NCBI GenBank assembly: GCA_002721755.1 | Contig: PBLL01000003.1 | Span: 1 to 54,081, forward strand | DNA length: 54,081 bases | Direction of reading: 5' to 3' | DNA from: Actinomycetota bacterium | GTDB taxonomy: Bacteria; Actinomycetota; Acidimicrobiia; Acidimicrobiales; MedAcidi-G1 | Position numbers and translations under genes: made by a program | Shown here: positions 1 to 54,081 of the stretch, one piece after another | How positions within the stretch are numbered: position 1 is the first letter of the stretch | How the letters are laid out: every line of letters starts with the position of its first letter | Notes under the pieces: generated by a model | Seen by the model: the letters and a program-made list of their open reading frames with translations, nothing else | What the model was told of the DNA's origin: nothing | Database searches by the model: none

Positions 1-692
1 ATTACAAAGTCTGCCTCCAATTCATCCTCTTGATCGTCATTCGCACCTCTAAACCTGACACTTGTCATTCCAATATTTCTAGCTCCCGCAACGTCTGTTC
101 TTTTCAAATCACCTATATGAGCAGCATTAATTGAATTAATCTCACCCATTCCTTTTAGTGCATGGTGAAAAATCTTTTTGTCAGGTTTATAAACCCCGAC
201 TTCGTCTGAAAACGCAAAAGAAGTTATGTGATGATCTACTCCAAACTTTTTCAAGTAAAACCTCAAATGTCGACCAGCTGACAATGATGTATCACTCACT
301 ATTGCAGTTTTAATACCTTTCTTGACTAAATAAGCCAAAACTTGATCCACTCCTTCAACAATATTTACTTCGAGGGCAAAAGAAGCTTTATCAAAGGTTT
401 CAGCTAAAACCTCACGATCTTCATCTGTGATTTCTTGTCCAAAAACATTGAAAGCGTCTTCTAATGCTTCTTTGGCTGTGTATTGACGGCCAGCTCGCCA
501 TTCAATATCGAATCGGACTGGAAGCATTTCAAGAACAGATAGCAGAAGATCAGAAGAAATATTCAATCCTCTTTCATCAATAACTTCTTGCCAAACAGAC
601 TGTCTAACTTCAACACCACCTGGTTCACTAACCAAAAGAGTGTTCCAAAGATCGAAAGTTATACCTTGAAAATCAACATGTTGTAATTTCAA
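1..692 (-). CDS. HAD-superfamily hydrolase (partial, C-terminus beyond window)
   Basis: Translating the minus strand from a TTG at 692 gives about 230 residues before the window edge. All four HAD motifs are visible: motif I FDLWNTL near the N-terminus, motif II VSDTS, the motif III lysine in VYKPD, and motif IV GDLKRTD. This marks a Mg-dependent phosphatase or dehalogenase-type hydrolase with a helical cap of about 90 residues after motif I. In motif I the second acidic residue is replaced (DLWNT instead of DxDGT), which is common in HAD relatives of haloacid dehalogenase or YjjG type, so the substrate cannot be named. The TTG start is used because no ATG or GTG opens this frame before motif I. 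It lies 13 nt after the malic enzyme stop, so the two are probably co-transcribed. Confidence 0.8.
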   Translation of the reverse strand, partial: MKLQHVDFQGITFDLWNTLLVSEPGGVEVRQSVWQEVIDERGLNISSDLLLSVLEMLPVRFDIEWRAGRQYTAKEALEDAFNVFGQEITDEDREVLAETFDKASFALEVNIVEGVDQVLAYLVKKGIKTAIVSDTSLSAGRHLRFYLKKFGVDHHITSFAFSDEVGVYKPDKKIFHHALKGMGEINSINAAHIGDLKRTDVAGARNIGMTSVRFRGANDDQEDELEADFV

Positions 693-705
693 TTTTCACT
701 AACTC

Positions 706-2109
706 TTAATTACGACAAACATTGTCAGCAACTGCAGCTTTTGCAACAGCATCGGCAACTTTATAAGGCACTGACTTATCAAACACCGAAGGAACAATAA
801 ACTCTGGACTTAGTTCTTTTTCAGAAATTGAATCTGCTATCGCTTGCGCTGCAGATAATTTCATATTTTCAGTAATTTCAGTTGCGCCTACATCTAAAGC
901 ACCTCGAAAAATACCAGGGAAAGCCAAAACATTATTAATTTGGTTCGGATAATCACTTCTTCCGGTTGCCATCACAGCTGCAAGACCATCAGCTTCTTCA
1001 GGACGAATTTCAGGATCTGGGTTAGCCATTGCAAAAACAATAGGATCTGAAGCCATATTTCGAAGATCGCTAGCATCGATCAGCCCTGGTCCACTTAGAC
1101 CTATAAAAATATCTGACCCCTTAATAACTTCATTCAAAGTGCCCATTTTTCTATCTGGATTTGTGTTCTCAGCAAACCATTCTTTAGCAACATTTAAATT
1201 GTCTCTTCCTTTATAAACAGAGCCCGTTCGATCAACACCTACTATTTCTCCAATTCCAGCACCAATCAATATTTTTCCTACAGCGACTCCTGCGGCACCC
1301 ATACCTGCAATTACAACAGACTGGTTTTCAATATTTTTACCAGTCAAACGGAGTGCATTCCAAAGAGCAGCAAGAGTAACTACCGCTGTTCCATGTTGAT
1401 CATCATGAAAAACCGGAATATCAAGAGCTTCTTGTAAAGCTTCTTCAACTTCAAATGCTGCAGGCGCAGCAATATCTTCTAAATTTATTCCTCCAAAAGA
1501 AGGCGCTAATTTTTTAACTGCTTCAATTATCTCATACGAATCACTTACATCTAAACAAATTGGAAAAGCATCTACCCCAGCAAATTCTTTGAACAGTAAA
1601 GCCTTTCCTTCCATTACAGGTAAAGATGCTTCAGGTCCTATATCTCCTAATCCGAGAACTGCTGTCCCGTCGGTAACTATGGCAACTGTATTTTTCTTAA
1701 TCGTCAGATCATGAACTCGGGATTGATCTTCATGAATAGCCATGCAGACCCTTGCCACACCCGGCGTATAAGCCATTGAAAGATCATGATTATCAGAAAT
1801 TTCTGTTAGAGGTAAAACTTCTATTTTTCCGCCCTTATGCATCTCAAATGTCCGATCATGCCAGGACAGCAACTCAACACCTTCTAATTGTTTTATATGT
1901 GAAATAACCGAATCAACATGATCTTCATCTCTGCAATTCACTACAACATCATTAGTTAATATTTCACCCCTGACATCAAACCCGCCCATTGAAACAATAT
2001 TCGCGCCAGCCTCTCCAACAGCTGTAGCAAACCTCCCCAAAGTATTTGGAACATTTTGAAGTTCTACTTTTAGATAAATGGAATAAGCGGCAGTAGGTAG
2101 ATACGGCAT
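706..2109 (-). CDS. NAD(P)-dependent malic enzyme with N-terminal ACT domain
   Basis: Oxidative decarboxylation of malate to pyruvate, linking the TCA cycle to pyruvate metabolism. The 467-aa protein begins with an ACT ligand-binding domain (about residues 9-85), followed by the malic enzyme N-terminal domain (YTPGVA with the catalytic Tyr near 113, and EGKALLFKEF with the catalytic Lys). The C-terminal Rossmann domain carries VIAGMGAAG and DDQHGTA, where the acidic residues bind the divalent metal. The ACT fusion is seen in the short bacterial malic enzymes of actinobacteria and relatives and suggests allosteric control by a small metabolite. No clear Shine-Dalgarno precedes the ATG. It lies 35 nt after pyrE in the same direction. 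Whether the cofactor is NAD or NADP cannot be decided from motifs alone. Confidence 0.93.
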   Translation of the reverse strand: MPYLPTAAYSIYLKVELQNVPNTLGRFATAVGEAGANIVSMGGFDVRGEILTNDVVVNCRDEDHVDSVISHIKQLEGVELLSWHDRTFEMHKGGKIEVLPLTEISDNHDLSMAYTPGVARVCMAIHEDQSRVHDLTIKKNTVAIVTDGTAVLGLGDIGPEASLPVMEGKALLFKEFAGVDAFPICLDVSDSYEIIEAVKKLAPSFGGINLEDIAAPAAFEVEEALQEALDIPVFHDDQHGTAVVTLAALWNALRLTGKNIENQSVVIAGMGAAGVAVGKILIGAGIGEIVGVDRTGSVYKGRDNLNVAKEWFAENTNPDRKMGTLNEVIKGSDIFIGLSGPGLIDASDLRNMASDPIVFAMANPDPEIRPEEADGLAAVMATGRSDYPNQINNVLAFPGIFRGALDVGATEITENMKLSAAQAIADSISEKELSPEFIVPSVFDKSVPYKVADAVAKAAVADNVCRN

Positions 2110-2144
2110 AAGGTTTAAGCCTACGAGATGTATTGGAAATACAG

Positions 2145-2693
2145 CTATTGATTTTCGTAATTAAACCCTAACTCTGGGGCTGAAATTAAAGCATGAAAAG
2201 AAATGCCCTCTTTTTCAGCCTCTGAAGCACAAGTGCCCCCCCGATCAACAACCGCAATAATCATCACCGGTACCCCACCTAGTTCTCGAACAACTCTTGC
2301 GGCTTCAAGAGGAGAAGTTCCCCTTGTGACAGTATCTTCACAAATAACTACCCGATCATTTAACTCTAAAGCACCAGCCAGCCTGCCTTTTACACCATGA
2401 TCTTTAGATTCTTTTCTAATACTAAAGGAACGTAAAAACCTTCTATCTCTAGCGGCAACAGCAGCAATTCCAAATGCAACTGGATCTGCACCAGCAGTTA
2501 ATCCACCAATTGCTTGAACATCCTCAGGTATAACTTCAAGAGCAGCTTGAGCTACCAACAACATTCCTTCAGGTCTACAAATTGTTTGTTTGGCATCACA
2601 AAACCAGTTGCTTTTGCGTCCTGACTTTAAAACAAAATCACCTTCTTGGATCGAATACTTTTTCAAATGAGTAATCAATCCATCTTTATCCAT
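2145..2693 (-). CDS. pyrE: Orotate phosphoribosyltransferase
   Basis: Transfers phosphoribose from PRPP to orotate to make OMP in de novo pyrimidine synthesis. The 182-aa length is typical of compact bacterial PyrE. Visible are the N-terminal FVLKSGRKSNWFCDAK segment (family pattern F.LKSG..S), the central IGGLTAGADPVAFG loop, and the PRPP-binding motif VVICEDTVTRGTSPLEA. In that motif the usual ED.ITTG is varied to EDTVTRG, with the acidic pair kept. It sits between purB and the malic enzyme on one strand, so purine and pyrimidine genes are adjacent, with about 73 nt separating it from purB. Confidence 0.93.
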   Translation of the reverse strand: MDKDGLITHLKKYSIQEGDFVLKSGRKSNWFCDAKQTICRPEGMLLVAQAALEVIPEDVQAIGGLTAGADPVAFGIAAVAARDRRFLRSFSIRKESKDHGVKGRLAGALELNDRVVICEDTVTRGTSPLEAARVVRELGGVPVMIIAVVDRGGTCASEAEKEGISFHALISAPELGFNYENQ

Positions 2694-2766
2694 AAAAGAA
2701 AATTACCTCAATATCTCTAACTTTCCCCAAATGTAAATGGGATAGTTCAATTTTGAAAAAATCTCC

Positions 2767-4185
2767 TCAAATAATTGGTTCTGGTTTATAAGACGCCGCT
2801 AAAGGTCTATGTGTAACTATGTCTGCAATTTTTTCTACAACCGACTGAACTTGATTCGGAGCATTGCCTATCAAAACTTCTCTTTGATTAAACAATTGAT
2901 TTATTTCTTTTTCTTCCAATGGAAATCTGTCATCATTAGCAAGGAGGTATACAAAATCCAAATCAGCTGAAGCCTCTCTTCTAGATGCCGCCGATTTTCT
3001 AGCATGTTCACTAATAATCTCATGAGCAGTCTCCCTACCGACTCCTTTCTGTACAGCAGCCATAAGAAGTCGCGTAGTCGACAGATATGGAAGTTCTTCT
3101 AGTAACTCTTTCTCAATAACTTCTGGAAATGGAACCAATTCGTCAAGCACGGTTATAAACGATTGGAACAAGCCATCAATGGCAAAAAATGAGTCTGGTA
3201 AAGCAACTCTTCTAACAACAGAACAACTTACATCTCCTTCATTCCACTGATCACCTACTAAACCACCAAGCATTGACAAATAACCCTTAAGTATTACTGA
3301 AAGACCGCTTATCCTTTCAGAGGTTCGTGTATTTGTCTTATGAGGCATAGCTGATGAACCAACTTGTCCCTCTTGGAAACCTTCTGAAAGTAAGTTATGT
3401 CCAGCCATTAATCTGATTGTCTTAGAAAAATTTTCAGGTGCACTAGAGATCTGAACTAGTGCAGCAATAACTTCAAAATCCAGTGATCGCGGGTATACCT
3501 GACCGACAGAATCTAAAATCTCATCAAATTCCAGAATTTCCGCTAAACGTTTTTCAATTAAATCTACTTTTTCAAAGTTGCCTTCAAATAAGTCCAGCAA
3601 ATCTTGTTGCGTACCTACAGCACCTTTAAGTCCTCTAAGTGGAAAATTATTGTATAAAAAATTTGCCTTGTTATAAGCATTGATAAGTTCTTCTGCTGTA
3701 TTAGCAAATCTTTTACCAAGAGTCGTTGGCTGTGCTGCAACATTGTGTGTACGTCCCGTTAACATCAACGAAGAATTTTCAGCAGCAAGACGTCCCAATC
3801 TGCTCAATGATGCTACAACCAAATCTAAAACTAAATCTAAGCTCTTTTTAATTTGTAACTGTTCGACATTTTCTGTCAAATCTCTAGATGTCATTCCTTT
3901 ATGGACATGTTGATGTCCAGCTAATTCAGAAAATTCTTCTAAGCGAGCTTTAACATCATGACGAGTAATTTCTTCTCGATTCCGAATCGAACCCAAATCG
4001 ACTTTATGAATGACTGATTCATAATCCGTGATTATTTGATCATCAATTTCAATTCCAAGCTCTTTTTGTGCTTTTAATACAGCAACCCATAGTTCTCGTT
4101 CAAGAATTACTCGCGATTCGGTTGACCAAATATCCACCATTTTCTGGCTTGCATAGCGACTAGCGAGAACATTTTCCACAATCAA
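2767..4185 (-). CDS. purB: Adenylosuccinate lyase
   Basis: Fumarase/aspartase-superfamily enzyme that acts twice in purine synthesis, cleaving SAICAR and adenylosuccinate to release fumarate. The 472-aa protein has the superfamily signature GSSAMPHKTN at about residues 276-285, containing the mobile catalytic serine loop, and the conserved early segments KGMTSRDLTEN and TGRTHNVAAQPTTLG (catalytic His). It lies directly downstream of purA (67-nt gap), the enzyme making its substrate in the AMP branch. A purA-purB pair transcribed together is a sensible functional unit. Confidence 0.96.
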   Translation of the reverse strand: MIVENVLASRYASQKMVDIWSTESRVILERELWVAVLKAQKELGIEIDDQIITDYESVIHKVDLGSIRNREEITRHDVKARLEEFSELAGHQHVHKGMTSRDLTENVEQLQIKKSLDLVLDLVVASLSRLGRLAAENSSLMLTGRTHNVAAQPTTLGKRFANTAEELINAYNKANFLYNNFPLRGLKGAVGTQQDLLDLFEGNFEKVDLIEKRLAEILEFDEILDSVGQVYPRSLDFEVIAALVQISSAPENFSKTIRLMAGHNLLSEGFQEGQVGSSAMPHKTNTRTSERISGLSVILKGYLSMLGGLVGDQWNEGDVSCSVVRRVALPDSFFAIDGLFQSFITVLDELVPFPEVIEKELLEELPYLSTTRLLMAAVQKGVGRETAHEIISEHARKSAASRREASADLDFVYLLANDDRFPLEEKEINQLFNQREVLIGNAPNQVQSVVEKIADIVTHRPLAASYKPEPII

Positions 4186-4252
4186 AACGAATTCATTCTA
4201 TCTTGACGCCATCAGCATTTGATCCAACAACACAAACCTTCATTTAATCTCG

Positions 4253-5554
<1,302 letters not shown>

Positions 5555-5630
5555 TTATTACCCGCTGAGCTTATCCCAATCTTTCAGTTTTTTTCAGTAC
5601 TTGATACAGAACTTTAAATAAAAACGCATC

Positions 5631-5659
5631 AAATCTTTAGTTGCTTAAACTAAAGATTT
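5631..5659. repeat. Perfect inverted repeat, 12-bp arms
   Basis: Arms 5631-5642 (AAATCTTTAGTT) and 5648-5659 (AACTAAAGATTT) are exact reverse complements around a 5-nt loop. It is the first of three hairpins between hspR and purA. On the plus strand it is followed by a T-rich run (TTTTCTTTT), but no plus-strand gene lies upstream. It may be a terminator reading either way, an RNA processing site or an operator for purA. The function is inferred only. Confidence 0.6.
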
Positions 5660-5660
5660 T

Positions 5661-5685
5661 CTTTTCCACATGCCCTGTGGAAAAG
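5661..5685. repeat. Perfect inverted repeat made of two DnaA-box-like sequences
   Basis: Arms 5661-5670 (CTTTTCCACA) and 5676-5685 (TGTGGAAAAG) pair perfectly over a 5-nt loop. Each arm contains TTTTCCACA, which fits the relaxed DnaA-box consensus TTWTNCACA, so the element is at once a hairpin and a head-to-head pair of candidate DnaA boxes. It is about 35 kb from dnaA. It could instead be a terminator of the hspR operon, since on the minus strand it is followed by AAAATCTTTAG rather than a clean U-tract. Confidence 0.55.
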
Positions 5686-5693
5686 TCTTTAAT

Positions 5694-5712
5694 CCCCTTT
5701 CAGACAAAGGGG
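5694..5712 (-). terminator. Hairpin downstream of hspR, possible terminator
   Basis: Arms 5694-5700 (CCCCTTT) and 5706-5712 (AAAGGGG) form a GC-containing 7-bp stem with a 5-nt loop, the first hairpin met by transcripts leaving hspR on the minus strand. The bases after it (ATTAAAGACTTTT on the minus strand) are only moderately U-rich, so efficient intrinsic termination is uncertain. Confidence 0.4.
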
Positions 5713-5787
5713 GTAATTGTGGAATGAAACCTGTTTGTAACCTTTATGTTATGAAATAATTAGACGAAAATTCCTTAAAACTGCAGG

Positions 5788-6171
5788 TCAAGAACGTTTC
5801 TGCTGTCGAAGCAAAGTAACACTTTGCTGAATTGGAACAAGATCTCGTCGATAGTGACGGTGCACTTCTGTCACAGCTTCAGCGATTTGATTTTTTGCCA
5901 TTTCAAGTTCCCTGTTAAGACGGATTACTTCAGCCTCAAGTTCCAAAATTCGCTTAACTCCTTGCAAATTCAACCCTTCAGCAGTTAAATCTGCGATCCT
6001 TCGTAGAAGCCTTATATCAGCATCACTGTATCTGCGGTTTCCTCCAGCTGTTCTGGCTGGATCAAGCAATCCTCGACTTTCATAAATGCGTAAAGTTTGG
6101 GGATGCATTCCGGAAAGTTCAGCTGCAACTGAAATTACATAAACTGCTTGATCAGGTTGTGGTCGTTCCAT
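5788..6171 (-). CDS. hspR: HspR, MerR-family heat-shock repressor
   Basis: MerR-type winged-helix regulator that represses the dnaK operon in actinobacteria, with DnaK acting as co-repressor. The helix-turn-helix region is seen as VISVAAELSGMHPQTLRIYESRGLLDPARTAGGNRRYSD, then a coiled-coil helix (LNRELEMAKNQIAEAVTEVHRHY), about 127 aa in all. I place the start at the ATG at 6169-6171 (MERPQPDQ) because AGGGG lies 9 nt upstream; an upstream in-frame start would add nine residues without that support. It is the last gene of dnaK-grpE-dnaJ-hspR, the standard autoregulated arrangement. Confidence 0.92.
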   Translation of the reverse strand: MERPQPDQAVYVISVAAELSGMHPQTLRIYESRGLLDPARTAGGNRRYSDADIRLLRRIADLTAEGLNLQGVKRILELEAEVIRLNRELEMAKNQIAEAVTEVHRHYRRDLVPIQQSVTLLRQQKRS

Positions 6172-6199
6172 ATATATTTTCCCCTGTCCGAGCGGCAAA

Positions 6200-6215
6200 A
6201 CTCAACTCACTCAAG
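6200..6215. promoter_or_regulatory. HAIR-like half-sites upstream of hspR
   Basis: HspR binds HAIR elements, CTTGAGT-N7-ACTCAAG. Here the minus strand contains CTTGAGT followed closely by TTGAGT (plus strand ACTCAA, CTC, ACTCAAG). These are two half-sites in direct rather than inverted orientation, between dnaJ and hspR. The match to one full half-site is exact, but the arrangement is not canonical and no intact HAIR was found upstream of dnaK, so this is tentative. Confidence 0.25.
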
Positions 6216-6239
6216 ACCATAGCTTTCTTAATCAATTAT

Positions 6240-7127
6240 CTAATCCTTGGGCAACTTATTTGACATAGAATCATCTAATTCCTGAACAAGTGAGATTTCT
6301 TTCTCACTCATTTCTGTCGGAATTTGAACTTCGACCGTGACTAAAAGATCTCCAACATTCTTAGAAGTCGAAACACCTCTTCCTTTTACCCTAAACGTTC
6401 TCCCATTTGGTGTCCCCGCAGGAATACGTAACTTGACTTTATTGCCATCTAAAGTGCTGACTTTGATCTCAGAGCCAAGTGCAAGTTGGGGAAAAGTTAC
6501 TGGAGTTTTTAAAGTCAGATTGTTTCCGTCACGCCCAAAAAGTTCATGTGGTTCTACTTGTACAACCACAAATAGATCACCAGGACCCGAAGGACCTTGT
6601 TGACCTTTTCCCTTAACTCTTACCCTTTGACCGTTTTCAACACCAGAAGGAATCTTTACTTTCACAGATGTAGAAGCCTTCCCTTGGCTATTTCCTAATG
6701 TCAAAGTCGTAGTGACACCATTAATAGCATCCATGAATGAAAGAGAAAGAGTGGCCTCTAGATCTAACCCTCTTTGCCTGCCCATATTAGGTTGATTTCC
6801 AAAAAAATTACCAAAAACATCACTTATATCAAAAGGCATGCCTCCTGAGCTGAAACCACCAAAATCGGAGTTAAAACCTCCACCAACAGGGCCTAAACGT
6901 CGAAATTCGTCATACTCAGAGCGTTTTTTTTCATCACCAATGACATCATAAGCAGCTGAAATTTCTTTAAATTTTCTCTCTGCCTCTTGATCATCGGGAT
7001 TTGCATCCGGATGTAACTTACGAGCTAGTTTTCGATATGTCTTTGTAATTTCCTTAGATGATGCGTTTTCAGAAACACCAAGGATTTTATAGAAATCCTT
7101 TTCCAACCAATCTTTTTGAACAGTCAC
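6240..7127 (-). CDS. dnaJ: DnaJ-family co-chaperone without zinc finger (CbpA-like)
   Basis: J-domain protein that stimulates the DnaK ATPase. The J domain spans about residues 9-75, with the catalytic HPD motif in KLHPDANPDD. It is followed by a Gly/Phe-rich linker (GGGFNSDFGGFSSGGMPF) and the two beta-sandwich substrate-binding domains (FMDAINGV, KIPSGVENGQRVRVKGKGQ, LRIPAGTPNGRTFRVKGRG). The four CxxCxGxG zinc repeats of type I DnaJ are absent, so this is a type II/CbpA-like protein although it occupies the usual dnaJ position of the hspR operon. At 295 aa it is shorter than zinc-containing DnaJ (about 380). The start is a GTG with weak upstream GAG. Confidence 0.92.
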   Translation of the reverse strand: MTVQKDWLEKDFYKILGVSENASSKEITKTYRKLARKLHPDANPDDQEAERKFKEISAAYDVIGDEKKRSEYDEFRRLGPVGGGFNSDFGGFSSGGMPFDISDVFGNFFGNQPNMGRQRGLDLEATLSLSFMDAINGVTTTLTLGNSQGKASTSVKVKIPSGVENGQRVRVKGKGQQGPSGPGDLFVVVQVEPHELFGRDGNNLTLKTPVTFPQLALGSEIKVSTLDGNKVKLRIPAGTPNGRTFRVKGRGVSTSKNVGDLLVTVEVQIPTEMSEKEISLVQELDDSMSNKLPKD

Positions 7128-7147
7128 TTAATCTCTCACAAAAACCG

Positions 7148-7717
7148 TTAACCACGTACTTTAACCATCGCGGGTCGAAGTATTTTGCCTTCCCAAAAAT
7201 ATCCTTGTCTCAACACTTCGATTACTAGTTGGTCCTCATCCTCTTCATTACCAGGTTCATGAGAAATAGCTTCGTGGATAGAAGGATCAAATTTTTCCAA
7301 AGCTTTCCCAACAAGTTCTAAACCTTCAAGTTCTAATGAATCAATTAATGCTTTTCTGATAGCCACAACGTCATCAGCTCCTTGTAAAACAGCCGCATCA
7401 CATGCATCAAGAACCGGAAGTAATTTTTCGACCAGATCTCCACGTGCATTAGTGCGTGTTTCATCAATCCTTTTGTCTGTTCGCTTTTTATAATTATCAA
7501 ATTCAGCTTTGATACTTTGCAGAAGACTTAAATATTCATCGCGTTCTAGCAAAATTTCGTCAATAGATATATCTGTTAAAGACTCAGTGTTGCTAATTTC
7601 TTCCTGAGGCACCTCATCGAAAGATAAATCATTTACCTCTTCGTTAGTTTCTTTCTTTGAGGGAATAACATCATCTGAAACATTTTGAAGATTTTCTTCT
7701 GGATCTACTGAATTCAC
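7148..7717 (-). CDS. grpE: GrpE nucleotide-exchange factor
   Basis: Exchange factor releasing ADP from DnaK. Of 189 aa, the first 55 or so are acidic and disordered-looking, followed by a long coiled-coil ([28 protein letters not shown]) and the C-terminal beta-domain ([33 protein letters not shown]), matching GrpE. It starts with a GTG whose first bases overlap the dnaK stop (GTGA), implying translational coupling, and lies 20 nt before dnaJ. Confidence 0.95.
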
Positions 7718-9522
7718 TGTTCATCTACAATTTCGGCATCCACCACGTCATCATTTCCCGCATTTTGAGATTCTGAATTTTCTTGAGCAGCAGATTCATA
7801 AATTCTTTGTCCAAATTCTTGACTGGCTGTCATCAATGCTTCTGTAGCATTTTTTATTGCTTCAATATCTTCACCGTCTAAATGCGATTTAAGTTCAGTT
7901 AATTTTTCTTGAACATTATTTTTTTCTTCTTCAGTGATGTTTTCAGACTGCTCTGCAAGCATTTTTTCAGTTTGGTATACAAGATTGTCTGCATTATTTC
8001 TAATTTCGGCCTCTTCTCGGCGTGACTTATCTTCTTCAGCATGAGTTTCAGCATCCTGAACCATCTGGTCAATTACATCTTTATCTAAAGCTGATTGCCC
8101 TGTGATGGTCATCGACTGCTCATTATTCGTGGCTTTATCTTTTGCCGAAACATGAACAATTCCATTTGCATCAATATCGAAAGTCACTTCTATTTGGGGC
8201 ATTCCACGGGGCGCTGGAGGAATGTCTACTAATTGAAACTTCCCTAAAGTTTTATTGAATTGAGACATTTCTCTTTCACCCTGTAAAACATGAATCTCAA
8301 CAGATGGCTGACTATCTTCAGCTGTTGTAAAGATTTCAGATTTTTGTATAGGAATAGTTGTATTACGATCGATAAGTTTTGTCATTACACCACCTTTGGT
8401 TTCTATTCCCAGGGACAATGGTGTTACATCTAACAAAAGAACGTCTTTAACTTCACCAACAAGAACACCAGCCTGAACAGCTGCACCAACTGCGACTACT
8501 TCATCAGGGTTAACGTTCTTACTAGGATCACTACCTGAAATTTCTTTTACTAGATCAACAACTGCAGGCATACGGGTAGACCCACCAACAAGCACTACGT
8601 GATCTATCTCCCCTTTACCTACATCCGAATCTGAAATCGCCTGTTCAAAGGGGCTACGACACCTTTTTAATAGTTCAGCAGTCAATTCATGAAATTTTGC
8701 TCTTGTTAGTGAATAATCCAGATGTAAAGGCCCGCCATCTGTGGCTGTAATAAAAGGAAGGTTTATTTGTGTCTGTTGAACTTGTGACAATTCTATCTTT
8801 GCTTTTTCTGCCGCTTCCTTAAGACGTTGTGTTGCCATTGGATCAGAGGACAAATCAACACCGTGATCATTCTTAAAAGAATTTACTAACCATTCAATAA
8901 TTGCTTCATCCCAATCGTCTCCACCCAGGCTTGTATCACCATGTGTAGATTTAACTTCAAACACCCCATCACCTATTTCAAGAATAGAAACATCGAATGT
9001 TCCTCCTCCTAGATCGAAAACTAGAATTGTTTGATCAGAGTCTTCCTTGTCTAAGCCATATGCCAATGCAGCAGCTGTAGGTTCATTGATTATTCTCAGA
9101 ACTTCTAGACCGGCGACCTGTCCTGCTTCTTTTGTTGCAGTTCTTTGTGCATCATCAAAATATGCAGGAACTGTAATGACAGCTTCGGTCACAGGAGTTC
9201 CCAAATAGGCTTCTGCATCTCTTTTCAATTTTTGCAAAGTTCTGGCGGAAATTTCTTGCGCTGTGTAACCCTTATCGTCTATTTCTTTTTTCCATGAGGT
9301 TCCCATATGTCTTTTGACTGATCGAATCGTGCGATCTGGATTCGTGATTGCCTGTCTTTTGGCTACTTCACCTACAAGAACTTCACCATCTTTTGAAAAT
9401 GCAACAACAGAAGGGGTTGTACGCGAACCTTCCGCGTTTGCTATGACTACTGGATCACCACCTTCAAGTACACTTACAACTGAATTAGTTGTACCTAAAT
9501 CAATGCCTACAGCTTTACCCAT
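7714..9522 (-). CDS. dnaK: Hsp70 chaperone DnaK
   Basis: ATP-dependent chaperone. The 602-aa protein has the ATPase-domain signatures [12 protein letters not shown] (about 7-18), [14 protein letters not shown]-type (here [14 protein letters not shown]) and [17 protein letters not shown], the linker [13 protein letters not shown], the substrate-binding domain, and an acidic C-terminal tail ending in EIVDEQ. It is the first gene of the heat-shock operon. AGGAG lies 8 nt upstream of the ATG, and a possible sigma70-type promoter sits about 100-130 nt upstream. It is divergent from the phosphoglycerate mutase gene. Confidence 0.98.
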
Positions 9523-9625
9523 GTTTTACTCTCCTGGATTTCTTAATTTCACACCAAAACCTCTTAATTTTGAAGCGAAATGCAATCTTATATAATAAAT
9601 ATACTATTTTCTATGTTCTATCTAC

Positions 9626-9653
9626 TATATAATCTTTAGTGGGGTATTAGCAA
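9626..9653 (-). promoter_or_regulatory. Possible sigma70-type promoter of dnaK operon
   Basis: On the minus strand TTGCTA (9648-9653) is separated by 16 nt from TATATA (9626-9631), a reasonable -35/-10 pair about 100 nt upstream of dnaK. The region is AT-rich, so chance matches are likely. Confidence 0.3.
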
Positions 9654-9713
9654 CATTTGATTAAAGTATTTTAAGTATTGTTACAAAAGACGAAAAAACA
9701 GCGAGTTACCTTA

Positions 9714-10463
9714 ATGCCAACACTAATTCTTCTTAGACACGGACAAAGTCAGTGGAACGAGAAAAACCTTTTTACTGGTTGGTATGACTGCGATCTAACC
9801 GATTCAGGAATAGAGGAAGCTCTTCACGCCGGGAAACTTCTTCTCGAAGCTGGTCTAGAGCCTGATGTAATACATAGCTCATTACAAAAAAGAGCCATTA
9901 GAACAGCTGAATTAGTGAATCAATTTTTTGAAAGTAAAGCTTTCATAAACAAAAATTGGCGCCTTAATGAAAGGCACTATGGCGACCTTACAGGAATGAA
10001 CAAAGCAGAAGCTAGAGAAAAATTTGGTGAGGAAAAAGTCCAACAATGGAGAAGGGGGTACCGTACTCCACCACCTCCAATAAGCCAAGAAAATAAGTTC
10101 AACCCAAATAACGATGACCGGTATAAAGAGATACCTAAAGAATCAATTCCTATGAGTGAATGTTTAGCTGATGTTGTAGATCGACTAGTTCCCTACTGGC
10201 AGTCAAATATTGCACCGGATCTTGAATCTGGAAAAAACGTTCTTGTCGCAGCCCATGGAAATAGCTTGCGAGCTCTATGTAAACATCTAGACAAAATAGG
10301 AGATGATGAGATTTCAAAACTAAATATTCCGACTGGCATGCCTTTCATATATGAACTTGATGATGCTCTTAACCCAAAAAATAAAAAACCAGTTCTGGAA
10401 AGAGCACTTGATCCAGATTCTGCTCATTTGAAAGCTGAAGCAGTAAAGAATCAGACGCATTAA
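9714..10463 (+). CDS. gpmA: 2,3-bisphosphoglycerate-dependent phosphoglycerate mutase
   Basis: Interconverts 3- and 2-phosphoglycerate in glycolysis through a phosphohistidine. The catalytic RHG motif is seen at LLRHGQSQWNEKNLFTGWYD, near residue 9, and the second catalytic His in VAAHGNSLRALCKHLD. NERHYGDLTGMNKAE is also family-typical, and the length of about 249 aa is normal for dPGM. I choose the ATG at 9714 (MPTLILLRHG) rather than an upstream TTG because the family begins just before the RHG strand. It stands alone between the divergent dnaK operon and the Fe-S oxidoreductase. Confidence 0.95.
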   Translation: MPTLILLRHGQSQWNEKNLFTGWYDCDLTDSGIEEALHAGKLLLEAGLEPDVIHSSLQKRAIRTAELVNQFFESKAFINKNWRLNERHYGDLTGMNKAEAREKFGEEKVQQWRRGYRTPPPPISQENKFNPNNDDRYKEIPKESIPMSECLADVVDRLVPYWQSNIAPDLESGKNVLVAAHGNSLRALCKHLDKIGDDEISKLNIPTGMPFIYELDDALNPKNKKPVLERALDPDSAHLKAEAVKNQTH

Positions 10464-10511
10464 TGAAATATCTAAAGAAACCTCTTAAATCTTGTATTAT
10501 TTCCTTAATCA

Positions 10512-10528
10512 CTAGAAAATTTTTCTAG
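10512..10528. repeat. Palindrome upstream of Fe-S oxidoreductase
   Basis: CTAGAAAA and TTTTCTAG are exact inverted arms around one base in the 142-nt spacer between gpmA and the Fe-S oxidoreductase. It may be an operator or a weak terminator of gpmA. It is short and AT-rich, so the function is open. Confidence 0.35.
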
Positions 10529-10605
10529 AATAAAGCAAATACAAAGTTGTGCTTCATAAAAGCAAAATTATGTAGCAACCGGATACACGATAGGGTCCTC
10601 AATTA

Positions 10606-12852
10606 ATGAAAAAACCCAGCATGCGACCACATCATGCGATTATTGGACTAGGTGTACTGATTGCTCTTTTCACAGCTGCTTCTGGGGTTGTGGCCTCAAT
10701 CGCTCAATTCCATGATGATTCTCCTATAACAAGAGAAGTTTTTGAAAACATCCCCGGATCAATAAAATTTACTTTCTATGTAGTGATCCCCATAGTCCTT
10801 ATTTACGGTTCTGTTCTTTTCGCTAATCGAGTTAAGAACTGGGGACGAGGAACTCCAGACAACCGAGCAACAAACAAAACAAATGCCAAAACTCGGTTTT
10901 CAAATTTCAGATCTGGCGTTTACATGAAAACTCTCTTACGTGACCCTGCAGCCGGAGTAATGCATTCCTTAATGTACTTTCCTTTTCTTATACTTCTAGC
11001 GGTTACAACAGTCCTAGAAATTAATCACCAACTGCCAGAAAGCATAAAATTTTTGCATGGAGATGTTTACCGCGCCTATACAGCTGTAGGAGACATTGCA
11101 GGGGCTTTATTTTTAGTTGGAGTCATTTGGGCTCTAATAAGACGCTACGGACCGAAACGTTTCCGTCCCTACAGAATAAGAATCAAATCTAAACCTGAAC
11201 ACGCCGTTGTATTACTTATCTTCTTGTCTATAGGCATCACTGGTTTCGGAGCAGAGGCTTTTCGAATCGCACTTATCGAAACAGGTGCAAGAAATGCAGA
11301 AACATGGTCGGTAATCGGCTACCCATTAGCAAAAATTATTGACAACTCGGATTCGTTGACAAATAATGCGCATGGTTGGCACCAATTCTGGTGGATATCA
11401 CATGTGATTTCGTTTATAGCATTTCTAGCGCTTCTACCAATAACCATGATCCGACACATGTTCACTTCTCCTTTAAATATGTATCTGAAAGACCGTGATC
11501 GACCAAAAGGAGCAATGAAACCATTGCCTGACCTTATGGAAACCGAATTGGAATCCTTTGGTGCTTCTGTAATTGAAGACTTCACCTGGAAACAGCTGCT
11601 TGATACCGACTCTTGCACCATGTGCGGCAGATGCACAAGCGTGTGTCCTGCTCATGCGACTGGAAAACCTTTAGACCCCCGTGAAATAGTCCTGAAGACC
11701 GGAGAAGTAATGGCCGCCACAGGCGACCCAGTTGTTTCACCACCAATTGGAATGGATCCTGAAATTTCAATTTCAGCCGAATCAATGTTTGAAAGAGTTT
11801 CACCTGAAGAACTTTGGGCCTGTACATCATGTAAAGCTTGTGACGAAATCTGCCCAGTAAATATAGAAATTCTTGACAAGATTTTAGATATGCGTCGATA
11901 TCTATCTCTAATGGAATCCAATTTTCCGACCGAGTTGGGCAACGCATATAGATCAATGGAAAATTCTGGTAACCCATGGGGATTATCACAAGGATCAAGA
12001 ACAGAATGGGTGGATGACCTAGAAGGTGTAGAGGTCATCGAAGGCGGTGAACCACTGGAAAGCGAATTTCTCTACTGGGTGGGCTGTGCCGGCTCTTTTG
12101 ATGACAAAAATAAAAAAGTCTCGAGAGCAATGGCCCAACTTTTAAATATGGCAAATGTTTCTTTCTCAATTCTTGGACCTTCTGAAATGTGCACTGGTGA
12201 TCCAGCAAGAAGGTCGGGAAACGAATATATTTTCCAGATGCTTGCAGCTCAGAACATAGAAACACTTAATTCGATGGGTGTAAAAAAGATCATCACACAA
12301 TGCCCCCATTGCTTCAATACTCTAGGAAATGAATATCCCCAACTTGGAGGGCATTACGAAGTAATACACCATTCTCAATTGCTCGAGTGGCTAATAGACC
12401 AAGGAAAACTAGATATGTCAAACTCGGAATTGAATGAGAGACTCGTCTATCACGATTCATGCTATTTGGGACGCCATAATGACGTGTATCAAGCTCCGAG
12501 AAAAGTAGTAGCAAGCATTGGTGGTCTTGAAGTGGTTGAAGCAGAACGTCAAGGCACAAAAGGAATGTGCTGTGGAGCCGGTGGTGGAAGAATGTGGATG
12601 GAAGAAAATACAGGCAAAAATATTAATGTTGAACGGTCACAAGAACTGCTTGCAACTGGTGCTGACAGAATAGCCACAGCTTGTCCCTTCTGTTTTGTAA
12701 TGATCGATGATGGAGTAAAAGGCGAGGGAGTTGACGAAAATGAAGTCAAAGTCGGAGATATAGCCATACATCTATTAGAAGCTCTTCAAACAAAAGATCC
12801 GAATAAGGAGTCTTTAGAAACCGTATCTACAAAAAACGATGAGAATAGTTAA
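10606..12852 (+). CDS. Membrane-anchored Fe-S oxidoreductase (heterodisulfide reductase-like, CCG domains)
   Basis: The 748-aa protein fuses a membrane cytochrome-b/NarI-like region of about six segments (roughly 9-33, 52-75, 118-139, 157-182, 198-222, 257-285) to a ferredoxin-like domain with two 4Fe-4S motifs. These are CTMCGRCTSVCP from about 337 and CTSCKACDEICP from about 406. A C-terminal region follows with two CCG/HdrB-type cysteine-rich modules (WVGCAGSFDD, ITQCPHCFNTLGNEYP; HDSCYLGRHN, GMCCGAGGGRMWMEE). Actinobacteria carry similar fused proteins thought to move electrons between the quinone pool and a soluble acyl-CoA or organic acid oxidation system. The exact donor and acceptor are unknown. 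Its stop overlaps the stop of convergent dcd by four bases. Confidence 0.88.
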   Translation: MKKPSMRPHHAIIGLGVLIALFTAASGVVASIAQFHDDSPITREVFENIPGSIKFTFYVVIPIVLIYGSVLFANRVKNWGRGTPDNRATNKTNAKTRFSNFRSGVYMKTLLRDPAAGVMHSLMYFPFLILLAVTTVLEINHQLPESIKFLHGDVYRAYTAVGDIAGALFLVGVIWALIRRYGPKRFRPYRIRIKSKPEHAVVLLIFLSIGITGFGAEAFRIALIETGARNAETWSVIGYPLAKIIDNSDSLTNNAHGWHQFWWISHVISFIAFLALLPITMIRHMFTSPLNMYLKDRDRPKGAMKPLPDLMETELESFGASVIEDFTWKQLLDTDSCTMCGRCTSVCPAHATGKPLDPREIVLKTGEVMAATGDPVVSPPIGMDPEISISAESMFERVSPEELWACTSCKACDEICPVNIEILDKILDMRRYLSLMESNFPTELGNAYRSMENSGNPWGLSQGSRTEWVDDLEGVEVIEGGEPLESEFLYWVGCAGSFDDKNKKVSRAMAQLLNMANVSFSILGPSEMCTGDPARRSGNEYIFQMLAAQNIETLNSMGVKKIITQCPHCFNTLGNEYPQLGGHYEVIHHSQLLEWLIDQGKLDMSNSELNERLVYHDSCYLGRHNDVYQAPRKVVASIGGLEVVEAERQGTKGMCCGAGGGRMWMEENTGKNINVERSQELLATGADRIATACPFCFVMIDDGVKGEGVDENEVKVGDIAIHLLEALQTKDPNKESLETVSTKNDENS

Positions 12853-13409
12853 AAGTTTTCCCAATATCTACTTGCCTTAGGTCCTTCTTGACCCTTATAT
12901 TTCGAACCTAATTCAGATGATCCATAAGGTCTGTCAGCTGGCGTAGTCATTTGAACAAAAGAAATCTGACCTATCTTCATACTCGGATAGAGAGTTATCG
13001 GTAAATTCGAGACATTTGAAAGTTCCAAAGTTAATTGCCCATCCCAACCGGCATCAACATAACCAGCAGTTGAATGAATTAATAACCCTAGGCGTCCTAA
13101 ACTTGACTTACCCTCAAGCCGGGCTACCAAATCTTCTGGTACGGACACTCTTTCTAAAGTAGAACCCAAAACAAATTCACCAGGATGAAGCATAAAAGGG
13201 TCATCATCATCGGATGAAACCTCTTGTGTCAAATTCGACAAATCCTCTCTGACGTCTATATGACCTAAAGTATGGTTCTTGAAAACTAAAAAACGATAAT
13301 CTAAATGAAGATCCACTGAAGATGGTTGTAAACAGTTTTCATCAAAAGGTTCAATTATGATTCGTCCATCATTAATTGCTTCTAAAATTGACCGGTCTGA
13401 AAGAATCAT
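12849..13409 (-). CDS. dcd: dCTP deaminase (possibly bifunctional)
   Basis: Deaminates dCTP to dUTP for dTMP synthesis; actinobacterial members often also hydrolyse dUTP to dUMP. The 186-aa protein has LEGKSSLGRLGL and STAGYVDAGWDGQLTLELSN, with the catalytic Glu in the latter, and the C-terminal SKYKGQEGP segment that closes over the active site. All are typical of the trimeric Dcd/Dut fold. It ends against the Fe-S oxidoreductase (4-bp overlap of stops) and starts 30 nt after the HD protein, so the last two may be co-transcribed. Confidence 0.95.
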   Translation of the reverse strand: MILSDRSILEAINDGRIIIEPFDENCLQPSSVDLHLDYRFLVFKNHTLGHIDVREDLSNLTQEVSSDDDDPFMLHPGEFVLGSTLERVSVPEDLVARLEGKSSLGRLGLLIHSTAGYVDAGWDGQLTLELSNVSNLPITLYPSMKIGQISFVQMTTPADRPYGSSELGSKYKGQEGPKASRYWENF

Positions 13410-13439
13410 AATTCGAACAAGAAACTTTTTAAAAGAAAA

Positions 13440-14015
13440 TTACTCATTTTTATTCCATGGATTTCGAAAAAAATCCTTGATAAGAGATTCATAATATTCA
13501 AGAGGATTTGACTTATAAGAAGGATCAAAAGCAGGAGAATCATATTCGGCACAAAACTCTTCGCAGTAGTCATAATGCTCATTTTCTTTAAATGCATCTC
13601 TAGCATTTCGATTGCCGCCCAAATGATGCCAAAAATAGTAACCCTGAAATACTCCATGATTTTCTACCATCCAATGGTTTGCAGTTGAAACAAAGGGTTT
13701 AAGTATTGCTGCTGCAACATCAGGATGATTATAAGGCGTCAAAACATCACCAATATCGTGCAACAAAGCACAAACAATGTATTCGTCATCACGACCATCT
13801 CGTTCAGCCCTAGTTGCAGTCTGAACACTGTGCTCCAATCGGTCTACAGGAAAACCACCATAATCATTTCGTAATAACTCAAGCTGTTCGATAATTCTTC
13901 CCGGTAGAGCAGCCTCTAATTCACCCCTCTGAGACATAATTAGCGCCCAGTCTTCTTTTGTGGAATCAGCGAAAGAAGTAAAAGCCGCTCTTGGCAATTG
14001 TTCAATCTCCTCCAT
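13440..14015 (-). CDS. HD-domain protein, PhnZ-like mixed-valent diiron oxygenase candidate
   Basis: A 191-aa HD-superfamily protein with LEHSVQTA, CALLHDIGD, YNHPDVAAAI and VENHGVFQG, giving candidate metal ligands H, H-D, H and H, and an Asp in AEYDSP near the C-terminus. Length, the Tyr in NDYGGF before the first His, and the spacing of ligands resemble PhnZ, the HD-type diiron oxygenase of phosphonate breakdown, as I recall that sequence. The PhnZ gating Glu three residues after the Tyr is not obvious here, so the substrate likely differs. The start at ATG 14013-14015 is supported by AGGAGG four nt upstream. A plain phosphohydrolase remains possible. It is divergent from the proline racemase cluster. 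Confidence 0.75.
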   Translation of the reverse strand: MEEIEQLPRAAFTSFADSTKEDWALIMSQRGELEAALPGRIIEQLELLRNDYGGFPVDRLEHSVQTATRAERDGRDDEYIVCALLHDIGDVLTPYNHPDVAAAILKPFVSTANHWMVENHGVFQGYYFWHHLGGNRNARDAFKENEHYDYCEEFCAEYDSPAFDPSYKSNPLEYYESLIKDFFRNPWNKNE

Positions 14016-14105
14016 TTGGCCTCCTAAGCTCAAAATAAAAATCGTAGATCAGAAACTTTAAAATATGCTTATTCACAAAATTTTATTCAAATACTTTCTG
14101 AACCC

Positions 14106-14151
14106 ACTCAACAATTAACCTTATTTAGTGTTTGTTGAGTTTTCAAAACTC
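14106..14151. promoter_or_regulatory. Operator-like inverted repeats upstream of racemase cluster
   Basis: ACTCAACA (14106-14113) and TGTTGAGT (14133-14140) are exact inverted arms 19 bp apart. The second arm runs into a small palindrome GAGTTTTCAAAACTC (14137-14151). They lie in the 194-bp spacer between the divergent HD protein and racemase genes, where an operator would be expected. No regulator gene is adjacent, so the role is inference. Confidence 0.4.
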
Positions 14152-14209
14152 TAAGCTGGTCGCACTATATTTTATGTCCTAAGTAAAATTTAGAATTTAG
14201 GGTTTTCTT

Positions 14210-15202
14210 ATGACTTTTGATTTCATAACTAACATTGAAAGCTGTGATTACCACACAGCAGGCGAACCTTTCAGAATAGTAGACGCGGGTCCAATGGAAG
14301 GTACAACTGTTATTGAAAGACGTTCCTGGGCAGAAAAAAACCTGAATGAGCTTCGTAAGTTTTTAATTCATGAACCTAGAGGACATGCAGACATGTACGG
14401 TGGTTTTATTGTTCCACCCGATGACACCGATGGAGATTTAGGGGTTGTTTTCTTTCATGCAGATGGTTTTAGTACAGCATGTGGACATGGCACAATCGCT
14501 TTGGTCACTTGGGCAATAGATAGTGGTTTAATTAAGTCAGACTCAGATGTGATTGAAGTCACTGTTGATGTGCCTTCAGGGAGATTATTCACAAAAGCAA
14601 AAATGCTCAATGGGAAAGTTGAGAGTGTTTGTTTTCAAAATGTCCCCTCCTTTGTAAGCGCAGAAGACATAGAAATTCGTACGAAATTTGGAACTATAAC
14701 TATCGATATTTCTTTTGGAGGAGCTTTTTATGCCTCAGTTCTATGTGATCAATTAGATTTGAAACCAATTTCAAAAAACCTAAATGATTTGATTGAAATA
14801 AGCAGAGAAATAAAAACAAATACAGAAAATCTAGAATTTGCCGAACATCCTTCCGACAAAAGACTCTCAGGAATATATGGTTCAATCTTCTATGAAACTC
14901 TGGAAGAAAACCCGCTGAAGCAACGCAATGTAACAATTTTTGGAGACGGACAAGTAGATCGATCTCCATGTGGTTCTGGTACATCTGCCCGCCTTGCTTT
15001 ATTACATGCAAAGAAACAAATTGATTCTGGCGAACCATTTTTTAACTTAGGGATTGCCGGCGGCGTATTTACTGGACAAATAATCGAGCAAAAAGGAAAC
15101 ACTGTTGTTACATCAGTTGAGGGCTCTGCTTACCGCTACAGCAATAATTCTTTTAGTCTAGATCCTCGTGACCCAATTGGTTTTGGATTTAATCTCAGAT
15201 GA
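14210..15202 (+). CDS. Proline racemase-family enzyme (proline racemase / 4-hydroxyproline 2-epimerase type)
   Basis: The 330-aa protein has the family layout of two pseudo-symmetric halves with one catalytic residue each: Cys at about 91 in TACGHGTIAL and Cys at about 254 in DRSPCGSGTSA. Both cysteines present indicate a cofactor-free racemase or epimerase. Trans-3-hydroxyproline dehydratases of this family usually have Thr at the second position. Substrate candidates are proline or hydroxyproline. Its stop overlaps the start of the ornithine cyclodeaminase-family gene (ATGA overlap), so the two are coupled, suggesting a joint imino-acid degradation route. Confidence 0.9.
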   Translation: MTFDFITNIESCDYHTAGEPFRIVDAGPMEGTTVIERRSWAEKNLNELRKFLIHEPRGHADMYGGFIVPPDDTDGDLGVVFFHADGFSTACGHGTIALVTWAIDSGLIKSDSDVIEVTVDVPSGRLFTKAKMLNGKVESVCFQNVPSFVSAEDIEIRTKFGTITIDISFGGAFYASVLCDQLDLKPISKNLNDLIEISREIKTNTENLEFAEHPSDKRLSGIYGSIFYETLEENPLKQRNVTIFGDGQVDRSPCGSGTSARLALLHAKKQIDSGEPFFNLGIAGGVFTGQIIEQKGNTVVTSVEGSAYRYSNNSFSLDPRDPIGFGFNLR

Positions 15203-16122
15203 AAGAAATTCCTCATTTTTCCGCAAATGACATCTTTGCATTTGGAATAGGAAAAACAATTTCAGCTCTAAAAAATTTTCCAACAACAAACAATCCGCCT
15301 ATTCCAAGAGAACATATTCCTTTGGATAAGGGAGAAGACTTTCTTCTTATGCCAGCGGTTTCTCCAACAGGTCTCGGAATAAAACTTGTTACTGTCATGG
15401 ATAAAAATCCAAATCTCGGTCTTCCACTGGTCCACGGTTTCTATCTCTACCTTGACAGAGTGACCGGTATACCAAAAGCAACTTTTGACGGTTCAGCCTT
15501 AACAACACTTAGAACACCGGCAGCATCAGCAGTTGCAACGGAAATACTCTCACTGGAAAATGTAGAAACTCTAGGAGTTTTTGGTACAGGAGTCCAAGCA
15601 CGTAGTCACATAGAAGCAATGCTTTTTGTTCGTCCTGGAATCAAGAAAATTTTAGTTTGTGGACGTTCTCTAGAATCTGCAAAAAAATTTATTGCCTCTT
15701 TAAATGTCGAAGGACGTGAAATCATTGCTGGCTCACCTGAAGAAACTGCTTCCTGTAATTTAATTTGTGCATGTACTAGCTCTAAAACACCTGTTATACC
15801 AACTGAATCAGTAAAACCAGGAGCACATTTAAACTTGATTGGATCCTTCTCTGAAGCTCAAAAAGAGGCAGACACAAAGCTTATAGAAAACGCCAAAATA
15901 TACGTGGATCATAGAACAGCAGCTAAAGAAGAAGCTGGAGAGCTTATAAATGCAGAACTCGAAAGTACATGGTCTTTTGATGACATACAAGGAGATTTTT
16001 TGGAATTAGTTGTTGGAGAAACCAAGAGAAATGACCCTGAAACCATAACGCTGTTCAAATCAGTTGGACTTGCTGTTTGGGATCTAATGGTTGCTGAAAT
16101 GATCTATAACGAAACGAATTAA
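15199..16122 (+). CDS. Ornithine cyclodeaminase / mu-crystallin family protein
   Basis: The 307-aa protein has the Rossmann nucleotide-binding motif LGVFGTGVQARSHIEA, preceded by GIPKATFDGSALTTLRTPAASA, both characteristic of the OCD/mu-crystallin family. Members include ornithine cyclodeaminase, alanine dehydrogenase and delta1-pyrroline-2-carboxylate (or delta1-piperideine-2-carboxylate) reductase. Translational coupling to a proline racemase-family enzyme favours a ketimine reductase in proline or hydroxyproline metabolism, where these families commonly pair. Motifs alone do not prove the substrate. Confidence 0.88.
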   Translation: MKEIPHFSANDIFAFGIGKTISALKNFPTTNNPPIPREHIPLDKGEDFLLMPAVSPTGLGIKLVTVMDKNPNLGLPLVHGFYLYLDRVTGIPKATFDGSALTTLRTPAASAVATEILSLENVETLGVFGTGVQARSHIEAMLFVRPGIKKILVCGRSLESAKKFIASLNVEGREIIAGSPEETASCNLICACTSSKTPVIPTESVKPGAHLNLIGSFSEAQKEADTKLIENAKIYVDHRTAAKEEAGELINAELESTWSFDDIQGDFLELVVGETKRNDPETITLFKSVGLAVWDLMVAEMIYNETN

Positions 16123-16197
16123 AGAATTTATAAGTTTCCCACTGTGCCTGACTAGCTACAACGTGAAAAAATGTTTCTCTATGGAGATAGCTGAAAA

Positions 16198-18435
16198 ATG
16201 AAAGACGATTCTTCGAGTTATTCAGATCCAGTTGATGAAGAACAAAACGAACTTTCTTCGTTGACAGCCGTAGTCATCGATGAAGAAGAGAGAAAAGAGT
16301 TACGAGAGAAAGACTCAGAAGTAATTTTTCCCGATGATCTTCTACCAGGTGTCAAATCAGAAGGAATAAGTCTAAAAAAAGGTCTCCGTCTAGGTGGAGG
16401 TGCAGCCACATTTTTTACTCTTGCTCTGTTATCCGGTTTAGAAGAACTTCAAACAGCAGCAATAAATGTCTTAGCGCCAGACATTAGAGACACTTTTAAT
16501 GTCAGTGATGGAACAATTACATTTATAGCAAGCTCATCAGCAGCCTTTGTAGTTTTAGGTTCGCTACCTATGGGTTGGATGGCAGATCGACTAAAACGAA
16601 TCCCAATAATTGGTTGGGCTAGTTCGATATTTGCTGGAATGGTTTTCCTTTCAGGAGTTGCAGTTAATGCTTTTATGTTCTTCTGGGCGAGATTTGGTGT
16701 TGGAATAGCGAAAGCAAGTACAATCCCAGTCCATAGTTCTGTAATCGCAGATACCTATCCAATAGGTATTCGTGGAAGGCTCGGTTCTTTAACTGGGATA
16801 ATTAATAATGGATTAAGAGTGGTAAGCCCAGTTCTTGTAGGGGCAATCGCTCTTATTGCAGACGGCTCAGATGGAATAAATGGCTGGAGATGGTGTTACT
16901 ACTTACTTGGAATCCCTGTTGTAATCGTTGCTTTATACTCGTTTTTTTTAAAAGAGCCAGAACGAGGAAAGTGGGAAAAAACGGATGTCCTAGGGGAATC
17001 TTTCATTGAAAATAAACCCTTACCAATTTCATTGGAAGCAGCATTTTCCCGTTTGCTGCAAATAAAAACCGTTAAAACCGTTGTGGTCGCTTTTAGCGCA
17101 CTCGGTTTCGGATTATTCACAGCACCTGTCTTAGAGAACCTTTTTCTTGAAGACGAGTTTGGACTAGATGCATTTGAAAGAGGTATTAGTGGAACAGCTG
17201 GTGGCGTCTTCGCTGTTATCGCTCTTATTTGGGTAGGACCAAAATTTGACCGACTTTGGCGAGAGAATCCTACGCGAACTCTACACTTAATTGGTCTCGG
17301 AATTGCCTTGGCAGGATTACTTAAACCTATTCAATTCTTTATGCCAAATGTCGCTCTATTTGTAATAACTGGAGTTCCCAGTTTGATTCTCCTTACAGCA
17401 TCTTTTGCGATGGTAAGCCCCATTCTTCAAGCAATCATTCCCTACCGTTTACGAGGTAGTGGTTCAGCTTTAGTTACCCTCTACATTTTTTTCATCGGAG
17501 CAACCGGTGGAGGTTTAATTTCTCTTCTCTTCACAGACACCTGGGGTCCACGAGTCACTGTAATAGTTCTCACTCTCCCTTCTTCAGTAATTGGCGGTTG
17601 GATAATGTACAGAGGAGCAAAATTCCTAAGAAACGACCTTTCGTTAAACGTTCAAGAATTATTTGAAGAACAAGAAGAGCAGCGCCGCAGATCAAGCTCA
17701 AAAGAAAAAATCCCTGCACTGCACGTAAACAATGTTGACTTTTCTTATGGCTCGGTTCAAATCCTTTTTGATATTTCTCTAGAAGTCGAAAAAGGTGAAA
17801 CACTTGCTCTTTTGGGAACAAACGGAGCTGGAAAATCAACCCTTCTCCGGGTCATTAGTGGTCTCGGTGTGCCTAAAAGAGGAGTTATAAGACTGAATGG
17901 GCAAACAATCACTTATGCCTCTCCAGAAAGACGAGCCAAACTTGGTATTCAACAGTTGCCTGGTGGAAATGGAATTTTCAGTGATATGACCGTGCATCAG
18001 AATCTCGTAATGGGAGCTTTCATTCATAAAGCAAATAAAGAAGATGTTCAACAAAGAATCAACAATGTTTTCGAACTTTTTCCAGAATTAAAGAACCTGA
18101 AAAAACAAAAAGCTGGATCATTATCGGGCGGACAACAACAAATGTTGTCACTTGGACGAGTTTTGCTCCATGAACCAGAAATTCTCCTGATTGATGAACT
18201 TTCTTTGGGTCTCGCTCCAACAGTTGTACAAGACCTATTAAACATTGTCGAACGACTTCAAGATAAAGGACAAACAATGATTGTCGTCGAGCAGTCATTA
18301 AACATTGCTCTTTCAATCGCCGATAGAGCAATCTTCTTAGAAAAAGGACAAGTACGTTTCGAAGGTTCCGCACAAGAACTATCTAAACGTGACGATCTAG
18401 CACGAGCTGTTTTCCTCGGTGATGAGGGCGGATGA
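16198..18435 (+). CDS. MFS permease fused to LivF-type ABC ATPase
   Basis: A 745-aa fusion. Residues 1-60 are polar and acidic. Residues about 65-480 form a 12-segment-like MFS permease with motif A (GWMADRLKRIP) and a conserved GIGKAS/ARFGVGIAKAS stretch. Residues about 500-740 are a complete branched-chain amino acid (LivF) ATPase: Walker A GTNGAGKST near 540, signature LSGGQQQM, Walker B ILLIDELSLGLAP and the H-loop-equivalent VVEQS. LivF normally is a free subunit pairing with LivG. The downstream gene supplies LivH, LivM and LivG in one chain and overlaps this gene by its last bases, so both products probably form one transporter. The role of the MFS half is unknown. Confidence 0.9.
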   Translation: MKDDSSSYSDPVDEEQNELSSLTAVVIDEEERKELREKDSEVIFPDDLLPGVKSEGISLKKGLRLGGGAATFFTLALLSGLEELQTAAINVLAPDIRDTFNVSDGTITFIASSSAAFVVLGSLPMGWMADRLKRIPIIGWASSIFAGMVFLSGVAVNAFMFFWARFGVGIAKASTIPVHSSVIADTYPIGIRGRLGSLTGIINNGLRVVSPVLVGAIALIADGSDGINGWRWCYYLLGIPVVIVALYSFFLKEPERGKWEKTDVLGESFIENKPLPISLEAAFSRLLQIKTVKTVVVAFSALGFGLFTAPVLENLFLEDEFGLDAFERGISGTAGGVFAVIALIWVGPKFDRLWRENPTRTLHLIGLGIALAGLLKPIQFFMPNVALFVITGVPSLILLTASFAMVSPILQAIIPYRLRGSGSALVTLYIFFIGATGGGLISLLFTDTWGPRVTVIVLTLPSSVIGGWIMYRGAKFLRNDLSLNVQELFEEQEEQRRRSSSKEKIPALHVNNVDFSYGSVQILFDISLEVEKGETLALLGTNGAGKSTLLRVISGLGVPKRGVIRLNGQTITYASPERRAKLGIQQLPGGNGIFSDMTVHQNLVMGAFIHKANKEDVQQRINNVFELFPELKNLKKQKAGSLSGGQQQMLSLGRVLLHEPEILLIDELSLGLAPTVVQDLLNIVERLQDKGQTMIVVEQSLNIALSIADRAIFLEKGQVRFEGSAQELSKRDDLARAVFLGDEGG

Positions 18436-18436
18436 A

Positions 18437-21310
18437 ATGTATAAGTCTTTAGAAGTTCTTTTACCAGAATCATCACAACTGCTTGCTGTATGGACTACAC
18501 GCCAACTCTGGTTTGATGGATTAGTTAATGGAATGGTGTTTGGCTTACTGGCTCTTGGAATCGTGCTGATTTATCGTTCGACTCGTGTAATAAATCTTGC
18601 AGTAGGAAATATGGGATTACCCGCCGTAGGACTTATGGCATTAATGGTTATCAACTATGGATTTCCTTACTGGGTCGCTTTACCAATCGCCTTACTGGTT
18701 GGAACTCTAGTTGGATCAATTATTGAACTTGCTGTTATTCGTCGCCTTTTCAATGCACCTAGAGTAATCGTTTTAGTTGCAACAATTGGAATAGCACAAT
18801 TAATGCAAGCAATTTTGGCTGCATATCCCGATATTGAAAGCAAAAGAGGAGTCCGGTTTCCAGTACCAATTTCTGGAAAATGGAACGATGTTTTCGGACT
18901 TCGAATTACTGGTCCAAAATTGACAATCCTAATTATTGTGCCCCTCTTAACCATCGCTCTTTCTTGGTTTCTAAATAAAACAATATTTGGACAAACAGTT
19001 CAAGCCTCCGCAAATAACGCTGATCTAGCAAAATTGTCGGGAATAAAACCAAAAGTAGTTTCACTTTTTGTTTGGACAGTAGCTGGGACACTTTCAAGTG
19101 TTTCACTTCTTCTCCTGTCTGGTAGTAGAGGTTCACTAACTGGAATTACAAACCTTGGTCCTAATACCATGACTAGAGCTTTAGCGGCAGCAGTTATTGC
19201 TGGAATGTCTTCATTTCCACGAGCTCTAATAGCCGGAATAGCTATAGGGGTTGCTCAAGCTCATGTTCAATTCATTTTTCTAGACCAAGTTGGTCTTATC
19301 GATTTCATACTTTTCTTGGTGGTAGCAATTGCAGTCGCATTTCAAAGTCGCTCTTCTGGTGCGGAGGAAAGCTCTTTTTCTTTCAGTCCAAGAAGAAAAC
19401 CAATCCCTGAAAGACTTAATCAATTTTGGTGGGTTAGAAATTTATCTTCTGTGACTCTCTCACTATTATTACTTTTCGCCCTAGTCCTTCCATTTATCGT
19501 CACTTTACCCTCGAGACATCTGCTCTACGCTAGTGTCCTAGCATTTGCCATTTGTGCAATTTCTCTTACTGTCGTTACAGGTTGGGCCGGTCAATTATCC
19601 TTAAGCCAAATGGCGTTTGCTGGTATAGGGGCACTATCAGCTGCTGGATTTAATCGTGGTTTAGATTTGGGTATTGGTTTTGGTGAAAAATGGCATCTTT
19701 TTTCAATTTCTTTACCCAAATTTCCATTTTTAATTTCAATGCTTTTAGCAAGTGTGGTAGCGGGTATTTCAGCAGCAATCATTGGACTTGGTGCATTACG
19801 CGTAAAAGGCCTTCTATTAGCAGTTTCAACATTTGCTTTCGCTTTAGCAGCTTCACAATACATTTATCGACGCCCTGTTCTTAGTGGCGGATATAACCAA
19901 AGCGTTCCTTTCCGAAGAGGAAATTTTGGTCCTATTGAATTAGCAAGTCAGAGATCCTATTACTTCATTTGTCTCGGAGCTTTAGTTATTACTCTTTTTC
20001 TAATAAATAAACTGAGAAAAAGTGGTATAGGAAGATCAATAATAGCTGTAAGAGAAAATGAAAATACTGCAGCTGCATACACCGTAGTACCACACAGAAC
20101 GAAATTGATTGCTTTCTCTTTAGCAGGATGTTTAGCGGGTCTTGGAGGTTCTCTTCTAGGTGGTTTAGTCCAGAATATTCCTTTCACTGAACGATTCTTT
20201 ATGATTAGCAATTCACTAAAAGTCGTCTCAATGATTGTAATTGGTGGACTCGGAACTCTTATGGGCCCAGTTATCGGATCAATGTGGGTAATTGGATTAC
20301 CAGCCATTTGGCCAGACAATGATCTCGTTCCACTTTTCACATCGAGTATCGGTCTCCTAGTGCTCCTGTTATATTTCCCAGGCGGGCTAGTACAAATCGC
20401 ATATTCAGCCAGAGACACCTTATTGAATTGGGCAGAACGAAAACTTCCAATTGCTCCAATCAAAACAACAACCAAACCACCTGAATCAATAAGAAAACAA
20501 AGCGAACCTTTTACAGTTTCTGGAACTGTTCTGGAAACCAAAAATGTTTCAGTTTCATACGGGGGTCTCATTGCAGTTAATAACGTAGATATAAACGTAG
20601 GTTCTGGAGAAGTTGTAGGACTTATTGGAACCAATGGTGCTGGAAAATCAACACTTATGAACGCAATCGGAGGTTATGTCTCTTCAACTGGAAATGTCAC
20701 TCTATTAGGTGATGATGTTACCTCATTAAATGCTGCAAAAAGAGCTCGCAGAGGTTTAGGACGAACTTTTCAAGCTGCTCAACTTTTCCCTGAGTTAACA
20801 GTTAGAGAAACCGTGCAAGTAGCACTTGAAGCTAGGAACCGCACCCGTCTATTACCTACTGCTTTATCACTACCAAATGCAACACGTAATGAAGTTAAGA
20901 AAACTAATCAAGCTGCAGAATTGATCGACTTTTTAGGATTAGGTAGATATGCAGACTCATTCATCGCTGAGCTTTCTACCGGAACAAGAAGAATAGTTGA
21001 GTTAGCCGGTCTTTTAGCTTTAGATGCAAAAATGTTATGCCTCGATGAACCAACCGCTGGAATAGCCCAACGAGAAACCGAAGCTTTTGGTCCACTCCTA
21101 AAACAAATACAACAAGAGCTTGGTGCGTCAATGCTAGTTATAGAACATGACATGCCAATGATAATGGCACTTTCTGACCGTGTTTATTGCCTAGAAGCAG
21201 GAACTGTTATATCTGAAGGTGAACCTTCTAAAGTTAGAAACGATCCAATAGTTATAGCTAGCTATTTAGGAACAGATGATAGAGCAATAAGTCGCAGTGA
21301 CATAAAATAA
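18437..21310 (+). CDS. LivH-LivM-LivG fusion, branched-chain-type ABC transporter
   Basis: About 957 aa in three parts. A LivH-like permease comes first (GLVNGMVFGLLALGIVLIYRSTRVIN), then a LivM-like permease beginning around residue 310 with the typical TGWAGQLSLSQMAFAGIGA. Last is a LivG-like ATPase with Walker A GTNGAGKST near 730, Walker B MLCLDEPTAGI and an ABC signature varied to LSTGTRR. Canonical systems encode these as three genes plus LivF and a periplasmic LivK. LivF is fused to an MFS protein just upstream, and no LivK-like binding protein is in the window. I place the start at ATG 18437 with AGGG upstream; in-frame GTG 18419 or ATG 18422 would lengthen the overlap with the previous gene. 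Confidence 0.92.
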   Translation: MYKSLEVLLPESSQLLAVWTTRQLWFDGLVNGMVFGLLALGIVLIYRSTRVINLAVGNMGLPAVGLMALMVINYGFPYWVALPIALLVGTLVGSIIELAVIRRLFNAPRVIVLVATIGIAQLMQAILAAYPDIESKRGVRFPVPISGKWNDVFGLRITGPKLTILIIVPLLTIALSWFLNKTIFGQTVQASANNADLAKLSGIKPKVVSLFVWTVAGTLSSVSLLLLSGSRGSLTGITNLGPNTMTRALAAAVIAGMSSFPRALIAGIAIGVAQAHVQFIFLDQVGLIDFILFLVVAIAVAFQSRSSGAEESSFSFSPRRKPIPERLNQFWWVRNLSSVTLSLLLLFALVLPFIVTLPSRHLLYASVLAFAICAISLTVVTGWAGQLSLSQMAFAGIGALSAAGFNRGLDLGIGFGEKWHLFSISLPKFPFLISMLLASVVAGISAAIIGLGALRVKGLLLAVSTFAFALAASQYIYRRPVLSGGYNQSVPFRRGNFGPIELASQRSYYFICLGALVITLFLINKLRKSGIGRSIIAVRENENTAAAYTVVPHRTKLIAFSLAGCLAGLGGSLLGGLVQNIPFTERFFMISNSLKVVSMIVIGGLGTLMGPVIGSMWVIGLPAIWPDNDLVPLFTSSIGLLVLLLYFPGGLVQIAYSARDTLLNWAERKLPIAPIKTTTKPPESIRKQSEPFTVSGTVLETKNVSVSYGGLIAVNNVDINVGSGEVVGLIGTNGAGKSTLMNAIGGYVSSTGNVTLLGDDVTSLNAAKRARRGLGRTFQAAQLFPELTVRETVQVALEARNRTRLLPTALSLPNATRNEVKKTNQAAELIDFLGLGRYADSFIAELSTGTRRIVELAGLLALDAKMLCLDEPTAGIAQRETEAFGPLLKQIQQELGASMLVIEHDMPMIMALSDRVYCLEAGTVISEGEPSKVRNDPIVIASYLGTDDRAISRSDIK

Positions 21311-21314
21311 ATTC

Positions 21315-22433
21315 TCAGTCACCGTCACTACCAGGTCGACCATCCAATAAATCTCGTCTTATTTGTGAGTCTGGCTTCTCAACTATCACTTGATTTTCAA
21401 CTTCTCTAACCCAAACTGTTCTTTGAGGGAAAGGTATCTCTATACCATTTTGATCAAAAGCTCTTTTTAAACGAGCTCTTATTTTTCTCGCGGTTGACCA
21501 CTGCTCACCTGCCTCAGTTTTTACAGCTAAACGAATAGAAATTGAATCCGCTCCAAAATTTTGAACACCCCAAATTTCAGGCTCTTCAATAATTGTTGCT
21601 GTTTCAAGATCTTCTTTCCATAATTCATCAGCAACTTCTTTAATAACACTTGCTGCTAAATCAATATCAGTGTCATATGCAACATCGATATCCAAGACAG
21701 AACGAGCCCAAATTTGTGAAGAGTTACACACTCGACGAATTTCCCCATTAGGTACAACCCAGACCGCTCCATTTACATCTCGGAGAACCGTAGTTCTTAA
21801 TGAAACACGCTCAACTGTTCCGGATGCTTCACCCAAGTCAACAAAATCACCTTCTGCATACTGATCCTCAACAAGAATAAATATCCCTGCGATGAAATCT
21901 GATACTGCTGATTGAGCTCCAAAACCAACAGCAAAACCCACAATTCCAGCACCAGCAATTAGAGGACCTAAATCAAACCCGATCTCTCCTAACACCAACA
22001 GAAGTCCCAAACTACAGGTAGTTAATGTCGCAACAGTACTAAGTAAACCACCTAGTGTCTTCGCACGTTGACGTGATCGTTCAGCTCTTTCACGATTTTT
22101 CTGTAATTTTGCTTTTGCTCGTCTTCCAACTCGCGCAACTAAAGCATCAGATTTTTCTTCATCTTCAATCAAAGGTCGCTCTTGTACAAGACGCTCTACG
22201 ACTGTACTAATAGCTTTTTTTAATATTCGATTAGCTATATAAGCACCTAAAAGAATCAACAAAATCTTTAAAGGTTTTTCAACACCCCAAGCTACTATTT
22301 CTGCCAAACGTTCATTACCTGAAATATCCCAAACCCACTCACAGACAAAACCTGGTTCTAATCCACAAGCATCAGACAATCCGGATGCACCTACTTGAGC
22401 AACAACTTGCTCGAACATCAATTTCACCTCCAA
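21315..22433 (-). CDS. Mechanosensitive ion channel, MscS family
   Basis: The 372-aa protein has an N-terminal membrane helix (LKILLILLGAYIANRILK), a basic coiled stretch (about 100-125), and two further helices including the pore-lining Gly/Ala-rich GAGIVGFAVGFGAQSAVSDFIAGIFILVEDQY. The cytoplasmic beta domain follows (GDFVDLGEASGTVERVSLRTTVLRDVNGAVWVVPNGEI). These are diagnostic for MscS-type channels that relieve osmotic downshock. It ends 4 nt from the convergent LivHMG gene, with no room for a terminator between. The ATG follows TGGAGG-like sequence. Confidence 0.93.
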   Translation of the reverse strand: MEVKLMFEQVVAQVGASGLSDACGLEPGFVCEWVWDISGNERLAEIVAWGVEKPLKILLILLGAYIANRILKKAISTVVERLVQERPLIEDEEKSDALVARVGRRAKAKLQKNRERAERSRQRAKTLGGLLSTVATLTTCSLGLLLVLGEIGFDLGPLIAGAGIVGFAVGFGAQSAVSDFIAGIFILVEDQYAEGDFVDLGEASGTVERVSLRTTVLRDVNGAVWVVPNGEIRRVCNSSQIWARSVLDIDVAYDTDIDLAASVIKEVADELWKEDLETATIIEEPEIWGVQNFGADSISIRLAVKTEAGEQWSTARKIRARLKRAFDQNGIEIPFPQRTVWVREVENQVIVEKPDSQIRRDLLDGRPGSDGD

Positions 22434-22473
22434 GTGTCAATAATGAATAACCAATATTTAAATACAGATTAAT

Positions 22474-22677
22474 TCAACCAATTAACCCAGCTAAAGACCA
22501 AACTGCAACAACTAAACCGACAATTATGTAGATAAAACTTCGCCAAAATGGTGCTCTCTTTAAAGATTTTATGTCTCGATTTTTTGGTGGATTAACTAAA
22601 GCGGCTAAATTCCCTACACACATTGCCGAACCAAAAGCTAATAAAAGCCATTCAAGTAAATTCTCTCCTAAAAACAC
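22474..22677 (-). CDS. Small two-helix membrane protein
   Basis: A 67-aa product with two hydrophobic segments (about 8-29 and 46-66) separated by a short basic loop (NPPKNRDIKSLKRAP). It starts 8 nt after the dnaB stop on the same strand and ends 40 nt before mscS, so it fits an operon slot and has plausible composition. I do not recognise a named family. Confidence 0.6.
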   Translation of the reverse strand: MFLGENLLEWLLLAFGSAMCVGNLAALVNPPKNRDIKSLKRAPFWRSFIYIIVGLVVAVWSLAGLIG

Positions 22678-22685
22678 AATTGGTT

Positions 22686-24134
22686 CTAAAAATTGCCTGG
22701 TTCAATATTAGAAACAGGTTTTTGTGCAATAGATTCAGGTTCACCCGCTCTTGACAAATCGGCAAACTTAGTGAAATTAGGCATATATGCTAATCGCACT
22801 CTCTCAACTGGACCGTTACGATTTTTTGCAAGGTTTATTTCAGCAATTCCCATTTCATTGCTTTCAGGGTTGTACATTTCATCACGATAAATAAACATAA
22901 CTAAATCAGCATCTTGTTCGATAGAACCAGACTCGCGAAGATCTGAAAGCATTGGTCTCTTATCTTGTCTACTTTCTAAACTTCTTGATAACTGTGAAAT
23001 GCCTAAAACTGGAGTTTCTAAATCTCGTGCTAAAAGCTTAAGTCCACGACTTATTTCGGAAATTTCAACTTGCCTACTCTCAGCTGCTGATCTCCCTGTC
23101 ATAAGTTGCAAATAGTCAACAACAATTATTCCCAAGCTCCCTATACGACTTTTGAGTCTTCTAGCTTTAGCTCTAATTTCCATTATCGAAACACCCGGAT
23201 TGTCATCAATATAAATGGGTGCCTCGTCTAAATGTCCAATACCTTTATTTATACGAACCCAGTCATCATCATTCATTTGAGCGTTCACAATTTTCTGAGA
23301 ATCAACTCTTGCTTCTGAACAAAGAATCCGTTGAGTTAATTCCAAACGACTCATCTCCAATGAAAAAATCAAAGCAGGATTGTTTGAAACAGTTGCAACA
23401 TGAGTTGCAATATTAAGACCCAAAGATGTTTTACCAACAGACGGTCTAGCTCCAATTATTATAAGATTACCTTTCTGCAAACCAGAAGTAAGTTGATCAA
23501 GTCTTTTAAAGCCAGTTGGAACTCCTGTTAAACCCTTACCCTGCTGTCTTTCTTCCATTGCATCGAGAGTTTGATCTAACAAATCACGCATCTGACCCAT
23601 AGAATCATTTATTCTTCCTTGGGCTAATTGATATACAAGATTTTCAGCTTCATCAACAGCTTTAGGCACATCTTCAGGTCTGCTATAACCAATCTCTGCC
23701 ATTTCATTTGCAGCACCAATTAATCCACGAAGCATTGCATGATCTTGCACAATTCTGGCAAAAGAAGAAGCGGAGGTAATTGCTGGTGTCATTGCTTGAA
23801 GATCCAACAACATTCCAGGACCACCAATGCCTTCAAGGAGTCCAGCGCGATCTAAAGCATCAGCAACAGTTACTGGATCAGCTGGTTCACCCGCTGCATA
23901 AAGACCACAAATTGCGTCAAAAACATGCGCATGTGAGGGTTTATAAAAATGCTCTGAAGAAGTTACCTCAAGTGCATCTGCAATTGCGTCTTTAGATAAA
24001 AGCATTGCACCTAACAAAGAAGCCTCGGCTTCAATATTGTGCGGAGGGACTCTGCCAATCTTCTGTCTTTTTGAAGGCGTCGGAAAGGATGAAAGTTCTT
24101 CAAAATTTTCCCAATCCTCTTCAAGTGCACTCAA
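22686..24134 (-). CDS. dnaB: Replicative DNA helicase DnaB
   Basis: Hexameric 5'-3' helicase of the replication fork. The 482-aa protein has the N-terminal DnaG-interacting domain (PPHNIEAEASLLGAMLLSKDAI) and the RecA-like motor with Walker A GARPSVGKTS, Walker B IIVVDYLQLM and the motif LRESGSIEQDADLV. There is no intein. It lies downstream of rpsF-ssb-rpsR-rplI, a common bacterial order, but a 159-nt spacer with a small hairpin and repeated GTGGAA-containing motifs separates it from rplI, so it may have its own promoter. Confidence 0.97.
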   Translation of the reverse strand: MSALEEDWENFEELSSFPTPSKRQKIGRVPPHNIEAEASLLGAMLLSKDAIADALEVTSSEHFYKPSHAHVFDAICGLYAAGEPADPVTVADALDRAGLLEGIGGPGMLLDLQAMTPAITSASSFARIVQDHAMLRGLIGAANEMAEIGYSRPEDVPKAVDEAENLVYQLAQGRINDSMGQMRDLLDQTLDAMEERQQGKGLTGVPTGFKRLDQLTSGLQKGNLIIIGARPSVGKTSLGLNIATHVATVSNNPALIFSLEMSRLELTQRILCSEARVDSQKIVNAQMNDDDWVRINKGIGHLDEAPIYIDDNPGVSIMEIRAKARRLKSRIGSLGIIVVDYLQLMTGRSAAESRQVEISEISRGLKLLARDLETPVLGISQLSRSLESRQDKRPMLSDLRESGSIEQDADLVMFIYRDEMYNPESNEMGIAEINLAKNRNGPVERVRLAYMPNFTKFADLSRAGEPESIAQKPVSNIEPGNF

Positions 24135-24182
24135 AGTTATCCTCCAAACATTTCACACAAGTGTCCCACTTTGTCACTATTT

Positions 24183-24269
24183 ACTTGTGGAACGCTAGAG
24201 GAAAACCCTAAAAACATAGGGGAAAAGTAGGTTTTTTAAGTGGACCAGTTTGTGAATTAACTTGTGGAA
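24183..24269. repeat. Direct repeats (DnaA-box-like) upstream of dnaB
   Basis: ACTTGTGGAA occurs at 24183-24192 and again at 24260-24269. The spacer also holds GGGGATAA (24284-24291), one base from the box complement TGTGGATAA. None is a perfect DnaA box. They could mark DnaA-dependent control of dnaB or be chance in an AT-rich spacer. Confidence 0.25.
24206..24221 (-). terminator. Weak terminator-like hairpin between rplI and dnaB
   Basis: CCCTA (24206-24210) and TAGGG (24217-24221) form a 5-bp stem. On the minus strand the stem is followed by TTTTC, so it could attenuate transcription from rplI into dnaB. The stem is short. Confidence 0.3.
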
Positions 24270-24293
24270 GACTAAAAATTTCTGGGGATAACT

Positions 24294-24740
24294 TCAAACT
24301 TCACTCTGGACATCGACACTTAACTGCATCTCGACTTCAGGATGCAAATGTAATGTAAATAAATGAGAACCCACTTCTTTTGCTGGGTCACCGGAAATAT
24401 CTTTTCTGTCAATCTCTAAACCAACTTGGTCATGTAGTGCTTGTGAAATTTCTGCAACACCTACCGATCCAAAAAGTTTTCCACTCTCAGAAGCATTAGC
24501 AGAAATTTGAATAACCACTCCATCTAAGCGAGAAACGATTTCTTCAGCATCAGCCTTGTCTTCAATAGCTTTCAAAGCACGTTTTCTTTGCATGGCTTCA
24601 GCTTGAGCAGTAACTCCCGAAGATGCTTCAACGGCTAAACCTCTTGGCAATAAAAAATTTCTTGCGTGTCCACGAGCGACATCAACAATGTCACCTGTTC
24701 TACCAAGACCTTCTACATCAGAACGAAGAAGAACCTTCAC
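24294..24740 (-). CDS. rplI: Ribosomal protein bL9
   Basis: The 148-aa protein has the L9 N-terminal signature (VEGLGRTGDIVDVARGHARNFLLPRGLA), the long connecting helix and the C-terminal domain (SGKLFGSVGVAEIS). It begins with a GTG overlapping the rpsR stop (GTGA), so translation is coupled to rpsR. Order rpsF-ssb-rpsR-rplI is standard. Confidence 0.96.
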   Translation of the reverse strand: MKVLLRSDVEGLGRTGDIVDVARGHARNFLLPRGLAVEASSGVTAQAEAMQRKRALKAIEDKADAEEIVSRLDGVVIQISANASESGKLFGSVGVAEISQALHDQVGLEIDRKDISGDPAKEVGSHLFTLHLHPEVEMQLSVDVQSEV

Positions 24741-25240
24741 AACTCTTCTCCTTCTTCACTTGTTTCACTTATTTCACTCTCAGAGATATTTGCAATCTGT
24801 TCATCAAACTCATTAGAAATTGAATCAATCACTTCTGGGTTCTTTTCAATTTCATAATTATCTGACAATTCAAAATCCTCACCCTCATTTGCAGGTGGAG
24901 GTGACGTTGGTTGTGGAAGTGGACCAGAAGCTCTATCTGAACGGTCGTTTTCATTTCTTCTTTCACGCCTCTGCGTGGTAACTGTCGCTTTATAGGGCAT
25001 TAATGCCATCTCACGTGCGTTTTTTATAGCTTTTGCAACAGCCTTCTGTTGCTGAGCATCATTTCCACTGTTATGACGCGCTTTAATTTTTGATCTCTCA
25101 GACAAAAACTTATTCAGCAAATCAGTGTCTTTATAATCAACATAATCTATTTTTCCAATTGTCAGAGGACTAACTCTTACTCTTCTTATTCGACCATTTT
25201 TGTCATCAAATTGTGAATTTTTCATTTCTCTTCGTGCCAT
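24737..25240 (-). CDS. rpsR: Ribosomal protein bS18 with long acidic C-terminal extension
   Basis: Residues about 14-88 are a normal S18 (KIDYVDYKDTDLLNKFL, SERSKIKARHNSG, QQKAVAKAIKNAREMALMPY), binding S6 in the 30S platform. The protein then continues to 167 aa, whereas S18 is usually 70-90 aa. The tail has a basic stretch (90-103), a Pro-rich part (SGPLPQPTSPPP) and about 48 strongly acidic residues ending SEEGEEL. There is no cysteine, so it is a zinc-free form. The start shares one base with the ssb stop (TAATG), and the tail runs to the rplI start, so there is no evidence of a frameshift joining two genes. Confidence 0.93.
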   Translation of the reverse strand: MARREMKNSQFDDKNGRIRRVRVSPLTIGKIDYVDYKDTDLLNKFLSERSKIKARHNSGNDAQQQKAVAKAIKNAREMALMPYKATVTTQRRERRNENDRSDRASGPLPQPTSPPPANEGEDFELSDNYEIEKNPEVIDSISNEFDEQIANISESEISETSEEGEEL

Positions 25241-25686
25241 TAGAACGGTTCCTCATCTGTGGGATAATTCGAAGTGCTATCTACTGAACTGGAGTCATTG
25301 ACACCACTACCTCCACTGCTATCACTATCTCCACCTCTAAACTCGTTACGAGTTAAATCAGCTGTAGCCCATTTCAAACTCGGAGCAACATCATCGGCAA
25401 CAATTTCTACTTTTGATCTTCTTTCTCCATCCTGGTTTTCCCATGACCTCTGATCTAAACGTCCGTAAACAATAACGCGAGAACCTTTGCTTATTGATTC
25501 AGAAACATTCTCAGCAAGATTTCTCCAACATGTGACGTCAAAAAATGAGACTACGTCTTCATCATTTTGACCTTTTCGATTCCAAGCAACCCCAAAATTA
25601 GCCACCGCCGCGCCAGCTGGCGTATATCTAAGTTCCGGGTCGCGCGTTACGTTCCCAACAATTGTTACCGTATTATCAAATGCCAT
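25240..25686 (-). CDS. ssb: Single-stranded DNA-binding protein
   Basis: OB-fold SSB protecting single-stranded DNA. The 148-aa protein has DNTVTIVGNVTRDPELRYTPAGAAVANFGVAWN and the SKGSRVIVYGRLDQRSWE strand, typical of bacterial SSB. A Gly/Ser-rich linker follows and the conserved acidic tip ends in DEEPF, the docking peptide for partner enzymes. It lies between rpsF and rpsR. Confidence 0.96.
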   Translation of the reverse strand: MAFDNTVTIVGNVTRDPELRYTPAGAAVANFGVAWNRKGQNDEDVVSFFDVTCWRNLAENVSESISKGSRVIVYGRLDQRSWENQDGERRSKVEIVADDVAPSLKWATADLTRNEFRGGDSDSSGGSGVNDSSSVDSTSNYPTDEEPF

Positions 25687-25710
25687 ATCTACTCCAATTC
25701 AAATTGTTAT

Positions 25711-26055
25711 TTAAACAGTTTCCCCTTCTAAAAGACCCCGTTTTACCGCTTCATCGTCAGGAAGACGAATGATTTTGTGTCGCACTATTTCGCTTCTATC
25801 AGCTAAGCGAAGAATACGATCGCTCGAATCAATATTTGATGCTTGAGTAGCTATCTCAAGCACAACATAAAACCCTTCCCACTTGTGGTTAATGCGATAA
25901 CTAAATTTACGTCTTCCCCATGGCTCAGTGTTTAAAAGATTCACTACTTTGCCGTCTTCACTCTCTACAGTTGAAGTGATATTGGACAAATAACCAGAAA
26001 CGGCTTCTTCACTAAGATCGCCATCAAAAATAATCATTAATTCATAAGCCCGCAT
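25711..26055 (-). CDS. rpsF: Ribosomal protein bS6
   Basis: About 114 aa with the S6 pattern MRAYELMIIFDGDLSEEAV, the GRRKFSYRINHKWEGFYVVLEI core and a tail with IRHKIIRLPDDEA. I choose the ATG at 26055 because S6 proteins begin M(R)xYE. The strong AGGAGG is 11 nt upstream of that ATG, while two closer in-frame starts (GTG, ATG) are 0-2 nt from it and too close for initiation. The leader contains a 10-bp hairpin. Confidence 0.94.
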   Translation of the reverse strand: MRAYELMIIFDGDLSEEAVSGYLSNITSTVESEDGKVVNLLNTEPWGRRKFSYRINHKWEGFYVVLEIATQASNIDSSDRILRLADRSEIVRHKIIRLPDDEAVKRGLLEGETV

Positions 26056-26077
26056 AACAGGCATCACCTCCTATGGA

Positions 26078-26117
26078 TCTGAACAAACCCTCTATTTGTC
26101 CAGAACCCCTATTGGGG
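26078..26117 (-). promoter_or_regulatory. Structured rpsF leader (possible S6:S18 autoregulatory element)
   Basis: In the rpsF mRNA leader, 26104-26095 (TCTGGACAAA) pairs with 26087-26078 (TTTGTTCAGA) over a 7-nt loop, a 10-bp stem with one G-U pair. A second small hairpin CCCC-AATA-GGGG (26117-26106) precedes it. The larger stem ends a few bases before the Shine-Dalgarno. rpsF operons in many bacteria carry a leader bound by the S6:S18 complex, and this could be the local version. The published CCG-bulge signature was not clearly identified. Confidence 0.45.
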
Positions 26118-26231
26118 CAGGGGAAATATATTTTACCCTCTTTAATAACAAGTTAAGACTAACGACGGTAATTATGTTGCCAAACAATTTTCCCATAACT
26201 ATAAATACTGCTTCACAGGTGTGACAAATCT

Positions 26232-27080
26232 TTACATCGCTCCATAAAGACCAAGTTCTTCTGAAGTTTCTGAACTTAAAAAATATGATTCATCTTCTGA
26301 AGGAAAAGAACCGTTTCTTACATCAGATATGAACTCACTTAAGGCTGAAACGCCTTCAACATGAAACTGAGCATAACTTCTAACAAACTTAGGGGTAATT
26401 TTCTTCTCAAAACCTAAAAGGTCATGCAAAACTAATACTTGACCGTCACACTCTGGTCCAGCTCCAATACCGATTGTTGGAATGTTAACTGAGGTTGTAA
26501 CCATCGAAGCCACTTGTGAAGGAACCCCTTCAAGAACAATTGCAAAACACCCAGCATGTTCTAACGCCTTAGCAGCAGAAACTAAATCCGTTGCCCCTTT
26601 TGTGTCACGAGCTTGTACCTTAAATCCACCCATTGCATTTATTGATTGAGGGGTTAGACCAATATGACCCATTACAGGAATCTCTGCTGAAAGTAATGCT
26701 TCAATCATTGGGATTCGCCTACGACCGCCTTCTAGTTTTATGGCATTTGCACCTGCTCTAATTAGTTTGGCAGCGTTTTTAACAGTCTCTTCAATAGAAA
26801 TGTGATAACTAAGCCAAGGCAAATCTGCAACAATAAGTGCTTCTGGTTTAGTTCGAGAAACAGCTGCAGTGTGATGAGCAATATCTTCAACTGTTACTTG
26901 AAGAGTGTCTTCATATCCAAGAACAACCATTGCTAATGAGTCACCAACAAGAATCATGTCAGCACCTGCTTCATCTACCATGCGCGCGCCAGGCGCGTCA
27001 TAGGCTGTAATCATCACTAAACGCTTTGATCCAATAGCACCTTTATGCTCACGAATGTCAGGAACAGTTGACTTTGGCAC
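26232..27080 (-). CDS. panB: 3-methyl-2-oxobutanoate hydroxymethyltransferase
   Basis: First committed step of pantothenate synthesis, adding a hydroxymethyl group from methylene-THF to ketoisovalerate. The 282-aa TIM barrel shows MITAYDAPGARMVDEAGADMILVGDSLAM (metal-binding Asp), DLPWLSYH, KLEGG and MGHIGLTPQS, all PanB motifs. It starts with GTG after AAGGAG at 8 nt. It is separated from the ribosomal protein genes by 164 nt. Confidence 0.96.
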   Translation of the reverse strand: MPKSTVPDIREHKGAIGSKRLVMITAYDAPGARMVDEAGADMILVGDSLAMVVLGYEDTLQVTVEDIAHHTAAVSRTKPEALIVADLPWLSYHISIEETVKNAAKLIRAGANAIKLEGGRRRIPMIEALLSAEIPVMGHIGLTPQSINAMGGFKVQARDTKGATDLVSAAKALEHAGCFAIVLEGVPSQVASMVTTSVNIPTIGIGAGPECDGQVLVLHDLLGFEKKITPKFVRSYAQFHVEGVSALSEFISDVRNGSFPSEDESYFLSSETSEELGLYGAM

Positions 27081-27171
27081 CTTAATATCTCCTTTTCAGT
27101 CCAGCGCGTTAGCTGCCGGCTGATAATTAATAGTACCAAAAATTCGAAACTAAAAGTTTTGTTGGATACTT

Positions 27172-27606
27172 TTAATTCCCACCCAAAGATGAACTCCGTA
27201 CCAGGTGATTCCATCCACATACAGAACATACTTCAATCACATAGGCAGACAACTGAGCTTTTCTAGCATTAAGTCGTCTAAGTTCTCCTTTTGAGGAAAT
27301 ACAACGCCCATGCGCAGGTAACCTCGGACCAAAAACATAAGTCACATAATAAATTTCATTTATTTCGCAAATAGGACACTCTTCACCTGTAGGAACTCCA
27401 CAATGAGTTGCGTTTCGCTTAAGCATGGGCTGCGCATCACATACGGTTTCTGTGTCAATTTTCCCATTCTTCCAAAAATCAACAACCACTTGTCTTGCTA
27501 ATCTGTACTCGACATCCGTAGCACTTTCGGTTGCAATTAAATCTGACTTTTCAAGATTGTTTTTTTGCTTAAAAACCCGTAGTTTTTCTGTCCTTACTGA
27601 AGACAT
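27172..27606 (-). CDS. DUF5318 family protein with zinc-ribbon-like cysteines
   Basis: A 144-aa protein of the actinobacterial DUF5318 type. It has CDAQPMLKRNA, a CPICEINEIYYVTYVFGPRLPAHGR core and VIEVCSVCGWNHLV near the end. The CPIC and CSVC pairs could form a zinc ribbon. The function is unknown. I use the ATG at 27604-27606; in-frame TTG and GTG codons directly precede it. It is often found near the rpsF or pcnA regions in actinobacteria, as here. Confidence 0.75.
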   Translation of the reverse strand: MSSVRTEKLRVFKQKNNLEKSDLIATESATDVEYRLARQVVVDFWKNGKIDTETVCDAQPMLKRNATHCGVPTGEECPICEINEIYYVTYVFGPRLPAHGRCISSKGELRRLNARKAQLSAYVIEVCSVCGWNHLVRSSSLGGN

Positions 27607-27657
27607 CAACACACATTAATCATTTACTTGATTAATAAACCTGTTGGAAAATAAAAA

Positions 27658-28896
27658 TTATTCACTCCATTTATTCAAAACTCTAGTCTTAGCTTCATCA
27701 GATGTAATAAGTCCTTCTTTAAGACGTATTTCCTTCAACCAAGTCAAAATTTCGCCTACTACTGGTCCGGGATTTAAATCAAGCAATTCCATGACTTCCT
27801 GAGAAGTTAAAACTGATTCAAAAGAAGTTAGATCTTCTAGAGAGCTTAATTCATCTAAAGAATATAAAAAATCCGCCTTATTAAGATCCGAAGCCTCGAT
27901 AAGACTAATCGAATCATGAACACCCCAATTCGTTAAGTCAATCAACCTTCGAATCTCTTCATGACTCCATTTCTTTGATTTCGGACCCTCAGAAACCTTA
28001 TTTAAAAAAACAGCAATACTTTCTATTTTTCGCATTTCATCTTTAGACATCCTTAAGTTTTTTACAAACTTCGATATCTCCTTTCGTGAAACTCCATTAA
28101 CTAAAACAGAAAGTCGCATCACAGGGTCATTCGGTTTCAAAACCGAAAATGTTTTATCCAAAATTTTTATATTTGAAGAAATATCGAAAGGAAACACTTT
28201 CTTTAACAAATCAATTTCTTCTAAAAATTCAAATCCTTTTTGGGGATTATGTAAAGAAAGAAGTTTAAATAACTCTTCTCTTATTCTTTCTGGAGAAACA
28301 ATCAAAATTCTTTCAGCTAACTCCTTAGCCGTGTCAATTATTTCTTGAACGGGCGCCAAATCGTATCTTGCTATAAACCTCGCTGCTCTTAACATTCTCA
28401 AAGGATCATCATTAAATGATTCATAAGGATCTAAAGGAGTTTTCAAAACACGATTCTCTAAATCAGATTTTCCATTAAATGGGTCTAGGAAATTACCATT
28501 ATCAGCTTCAATCGCCATCGCATTAATTGTGAAATCTCTTCTACTTAAATCATCTTCTATATTCAAAGAAAAAATCACTGAAGGTTTTCTTGATGAACTT
28601 ATATACGACTCTGATCTATGAGTTGTTATTTCCATTCTTAAATCACGAAAACTTAAACCGATTGTTCCAAATTTTTCACCTTGTAACCAAACTGCATCAG
28701 CTAGAGGTTCAACCAAAGCTCGAATTTGATCGGGAGTTGCGTCAGTTGTGAGATCTAAATCAGGACTTACCATTTTTTCATTTACTAATGCATCTCGAAC
28801 AACTCCTCCAACTAAAAAAAGATTGTGTTTTGCTGCAAGAAATTTTTCAGTAATCGGAACAATCAGACTTCTTAAATAATCGAAATTTTCAATCAT
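27658..28896 (-). CDS. CCA tRNA nucleotidyltransferase / poly(A) polymerase family
   Basis: Class II nucleotidyltransferase of 412 aa: head domain LFLVGGVVRDALV and the catalytic aspartates in DLDLTT, then the RRDFTINAMA template motif and DPFNGKSDLENRVLKT, then ARFIARYDL. A C-terminal HD-like helical region follows. In actinobacteria the copy beside the DUF6049-trxB region is called pcnA but works as the tRNA CCA-adding enzyme. tRNA-Ile in this window has no encoded CCA, so this activity is needed. The start overlaps the upstream deacetylase stop (ATGA). Confidence 0.93.
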   Translation of the reverse strand: MIENFDYLRSLIVPITEKFLAAKHNLFLVGGVVRDALVNEKMVSPDLDLTTDATPDQIRALVEPLADAVWLQGEKFGTIGLSFRDLRMEITTHRSESYISSSRKPSVIFSLNIEDDLSRRDFTINAMAIEADNGNFLDPFNGKSDLENRVLKTPLDPYESFNDDPLRMLRAARFIARYDLAPVQEIIDTAKELAERILIVSPERIREELFKLLSLHNPQKGFEFLEEIDLLKKVFPFDISSNIKILDKTFSVLKPNDPVMRLSVLVNGVSRKEISKFVKNLRMSKDEMRKIESIAVFLNKVSEGPKSKKWSHEEIRRLIDLTNWGVHDSISLIEASDLNKADFLYSLDELSSLEDLTSFESVLTSQEVMELLDLNPGPVVGEILTWLKEIRLKEGLITSDEAKTRVLNKWSE

Positions 28897-29900
28897 GGAT
28901 TAACTCCATGCAACCGAGCAACTCTCTTCACAGTTTCCAAACCGGGTCCGGCTCCAGTTGACGCTTCAAGTTGTAAATCAAATCCCATTATGGATGAAAA
29001 TGAAGCAGTCACGGAATCAGCTAATGCTTGAAAGTCATAGCCTCCCTCAAGAAAAAAAATACATCTACTCTTTGGTGCCATATGAAATATCTGAGTCGTT
29101 AGATCAGCAAAATCTCCTGAAGTTAATCCCAAATCAGTAAGTGGATCGTCTCTGTGTGCATCAAACCCAGTAGAAACCAATACCCAATCTGGTTGAAAAT
29201 CCTCTATACATGGTGAAATAATCTCATCTAAAGCAGCTCTATATGTGCCACCAGTTGATCCTGGTGGAAGGGGAACATTTACTGTAAAACCTTTCCCGTC
29301 TAATTCACCAATCTCTTCTTCTTTTCCAGTTCCGGGATATAAAGGCCATTGATGAATTGAAATCACTAGGACGCGAGAATCAAAATAAAAAATGTCTTGA
29401 GTGCCGTTTCCATGGTGAGCGTCTATGTCAACTATGGCAACTTTCTCACCATTTTCTATAAGAGATGCAGCAGTAACAGCAATATTATTCATCAAACAAA
29501 AACCCATTGAACGATTTGAAGTTGCATGATGACCTGGTGGTCGAATCGCACAAAAAGCAGTCTCTGCCTTAGTTTCAATTAATGCATCAACTGCAGCCAG
29601 CCCTGATCCTGCAGCTAATCGAGCTGCATCCCACGAGCCCTTACTAATTGCAGTATCAGGATCCATGCGCCCACCACCCTCTGCAGCCAAAATCTCCAAT
29701 GCTTGAATATGCTCAATTGGGTGACACCGTAAAAGCTCTGCTTTAGTGGCAACACGAGGCTCAATTCTAACTAAATCTTCATCTAGGTGTATTCTGTCCA
29801 AACCTTGCCAAACCGCTTCTAAACGCGCGGGACATTCTGGATGTTTTTTCCCCGCAGTGTGATCGAGAAAACGCTCATCAGTCAAAAATAACAACGACAC
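28893..29900 (-). CDS. Histone deacetylase-family (AcuC/HDAC-like) deacetylase
   Basis: The 335-aa arginase/deacetylase-fold protein has the zinc-site motif VAIVDIDAHHGNGTQDIF, the catalytic His pair AIRPPGHHA, and the third zinc ligand Asp in LVSTGFDAHRDDPL; EGGYD near the end holds the Gly-Tyr of the active site. Family members deacetylate lysines (AcuC), acetylpolyamines or other small amides, and the substrate is undetermined here. It is coupled by a 4-nt overlap to the CCA-adding enzyme and divergent from the secreted protein at 30026. Confidence 0.93.
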   Translation of the reverse strand: MSLLFLTDERFLDHTAGKKHPECPARLEAVWQGLDRIHLDEDLVRIEPRVATKAELLRCHPIEHIQALEILAAEGGGRMDPDTAISKGSWDAARLAAGSGLAAVDALIETKAETAFCAIRPPGHHATSNRSMGFCLMNNIAVTAASLIENGEKVAIVDIDAHHGNGTQDIFYFDSRVLVISIHQWPLYPGTGKEEEIGELDGKGFTVNVPLPPGSTGGTYRAALDEIISPCIEDFQPDWVLVSTGFDAHRDDPLTDLGLTSGDFADLTTQIFHMAPKSRCIFFLEGGYDFQALADSVTASFSSIMGFDLQLEASTGAGPGLETVKRVARLHGVNP

Positions 29901-30025
29901 TTAAAGATCGTAGTTCGAAGTTCGATTAATGTATGAAACTTTTAGCAAGTCTTAAAAAATAATCACTTACGAAATCCATTTATAGGCCATATTCTGTAGT
30001 TATTAAGATAAATAAACCCTTTTCT

Positions 30026-31594
30026 ATGATAAATGTCATAAAGCGATACACCTATGTATCTTTTTTTATTTCAATCATCTTTACTTTTTGTTTATACACA
30101 CCAGCATTCGCACAAGATAAAACAGAAAAAGAATCTGAAAAAGTAACTCCTATTTCTATTTCATTTATTTCAAAGGTTACCGCTAATCCACCACTTAAAT
30201 CTGACGGAACTTATGTACTTGATAGGCAAGCCGTGAACCAAATATCAAATTTAGTTGAGGTTCTTAATAATCACCCAGAAATAAAACTGACAGTTAGTTT
30301 GCCTCCAGCAACTATCTCGGGACTTTCTCACTCACAAAGCAATGAACATGAGCTCTTGCTTACAAAACTTAAACATTTAGCAGAAACACAATTACACATT
30401 GTTTCCTCGCCATTTGTGACAAGCGACCCTGAATCCTGGAGACTAATAAGTTCTTTTGAAAACTATAACGATCTTCTAAAACGGGGAGATCTTCAAATAA
30501 CAAATCATCTTCAAACAGAACCAGATCGATCATTTGCATTTATCTCACAAAGCGCTGTTATAGAAACTCTGGATGTGCTAGATAAACTTGGTATTAAAAC
30601 CTTTATCACCGAAACTTCTCACCTCGACCCAAAACCCGCCAACGAAGCAAATCCTTTAATTCGAATTAAAAGTCAAAACGGAAAAGAATTTAAAATAATT
30701 TTTTCTGACAGAAAAATTGATTCTTACTTAGCGGATATAGGAGAAAAGAAAACAGATGGACAAACCCTAACCAAAGATCTTTCTTCGCTAACAGTGAATA
30801 CATTTACAGAGGAAAAAAATTTAGTTGTAAAAATTCCAAGTAACGTTTCAGGGAAAATTTTAAATCAAATTTTTGACTTTTTTAAAAACGTTCCGGGTTC
30901 AACAATAAAAACACTTCCGACTTTTGTTGAACATCTAGAAACAAAAAACCTTTTAAATGACACAAAATACTTTCTTTGGAATAAATCATCAAAAGATGTT
31001 TCGCAGATAGCTCCACCTCAAAATCTCGCAAAAGCAGCAATTGACGCCTACTCAGAAGTTATAGGTAGACCACACCCAAATACTTCTTTTTTATACGAAC
31101 TTCTTGCAACAACTTCTGCTAGTGAACTAGTCGACAAAGAAACATCTGCCTATTTCAACACTATTTACGAAGAAATTGTAGAAGTAATTGATAGTTTCAC
31201 AAGTCCTCAAAATCAAAATGTAAGACTTACAAGCAGAAAAGCAGAACTACCATTTACTCTTAAAAACAATCTGACTCATGAAGCAAATGTTGCGCTAATA
31301 CTTCAAAGTGATGGACGTATCAGTTTCCCAGAAGGTCAAACTTTAGAAGTTCAACTGAACCCAGGTACTAATAAAATAAAAATACCAGTAAGTTCTCGTA
31401 CATCTGGAAATTCTCAAATCCGTATAGGAGTCAGATCTCCGGATAAAGATCACTTATTACAATTAGACTCAAATTCGCTTTTAATAAGAACAACTCGATT
31501 ATCGGGTGTAGGAATCTTACTTTTTGTTGGAGCTGTTTTTTTCCTCGCATTCTGGTGGTTGCGTTCGCGACGACTACGCTCCATCAATAGGTAG
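30026..31594 (+). CDS. Secreted, C-terminally anchored protein (DUF6049-like by position)
   Basis: A 522-aa protein with a signal peptide (basic IKRYTY, hydrophobic core, AFA cleavage before QDKTEK), a large extracytoplasmic domain and a single C-terminal helix (VGILLFVGAVFFLAFWW) followed by RSRRLRS. It is therefore anchored with a short basic tail inside. Its place between pcnA and trxB matches the mycobacterial Rv3909-type glycoprotein (DUF6049), which precedes murJ. The N-terminal half has a repeated LDKLGIKTFIT/DLLKRGDLQITN pattern like these proteins. Identity rests mainly on topology and synteny. Confidence 0.65.
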   Translation: MINVIKRYTYVSFFISIIFTFCLYTPAFAQDKTEKESEKVTPISISFISKVTANPPLKSDGTYVLDRQAVNQISNLVEVLNNHPEIKLTVSLPPATISGLSHSQSNEHELLLTKLKHLAETQLHIVSSPFVTSDPESWRLISSFENYNDLLKRGDLQITNHLQTEPDRSFAFISQSAVIETLDVLDKLGIKTFITETSHLDPKPANEANPLIRIKSQNGKEFKIIFSDRKIDSYLADIGEKKTDGQTLTKDLSSLTVNTFTEEKNLVVKIPSNVSGKILNQIFDFFKNVPGSTIKTLPTFVEHLETKNLLNDTKYFLWNKSSKDVSQIAPPQNLAKAAIDAYSEVIGRPHPNTSFLYELLATTSASELVDKETSAYFNTIYEEIVEVIDSFTSPQNQNVRLTSRKAELPFTLKNNLTHEANVALILQSDGRISFPEGQTLEVQLNPGTNKIKIPVSSRTSGNSQIRIGVRSPDKDHLLQLDSNSLLIRTTRLSGVGILLFVGAVFFLAFWWLRSRRLRSINR

Positions 31595-31602
31595 GAGGAA
31601 TT

Positions 31603-32442
31603 ATGAAAATCCAAATTGTTACAGATAGCGCAAGCGACCTTTCTGATGAAGAGGTATCAAGCTTAGGAATTCAAATAGTCCCACTAAGCATCAGGTTTGG
31701 TGAAGAAGAGTTAATTGACCGTATTGAACTTGGAGCTGATGAATTCTACGAAAGAATGAACAATAGTGAAGATGTTCCGCAAACAGCTGCCCCATCTCCG
31801 GGTGCATTTAAAGAAGCTTTCGAAAAGTGCTTTTCAGAAGGAGCAGAAACCGTAATTTGCATAAATATCTCTAGTGAACTGTCTGCGACAATCCAAGCAG
31901 CAGAAGCAGGAGCACGAGAAATGTCAGATAAAGACATAAGAATTTTTGACAGTAAATCGGTAACAGGCGGTTTAGGCACAATGGTTTTAGAGGCTGCAAA
32001 AGCTTCACAAAATAATCAGTCAGCCGACGAAATCATTGACCTTTTGGAAAATTTGCGCTCAAAAACGAGAGTGTACGCGGCGATAGACACTTTAGAAAAT
32101 CTTAAAAAAGGTGGACGAATTGGTAATGCTCAAGCCCTACTTGGAAGCATGCTCTCAATTAAACCACTAATTGATGTCAGTAGTGGAATTGTTGAAGAAG
32201 CAGGAAGACAAAGAACTAGAAAAAAATCTCTTATATGGCTGCGCGATAAATTAGCTGAGTTCGAGAACAATATTGAAAACCTAGTAATTATGCACGCCCG
32301 TGCCGAAGATCTTGATGAACTACTTGACATGATTGAAGATCAAATAGATAAATCAAACATGCGCGTAAGTGCTCTTGGTCCAGTTGTAGCAAGTCATGGA
32401 GGACCTGGGGTAATAGGAATTTGTTTTACTGTGAAGAACTAG
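31603..32442 (+). CDS. DegV family fatty-acid-binding protein
   Basis: The 279-aa protein opens with IVTDSASDLSDEEVSSLGIQIVPLSI, then TAAPSPGAFKEAFE, ISSELSATIQAA and IYDSKSV-like IFDSKSVTGGLG, the hallmarks of DegV/FakB lipid-binding proteins. In Firmicutes FakB presents fatty acids to the kinase FakA; no FakA-like gene is in the window. A very strong AGGAGG lies 5-6 nt before the ATG, and it starts 8 nt after the secreted protein. DegV occupies the spot where murJ and sigM lie in many actinobacteria. Confidence 0.92.
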   Translation: MKIQIVTDSASDLSDEEVSSLGIQIVPLSIRFGEEELIDRIELGADEFYERMNNSEDVPQTAAPSPGAFKEAFEKCFSEGAETVICINISSELSATIQAAEAGAREMSDKDIRIFDSKSVTGGLGTMVLEAAKASQNNQSADEIIDLLENLRSKTRVYAAIDTLENLKKGGRIGNAQALLGSMLSIKPLIDVSSGIVEEAGRQRTRKKSLIWLRDKLAEFENNIENLVIMHARAEDLDELLDMIEDQIDKSNMRVSALGPVVASHGGPGVIGICFTVKN

Positions 32443-32458
32443 CAAATCAAAAAATAGA

Positions 32459-32767
32459 ATGAACACAAATAGAAATAATGAAGAACAAAACCGAACTGGT
32501 TTAATCACAAATAAATTTATTGAAATAGTTTCACGATTTAGATCATTCACAACCGATCCGATAATTACCTCATCAAAATGGTTTATTTACGGATTAGGAA
32601 TTTTTACTTGCGCACTTGTAGCCATAATTCTTTTAAGCATTGCCATATTTAAAATCATTGATCAATCGATCCCTGGTGGGTCTTGGCTTACGCTTTTTTC
32701 TCTCGGTTTATTTTCTACTGCTCTAGGAATTCTCTTACTAAAAAAAGCAAAAACTGACATACATTAA
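32459..32767 (+). CDS. Small membrane protein, unknown
   Basis: A 102-aa product with a polar N-terminus (about 40 residues) and two hydrophobic helices (about 43-64 and 77-94), ending in a basic KKAKTDIH tail. It lies 16 nt after DegV and 23 nt before trxB, in the same direction, so it probably belongs to this operon. I recognise no family. The start lacks a good Shine-Dalgarno; ATG at 32459 is the first in frame. Confidence 0.6.
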   Translation: MNTNRNNEEQNRTGLITNKFIEIVSRFRSFTTDPIITSSKWFIYGLGIFTCALVAIILLSIAIFKIIDQSIPGGSWLTLFSLGLFSTALGILLLKKAKTDIH

Positions 32768-32790
32768 TAATTAGAACAACAGGAAAATAG

Positions 32791-33756
32791 ATGTCCAATA
32801 CTCACAACAAAATAGTCATAATAGGATCTGGTCCGGCAGGCTTAACCGCTGCAATTTACACCGCTCGGGCTGATCTTAAACCCCTAGTTATAGAGGGAGA
32901 ACCCTCTTCTACTGGAGATCAACCAGGTGGACAATTAATGCTAACTACAGAAGTAGAAAATTTTCCTGGTTTTCCAAATGGAATTTTGGGTCCACAATTA
33001 ATGGCTGAAATGAAAGCTCAAGCTGAAAAATTTGGAGCTGTTTTTATAACCAGAAAGGTGAGCAAAGTTGATTTAACTCAAAATCCATTCAAAATTTGGA
33101 TTGGTGATCCAAACGAAACACCGCCAACTCATACTTCAGATGCACTAATTATTTCAACGGGTGCCCAGTCAGTAATGCTTGAAGTTGAAGGTGAAAAAAG
33201 ACTTCTAGGTCACGGACTTTCAACATGTGCAACTTGTGACGGTTTCTTTTTCAAGGACAAAAAAATAGCAGTTGTGGGTGGAGGTGATTCTGCTATTGAA
33301 GAAGCAAGTTTCTTAACAAAATTTGCCTCTGAAGTAACCATAATCCATAGACGAGACCAACTAAGAGCATCAAAAATTATGCAAAAAAGAGCTCATGAAA
33401 ATCCAAAAATCAACTTTCTTTGGAATACAGAAGTTACAGAAATACTTGGTTCAAATTCGGTAGAGGGTGTAAAAATAAAAAATACAAAAACCCTTGAAGA
33501 AACAAAAATTGATTTAGAAGGAATTTTTATTGCGATAGGTCATACGCCAAATACATCACTTTTTTCAAATGAACTTTTAATAGATGATCTTGGATACATA
33601 AAAACAGGACCTAACAATACAACAACTAATGTCGAAGGTGTTTTTGCATGTGGTGACGTTCAAGATCACAAATATAGACAAGCAATTACTGCGGCCGGTT
33701 CAGGGTGTATGGCGGCAATCGATGCAGAACATTGGTTAGAAGCTAATCAAAACTGA
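32791..33756 (+). CDS. trxB: Thioredoxin reductase
   Basis: FAD/NADPH enzyme reducing thioredoxin. The 321-aa protein has the FAD motif IIGSGPAGLTAAIYTARA, the redox-active CATC at about residues 146-149 in STCATCDGFFF, the NADPH motif VVGGGDSAIEEA and the C-terminal FAD motif VFACGDVQDHKYRQAITAAGSGCMAA. Length and motifs match low-Mr TrxB. It is followed by trxA. Confidence 0.96.
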   Translation: MSNTHNKIVIIGSGPAGLTAAIYTARADLKPLVIEGEPSSTGDQPGGQLMLTTEVENFPGFPNGILGPQLMAEMKAQAEKFGAVFITRKVSKVDLTQNPFKIWIGDPNETPPTHTSDALIISTGAQSVMLEVEGEKRLLGHGLSTCATCDGFFFKDKKIAVVGGGDSAIEEASFLTKFASEVTIIHRRDQLRASKIMQKRAHENPKINFLWNTEVTEILGSNSVEGVKIKNTKTLEETKIDLEGIFIAIGHTPNTSLFSNELLIDDLGYIKTGPNNTTTNVEGVFACGDVQDHKYRQAITAAGSGCMAAIDAEHWLEANQN

Positions 33757-33846
33757 ACAAAAAATAGAAAAAATTCTAAAGGTGTTCTGCATCAAGCGAC
33801 TATAAGGTGTAAAAATTCTTTAGAACAAATACCCATGGAGAAAATA

Positions 33847-34173
33847 ATGAGCGAGTCAATCACAAATCTTTCATCAGAAACTTTTGAAAGTGAAATTAAT
33901 TCAGCAGATAAACCAATACTTGTAGATTTCTGGGCCGAATGGTGCGGTCCATGCAAAATGATTGCTCCCATATTAGAAGAAATTGCTGATGAACAAGAAG
34001 GAACAATAAAAATCGCAAAAGTCGATGTAGATAGTTCACCGGAATTAGCCCAAAAATTTGAAATAATGAGCATTCCCACTCTGATCGTTTTCAATAACGG
34101 CGAACCTGCAAAACGTTTGGTTGGAGCACAAGGAAAACATCAACTGTTGGATGCGATTTCTGAATTTATTTAA
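33847..34173 (+). CDS. trxA: Thioredoxin
   Basis: The 108-aa disulfide reductase has the WCGPC active site at about residues 32-36 (VDFWAEWCGPCKM), the cis-Pro segment MSIPTLIVF and the expected length. I choose the ATG at 33847 because GGAG sits 6 nt upstream; the ATG at 33835 would add four residues and place that GGAG inside the gene. It follows trxB by 90 nt and overlaps the start of the CwlM-like gene. Confidence 0.95.
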   Translation: MSESITNLSSETFESEINSADKPILVDFWAEWCGPCKMIAPILEEIADEQEGTIKIAKVDVDSSPELAQKFEIMSIPTLIVFNNGEPAKRLVGAQGKHQLLDAISEFI

Positions 34174-35185
34174 ATATTTACCTCAAAAATTTGTGCATAA
34201 AGAAAAAATATTAAAAATTGGGGATGAAGGGAATGAAGTCCTGGATCTACAAATTCGTTTATCGAATTTGGGTTTCACAGTTAGTAGTAATGAAACTGCT
34301 GTAAAAAAATTCGGTCCCGACACACAAGAAAAGTTAAAAGCTTTTCAAAAATTTCGAGGTCTAAAAAATGATGGAATTTTAGACCATGTAACTATTGAAA
34401 TTCTAATAGAAGCAACATTCAAGTTAGGTAACAGGCAGCTATATCTTCAATCACCAATGCTTAAAGGAGATGACGTTTTTGAACTACAAACTCAGTTAGG
34501 AAAATTAGGCTTTGATGTTGGACGTATAGATGGAATTTTTGGTCCGCAAACAGTTAAAGCTTTAATAGATTTTCAAAAAAATTTCGGTCTGATTGAAGAT
34601 GGTATTGCCGGACATGAAACGATCCGGAACCTTCAAAACATTAAAAATAAAGAAACTCCCGATACCCAGATTTCCAAAATTAAGGAAATTGAACATTTGA
34701 GAAATAAAAGTACTGATCTAGGGTCTCGTCGATTGGTTATAGGTCATTTTGGTAACAGTGCAACTCTTGCGAATGCAACAGCAAGAATGCTCAGAAAAAA
34801 AGGAGCAAAAGTTATTGACTTGAACAATCCTGATGAAGAAATACAAGCTCGAACAGCAAATGGTTTTGAAGCGGAAATGTATCTAGGTTTTAATATTGAG
34901 AATAATTCTCAATTTTTAATAAGTTACTTTAAAACAAAAAATTCACAAAGTGAAGGGGGTCTCCGCTTGGCGTCACAGTGTTCGAAAGAAATGGACAAAG
35001 TTCTCCAAAAAAAAGCTGAAACTCAAGGAATGCAAATACCGATACTAAGAGCTACAAGAATGCCAGCAATTATGTGCTCTCTTGGTCCAATAGAAGAAGT
35101 TATTAAAAATACTGATGAGATTGCTCATGCTTTTGCTAAAGCAATTTCAAATTGGTTCCAGGAACCATCAAAACTAGTTGAATAA
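34151..35185 (+). CDS. cwlM: CwlM-like peptidoglycan-binding pseudo-amidase
   Basis: About 344 aa: two PG_binding_1 repeats (first around 18-80; second ELQTQLGKLGFDVGRIDGIFGPQTVKALIDFQ), then a domain with amidase_3 topology (RRLVIGHFGNSATLANATARML to HAFAKAISNWF). The zinc-site pattern DPGHGG...E...H of active N-acetylmuramoyl-L-alanine amidases is not visible, and the SxHxN-type segment reads LGFNIEN. Position between trxA and parB matches mycobacterial CwlM, a regulator of MurA rather than a hydrolase. The start is uncertain: ATG 34151 overlaps trxA by 23 nt; GTG 34193 would avoid this. Confidence 0.75.
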   Translation: MRFLNLFKYLPQKFVHKEKILKIGDEGNEVLDLQIRLSNLGFTVSSNETAVKKFGPDTQEKLKAFQKFRGLKNDGILDHVTIEILIEATFKLGNRQLYLQSPMLKGDDVFELQTQLGKLGFDVGRIDGIFGPQTVKALIDFQKNFGLIEDGIAGHETIRNLQNIKNKETPDTQISKIKEIEHLRNKSTDLGSRRLVIGHFGNSATLANATARMLRKKGAKVIDLNNPDEEIQARTANGFEAEMYLGFNIENNSQFLISYFKTKNSQSEGGLRLASQCSKEMDKVLQKKAETQGMQIPILRATRMPAIMCSLGPIEEVIKNTDEIAHAFAKAISNWFQEPSKLVE

Positions 35186-35199
35186 TTATACGGTTAATA

Positions 35200-36120
35200 C
35201 TATAAATATATAATTAAGTCAAAAATTCTTTTAAGGTCTTCAGAGTCGGCAAATTCAATGGATATCCTTCCCCTTTTTCCCCTTGCGACAACAGAAACTT
35301 TTGTATCAAATTTCTCCGAAAGTATTTTTTCTACCTCTAAATGCGCAGCTTCTTTACTTGTTTGACTGTCGATTAATTTTTCGATGTTTTTAGCTTTGTC
35401 ATCATCATTAAGGTCACTCACTATAAATTCAAGTTGCCTCACAGAAAGACCTTCTGAAATAACTCGAGATGCTAATTTTTCCTGGATTTTATAATCAGTC
35501 AATCCAGCCAAACATCTTGCGTGACCTGCTGTTAAATCTTCATCCATAATCATCCTTTGAACCACAGATGTCAGTTGTAAAAGTCTCAAAGTGTTCGCAA
35601 TACCCGGACGGCTCCTGCCAACTCTTTCAGCAACCTGTTGCTGCGTCATATTAAATTCATCAATTAGTCGATGAAATGCAACAGCCTCATCAATTGGATT
35701 CAGATCTTCCCTATGAAGGTTTTCTATAATCGCCTGTTCAAATGATTCAAGATCTTCAATTTTTCTAACAAGAGCTGGTAATGAAGATAAGCCAGCTCTT
35801 CTTGCAGCTAACCATCTTCTTTCTCCTGCTATTAATTCATACCCTGAACTTTTTTCTCTAACTAAAACTGGTTGAAGAACCCCGACTTCCTGAATGGACG
35901 AGGTCAATTCAGCTAATTTTTCGTCATCAAACACAGTTCTTGGTTGATACGGATTTCTCTCAATATCAACAACAGGTATTTCTCTTAATTCGACTCCGGG
36001 ACCATCAGAATAATTTTCCCCATTTTCAAACTCATCACTCGTTGTTCTTTGTTGCACACCACTTGATGAATCTGGAATTAATGCAGACAAACCCTTGCCC
36101 AAGCCAGTTTTTTTATTCAT
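35200..36120 (-). CDS. parB: Chromosome partition protein ParB
   Basis: CTPase clamp that loads at parS and works with ParA in origin segregation. The 306-aa protein has the N-terminal GLGKGLSALIP motif, the ParB nuclease-like domain (EIPVVDIERNPYQPRTVFDDEKLAEL; ELIAGERRWLAARRAG; IIENLHREDLNPIDEA) and the helix-turn-helix QQQVAERVGRSRPGIANTLRLL. The C-terminal dimer domain ends LKRIFDLIIYL. It overlaps parA by 8 nt and faces convergent cwlM 14 nt away. Confidence 0.97.
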   Translation of the reverse strand: MNKKTGLGKGLSALIPDSSSGVQQRTTSDEFENGENYSDGPGVELREIPVVDIERNPYQPRTVFDDEKLAELTSSIQEVGVLQPVLVREKSSGYELIAGERRWLAARRAGLSSLPALVRKIEDLESFEQAIIENLHREDLNPIDEAVAFHRLIDEFNMTQQQVAERVGRSRPGIANTLRLLQLTSVVQRMIMDEDLTAGHARCLAGLTDYKIQEKLASRVISEGLSVRQLEFIVSDLNDDDKAKNIEKLIDSQTSKEAAHLEVEKILSEKFDTKVSVVARGKRGRISIEFADSEDLKRIFDLIIYL

Positions 36121-36916
36121 TTACGACCTCCTTAGCCAACTCCATATAAGCAACAGCACCTCTAGAAGTTGGATCAAATATTGTGATTGGTTGACCATAT
36201 GAAGGAGCTTCAGAAAGTCTCACAGATCTGGGAATAATCTGTTCACAAACTCGATCACCGAAGTGATCACGAACTTCATCAGCAACTTGTTGTGAAATTT
36301 TTGTTCTAGAGTCATACATGACTAAAACAATTTTCGAAATTTCTAAATCGGGGTTTAAATTTGATTTAACTAAATCAACATTCCCTACTAGTTGTCCTAA
36401 ACCTTCTAAAGCATAATATTCACACTGAATTGGAACTATCACCTCTTGAGCAAAACACAAAGCATTAATAGTCAAAAGACCAAGAGCTGGTGGGCAATCA
36501 ATGAGAATGTAGTCATAATCATGAATAACTTGTTCTAAAGATTTAGAAAGCCTTTGCTCCCTGCTAAATGCTGTAACGAGTTCAACCTCAGCCCCAGCTA
36601 ACTCAAGATTTGACGGTAATAAATTTAGATTTTCTATTTCTAGACTAATAATCGCCTCAGACGCTTCTTTTTCTTGAATTATTACTTGATAAATAGAAAT
36701 GTTTAAATCACTTGTAGAAACGCCCAAACCTGTTGTCGTATTTGATTGTGGATCTAAATCTACTATCAGAACCCTTTTACCTATTTCTGCGATAGCTGCC
36801 CCGAGGTTTATCGTGGTTGTAGTTTTACCCACTCCGCCTTTTTGGTTTGCAATAGCAATAATTCTTGGCTGCTTTTTAGGTGCTTCTTGCACGTCGGTGT
36901 AATTAGTAGTCAACAT
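36113..36916 (-). CDS. parA: Chromosome partition ATPase ParA (Soj)
   Basis: Walker-type ATPase forming DNA-bound gradients for segregation. The 267-aa protein has the deviant Walker A IIAIANQKGGVGKTTTTINL, VLIVDLDPQSNTTTGLG (Walker A') and YILIDCPPALGLL (Walker B). The length suits a chromosomal ParA lacking the N-terminal HTH of plasmid types. Two parS sites lie directly upstream in the gap to rsmG. Confidence 0.97.
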   Translation of the reverse strand: MLTTNYTDVQEAPKKQPRIIAIANQKGGVGKTTTTINLGAAIAEIGKRVLIVDLDPQSNTTTGLGVSTSDLNISIYQVIIQEKEASEAIISLEIENLNLLPSNLELAGAEVELVTAFSREQRLSKSLEQVIHDYDYILIDCPPALGLLTINALCFAQEVIVPIQCEYYALEGLGQLVGNVDLVKSNLNPDLEISKIVLVMYDSRTKISQQVADEVRDHFGDRVCEQIIPRSVRLSEAPSYGQPITIFDPTSRGAVAYMELAKEVVNE

Positions 36917-36969
36917 TTACCACAGCATTACCCATTGGATAATAACAAACAAGCACCCTTACAAATAAG

Positions 36970-36985
36970 TGTTTCACGTGAAACA
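36970..36985. other. parS site, perfect consensus
   Basis: TGTTTCACGTGAAACA is an exact match to the universal 16-bp bacterial parS palindrome bound by ParB. It lies in the 98-bp spacer between parA and rsmG, about 4 kb from dnaA, as expected for an origin-proximal centromere. Confidence 0.95.
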
Positions 36986-36997
36986 TTGACAGATTTT

Positions 36998-37013
36998 TGT
37001 TCCACGTGAAACA
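36998..37013. other. Second parS site, one mismatch
   Basis: TGTTCCACGTGAAACA differs from the consensus at one base (C at position 5) and lies 12 bp from the perfect site. Close pairs of parS sites are common near oriC and give a local ParB nucleation point. Confidence 0.85.
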
Positions 37014-37014
37014 C

Positions 37015-37668
37015 TTAAAAAAGCGGATTTTGTAAGATTTTTTTGAATTTTCTTGGATAAACATCAGGACAATAGCTCTCACGAAAAAACGACCTATATC
37101 CCGCTAATCCGGTATGCCAATAATTTTTGTGTTTTAAACCCAAAAGAGACAAGCCTTCTACGGGCCATCTTTTTTCAACTTCAGTCTTGTTTATATAAGG
37201 AGGCTCACTAACTACAAATAAACCATCTTCTCGTAACAAAGGAGCAGCACACTCAGATGTAATAGAAGGTGTAGCAAAACCTCTAGCTGTAACAAGTTTT
37301 ACTTTCTCCCTATAAGAGTTGTCACTCAACTCTTCTGCAGAACATTCAACAACTTCTACCCTGTTTGTAAGATCTAATTCATTAACAGCTTTGTTCAAAA
37401 AACTACATCGTTTTTTACTGCGATCTACCAATAACCACAAACAATCTGTGAGAGAAGACAAAATTAAGCCAGGAAGACCTCCACCTGTACCTAAATCAAT
37501 AGCTAAATCTGTTGTTTTAAGATTGTTGAGAAAAATGTGATTATCTTCAGAAAACAAAAACCCTTTGCTGTGACTTATCCCAGTATTTGAAGCTTTATCA
37601 GTCAAAAACCCTTTAGTTACAGCTAAATCAAGGATTTTTTTAAGATTAGTGTTGCTACACCGTTTCAT
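37015..37668 (-). CDS. rsmG: 16S rRNA (guanine527-N7)-methyltransferase RsmG
   Basis: SAM-dependent methyltransferase modifying G527 of 16S rRNA. The 217-aa protein has the SAM-binding LAIDLGTGGGLPGLILSS, LVDRSKKRCSFLNKAV and VEVVECSAEEL segments and VKLVTARGFA, consistent with RsmG/GidB. Two in-frame TTG codons precede the ATG at 37668, and the start overlaps the jag stop by about 14 nt. It lies between jag and parA. Confidence 0.94.
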   Translation of the reverse strand: MKRCSNTNLKKILDLAVTKGFLTDKASNTGISHSKGFLFSEDNHIFLNNLKTTDLAIDLGTGGGLPGLILSSLTDCLWLLVDRSKKRCSFLNKAVNELDLTNRVEVVECSAEELSDNSYREKVKLVTARGFATPSITSECAAPLLREDGLFVVSEPPYINKTEVEKRWPVEGLSLLGLKHKNYWHTGLAGYRSFFRESYCPDVYPRKFKKILQNPLF

Positions 37669-38587
37669 CAACAAGGATTACGACATGACGATCATAATCT
37701 GAACCTTCTGAACGAGTTGTTACACCTTCAACTTCAGAAATTGCATCATGAACAACTTTTCTATCAGAAGCATTCATCGGATCGAGGGCAACCGATTGAC
37801 CTTCATCTAAAACTTCATTTGCTTGATTAACTGCAAATTCAGCCAAAAAAGTCCTTCTTCTCTCTCTGTATCCTCCAATATCAACCGTGAGTTTACCTTC
37901 AGCTTCACCATCAGAAAGACGTTGAATCATTGTGTGTGAAAGTTGAGTAATGGCACGTACAGTTTCACCCCTTGGACCGATAGCCAAACCAAGATTTAAT
38001 CCCTGAGCTTGGACAATAGCTCTATTATCCTCTATTGAACTAACGACACGAGCCTGCAAACCCATCTTTTCTAAAAGACCGGCAACAAAATCTTCGGTTA
38101 TTTCTGCTTGTTCTTCAAGATCCATTGTATTTTTTTTCACATCACCACTAACCGATTTTTTAAGCTCGGAATTTGATCTATGGTTTCCTTTCTTACTGGA
38201 TTGCATATCATTATCGCGCTTTTTTGAAGCGTCTGTCACATTCGTGGAGGTTTTATTACTCTTTAAATTTTTCTGATTTTTGCCTTTAGTATCAGCTTTT
38301 TGTGGCTGACTGTTCTTATTTTTATTCCTTACTGAATTCCCAGAACTTCTTTTATTATTTCCGGCTTGTTTTTTAGTACGTGAACGACGATCAGTTTGCT
38401 TAAGTCTTGTATTTACTGGTTTTACCCTGGCTCTTAAACGCGCTTCTTTTCGTTTCAAACGAAATAAAGAATTGCTTCCTTCTTCGATTATCTCGAATTG
38501 CATATCATCCTCTGCAATTCCCAAACGATCTAAAGCTCTGTCTTTTGCCTCATCAACGGTGGATCCCGTTGTTTCGATCCACTCCAT
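37655..38587 (-). CDS. jag: Jag/KhpB RNA-binding protein with long linker
   Basis: The 310-aa protein has an N-terminal Jag-N domain (MEWIETTGSTVDEAKDRALDRLGI), a roughly 90-residue low-complexity Lys/Asn/Ser/Arg-rich linker (about 60-145), and a KH domain (VRAITQLSHTMIQRLS with GPRGETV). A C-terminal R3H domain follows (YRERRRTFLAEFA; HDAISEVEGVTTRSEG). Jag/KhpB binds RNA and affects cell division and envelope genes in Firmicutes. The charged linker is long for the family. It is 2 nt from yidC. Confidence 0.93.
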   Translation of the reverse strand: MEWIETTGSTVDEAKDRALDRLGIAEDDMQFEIIEEGSNSLFRLKRKEARLRARVKPVNTRLKQTDRRSRTKKQAGNNKRSSGNSVRNKNKNSQPQKADTKGKNQKNLKSNKTSTNVTDASKKRDNDMQSSKKGNHRSNSELKKSVSGDVKKNTMDLEEQAEITEDFVAGLLEKMGLQARVVSSIEDNRAIVQAQGLNLGLAIGPRGETVRAITQLSHTMIQRLSDGEAEGKLTVDIGGYRERRRTFLAEFAVNQANEVLDEGQSVALDPMNASDRKVVHDAISEVEGVTTRSEGSDYDRHVVILVDETV

Positions 38588-38589
38588 AT

Positions 38590-39759
38590 CTATTTCCTTT
38601 TCTTTTTCTTACGTTTTTTATTACTTCTAGGAATATTCGTTCCAGAAGGTGTAACTCTTCCTGTTTTTATAGGTTTATCTGAAACAGTTGAGTTATCAGT
38701 CTTTTTAGATTTCGATTTGTCCGATACTTCTTCTTTAGACTTCTTAGTCTTTTTATTAGATTTTACATCTTTTTCTATATATAAATGAGAATCATTCTCA
38801 TAACTTCCAGCAGTAGTTCTTTTCTTCTTTGCTTCAGATGAAGAAACTGTAGAACCTTTTGATACCGCCTTAACCTCTTTTTTTATTGTTTTTTCAGCTT
38901 TTTTGTTCGGCTTTCCAGTTTCATTAGCTTGAGAATTGACAACAACAGGATCATTCTTAGCTGCATTCTCACCATAAAATTTCCTAGTTATGTAACCCTG
39001 TTGGACAATCCGATACAAGTTCGAGATAACAAAATAAACAACCAGCGCCGCGTCAAAACTAAAAGAAATAACAGGTAAGAAAAACGGCATTATTTTAAAA
39101 ATCATTTGTTGTTGTGGGCTAATTGCGGCTTGCTGATTTCTTCCTCTTATTTGTTTTTGTTGATACCAAGAAGTGACAAAAACTAAAAGTATTAAAATGA
39201 AATATGGAATTGAAGTAATAAAACTTTCAGAAAGCGCATCACTTGTAGAACGCGCGAGATCAATTCCCCAAGAAACCATTTCATTTTCTTCGCTTAAATC
39301 CTGAAACAAAGCGCTTTGATGATCTATGTAATCTGGATAGAAAACTCTTTCCTGCTCGGGTGGAACAGAAATTGCCTGATTAAAGCGCCCTGTTACCCAT
39401 CCAGTATGTTCACCCAAATTTGAAAGACGTCTTGTCAGTCCACTAATAACATTATATAAAACAAGGAAAACAGGTGCTTGTACAAAAAGTGGAAGACACC
39501 CTGAAAGAGGATTCACATTGTTAGCCGTGTAAAACGCCATAACTTCTTTATTCATTCTTTCTTTATCATTTTTGTATTTAGTTTGAATTTTTTTAAGCTC
39601 AGGCTGAACGTGCTGAATTTTGATCATTGATCGTGTTTGTTTAAGAGTTAAAGGTGTAAGAATAAGCATTATTAACAAAGTCAATAACGTTATCGACATT
39701 CCATAAGACGGCCAAAAATCATAAAACCAGGAAAGTAATGTTGCCAACAAATCAAACAT
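38590..39759 (-). CDS. yidC: Membrane protein insertase YidC
   Basis: Oxa1-family insertase without the large periplasmic domain of Gram-negative YidC. The 389-aa protein has the [54 protein letters not shown] core, which includes the cytoplasmic helical hairpin, and [20 protein letters not shown]. Further membrane segments follow, then a highly basic C-terminal tail of about 110 residues rich in Lys/Ser (ending [10 protein letters not shown]). Such tails are known to help ribosome binding in some lineages. It overlaps yidD by 8 nt. Confidence 0.95.
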
Positions 39760-40009
39760 TTACTTTTCTCTTTTCATCAGGAACAGAATCAACCCCATAA
39801 CCACCCCAAGGATGGCATCTAAACAACCTTTTACCGGTTAAAAGAAAACCTTTAATAAAGCGGTGTTTTTGAAAAGCTTCAATCGCATAAGTTGAACATG
39901 ATGGAATAAACCTACATGTGCTTGGTTTTCCCTCAAAAATTTTCTGATACGAGGTAATTAAAAAAACAATCACATTAACAAAAACGTTTTGTCGTTTATT
40001 TTGCTTCAT
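39752..40009 (-). CDS. yidD: Membrane protein insertion efficiency factor YidD
   Basis: Small membrane-associated factor of about 85 aa with the cysteine motif [46 protein letters not shown], the family signature. I take the ATG at 40009 (MKQNKR) so that it starts 10 nt after the rnpA stop; a TTG/GTG further upstream in frame would overlap rnpA by about 20 nt. It sits in the standard rpmH-rnpA-yidD-yidC order. Confidence 0.92.
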
Positions 40010-40019
40010 AAATGAATAA

Positions 40020-40376
40020 TCAATAACCACGTGAACCAATATCTTTTCTTAAATCTTCAACAATTTTCTCTAAAGTTTGCGTCAAACAGGTAAAAGACTT
40101 ATTTTCAGCCCCTGGAAAAACCCTTATTAAATAGTCACCAGAAGGAATAGAAATCTGTTTATTAATCATTTGATGAAAAACCTCTCGAAGTCTTCGTTTA
40201 ACACGGTTTCTTACAACAGCACCACCAACAGAACGCCCTATCGCAAATGCAACCCGCACACCATCCGAAAAATCGTCCCCCGGGTTAAAAGCAACGCTTA
40301 AAAAACCCCGTTTTACTTTTTTTCCATTAATACGAAGGTTGTCAAAGTCGCGCCTGTAATGCAAACGACCTATCAA
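40020..40376 (-). CDS. rnpA: Ribonuclease P protein component
   Basis: The 118-aa basic protein has the RNase P signature [25 protein letters not shown] and [14 protein letters not shown] at the N-terminus. It assists the RNase P RNA in maturing tRNA 5' ends. The initiator is TTG overlapping the rpmH stop (TTGA), implying translational coupling to L34. The RNA subunit is not in this window. Confidence 0.95.
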
Positions 40377-40507
40377 GCTGATAGCCGAGCACGACCCTTT
40401 TGCCTGCGAGATTTAAGTACAGATCTTCCTGCTCGCGTTTGCATTCTGTGGCGGAAACCATGTTTTCTTGATCTCCTTCTATTATTTGGTTGAAAAGTTC
40501 GTTTCAT
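40373..40507 (-). CDS. rpmH: Ribosomal protein bL34
   Basis: A 44-aa ribosomal protein, read directly from the minus strand: it starts [19 protein letters not shown] and ends ARLSA. KRTFQPN and HGFRxRM are the diagnostic L34 motifs. AGGAG lies 7 nt upstream of the ATG. It is the first gene of the leftward rpmH-rnpA-yidD-yidC-jag-rsmG series and lies beside the origin. Confidence 0.97.
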
Positions 40508-40899
40508 AAATTAACTCCTGTTTAACTTGCCTTAGTAGAAAAAGAGACAAGTTATAACAAATAAAATCTTTCTTTTAGCTGTGTTTGTTTTGTCGAATTT
40601 AACAAACTACAACTATTGATCGTATGGCAGGGCACACTAGACGCCAACCGATAACAGAACCCACAAGCAAAAAATTTACCTGTGAATAAATAATTTGCTA
40701 AATACACAGAAAAATAGTCTGTGAATTTTTTTTGCAAAAAACAAAGATTATAAATTAAACGCCCGTCTTGCGAGTAAGTACCTGTCTAATGTACGTTTTT
40801 CGATTTAGTGGCATGAAATAAAATGTTTTTAACCCCAAAAGCTTCAAGTTTCTTTCCACACCAAAATCCACAACTGTGGATAATAAATTAGGAGAAATT
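40508..40899. other. Left part of oriC: rpmH-dnaA intergenic region
   Basis: This 392-nt AT-rich spacer between divergent rpmH and dnaA holds candidate DnaA boxes: TGTGAATAA (40681-40689, complement TTATTCACA, fits TTWTNCACA) and TGTGGATAA (40875-40883, complement TTATCCACA, perfect). Several near-matches (CTTTCCACA, AAATCCACA, ATACACA) cluster at 40700-40870. No gene was seen in it. It must also contain the promoters of dnaA and the rpmH series, but no convincing -35/-10 pair was identified. Confidence 0.7.
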
Positions 40900-42366
40900 T
40901 TGGAAGAAATAATTGAGGAAAATGCAACATTTTTGTGGGAGTCATGTTCACAAGCAATCAAATCACAAGTTTCTGAAGTTGTTTGGCAAGTTACCTTTAG
41001 CTCGGTAGTACCAGTAGAAATAAAAGACGACCATTTAATTCTCCAAGTCCCAAGCACCGTAGTTCGAGATCGAATAGAGGGAAGATACAAAAAACTTGTT
41101 TCTGAAACTCTTTCTGAAATAAGTGATGACCAATTCAAAATCTTTATAAACGTTGTAACCGAACCCCTAAACGAACCTCTAATCAAACCACAGGAAGAAG
41201 ATGATTTTTTCGCATTAGAAAAAATAGAACAACTCGAAAACAATATTGTCTTAACATCTCTAGAAGAAACCACAGATGAAAAAACTCGTACTGATGTTTC
41301 CCTGTCAGAAGAATCCGAATCAACAACCACCTCCGGAACAAAAACATTTAAACACACATTTAATGATTTTGTTATAGGTTCTTCCAACAGGTTTGCACAT
41401 GCTGCAGCTTTAGCGGTTGCAGAAACCCCTAGCCGTTCCTACAATCCTCTGTTTATTTATGGCGATGCAGGTCTTGGTAAAACACACCTATTACAAGCGG
41501 TGGGAAACTATGTAGCTGATCACTATAAAAACCATGAGGTGCGGTACGTTTCAAGTGAAACCTTTATGAATCGGTTTGTTGAAGCCATCAGAAACAAAAC
41601 CCTGCCAGAGTTCAAACAACATTTCCGTGAAATCGACGTTTTGTTGGTGGACGACATTCAATTCATGGAAGGGAAGGAGGGGCTTCAGGAAGAGTTTTTC
41701 CATACTTTCAACACCATCCAACAAGCAGGTGGACAAATAGTTTTATCAAGTGACAGGCCGCCAGATTCAATTCCAACTCTTGAAGACCGTTTAAGAAGTC
41801 GTTTCAAAATGGGTCTAGTAACAGACATCCAAGCACCTGACCTTGAAACACGCTTGGCGATTTTGAGTAAAAAAACCGAAGAGAACCCTGGTGGAATAAT
41901 TGTTCCAGATGAAGTACTTCAATTCATTGCAGAAAACATCACAGAAAACATCAGAGAGCTTGAAGGTGCACTAACACGTGTTTCTGCATATGCAAACCTA
42001 AATCACGAACCCTGTACTAAAGCTCTTGCTATAACCGTTCTCGGTGATTTAATAAGTTCAAACGCACCACGGCCAATTACACCGGAATTAATTTTTGAAC
42101 AAACAACAGAAATGTATGGCTTTTCTAAAAACGAACTTATTGGTGGTAGTAGAAGAAGACCCTTAGTAACAGCACGACAGGTAGCAATGTATATTTTTCG
42201 TGAATTGACAGATTTAAGCTATCCAAGTATTGCAAGAGAGTTTGGTGGCCGTGATCATACAACTGTTATTCATGCTGTTGAAAAAATTAAAGCACTGATG
42301 GCAGAACGGCGAGAAATTTATGATCAAGTTACAGCATTAATTTCAGCTTTGCGTGATAATAAATAA
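40900..42366 (+). CDS. dnaA: Chromosomal replication initiator DnaA
   Basis: AAA+ initiator that melts oriC. Domain I is seen as TFLWESCSQAIKSQVSEVVW. A variable linker follows, then domain III with Walker A GDAGLGKTH near residue 188, Walker B VLLVDDIQFM and sensor LSSDRPPDSIPTLEDRLRSRF. Domain IV contains the box-binding signature FGGRDHTTVIHAVEKI. I choose the TTG at 40900 (489 codons including stop) because AGGAGA lies 4-5 nt upstream. The alternative GTG at 40876 lacks a Shine-Dalgarno and lies inside a perfect DnaA box. Both give the same protein core. Confidence 0.96.
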   Translation: MEEIIEENATFLWESCSQAIKSQVSEVVWQVTFSSVVPVEIKDDHLILQVPSTVVRDRIEGRYKKLVSETLSEISDDQFKIFINVVTEPLNEPLIKPQEEDDFFALEKIEQLENNIVLTSLEETTDEKTRTDVSLSEESESTTTSGTKTFKHTFNDFVIGSSNRFAHAAALAVAETPSRSYNPLFIYGDAGLGKTHLLQAVGNYVADHYKNHEVRYVSSETFMNRFVEAIRNKTLPEFKQHFREIDVLLVDDIQFMEGKEGLQEEFFHTFNTIQQAGGQIVLSSDRPPDSIPTLEDRLRSRFKMGLVTDIQAPDLETRLAILSKKTEENPGGIIVPDEVLQFIAENITENIRELEGALTRVSAYANLNHEPCTKALAITVLGDLISSNAPRPITPELIFEQTTEMYGFSKNELIGGSRRRPLVTARQVAMYIFRELTDLSYPSIAREFGGRDHTTVIHAVEKIKALMAERREIYDQVTALISALRDNK

Positions 42367-42522
42367 TTGTCCACAAGTTTATTTTATGTTTCTTTTTTCT
42401 GTGTAACCCTGTGAATTAAAGGTGGATTATTAAACAACACTTGAACTGCACAAATAAAGTTTTATCCACAATTCACAAGTACTACTTCATCTACTAAGTT
42501 AAGAAAAAACAAAGAAGTATAA
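42367..42522. other. Right part of oriC: dnaA-dnaN intergenic region
   Basis: This AT-rich 156-nt spacer contains a perfect DnaA box TTATCCACA (42462-42470) and TTGTCCACA (42367-42375, one mismatch). Degenerate copies of opposite sense include CTGTGAATTAA near 42410 and ATTCACA near 42471. The AT-rich run 42487-42522 before dnaN could serve as unwinding element. No gene was seen. Confidence 0.75.
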
Positions 42523-43617
42523 ATGAAATTTAAATGTGAAAAAGAAACGTTAGAAAAAACCTTTTCATTAGCCAGAAGAGCAACACCTAATCGTTCAGGA
42601 ACAAATCCTGTTTTATCTGGTCTTTATGTAGAAGTAAAGAAAAACAAACTTGTTGTTTTAGGAAGTGATTTAGATTTAACAATCCGAATAGAAAATGAGG
42701 TTGGTGGTGAAGAAGACGGAAAAGCTGTAATTCCAGGAGCATTACTTGCCGACATAATTCGGGTTTTGGATGATGGGCAAATAAGTTTTGTTTTAAAAGA
42801 TAGTGAAATACAAATTAAAAGTGGTAAATCGGAATTTAATTTACGTACATTACCTGTTGATGATTTTCCACGATTTGAAGAACCTGGTGGAAATAAAGCA
42901 ACAATAGAGACACAAAGCTTGTCAAATGCTTTTGAGCAAGTAGTTAAAGCTGCAAGCACAGATGATGCACGACCAATTTTAACAGGTGTTTTATTATCAG
43001 CTGAAGAAAACGGGTTAAGGCTTGTAGCTACAGATTCTTATCGAATGGCAATTCGTGATATTCCAGGAACTGAAATTCTTGGAAGAGATGAAATTGTATT
43101 AGTACCTTCGCGAGCGTTAGATGTTGTTAAACGAATTCTTGACGAAGATGATCATTTAGATGTTGTTTTGGGTGAAAAAGAAGCTGTTTTTAAAATTCAA
43201 AACATTAGTATTGTCACAAGATTAATTGAAGGAGAATTTCCAAATTACAAAGGACTAATCCCTGAAAAAAATAAAAACAAACTTGTAATTAATCGTGAAG
43301 AACTACTTTCAGCATTGCAAAGAGTAAAACTATTAGCAAGAGAAGCAACACCAATTCGATTATTGATGTCAGACAAAAAAATAGAACTTTTAGCAATTGA
43401 ACAAGACATCGGACAAGCTACTGAAAAAATTGACGGAAAGTATTCGGGAGAAGAAATAACGGTTGCATTCAACCCTGATTATTTAATCGATGGATTGGAT
43501 GTACTTACTACAGAAGAAATTTGTTTAGAAACAACAGACGCTTTAAAACCAGCCATTTTAAAAGGTTTAAATGAAGAAATTTTTCTATATTTACTAATGC
43601 CAGTAAGAGTTTCATAA
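42523..43617 (+). CDS. dnaN: DNA polymerase III sliding clamp (beta)
   Basis: The 364-aa ring-forming clamp has three repeats. Clear family segments are MKFKCEKETLEKTFSLARRA-type start, ARPILTGVLLSAEENGLRLVATDSYRMA and LIEGEFPNYKGLIP, ending in FLYLLMPVRVS. It tethers polymerase III to DNA and triggers DnaA-ATP hydrolysis. It stands between oriC and recF, 2 nt from recF. Confidence 0.97.
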   Translation: MKFKCEKETLEKTFSLARRATPNRSGTNPVLSGLYVEVKKNKLVVLGSDLDLTIRIENEVGGEEDGKAVIPGALLADIIRVLDDGQISFVLKDSEIQIKSGKSEFNLRTLPVDDFPRFEEPGGNKATIETQSLSNAFEQVVKAASTDDARPILTGVLLSAEENGLRLVATDSYRMAIRDIPGTEILGRDEIVLVPSRALDVVKRILDEDDHLDVVLGEKEAVFKIQNISIVTRLIEGEFPNYKGLIPEKNKNKLVINREELLSALQRVKLLAREATPIRLLMSDKKIELLAIEQDIGQATEKIDGKYSGEEITVAFNPDYLIDGLDVLTTEEICLETTDALKPAILKGLNEEIFLYLLMPVRVS

Positions 43618-43619
43618 AA

Positions 43620-44702
43620 ATGTTTTTGAGCCAACTGTGGCTAACCAATTTCAGAAATTATGAAAACTGCCATTTGAATTTTAAAGAAGGAACTACGGTT
43701 ATAACTGGTAACAACGGCAACGGAAAAACAAACCTACTTGAAGCGGTTGCATGGTTAGCAAAGGGAAAATCATTTCGTGGTTCCCCAAACGAAGCTCTAA
43801 TTCATCAAGGAAAAGAAAAAGCAATAATAAAAGCTGAAGTTATACATAAAAATAGAAAAACAACATTAGAAGTAGAACTAAACACTTTTGGAAGAAACCA
43901 AATTCAAATTAACGGAAAAAAAACAACCAAAAAAAAAGAACTTCAAGAAAAAATAAAGACAACAATTTTTAGTCCAGAAGACCTCATATTAATTAAAGGA
44001 AGTCCTAGCGAGCGCCGTAATTATTTAGACGAACTTCTTGTTGATTTACATCCAAAAAACCAAGCACTTAAAACAACATTTGAAAAGTGCTTAAAACAAA
44101 GAAACACGTTGTTAAAACAAGCAAAAGGAAGAAAAACCAGTGAAATTGAAACAACGCTTGATGTCTGGGATGAGAAATTGGCTGAAAGCGGAAAAGCACT
44201 TGTTATAAAAAGAAAGGAACTTTTAGAAAACCTGAAACCAAAAATAGAACAAAGTTTAAAACAATTCACAAACAACCAGGACAGGATTACTTTGCAATAT
44301 GAAAAGACATGGCAAAGCGAAAAGCTAGCTGAGCAATTTTATACAGATAGAGAAAATGATCTTAGACGAGGGATTACAACAAACGGCCCCCACAGAGACG
44401 AAGTTTTCATAAAAGTAAACAACCTGTTGGCAAAAAGCCATTCTTCCCAAGGAGAACAAAGATCATTAGCTTTAGCTTTACGCCTAGCTGGGCATGAAGT
44501 TATTAAAACAACAATCGGGCACGACCCTATTGTGCTTTTAGACGACGTTTTTTCTGAACTTGATGCCACAAGGTGCCAAATTCTTATTGAGTTGCTTCCG
44601 AAAGAACAAGCTGTTTTAACCACAACCGGCGATTTACCATTTGGAGTAAAACCAGATTATAAATATCACGTAGTAGAAGGAAGTGTTGAAATTAATGAAT
44701 AG
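43620..44702 (+). CDS. recF: DNA replication and repair protein RecF
   Basis: SMC-like ATPase for recombinational gap repair. The 360-aa protein has LTNFRNYENCHLNF, Walker A TGNNGNGKTNLLEA near 30-40, FSPEDLILIKGSPSERRNYLDELL, the signature SSQGEQRSLALALRLAGHE and Walker B PIVLLDDVFSELD. The sequence is relatively Lys-rich but intact. It lies 2 nt after dnaN and overlaps the DUF721 start by 8 nt. Confidence 0.96.
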   Translation: MFLSQLWLTNFRNYENCHLNFKEGTTVITGNNGNGKTNLLEAVAWLAKGKSFRGSPNEALIHQGKEKAIIKAEVIHKNRKTTLEVELNTFGRNQIQINGKKTTKKKELQEKIKTTIFSPEDLILIKGSPSERRNYLDELLVDLHPKNQALKTTFEKCLKQRNTLLKQAKGRKTSEIETTLDVWDEKLAESGKALVIKRKELLENLKPKIEQSLKQFTNNQDRITLQYEKTWQSEKLAEQFYTDRENDLRRGITTNGPHRDEVFIKVNNLLAKSHSSQGEQRSLALALRLAGHEVIKTTIGHDPIVLLDDVFSELDATRCQILIELLPKEQAVLTTTGDLPFGVKPDYKYHVVEGSVEINE

Positions 44703-44994
44703 TGAACCCGTTCATTTACGTTCCGTTTTGGAACAAATACTAAAAGATTTTGGGACGCCGGATATCAATAGCATCACTTCAATTGTTGATCAATGGGAAG
44801 ACATAGTTGGGTCTGAGTTGGCTTCAAAAATTTCTGCTGTGGCAGTTAAAGGTTCTGAGCTCATTGTCCGGGTAGATGATCCAGCTTGGGCAAGTCAATT
44901 AACCTGGTTGGAGAGTCAACTTTTAACAAAAATTGAGGAAATTTTGGGTGCTGAAAAGGTCTCTTCAATTCGTGTTAGGACAAACTTAAAATAA
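44695..44994 (+). CDS. DUF721 (DciA-like) protein
   Basis: About 99 aa of the DUF721 family, found between recF and gyrB in actinobacteria. The core is VDQWEDIVGSELASKISAVAVKGSELIVRVDDPAWASQLTWLESQLLTKI. DciA proteins of this family load or support the replicative helicase in bacteria lacking DnaC/DnaI, which fits the absence of a loader here. The ATG at 44695 overlaps the recF stop; an in-frame GTG at 44683 is the alternative. Confidence 0.88.
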   Translation: MNSEPVHLRSVLEQILKDFGTPDINSITSIVDQWEDIVGSELASKISAVAVKGSELIVRVDDPAWASQLTWLESQLLTKIEEILGAEKVSSIRVRTNLK

Positions 44995-45002
44995 TTAATT
45001 AC

Positions 45003-45023
45003 AGTCAAAAAAATTGACTTTTT
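45003..45023 (+). terminator. Short hairpin with T-run after DUF721
   Basis: AGTCAA and TTGACT pair over five A, followed by TTTT. It lies 9 nt beyond the DUF721 stop and could be a weak terminator of the dnaN-recF-DUF721 series. A 6-bp AT-rich stem is marginal. Confidence 0.35.
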
Positions 45024-45057
45024 AATAGGTTTTTGACACCCCAAATAACGCCTGAAA

Positions 45058-45066
45058 TGCTATGAT
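45058..45066 (+). promoter_or_regulatory. Possible extended -10 promoter of gyrB
   Basis: TGCTATGAT matches the extended -10 form TGnTATAAT with one mismatch and lies about 90 nt upstream of the gyrB ATG. A TTGACA occurs at 45033-45038 but at 22 nt it is too far for a normal spacer, so only the extended -10 supports the call. Confidence 0.3.
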
Positions 45067-45155
45067 GGTTGAGTTGTGTTATTACCCTCTGACCTGCGGT
45101 TTTGTCAAAAAAACTTCTTAATTCTTCAAAAATATTCTGTTGAAAATAGGGTTAA

Positions 45156-47089
<1,934 letters not shown>

Positions 47090-47090
<1 letters not shown>

Positions 47091-49567
47091 TGTCTAAAGA
47101 AACTAATGATCCCACGGAAAGTGAAGCTGTAGGCGAAGAATCTTTGGTTGGTTCAATTCAACCAATTCCAATTCAAGAAGAGATGGAGCAATCGTTTCTT
47201 GACTATGCAATGTCCGTAATTGTTTCTCGTGCACTTCCAGACGCCAGAGATGGTTTAAAACCTGTTCATAGAAGAATTCTTTGGGGTATGTATGATCTCG
47301 GTGCAAGACCCGATCGACCAACAATAAAGTGTGCTCGTGTTACCGGTGAAGTAATGGGTAAATATCACCCACATGGGGATTCAGCGATATATGACTCTTT
47401 GGTAAGAATGGGACAAGCATTCAGTCTCAGAGACCCGTTAATTGAAGCAAAGGGAAATTTTGGTTATTCTCCAGACGACACTCCTGCCGCTCCGCGATAC
47501 ACAGAATGCAGACTTGATCAAAGAGCAATTGCCTTACTTGATGGAATTGATGAAAACACAATTGATTTTATTGATAATTATTCAGGTGAATTTAGAGAAC
47601 CAGAAGTTTTACCTGCAAGACTCCCCAATCTTTTAATTAATGGCTGTCAAGGGATTGCAGTTGGCATGGCAACAAATATTCCTACTCATAATTTGGCTGA
47701 GTGTATAGATGCAACTGTTCATCTTCTTGATAACCCTGAAGCAACTATAAATGAATTAATTGAAATTATTCCTGGGCCAGATTTTCCAACAGGAGCTTTA
47801 ATACTTGGCAAAAGCGGAATTAAAGAAGCCTATTCAACTGGACGTGGATCAATTCGTATGCGAGCTAGAACCGATATTGAAGAAGATGGAAGGACTAATC
47901 GGATTGTTGTGAGTGAACTTCCATATCAAGCCAGTCCTAATCTAATAATGTCAAAAATTCGTGATCTCGTTGATGCAAGAGAGATAGAGGGAATCGCGGA
48001 TATTAATGATGAATCGGCAAAAGGTGTGGTTCGTATTGTCATAACCCTTAAAAAAGATGCACCCGCTTTGGTGATATTAAACAATTTGTATAAAAGAACA
48101 CCTTTACAAACAACATTTTCAGTGAATGCTGTGGCACTGGTTGATGGGGTTCCTAGAACTCTGAATATTTTGGAACTTTTACAGGCTTATATAGATCATC
48201 AAATTGTTGTTATAAGAAGAAGAAGTGAGCACCGTCTTTCTAAAGCGCAAGATGAAGCTCATATAACGGAAGGGTTAATTAAAGCTTTAGAGAGAATAGA
48301 CGATGTGATCGCTTTGATTCGAGGTTCAGCAGACCGTTCTGAAGCGAGAACAGGGTTAATGGATGAAGATTATGGTTTTACTGAAATTCAGGCGAATCAT
48401 ATTTTAGATATGCAACTTGTACGACTTACCCGTCTTGGTAAGAGCACACTTCAGGAAAGAATGAAGGAATTATCTGAAATTATTTCTGAGCTTGAAGCAA
48501 TTCTCGCAGAAGAAACAAAAATAAAAGCAGTGATAAAAGAAGAACTGCTTGAATTAAAAGAAAAATTTTCTACTGAACGTAGAACTGAATTTGTTCCAGA
48601 TCCTGGTGAATTAGATATTGAAGATCTTATAGATGATGAAGAATTAATTTTTGCAATGACTTCAGCTGGTTATGTAAAAACAATGGCTCTTTCTGAATTT
48701 AATTCTCAAGGCCGCGGGGGTAAAGGAGTAACTGGAGCAAAACTAAAAGATGAAGACGCTTTGTCCCATATGATTCATACAACTGCTCATGCATATCTAC
48801 TTTTCTTTTCAAATAAAGGGAAGGTTTATAGATTAAAAGCTCACGAAGTTCCATCTGCTAGTCGTACGGCTAGAGGAACATCAATTGTGAATTTATTACC
48901 ATTGCAGCAAGATGAAAAAATTCAAGCTGTTGTAGATACAAGAGACTATGAAACAAACAGATTTTTATTTTTTGCAACTAAAAACGGAAGAGTTAAAAAA
49001 ACATTATTTACTGCCTATGATTCTTCTTTAAAAGCAGGACTTATTGCCATAAAACTAAATCAAGGTGATGAATTAGTAAGTGTTGTGCCTACGAATGGTT
49101 CAGATCACATTTTTCTAGTTTCATCCTCAGGTCAAACTTTGAGGATAGATGAAGAAAAAATTAGACCTATGGGTAGAACGGCTGCTGGAGTAAGTGGTAT
49201 GAAGTTTCGCACTGGTGACGGTCTTGTTTCATGCTCAGTTTCCAAAGAGGGCTCAATGTTGCTTCATTTAACGACAGAGGGCTTCGGAAAACGTACTGAA
49301 ATTGATGATTTTTCTGTAAAAGGAAGAGGTGGTCTTGGGGTTAGAGGAATTAAAACTACAGAATCTAGAGGAACTGTAGCTGGTTCACTGGTAGTAAAAG
49401 ACGATGACGATATTCTCGCTGTTACTTCAAGTGGAAAGATTATTCGCCTCGCTGTTTCCGAAATTTCAATTCAAGGTAGAGACGCAACTGGTGTAAGAGT
49501 AATGTCACCAGGTGAAGGAGAGATAATAACAGCGGTTTCTCCTGCTCCTACAGATGCTGAGGACTAA
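47090..49567 (+). CDS. gyrA: DNA gyrase subunit A
   Basis: Cleavage/religation subunit, 825 aa. The quinolone-resistance region YHPHGDSAIYDSLVRM is intact with Ser at the usual position, and the catalytic Tyr lies in APRYTECR. The C-terminal beta-pinwheel contains the GyrA box SQGRGGKGVTG, which marks gyrase rather than topoisomerase IV. It is translationally coupled to gyrB. Confidence 0.98.
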
Positions 49568-49634
49568 TAAACAAATAAAACTGTTTATGTCAAAGCGACC
49601 TGTTTGATAGGCGTCGTACTTCTAAACTGTAAGT

Positions 49635-50306
49635 GTGAGTGAAACAGAAGAAGATTTTTTTGATAAAACCGAAACCGAAGACGCTTCTTCTGTAACGGTG
49701 ACAAAAAGGTTAAAAAAATTAATCAGTAAATCTGAAGAGAAAAATGAAACTGTTCAGTCTTCTGTTTTAAAGCAATCAGAAGAACTTTTGTGGGGATCTG
49801 AAAAATTGTCACCACGTAATAAACCAAAATTTTGGAACACGTTTAAACAAAGAGAAGTTAAAGCGCAAGACAGGAAAGCCGGCTACAAAGTTAGAAAAGT
49901 AAGAAGGGTTTTTCGCCATATCGAGCCCTGGTCTGCGCTGAAAGTAGGATTGATTTTTTACACATGTATTTGGGGTCTGTCTACGATTGCTGTAAGAATT
50001 TTATGGAATACCGCTGAAGATGCAGGAACTATAGAAAAAGTAGAGTCATTTATTGAAGATCTATTTGCTTTAGAAGTATTTGAATTTGATTCCGATCAAA
50101 TTTTGAAAATTTTCTTTTTAGGCGGGCTTATTATGGTTGTAGGTGGTACGGCGATAACTGTGGTCTTAGTTGTTTTGTTTAATCTGATTAGTGATCTCAC
50201 AGGGGGAATCAGGTTCACGATGATTGAAGAAGAGACAGCAGTTCGAAGAAGAAAAATTAAATCAACTGATGATATTTATGATGAAGTAAAAAATCCACCA
50301 ACATAA
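49635..50306 (+). CDS. DUF3566 transmembrane protein
   Basis: A 223-aa protein with a Lys/Ser-rich cytoplasmic N-terminus and two membrane helices (GLIFYTCIWGLSTIAVRILW and FFLGGLIMVVGGTAITVVLVVLFNLISD). Between them is the segment ending DSDQILKIFFLGG, and a C-terminal GGIRFTMIEEE follows. The PWSALKVG lead-in and GGI.FT ending are typical of the actinobacterial DUF3566 protein downstream of gyrA (Rv0007-like). It starts with GTG. The function is unknown. Confidence 0.88.
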   Translation: MSETEEDFFDKTETEDASSVTVTKRLKKLISKSEEKNETVQSSVLKQSEELLWGSEKLSPRNKPKFWNTFKQREVKAQDRKAGYKVRKVRRVFRHIEPWSALKVGLIFYTCIWGLSTIAVRILWNTAEDAGTIEKVESFIEDLFALEVFEFDSDQILKIFFLGGLIMVVGGTAITVVLVVLFNLISDLTGGIRFTMIEEETAVRRRKIKSTDDIYDEVKNPPT

Positions 50307-50372
50307 TAAGTAACGACAGTTTTTAACATTTAAAGTTAAATACTTAAGATTTGTAGTCATTCTTTGACATTA

Positions 50373-50447
<75 letters not shown>

Positions 50448-50449
50448 CA

Positions 50450-50587
50450 ATGAATATATTGAGACGTGCTTTAGCAGCAATAATTACTGCTGCTGCAGTT
50501 GCAGGTGCGGTGCGTTTTAAACAGGAACCTGGAATTGAAAAAAGAACAGGCGGTTGGAAGAAAATTTCTAATTTTGGTAACAAATAG
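50450..50587 (+). CDS. 45-aa small protein behind tRNA-Ile (DLW-39-like position)
   Basis: Too short for usual ORF lists; translated by eye. It begins MNILRRALAAIITAAAVAGAVRF, a basic start plus an Ala-rich hydrophobic helix, and then has a polar tail with GGWKKISNF and a TAG stop. Its TAG overlaps the GTG start of the next gene (TAGTG), which supports real translation. Actinobacteria often have a tiny DLW-39 family protein near gyrA and tRNA-Ile; the membrane helix and short tail are similar, although the DLW signature is not visible. There is no Shine-Dalgarno; its ATG is 2 nt after the tRNA 3' end, suggesting leaderless translation after tRNA processing. Confidence 0.6.
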   Translation: MNILRRALAAIITAAAVAGAVRFKQEPGIEKRTGGWKKISNFGNK

Positions 50588-51582
50588 TGAGAGCACTTGT
50601 TATCGGGGCTGGAGCGGTAGGAACGAAAGTTGCTCAACAGCTTTTAGCGTCAAATTCAGTAGATCAAATAGTTCTTCGAGATATTTCACCTGAAAAACTT
50701 GGAACTGCATCGAAGACTCTTAGTGGACGAGTAGAGGTCGAACATTTTCCTTTTTCACAAAATATGGATGCAGATGTTGTCGTAGTAGCGTCTCCTAGGG
50801 GCACACAGTTAGAAGCAGTAAAAAATTCAATTAGATTGTCCAGACCAACAGTTGTTGTTTCTGATGGTTTAGCGGAAACAATTTCAATTCTGAAACTAGA
50901 AGAAGAAGCTTTTAATCTTAAAGTACCTGTGGTAGTAGGAACAGGATTTGCTCCAGGTTTGAGCTGTGTTTTGGCTGCCTATGGAGAAACAATGCTAGAT
51001 GAAATAGAAGAGATTCATGTATCAAAAATGGGTACTGGAGGTCCAGCATGTGCTCTTGTTCATCATCGTGCATTAAGCCGGAGTTCCTATGGGTGGAGAG
51101 AAAATTGTTGGGATAGAAAACTAGGAGGATCAGGTAGAGAACTTTTATGGTTCCCAGAACCAGTAGGACCACAAGATTGTTATAACGCTTCACTTGCGGA
51201 TCCAATTCTTCTACATCATGTTTTTCCTAAAGTGTCTAGAATCTCAGCGAAAATGGCAGCAACACGAAGAGACAGGTTTACTGCTTTTTTTCCAATGCTT
51301 ACCCCTCCTCACAGTGAAGGAGGAATCGGTGCAATAAGGGTTGAATTACGTGGGCAAAAAAACAGTGTTCATGAAAATGTTGTTATAGGAGTTGCAGAAC
51401 GGCCAGCTGTAGCTGCCGCTTCGGTTACAGCTTTAACCGTTGAATTTTTGTTGAATAAAAAAACTAAATTAAATCACATGTCTACACTTGGATTAATGAT
51501 TGATGCATCCGAGTTTCTCTCAGAATTGGCTAAAAGAAGTATTGATATACAAATTTTTGAAGGCGATAAGACAACTGTCTAA
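50587..51582 (+). CDS. Saccharopine dehydrogenase-like NAD(P)-binding protein
   Basis: The 331-aa protein begins MRALVIGAGAVGTKVAQQLL, a Rossmann GxGxxG motif. It resembles saccharopine dehydrogenase-family oxidoreductases, with VVGTGFAPGLSCVLAAY and MGTGGPACALVHHRALS in the middle and a second domain at the C-terminus. The substrate is unknown. The GTG start overlaps the preceding 45-aa ORF stop. It is followed 10 nt later by the DUF3105 lipoprotein gene. Confidence 0.85.
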   Translation: MRALVIGAGAVGTKVAQQLLASNSVDQIVLRDISPEKLGTASKTLSGRVEVEHFPFSQNMDADVVVVASPRGTQLEAVKNSIRLSRPTVVVSDGLAETISILKLEEEAFNLKVPVVVGTGFAPGLSCVLAAYGETMLDEIEEIHVSKMGTGGPACALVHHRALSRSSYGWRENCWDRKLGGSGRELLWFPEPVGPQDCYNASLADPILLHHVFPKVSRISAKMAATRRDRFTAFFPMLTPPHSEGGIGAIRVELRGQKNSVHENVVIGVAERPAVAAASVTALTVEFLLNKKTKLNHMSTLGLMIDASEFLSELAKRSIDIQIFEGDKTTV

Positions 51583-51592
51583 AAGAAATATT

Positions 51593-52162
51593 ATGAAAAA
51601 ATTATCCAAAAACTTTTCTTTACTTTTTTTCATTATCACACTTTTATTTATTGCCTGTGGTGGTGAAAGTGACGTGGCTTTAGAAGTTTCAACAGAAGAA
51701 ATGTTAGAAGAAGTTGAATACCTAGTAATTACCTCACGTGAACATACAGATGAGAATGTTGATTACCCAACTATCCCGCCTGCTGGAGGTGACCATTTAG
51801 GAATTTGGCACACTTGTGGAATTTATAAAGTTGAATTGCTAGATGAAGCAGCAGTTCACTCCCTTGAACACGGGGCGGTTTGGGTTACTTATCAGCCAGA
51901 AATCCAAAAAGAAGAATTAATAAAATTAACAACGATGCTTTCAGGGAACCCAAAAATCTTGTTATCACCACATTCTCAACAAGGTTCGCCAATAGTCGCG
52001 ACAGCATGGGGTAGAAGAATAGAGTTAGAAACTTCAGATGACGGGAAACTCGAAAAGTTTGTTGATTTTTTTGTCGACGGAGAAGCTTCTCCTGAAGCAG
52101 GAATTACTTGTGATAGAGGAATAGGCCGACCACCTAATGATCCGTACACGCTTAATCGTTAA
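51593..52162 (+). CDS. DUF3105 family lipoprotein
   Basis: A 189-aa protein with a lipoprotein signal (MKKLSKNFSLLFFII, lipobox LFIAC; acylated Cys about residue 21) and a DUF3105 domain (PPAGGDHLGIWHTCGIYKVELLDEAAVHSLEHGAVWVTY). The HSLEHG motif is the family hallmark. The extracellular function is unknown. I place the start at ATG 51593, where the signal peptide begins. Its stop overlaps the convergent hisN stop by 11 nt. Confidence 0.88.
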   Translation: MKKLSKNFSLLFFIITLLFIACGGESDVALEVSTEEMLEEVEYLVITSREHTDENVDYPTIPPAGGDHLGIWHTCGIYKVELLDEAAVHSLEHGAVWVTYQPEIQKEELIKLTTMLSGNPKILLSPHSQQGSPIVATAWGRRIELETSDDGKLEKFVDFFVDGEASPEAGITCDRGIGRPPNDPYTLNR

Positions 52163-52913
52163 GAGAAGCTAATAAAAGAGGGTGAAGGATCCTATTTGCC
52201 GCTAAAGCGTTTCCTCCATCAGGAGTTACGACATTTTTGTAATCAGTGAATATGCCCCCAGCTTCGGGAATTATTGTCAACATAGGAGCAACATCCCATT
52301 TGTTTACAATCGGATCAATCATCGCATCAACACGACCAGTCGCTACCAGTGCATAGCCGTATGCGTCGCCCCATGTTCTAATGGTGGTGCCCGCTTTTGA
52401 TAAAGATTCCAGAAAAGACAAAGAGGACCAATAATCAATTCCGCTGGTCACCACAGAACAATCATCGAGAGTTTCAACAGATGAAACATGTGCTTGTTTG
52501 CCGTCTGCGAAACACCCCGTTCCTCTACCGGCCCAAACACATTCATTAATTGCGGGAAGATTTATTACACCAACAGCGGGACCATTTTCATCTTCAAGAG
52601 CGACAAGATTTCCAAACAATGGAACACCATTTATAAATGATTGAGTTCCATCTATTGGATCTAATATCCAAGTTCGCCCTGAAGATCCAAAAACATTTTC
52701 TTCTTCTTCACCGACAATCGAATCATCGGGGAAAGAATCTGCAATTCTTTCCCGAAGTAATTTTTCAGCACTCCGATCAGCTTCAGTTACAGGCGAACCA
52801 TCAGATTTTTTGACAACTTCTAGATTTAAATCATTGAAAAAAGAAAGTGTTAATTCTCCTGCTTCTTTAGCTATTGATACAGCAAAATCAACTAATTTTT
52901 GGTCTACATTCAT
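52152..52913 (-). CDS. hisN: Inositol monophosphatase-family phosphatase (HisN-type histidinol phosphatase)
   Basis: About 253 aa of the IMPase superfamily. Metal-binding motifs are GEEEENV, WILDPIDGTQSFING and NKWDVAPMLTIIPEAGG, with VTEADRSAE in the N-terminal part. The FINGVPLFG and WGDAYGYALVATGRVDAMIDP segments resemble actinobacterial HisN, which dephosphorylates histidinol phosphate, but inositol phosphatase cannot be excluded. The ATG at 52913 is preferred over a TTG four codons upstream. Confidence 0.85.
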   Translation of the reverse strand: MNVDQKLVDFAVSIAKEAGELTLSFFNDLNLEVVKKSDGSPVTEADRSAEKLLRERIADSFPDDSIVGEEEENVFGSSGRTWILDPIDGTQSFINGVPLFGNLVALEDENGPAVGVINLPAINECVWAGRGTGCFADGKQAHVSSVETLDDCSVVTSGIDYWSSLSFLESLSKAGTTIRTWGDAYGYALVATGRVDAMIDPIVNKWDVAPMLTIIPEAGGIFTDYKNVVTPDGGNALAANRILHPLLLASLND

Positions 52914-53010
52914 GCATTTATCCAAAAGACATCTTTATAAACACAGTTTATAAAGTACGCGAAGTGAGATTTGTTTATTAAAAAACAAACTCGCTAGTAC
53001 CGTGTTTGAA

Positions 53011-54000
53011 ATGGAATATTCACAGTTGGGTAGAACAGGATTAAACGTCTCAAAGATTTGTCTAGGGACTATGACATTTGGAAACCAATGCGACGAGAAA
53101 ACCTCGCATACAATTCTTGATAAAGCTAAAGATGAGGGAATCACGTTTATTGATACTGCAGACATGTATCCCGCTTCCGGTAAAGAAACCATAGGTGACA
53201 CGGAAAGAATTATTGGAAAATGGCTTAAAGGAAAACGTGATGAAGTTGTTTTAGCAACAAAATTTTGGGCACCAATGGGATCTTTACCATGGCAAAGAGG
53301 TTCAAGTCGGAGACATATTTTTGACGCGGTTGACGCTTCACTTGAGAGGCTTCAAACAGATTTTATTGATTTGTACCAAGTTCATTTCCCCGACTATCAA
53401 ACTCCAATAGATGAAACAATCGGAGCTTTAGACGATTTAGTAAAAATAGGAAAAGTCCGATATTTGGGTTGTTCAAATTATCCTGCATGGCTACTTGCGC
53501 GTTCCATCGGTCGAAGTGAAACGCTTAACTTAGAACGATTCGAAACTGTGCAACCTCGATATAACCTATTATTTCGTCAAATGGAAAGAGAACTTTTTCC
53601 ATTGTGTGAACATGACCGGATTGGTGTCATACCTTACAATCCGTTAGCTGGAGGTCTTTTAACAGGGCAGCATAAAAGAAGTGCCCCTCGGGAAGGTTCA
53701 AGGTTTGCTTTAGAAAGTGAACAAGGAGAACGATACAGGGAAAGATATTGGAGAGATGAATTTCATGACACAGTTGAACAAATTCAGCCAATTGCAGAAA
53801 AAGAAGGAATTACTATGGCGCAATTAGCTATCGGATGGGTTCTAGCTAAACCATTTGTTACCTCTCCTATAGTTGGGGCTACGAATCCGACACAACTTGA
53901 TGATGCTATAGCCGCTGTTGCTAATCCACTTTCAGAACAAATAGTTGCTGAGTTAGATGAGGTCACTAAAAAATATCGAACCGGAGATGATGAACGCTAA
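53011..54000 (+). CDS. Aldo/keto reductase
   Basis: About 329-aa NADPH-dependent TIM-barrel oxidoreductase. The catalytic tetrad is visible: Asp and Tyr in FIDTADMYP, Lys in LATKFW, His in LYQVHFPD. The length and YSQLGRTGLNVSKICLGTMTFG start match the YajO/AKR11-12-like group with sugar or aldehyde substrates. The substrate is unknown. ATG 53011 is chosen over in-frame GTG 53002; neither has a strong Shine-Dalgarno. It is divergent from hisN. Confidence 0.92.
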   Translation: MEYSQLGRTGLNVSKICLGTMTFGNQCDEKTSHTILDKAKDEGITFIDTADMYPASGKETIGDTERIIGKWLKGKRDEVVLATKFWAPMGSLPWQRGSSRRHIFDAVDASLERLQTDFIDLYQVHFPDYQTPIDETIGALDDLVKIGKVRYLGCSNYPAWLLARSIGRSETLNLERFETVQPRYNLLFRQMERELFPLCEHDRIGVIPYNPLAGGLLTGQHKRSAPREGSRFALESEQGERYRERYWRDEFHDTVEQIQPIAEKEGITMAQLAIGWVLAKPFVTSPIVGATNPTQLDDAIAAVANPLSEQIVAELDEVTKKYRTGDDER

Positions 54001-54031
54001 TAACTAATTGGTTTGTTATCAGGAGCAAGCA

Positions 54032-54081
54032 ATGGAACAAGAAGAACGTTGGAAAGAACAAGAAGTCAACTATGCGGGTGT
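54032..54081 (+). CDS. Start of an unidentified gene (partial)
   Basis: ATG at 54032 follows AGGAG at 6 nt and opens MEQEERWKEQEVNYAGV, running to the window edge. It lies 31 nt after the aldo/keto reductase stop on the same strand. Only about 17 codons are visible, so no function can be given. Confidence 0.55.
   Translation, partial: MEQEERWKEQEVNYAG

Follow-up and report, generated by a model that had tools for sequence, protein, structure and literature searches.

The ABC and MFS superfamilies, both among the largest groups of transporters, are regarded as distinct in mechanism. Importers of the Liv/HAAT type, as known from E. coli and Ruegeria pomeroyi, are composed of the permeases LivH and LivM, the ATPases LivF and LivG, and the binding protein LivK. 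In this family, the binding protein (SBP) delivers the solute to the LivH-LivM channel, and ATP hydrolysis by the LivF-LivG pair drives the opening of that channel. The corresponding operon of Ruegeria is unfused and has the gene order SBP-permease-permease-ATPase-ATPase. Liv modules joined in a single chain also occur and are annotated as "branched-chain amino acid ABC transporter ATP-binding protein/permease".

Among MFS proteins, the best structural matches to the protein described here are the Spinster transporters, including human Spns1 and Spns2 and HnSpns of Hyphomonas neptunium. In HnSpns, Glu129 serves as the proton master switch, Arg42 binds the substrate, and Asp87-Arg91-Asp142 constitute a cytoplasmic relay (PMC9440201). 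MFS fusions recorded in TCDB include the sensor kinase-MFS family 2.A.1.34 (PMC3924187), which likewise joins an MFS unit to a large soluble partner; in the present case the MFS unit is joined to the subunit that powers a primary transporter. An MFS-ABC case is not mentioned in those portions of the Saier-group papers on fusions that were covered, and no fusion of an MFS unit with LivF or another ABC protein turned up in the open-access full texts searched. An earlier listing of MFS-LivF as a domain architecture, in TCDB or InterPro for instance, is possible.

Architecture of the Locus

The window, meaning the whole stretch of 54,081 nucleotides of Acidimicrobiales DNA that was analyzed, comes from a marine actinobacterium and carries two adjacent genes in which the modules of a Liv importer and an MFS transporter are packed into two polypeptides (Table 1). 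Both ORFs proposed in an earlier note on this DNA, P0001 (16198-18435) and P0002 (18437-21310), are present as it described them. P0001 is a single unbroken chain of 745 aa that consists of a 12-helix MFS module (Pfam MFS_1 at residues 76-436, 112 bits) followed by a LivF ATPase (ABC_tran at 524-667, 99 bits, with a LivF/UrtE-type profile spanning 508-741). The ATPase retains an intact Walker A (GTNGAGKST), signature (LSGGQ) and Walker B (LLIDE), has Gln at the H-loop position (VEQ), and finds its best solved match in 1ji0. P0002, of 957 aa, holds LivH, LivM and LivG in one chain, as indicated by two BPD_transp_2 domains followed by ABC_tran (714-874) and BCA_ABC_TP_C (924-948).

Table 1. Features of the MFS-Liv locus and its upstream neighbors (window positions)
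Feature	Position	Strand	Details and evidence
Proline racemase-family and Pyr2C reductase/ornithine cyclodeaminase-family genes	14210..16122	+	Upstream; outside the conserved system
MFS module of P0001	16198..17667	+	Residues 1-490; 12 TM helices within residues 70-474; N-terminal cytoplasmic FPDDLLPG motif; motif A relay D130/R134/D185; TM4 R165 and K172; MFS_1, AlphaFold2, structural match, conservation
Continuous helix, TM12 into conserved cytoplasmic MFS-LivF linker	17548..17694	+	Residues 451-499; AlphaFold2 secondary structure
LivF-type ATPase domain of P0001	17713..18420	+	Residues 506-741; profiles, motifs
LivH-type permease domain of P0002	18437..19366	+	BPD_transp_2; UrtB-type profile over 25-298
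LivM-type permease domain of P0002	19424..20416	+	BPD_transp_2 at 367-618
LivG-type ATPase domain of P0002	20525..21274	+	Walker A GTNGAGKS; variant signature LSTGTRR; H-loop IEH

Of the parts that characterize a Liv/HAAT importer, the locus contains a pair of ATPase domains of the LivF/LivG type, in which Walker A, signature and Walker B motifs are present, and two BPD_transp_2 permease domains corresponding to LivH and LivM. The two ATPases reside on separate chains, as the earlier note had it. The overlap that it described between the ORFs does not occur from the ATG of P0002 at 18437, which lies one base beyond the TGA stop of P0001 (18433-18435), and arises, by 17 nt, only if the longer GTG start at 18419 is used. 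Relative to the familiar importers, whose LivH, LivM, LivG and LivF modules are all shared here, the system has two polypeptides rather than four, carries an additional MFS module on LivF, and has its candidate SBP, of the Peripla_BP_6 type, encoded elsewhere in the genome. It differs from the annotated Liv fusions in combining three Liv modules in one chain and in pairing that chain with an MFS-LivF protein.

Authenticity and Distribution of the Fusion

The MFS-LivF fusion was found at full length and free of internal stops in independent MAGs, a single-cell genome and isolates. Dozens of Acidimicrobiia genomes and two Streptomycetaceae have it intact, followed directly by LivHMG, and cultured relatives with a copy include Yinghuangia and Embleya. 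In Embleya sp. NBC_00888 it lies on the large replicon; in a tblastn search of a plasmid collection, Embleya alone among the matches listed possessed MFS-LivF, the others having LivF or LivF plus LivG without an MFS module. A lost stop or frameshift at the joint, introduced by assembly or annotation, would be the trivial explanation, and it is already refuted for practical purposes by dozens of independent genomes whose fusions, at 32-99% identity, run without interruption. The earlier note had looked to such an interruption, or to separate halves in all close relatives, as evidence against its proposal; the independent genomes show no stop or frameshift at the joint, and the halves are clearly not separate genes in all close relatives. 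Since many actinobacteria keep the same weld, it must be genuine and is probably of use.

In the window's own family, sampled through 48 genomes, the close matches have the layout of the window, here termed type I. This layout occurs in eight of the nine genomes of the window's genus, the ninth being 69% complete, and elsewhere in the family in 6/6 genomes of g3, all but one of g5, 1/7 of g4 and none of g2. LivHMG lies directly 3′ of type I fusions wherever the locus extends far enough, save for two divergent copies whose short flank gave no match and whose longer loci (L136 and L137) do carry LivH-LivM-LivG. An ordinary MFS protein would be a separate polypeptide without an ATPase; a sample drawn from across the phylum gave 29 MFS matches at E<=1e-20 (the window's own counted), of which 27 fall in LivF-fused frames, and no Liv neighbors were detected beside the two unfused ones (L113/L192 and L127/L135). 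One record, "Terriglobia bacterium isolate ALOHA_A2.0_1" (L036), has the same neighborhood and near-identical match values as an Acidimicrobiales single-cell locus (L037), and is probably a mislabelled or contaminated MAG.

Sister Layout, Origin and Selection

The same five modules are also packed in a second, common layout (type II), in which a LivH-LivM chain lies directly upstream of an MFS-LivF-LivG chain of ~1,000 residues, with the MFS-LivF joint retained in either packing. The type II MFS modules are a diverged set, with an identity of about 24-31%. Examples include L069, L070, L071, L072 and L073, among others, and L069 has a Peripla_BP_6 gene directly downstream. In a LivF tree that included 19 unfused LivFs from five genomes, a small unfused sample, the type I and type II proteins each formed one group and jointly formed a single clade (SH-aLRT 100). 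Since all the fused LivFs fall in one clade, the tree suggests that the weld probably arose once.

Comparison of the window with congeneric genomes gave dN/dS ratios of 0.012-0.027 for the MFS part and 0.026-0.061 for LivF, which are rough values because dS is near saturation. Judging from these ratios, purifying selection within the genus acts more strongly on the MFS part than on LivF; over the wider family, it is LivF that is better conserved.

Fold and Key Residues of the MFS Module

AlphaFold2, run on an alignment whose rows were taken from the window and the genome loci, with none from the plasmid collection, predicted a complete 12-TM MFS fold (mean pLDDT 82.6, pTM 0.76) in which TM12 runs on as a single helix into the LivF domain. 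Within this linker, D480 is invariant and E487, L488 and E490 are nearly so. With motif A also in place, the earlier claim that a complete MFS unit is attached to a primary transporter is borne out by a conserved and non-artefactual fusion.

The nearest solved folds are those of Spns1 (Z 40.6) and Spns2 (Z 40.1), with MCT1 (38.7) and NorA (38.3) close behind. At the level of sequence, four solved proteins were found, and of these 6e8j alone, which we take to be HnSpns, can be aligned over the greater part of the module. Its similarity is weak (E 5e-5), and GlcP scores equally over half the length. The relay D130/R134/D185 matches D87-R91-D142 of HnSpns and is retained in nearly all type I proteins (D130 in 33/36, R134 in 36/36 and D185 in 36/36). 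The module differs from the Spinster proteins in having an ABC ATPase fused to it and in two key positions. In an ungapped alignment of TM4, Glu129 of HnSpns corresponds to K172, and the proton-switch glutamate is thereby replaced, with Lys at this position in 29 of 36 type I proteins (Lys or Arg in 30) and Arg or Lys in 12 of 18 type II proteins, two of which have Glu. The position of Arg42 is occupied by a neutral residue in most type I proteins.

The unfused relative L135 has Val at the Glu129 position, and for that reason we do not claim that fusion caused the loss of the Spinster glutamate; by the same token, the loss does not prove that the module is coupled to ATP. Changes at E83 often accompany changes at K172, and the cases are too few for a salt bridge between the two to be claimed.

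Candidate Binding Protein

No Peripla_BP_6 match was found on the window's contig. The earlier statement that no LivK gene is nearby holds for the window; elsewhere in the genome, a search uncovered an orphan candidate at G000:C30:42260-43783. It encodes 508 residues with a lipobox-like LLVAC and a Thr/Ala/Pro-rich linker, and its AlphaFold2 model has a Liv-type SBP fold (pLDDT 88). Homologs of this SBP are encoded within <=6 kb of 31 of the 54 type I fusions in 35 genomes, as against 0.64 expected by chance. In the window's family the SBP gene is unlinked, and fusion and SBP ortholog nevertheless tend to occur together (27 genomes with both, 5 with the fusion only, 2 with the SBP only and 14 with neither; Fisher p 2e-6, for genomes taken without phylogeny correction). 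For example, the only g4 genome with either one, G775, has both. No close ortholog of the SBP was found in G246 or G770, two well-assembled genomes of the same family that have the fusion, and other Liv-type systems of the window's genome could use the orphan protein. On the sequence evidence, the lipoprotein is a candidate for the missing binding protein of the P0001/P0002 importer.

Genome G383 has eight operons of type I, seven of them with an SBP alongside, and an apparent type II operon in addition. At one of the eight, L185, the frame is 673 residues long, but its MFS part has diverged so far that the window's MFS does not match it. Loci L184-L190 of this genome amount to a paired expansion of MFS-LivF operons and binding-protein genes. 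With most of the eight operons accompanied by an SBP, substrates probably differ between the copies.

Gene Neighbors and Substrate

A proline or hydroxyproline transporter had been suggested on the basis of the racemase-family and Pyr2C reductase genes, which lie close upstream on the same strand in the window. This suggestion has fared poorly, and we regard it as improbable. The genes in question occur beside the fusion in congeners (L034-L041) only, being absent from that position in L055 and L057, and the probable variation in substrate among the G383 copies also speaks against it. In other genera the neighbors include acyl-CoA dehydrogenase, AMP-ligase, SDR or amidohydrolase genes with no common theme, and a neighbor scan for a shared substrate theme returned common families only (SDR, amidohydrolase, AMP-binding).

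The gene at 14210-15202 has trans-3-hydroxyproline dehydratase and proline racemase as its best profiles, with scores far below the cut-offs. Its product has both catalytic-type cysteines (ACGHG and SPCGSG), which fits an epimerase or racemase and not a dehydratase. Farther upstream, 13440-14033 encodes an HD-domain protein with a weak likeness to phosphonate-degrading HD oxygenases of the PhnZ type.

The best PDB profile match of the SBP family is 4n03, titled as the SBP of a fatty-acid ABC transporter. A fatty-acid substrate is only a lead, because the best-matching stretch covers just the N-terminal part. On its own contig (L138:8261-13983 of G000:C30), the orphan SBP gene is situated directly upstream of methylmalonyl-CoA mutase-like and MeaB genes, a possible hint as to the fate of the solute it binds.

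Possible Roles of the MFS Module

The explanation we favor, at about even chances, is a compound transporter in which an SBP-dependent Liv-type importer has a permanently attached, probably transport-competent Spinster-like MFS module. The orphan lipoprotein would hand a small solute to the LivH-LivM channel of the two-chain complex, and the LivF-LivG pair would open that channel by ATP hydrolysis. As a single predicted helix connects LivF to the complete MFS transporter on its N-terminal side, importer and MFS unit would be present in a one-to-one stoichiometry, and the MFS unit probably works on the same solute or a metabolically linked one.

How far the two transporters influence each other is where the alternatives diverge. 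It is conceivable, although unlikely, that they are independent activities joined for co-expression or stoichiometry, such as ABC uptake combined with MFS efflux of a product, with no mechanical coupling. Both modules do look complete, and a fusion of neighboring genes is the simplest origin; against this, MFS with LivF is the one constant pairing, the remaining modules being divided between the chains in two ways, and the model shows the junction as a helix with conserved residues and not a flexible linker. Decidedly unlikely, in our estimation, is that the MFS module is a non-transporting regulator or scaffold, i.e., a transceptor or stabilizer that would respond to a solute or lipid and adjust the importer through the helix. 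With K172 standing where Spinster proteins have their glutamate, the unit could have lost transport, and the predominance of basic residues at this position in both layouts, the loss of the substrate-binding arginine in most type I proteins, the entry of a single helix into LivF, and conserved positions in the central loop and linker would all suit such a role. The glutamate swap, however, is not tied to fusion, as L135 illustrates, and very strong purifying selection that includes the gating relay suggests continued cycling.

Because the relay and the whole MFS domain are under purifying selection, transport is likelier than mere scaffolding, and conservation indicates that the MFS unit of the compound transporter is most likely transport-competent. 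Mechanical or regulatory coupling between it and the importer is plausible from the structural model, given that the joint is a predicted helix and the sole joint kept in both layouts. A stronger form of coupling, with the MFS unit driven or gated from the LivF/LivG ATPase cycle through the TM12-LivF helix, seems to us quite doubtful.

Significance

There is a small chance of something categorically new, should ATP prove to drive the MFS cycle: the system would then be a hybrid, its MFS transporter lacking the usual Spinster proton switch and drawing its power from ABC ATPases. At a more practical level, actinobacterial proteins that annotation would label simply as an MFS transporter or an ABC ATP-binding protein can belong to a larger machine with an identifiable SBP. 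Because it unites a primary with a secondary transporter by a covalent link that is old and strongly conserved, the MFS-LivF system offers a natural setting in which to ask whether an MFS transporter can be gated or driven by ATP, and why one cell would bind both transporters together one-to-one.
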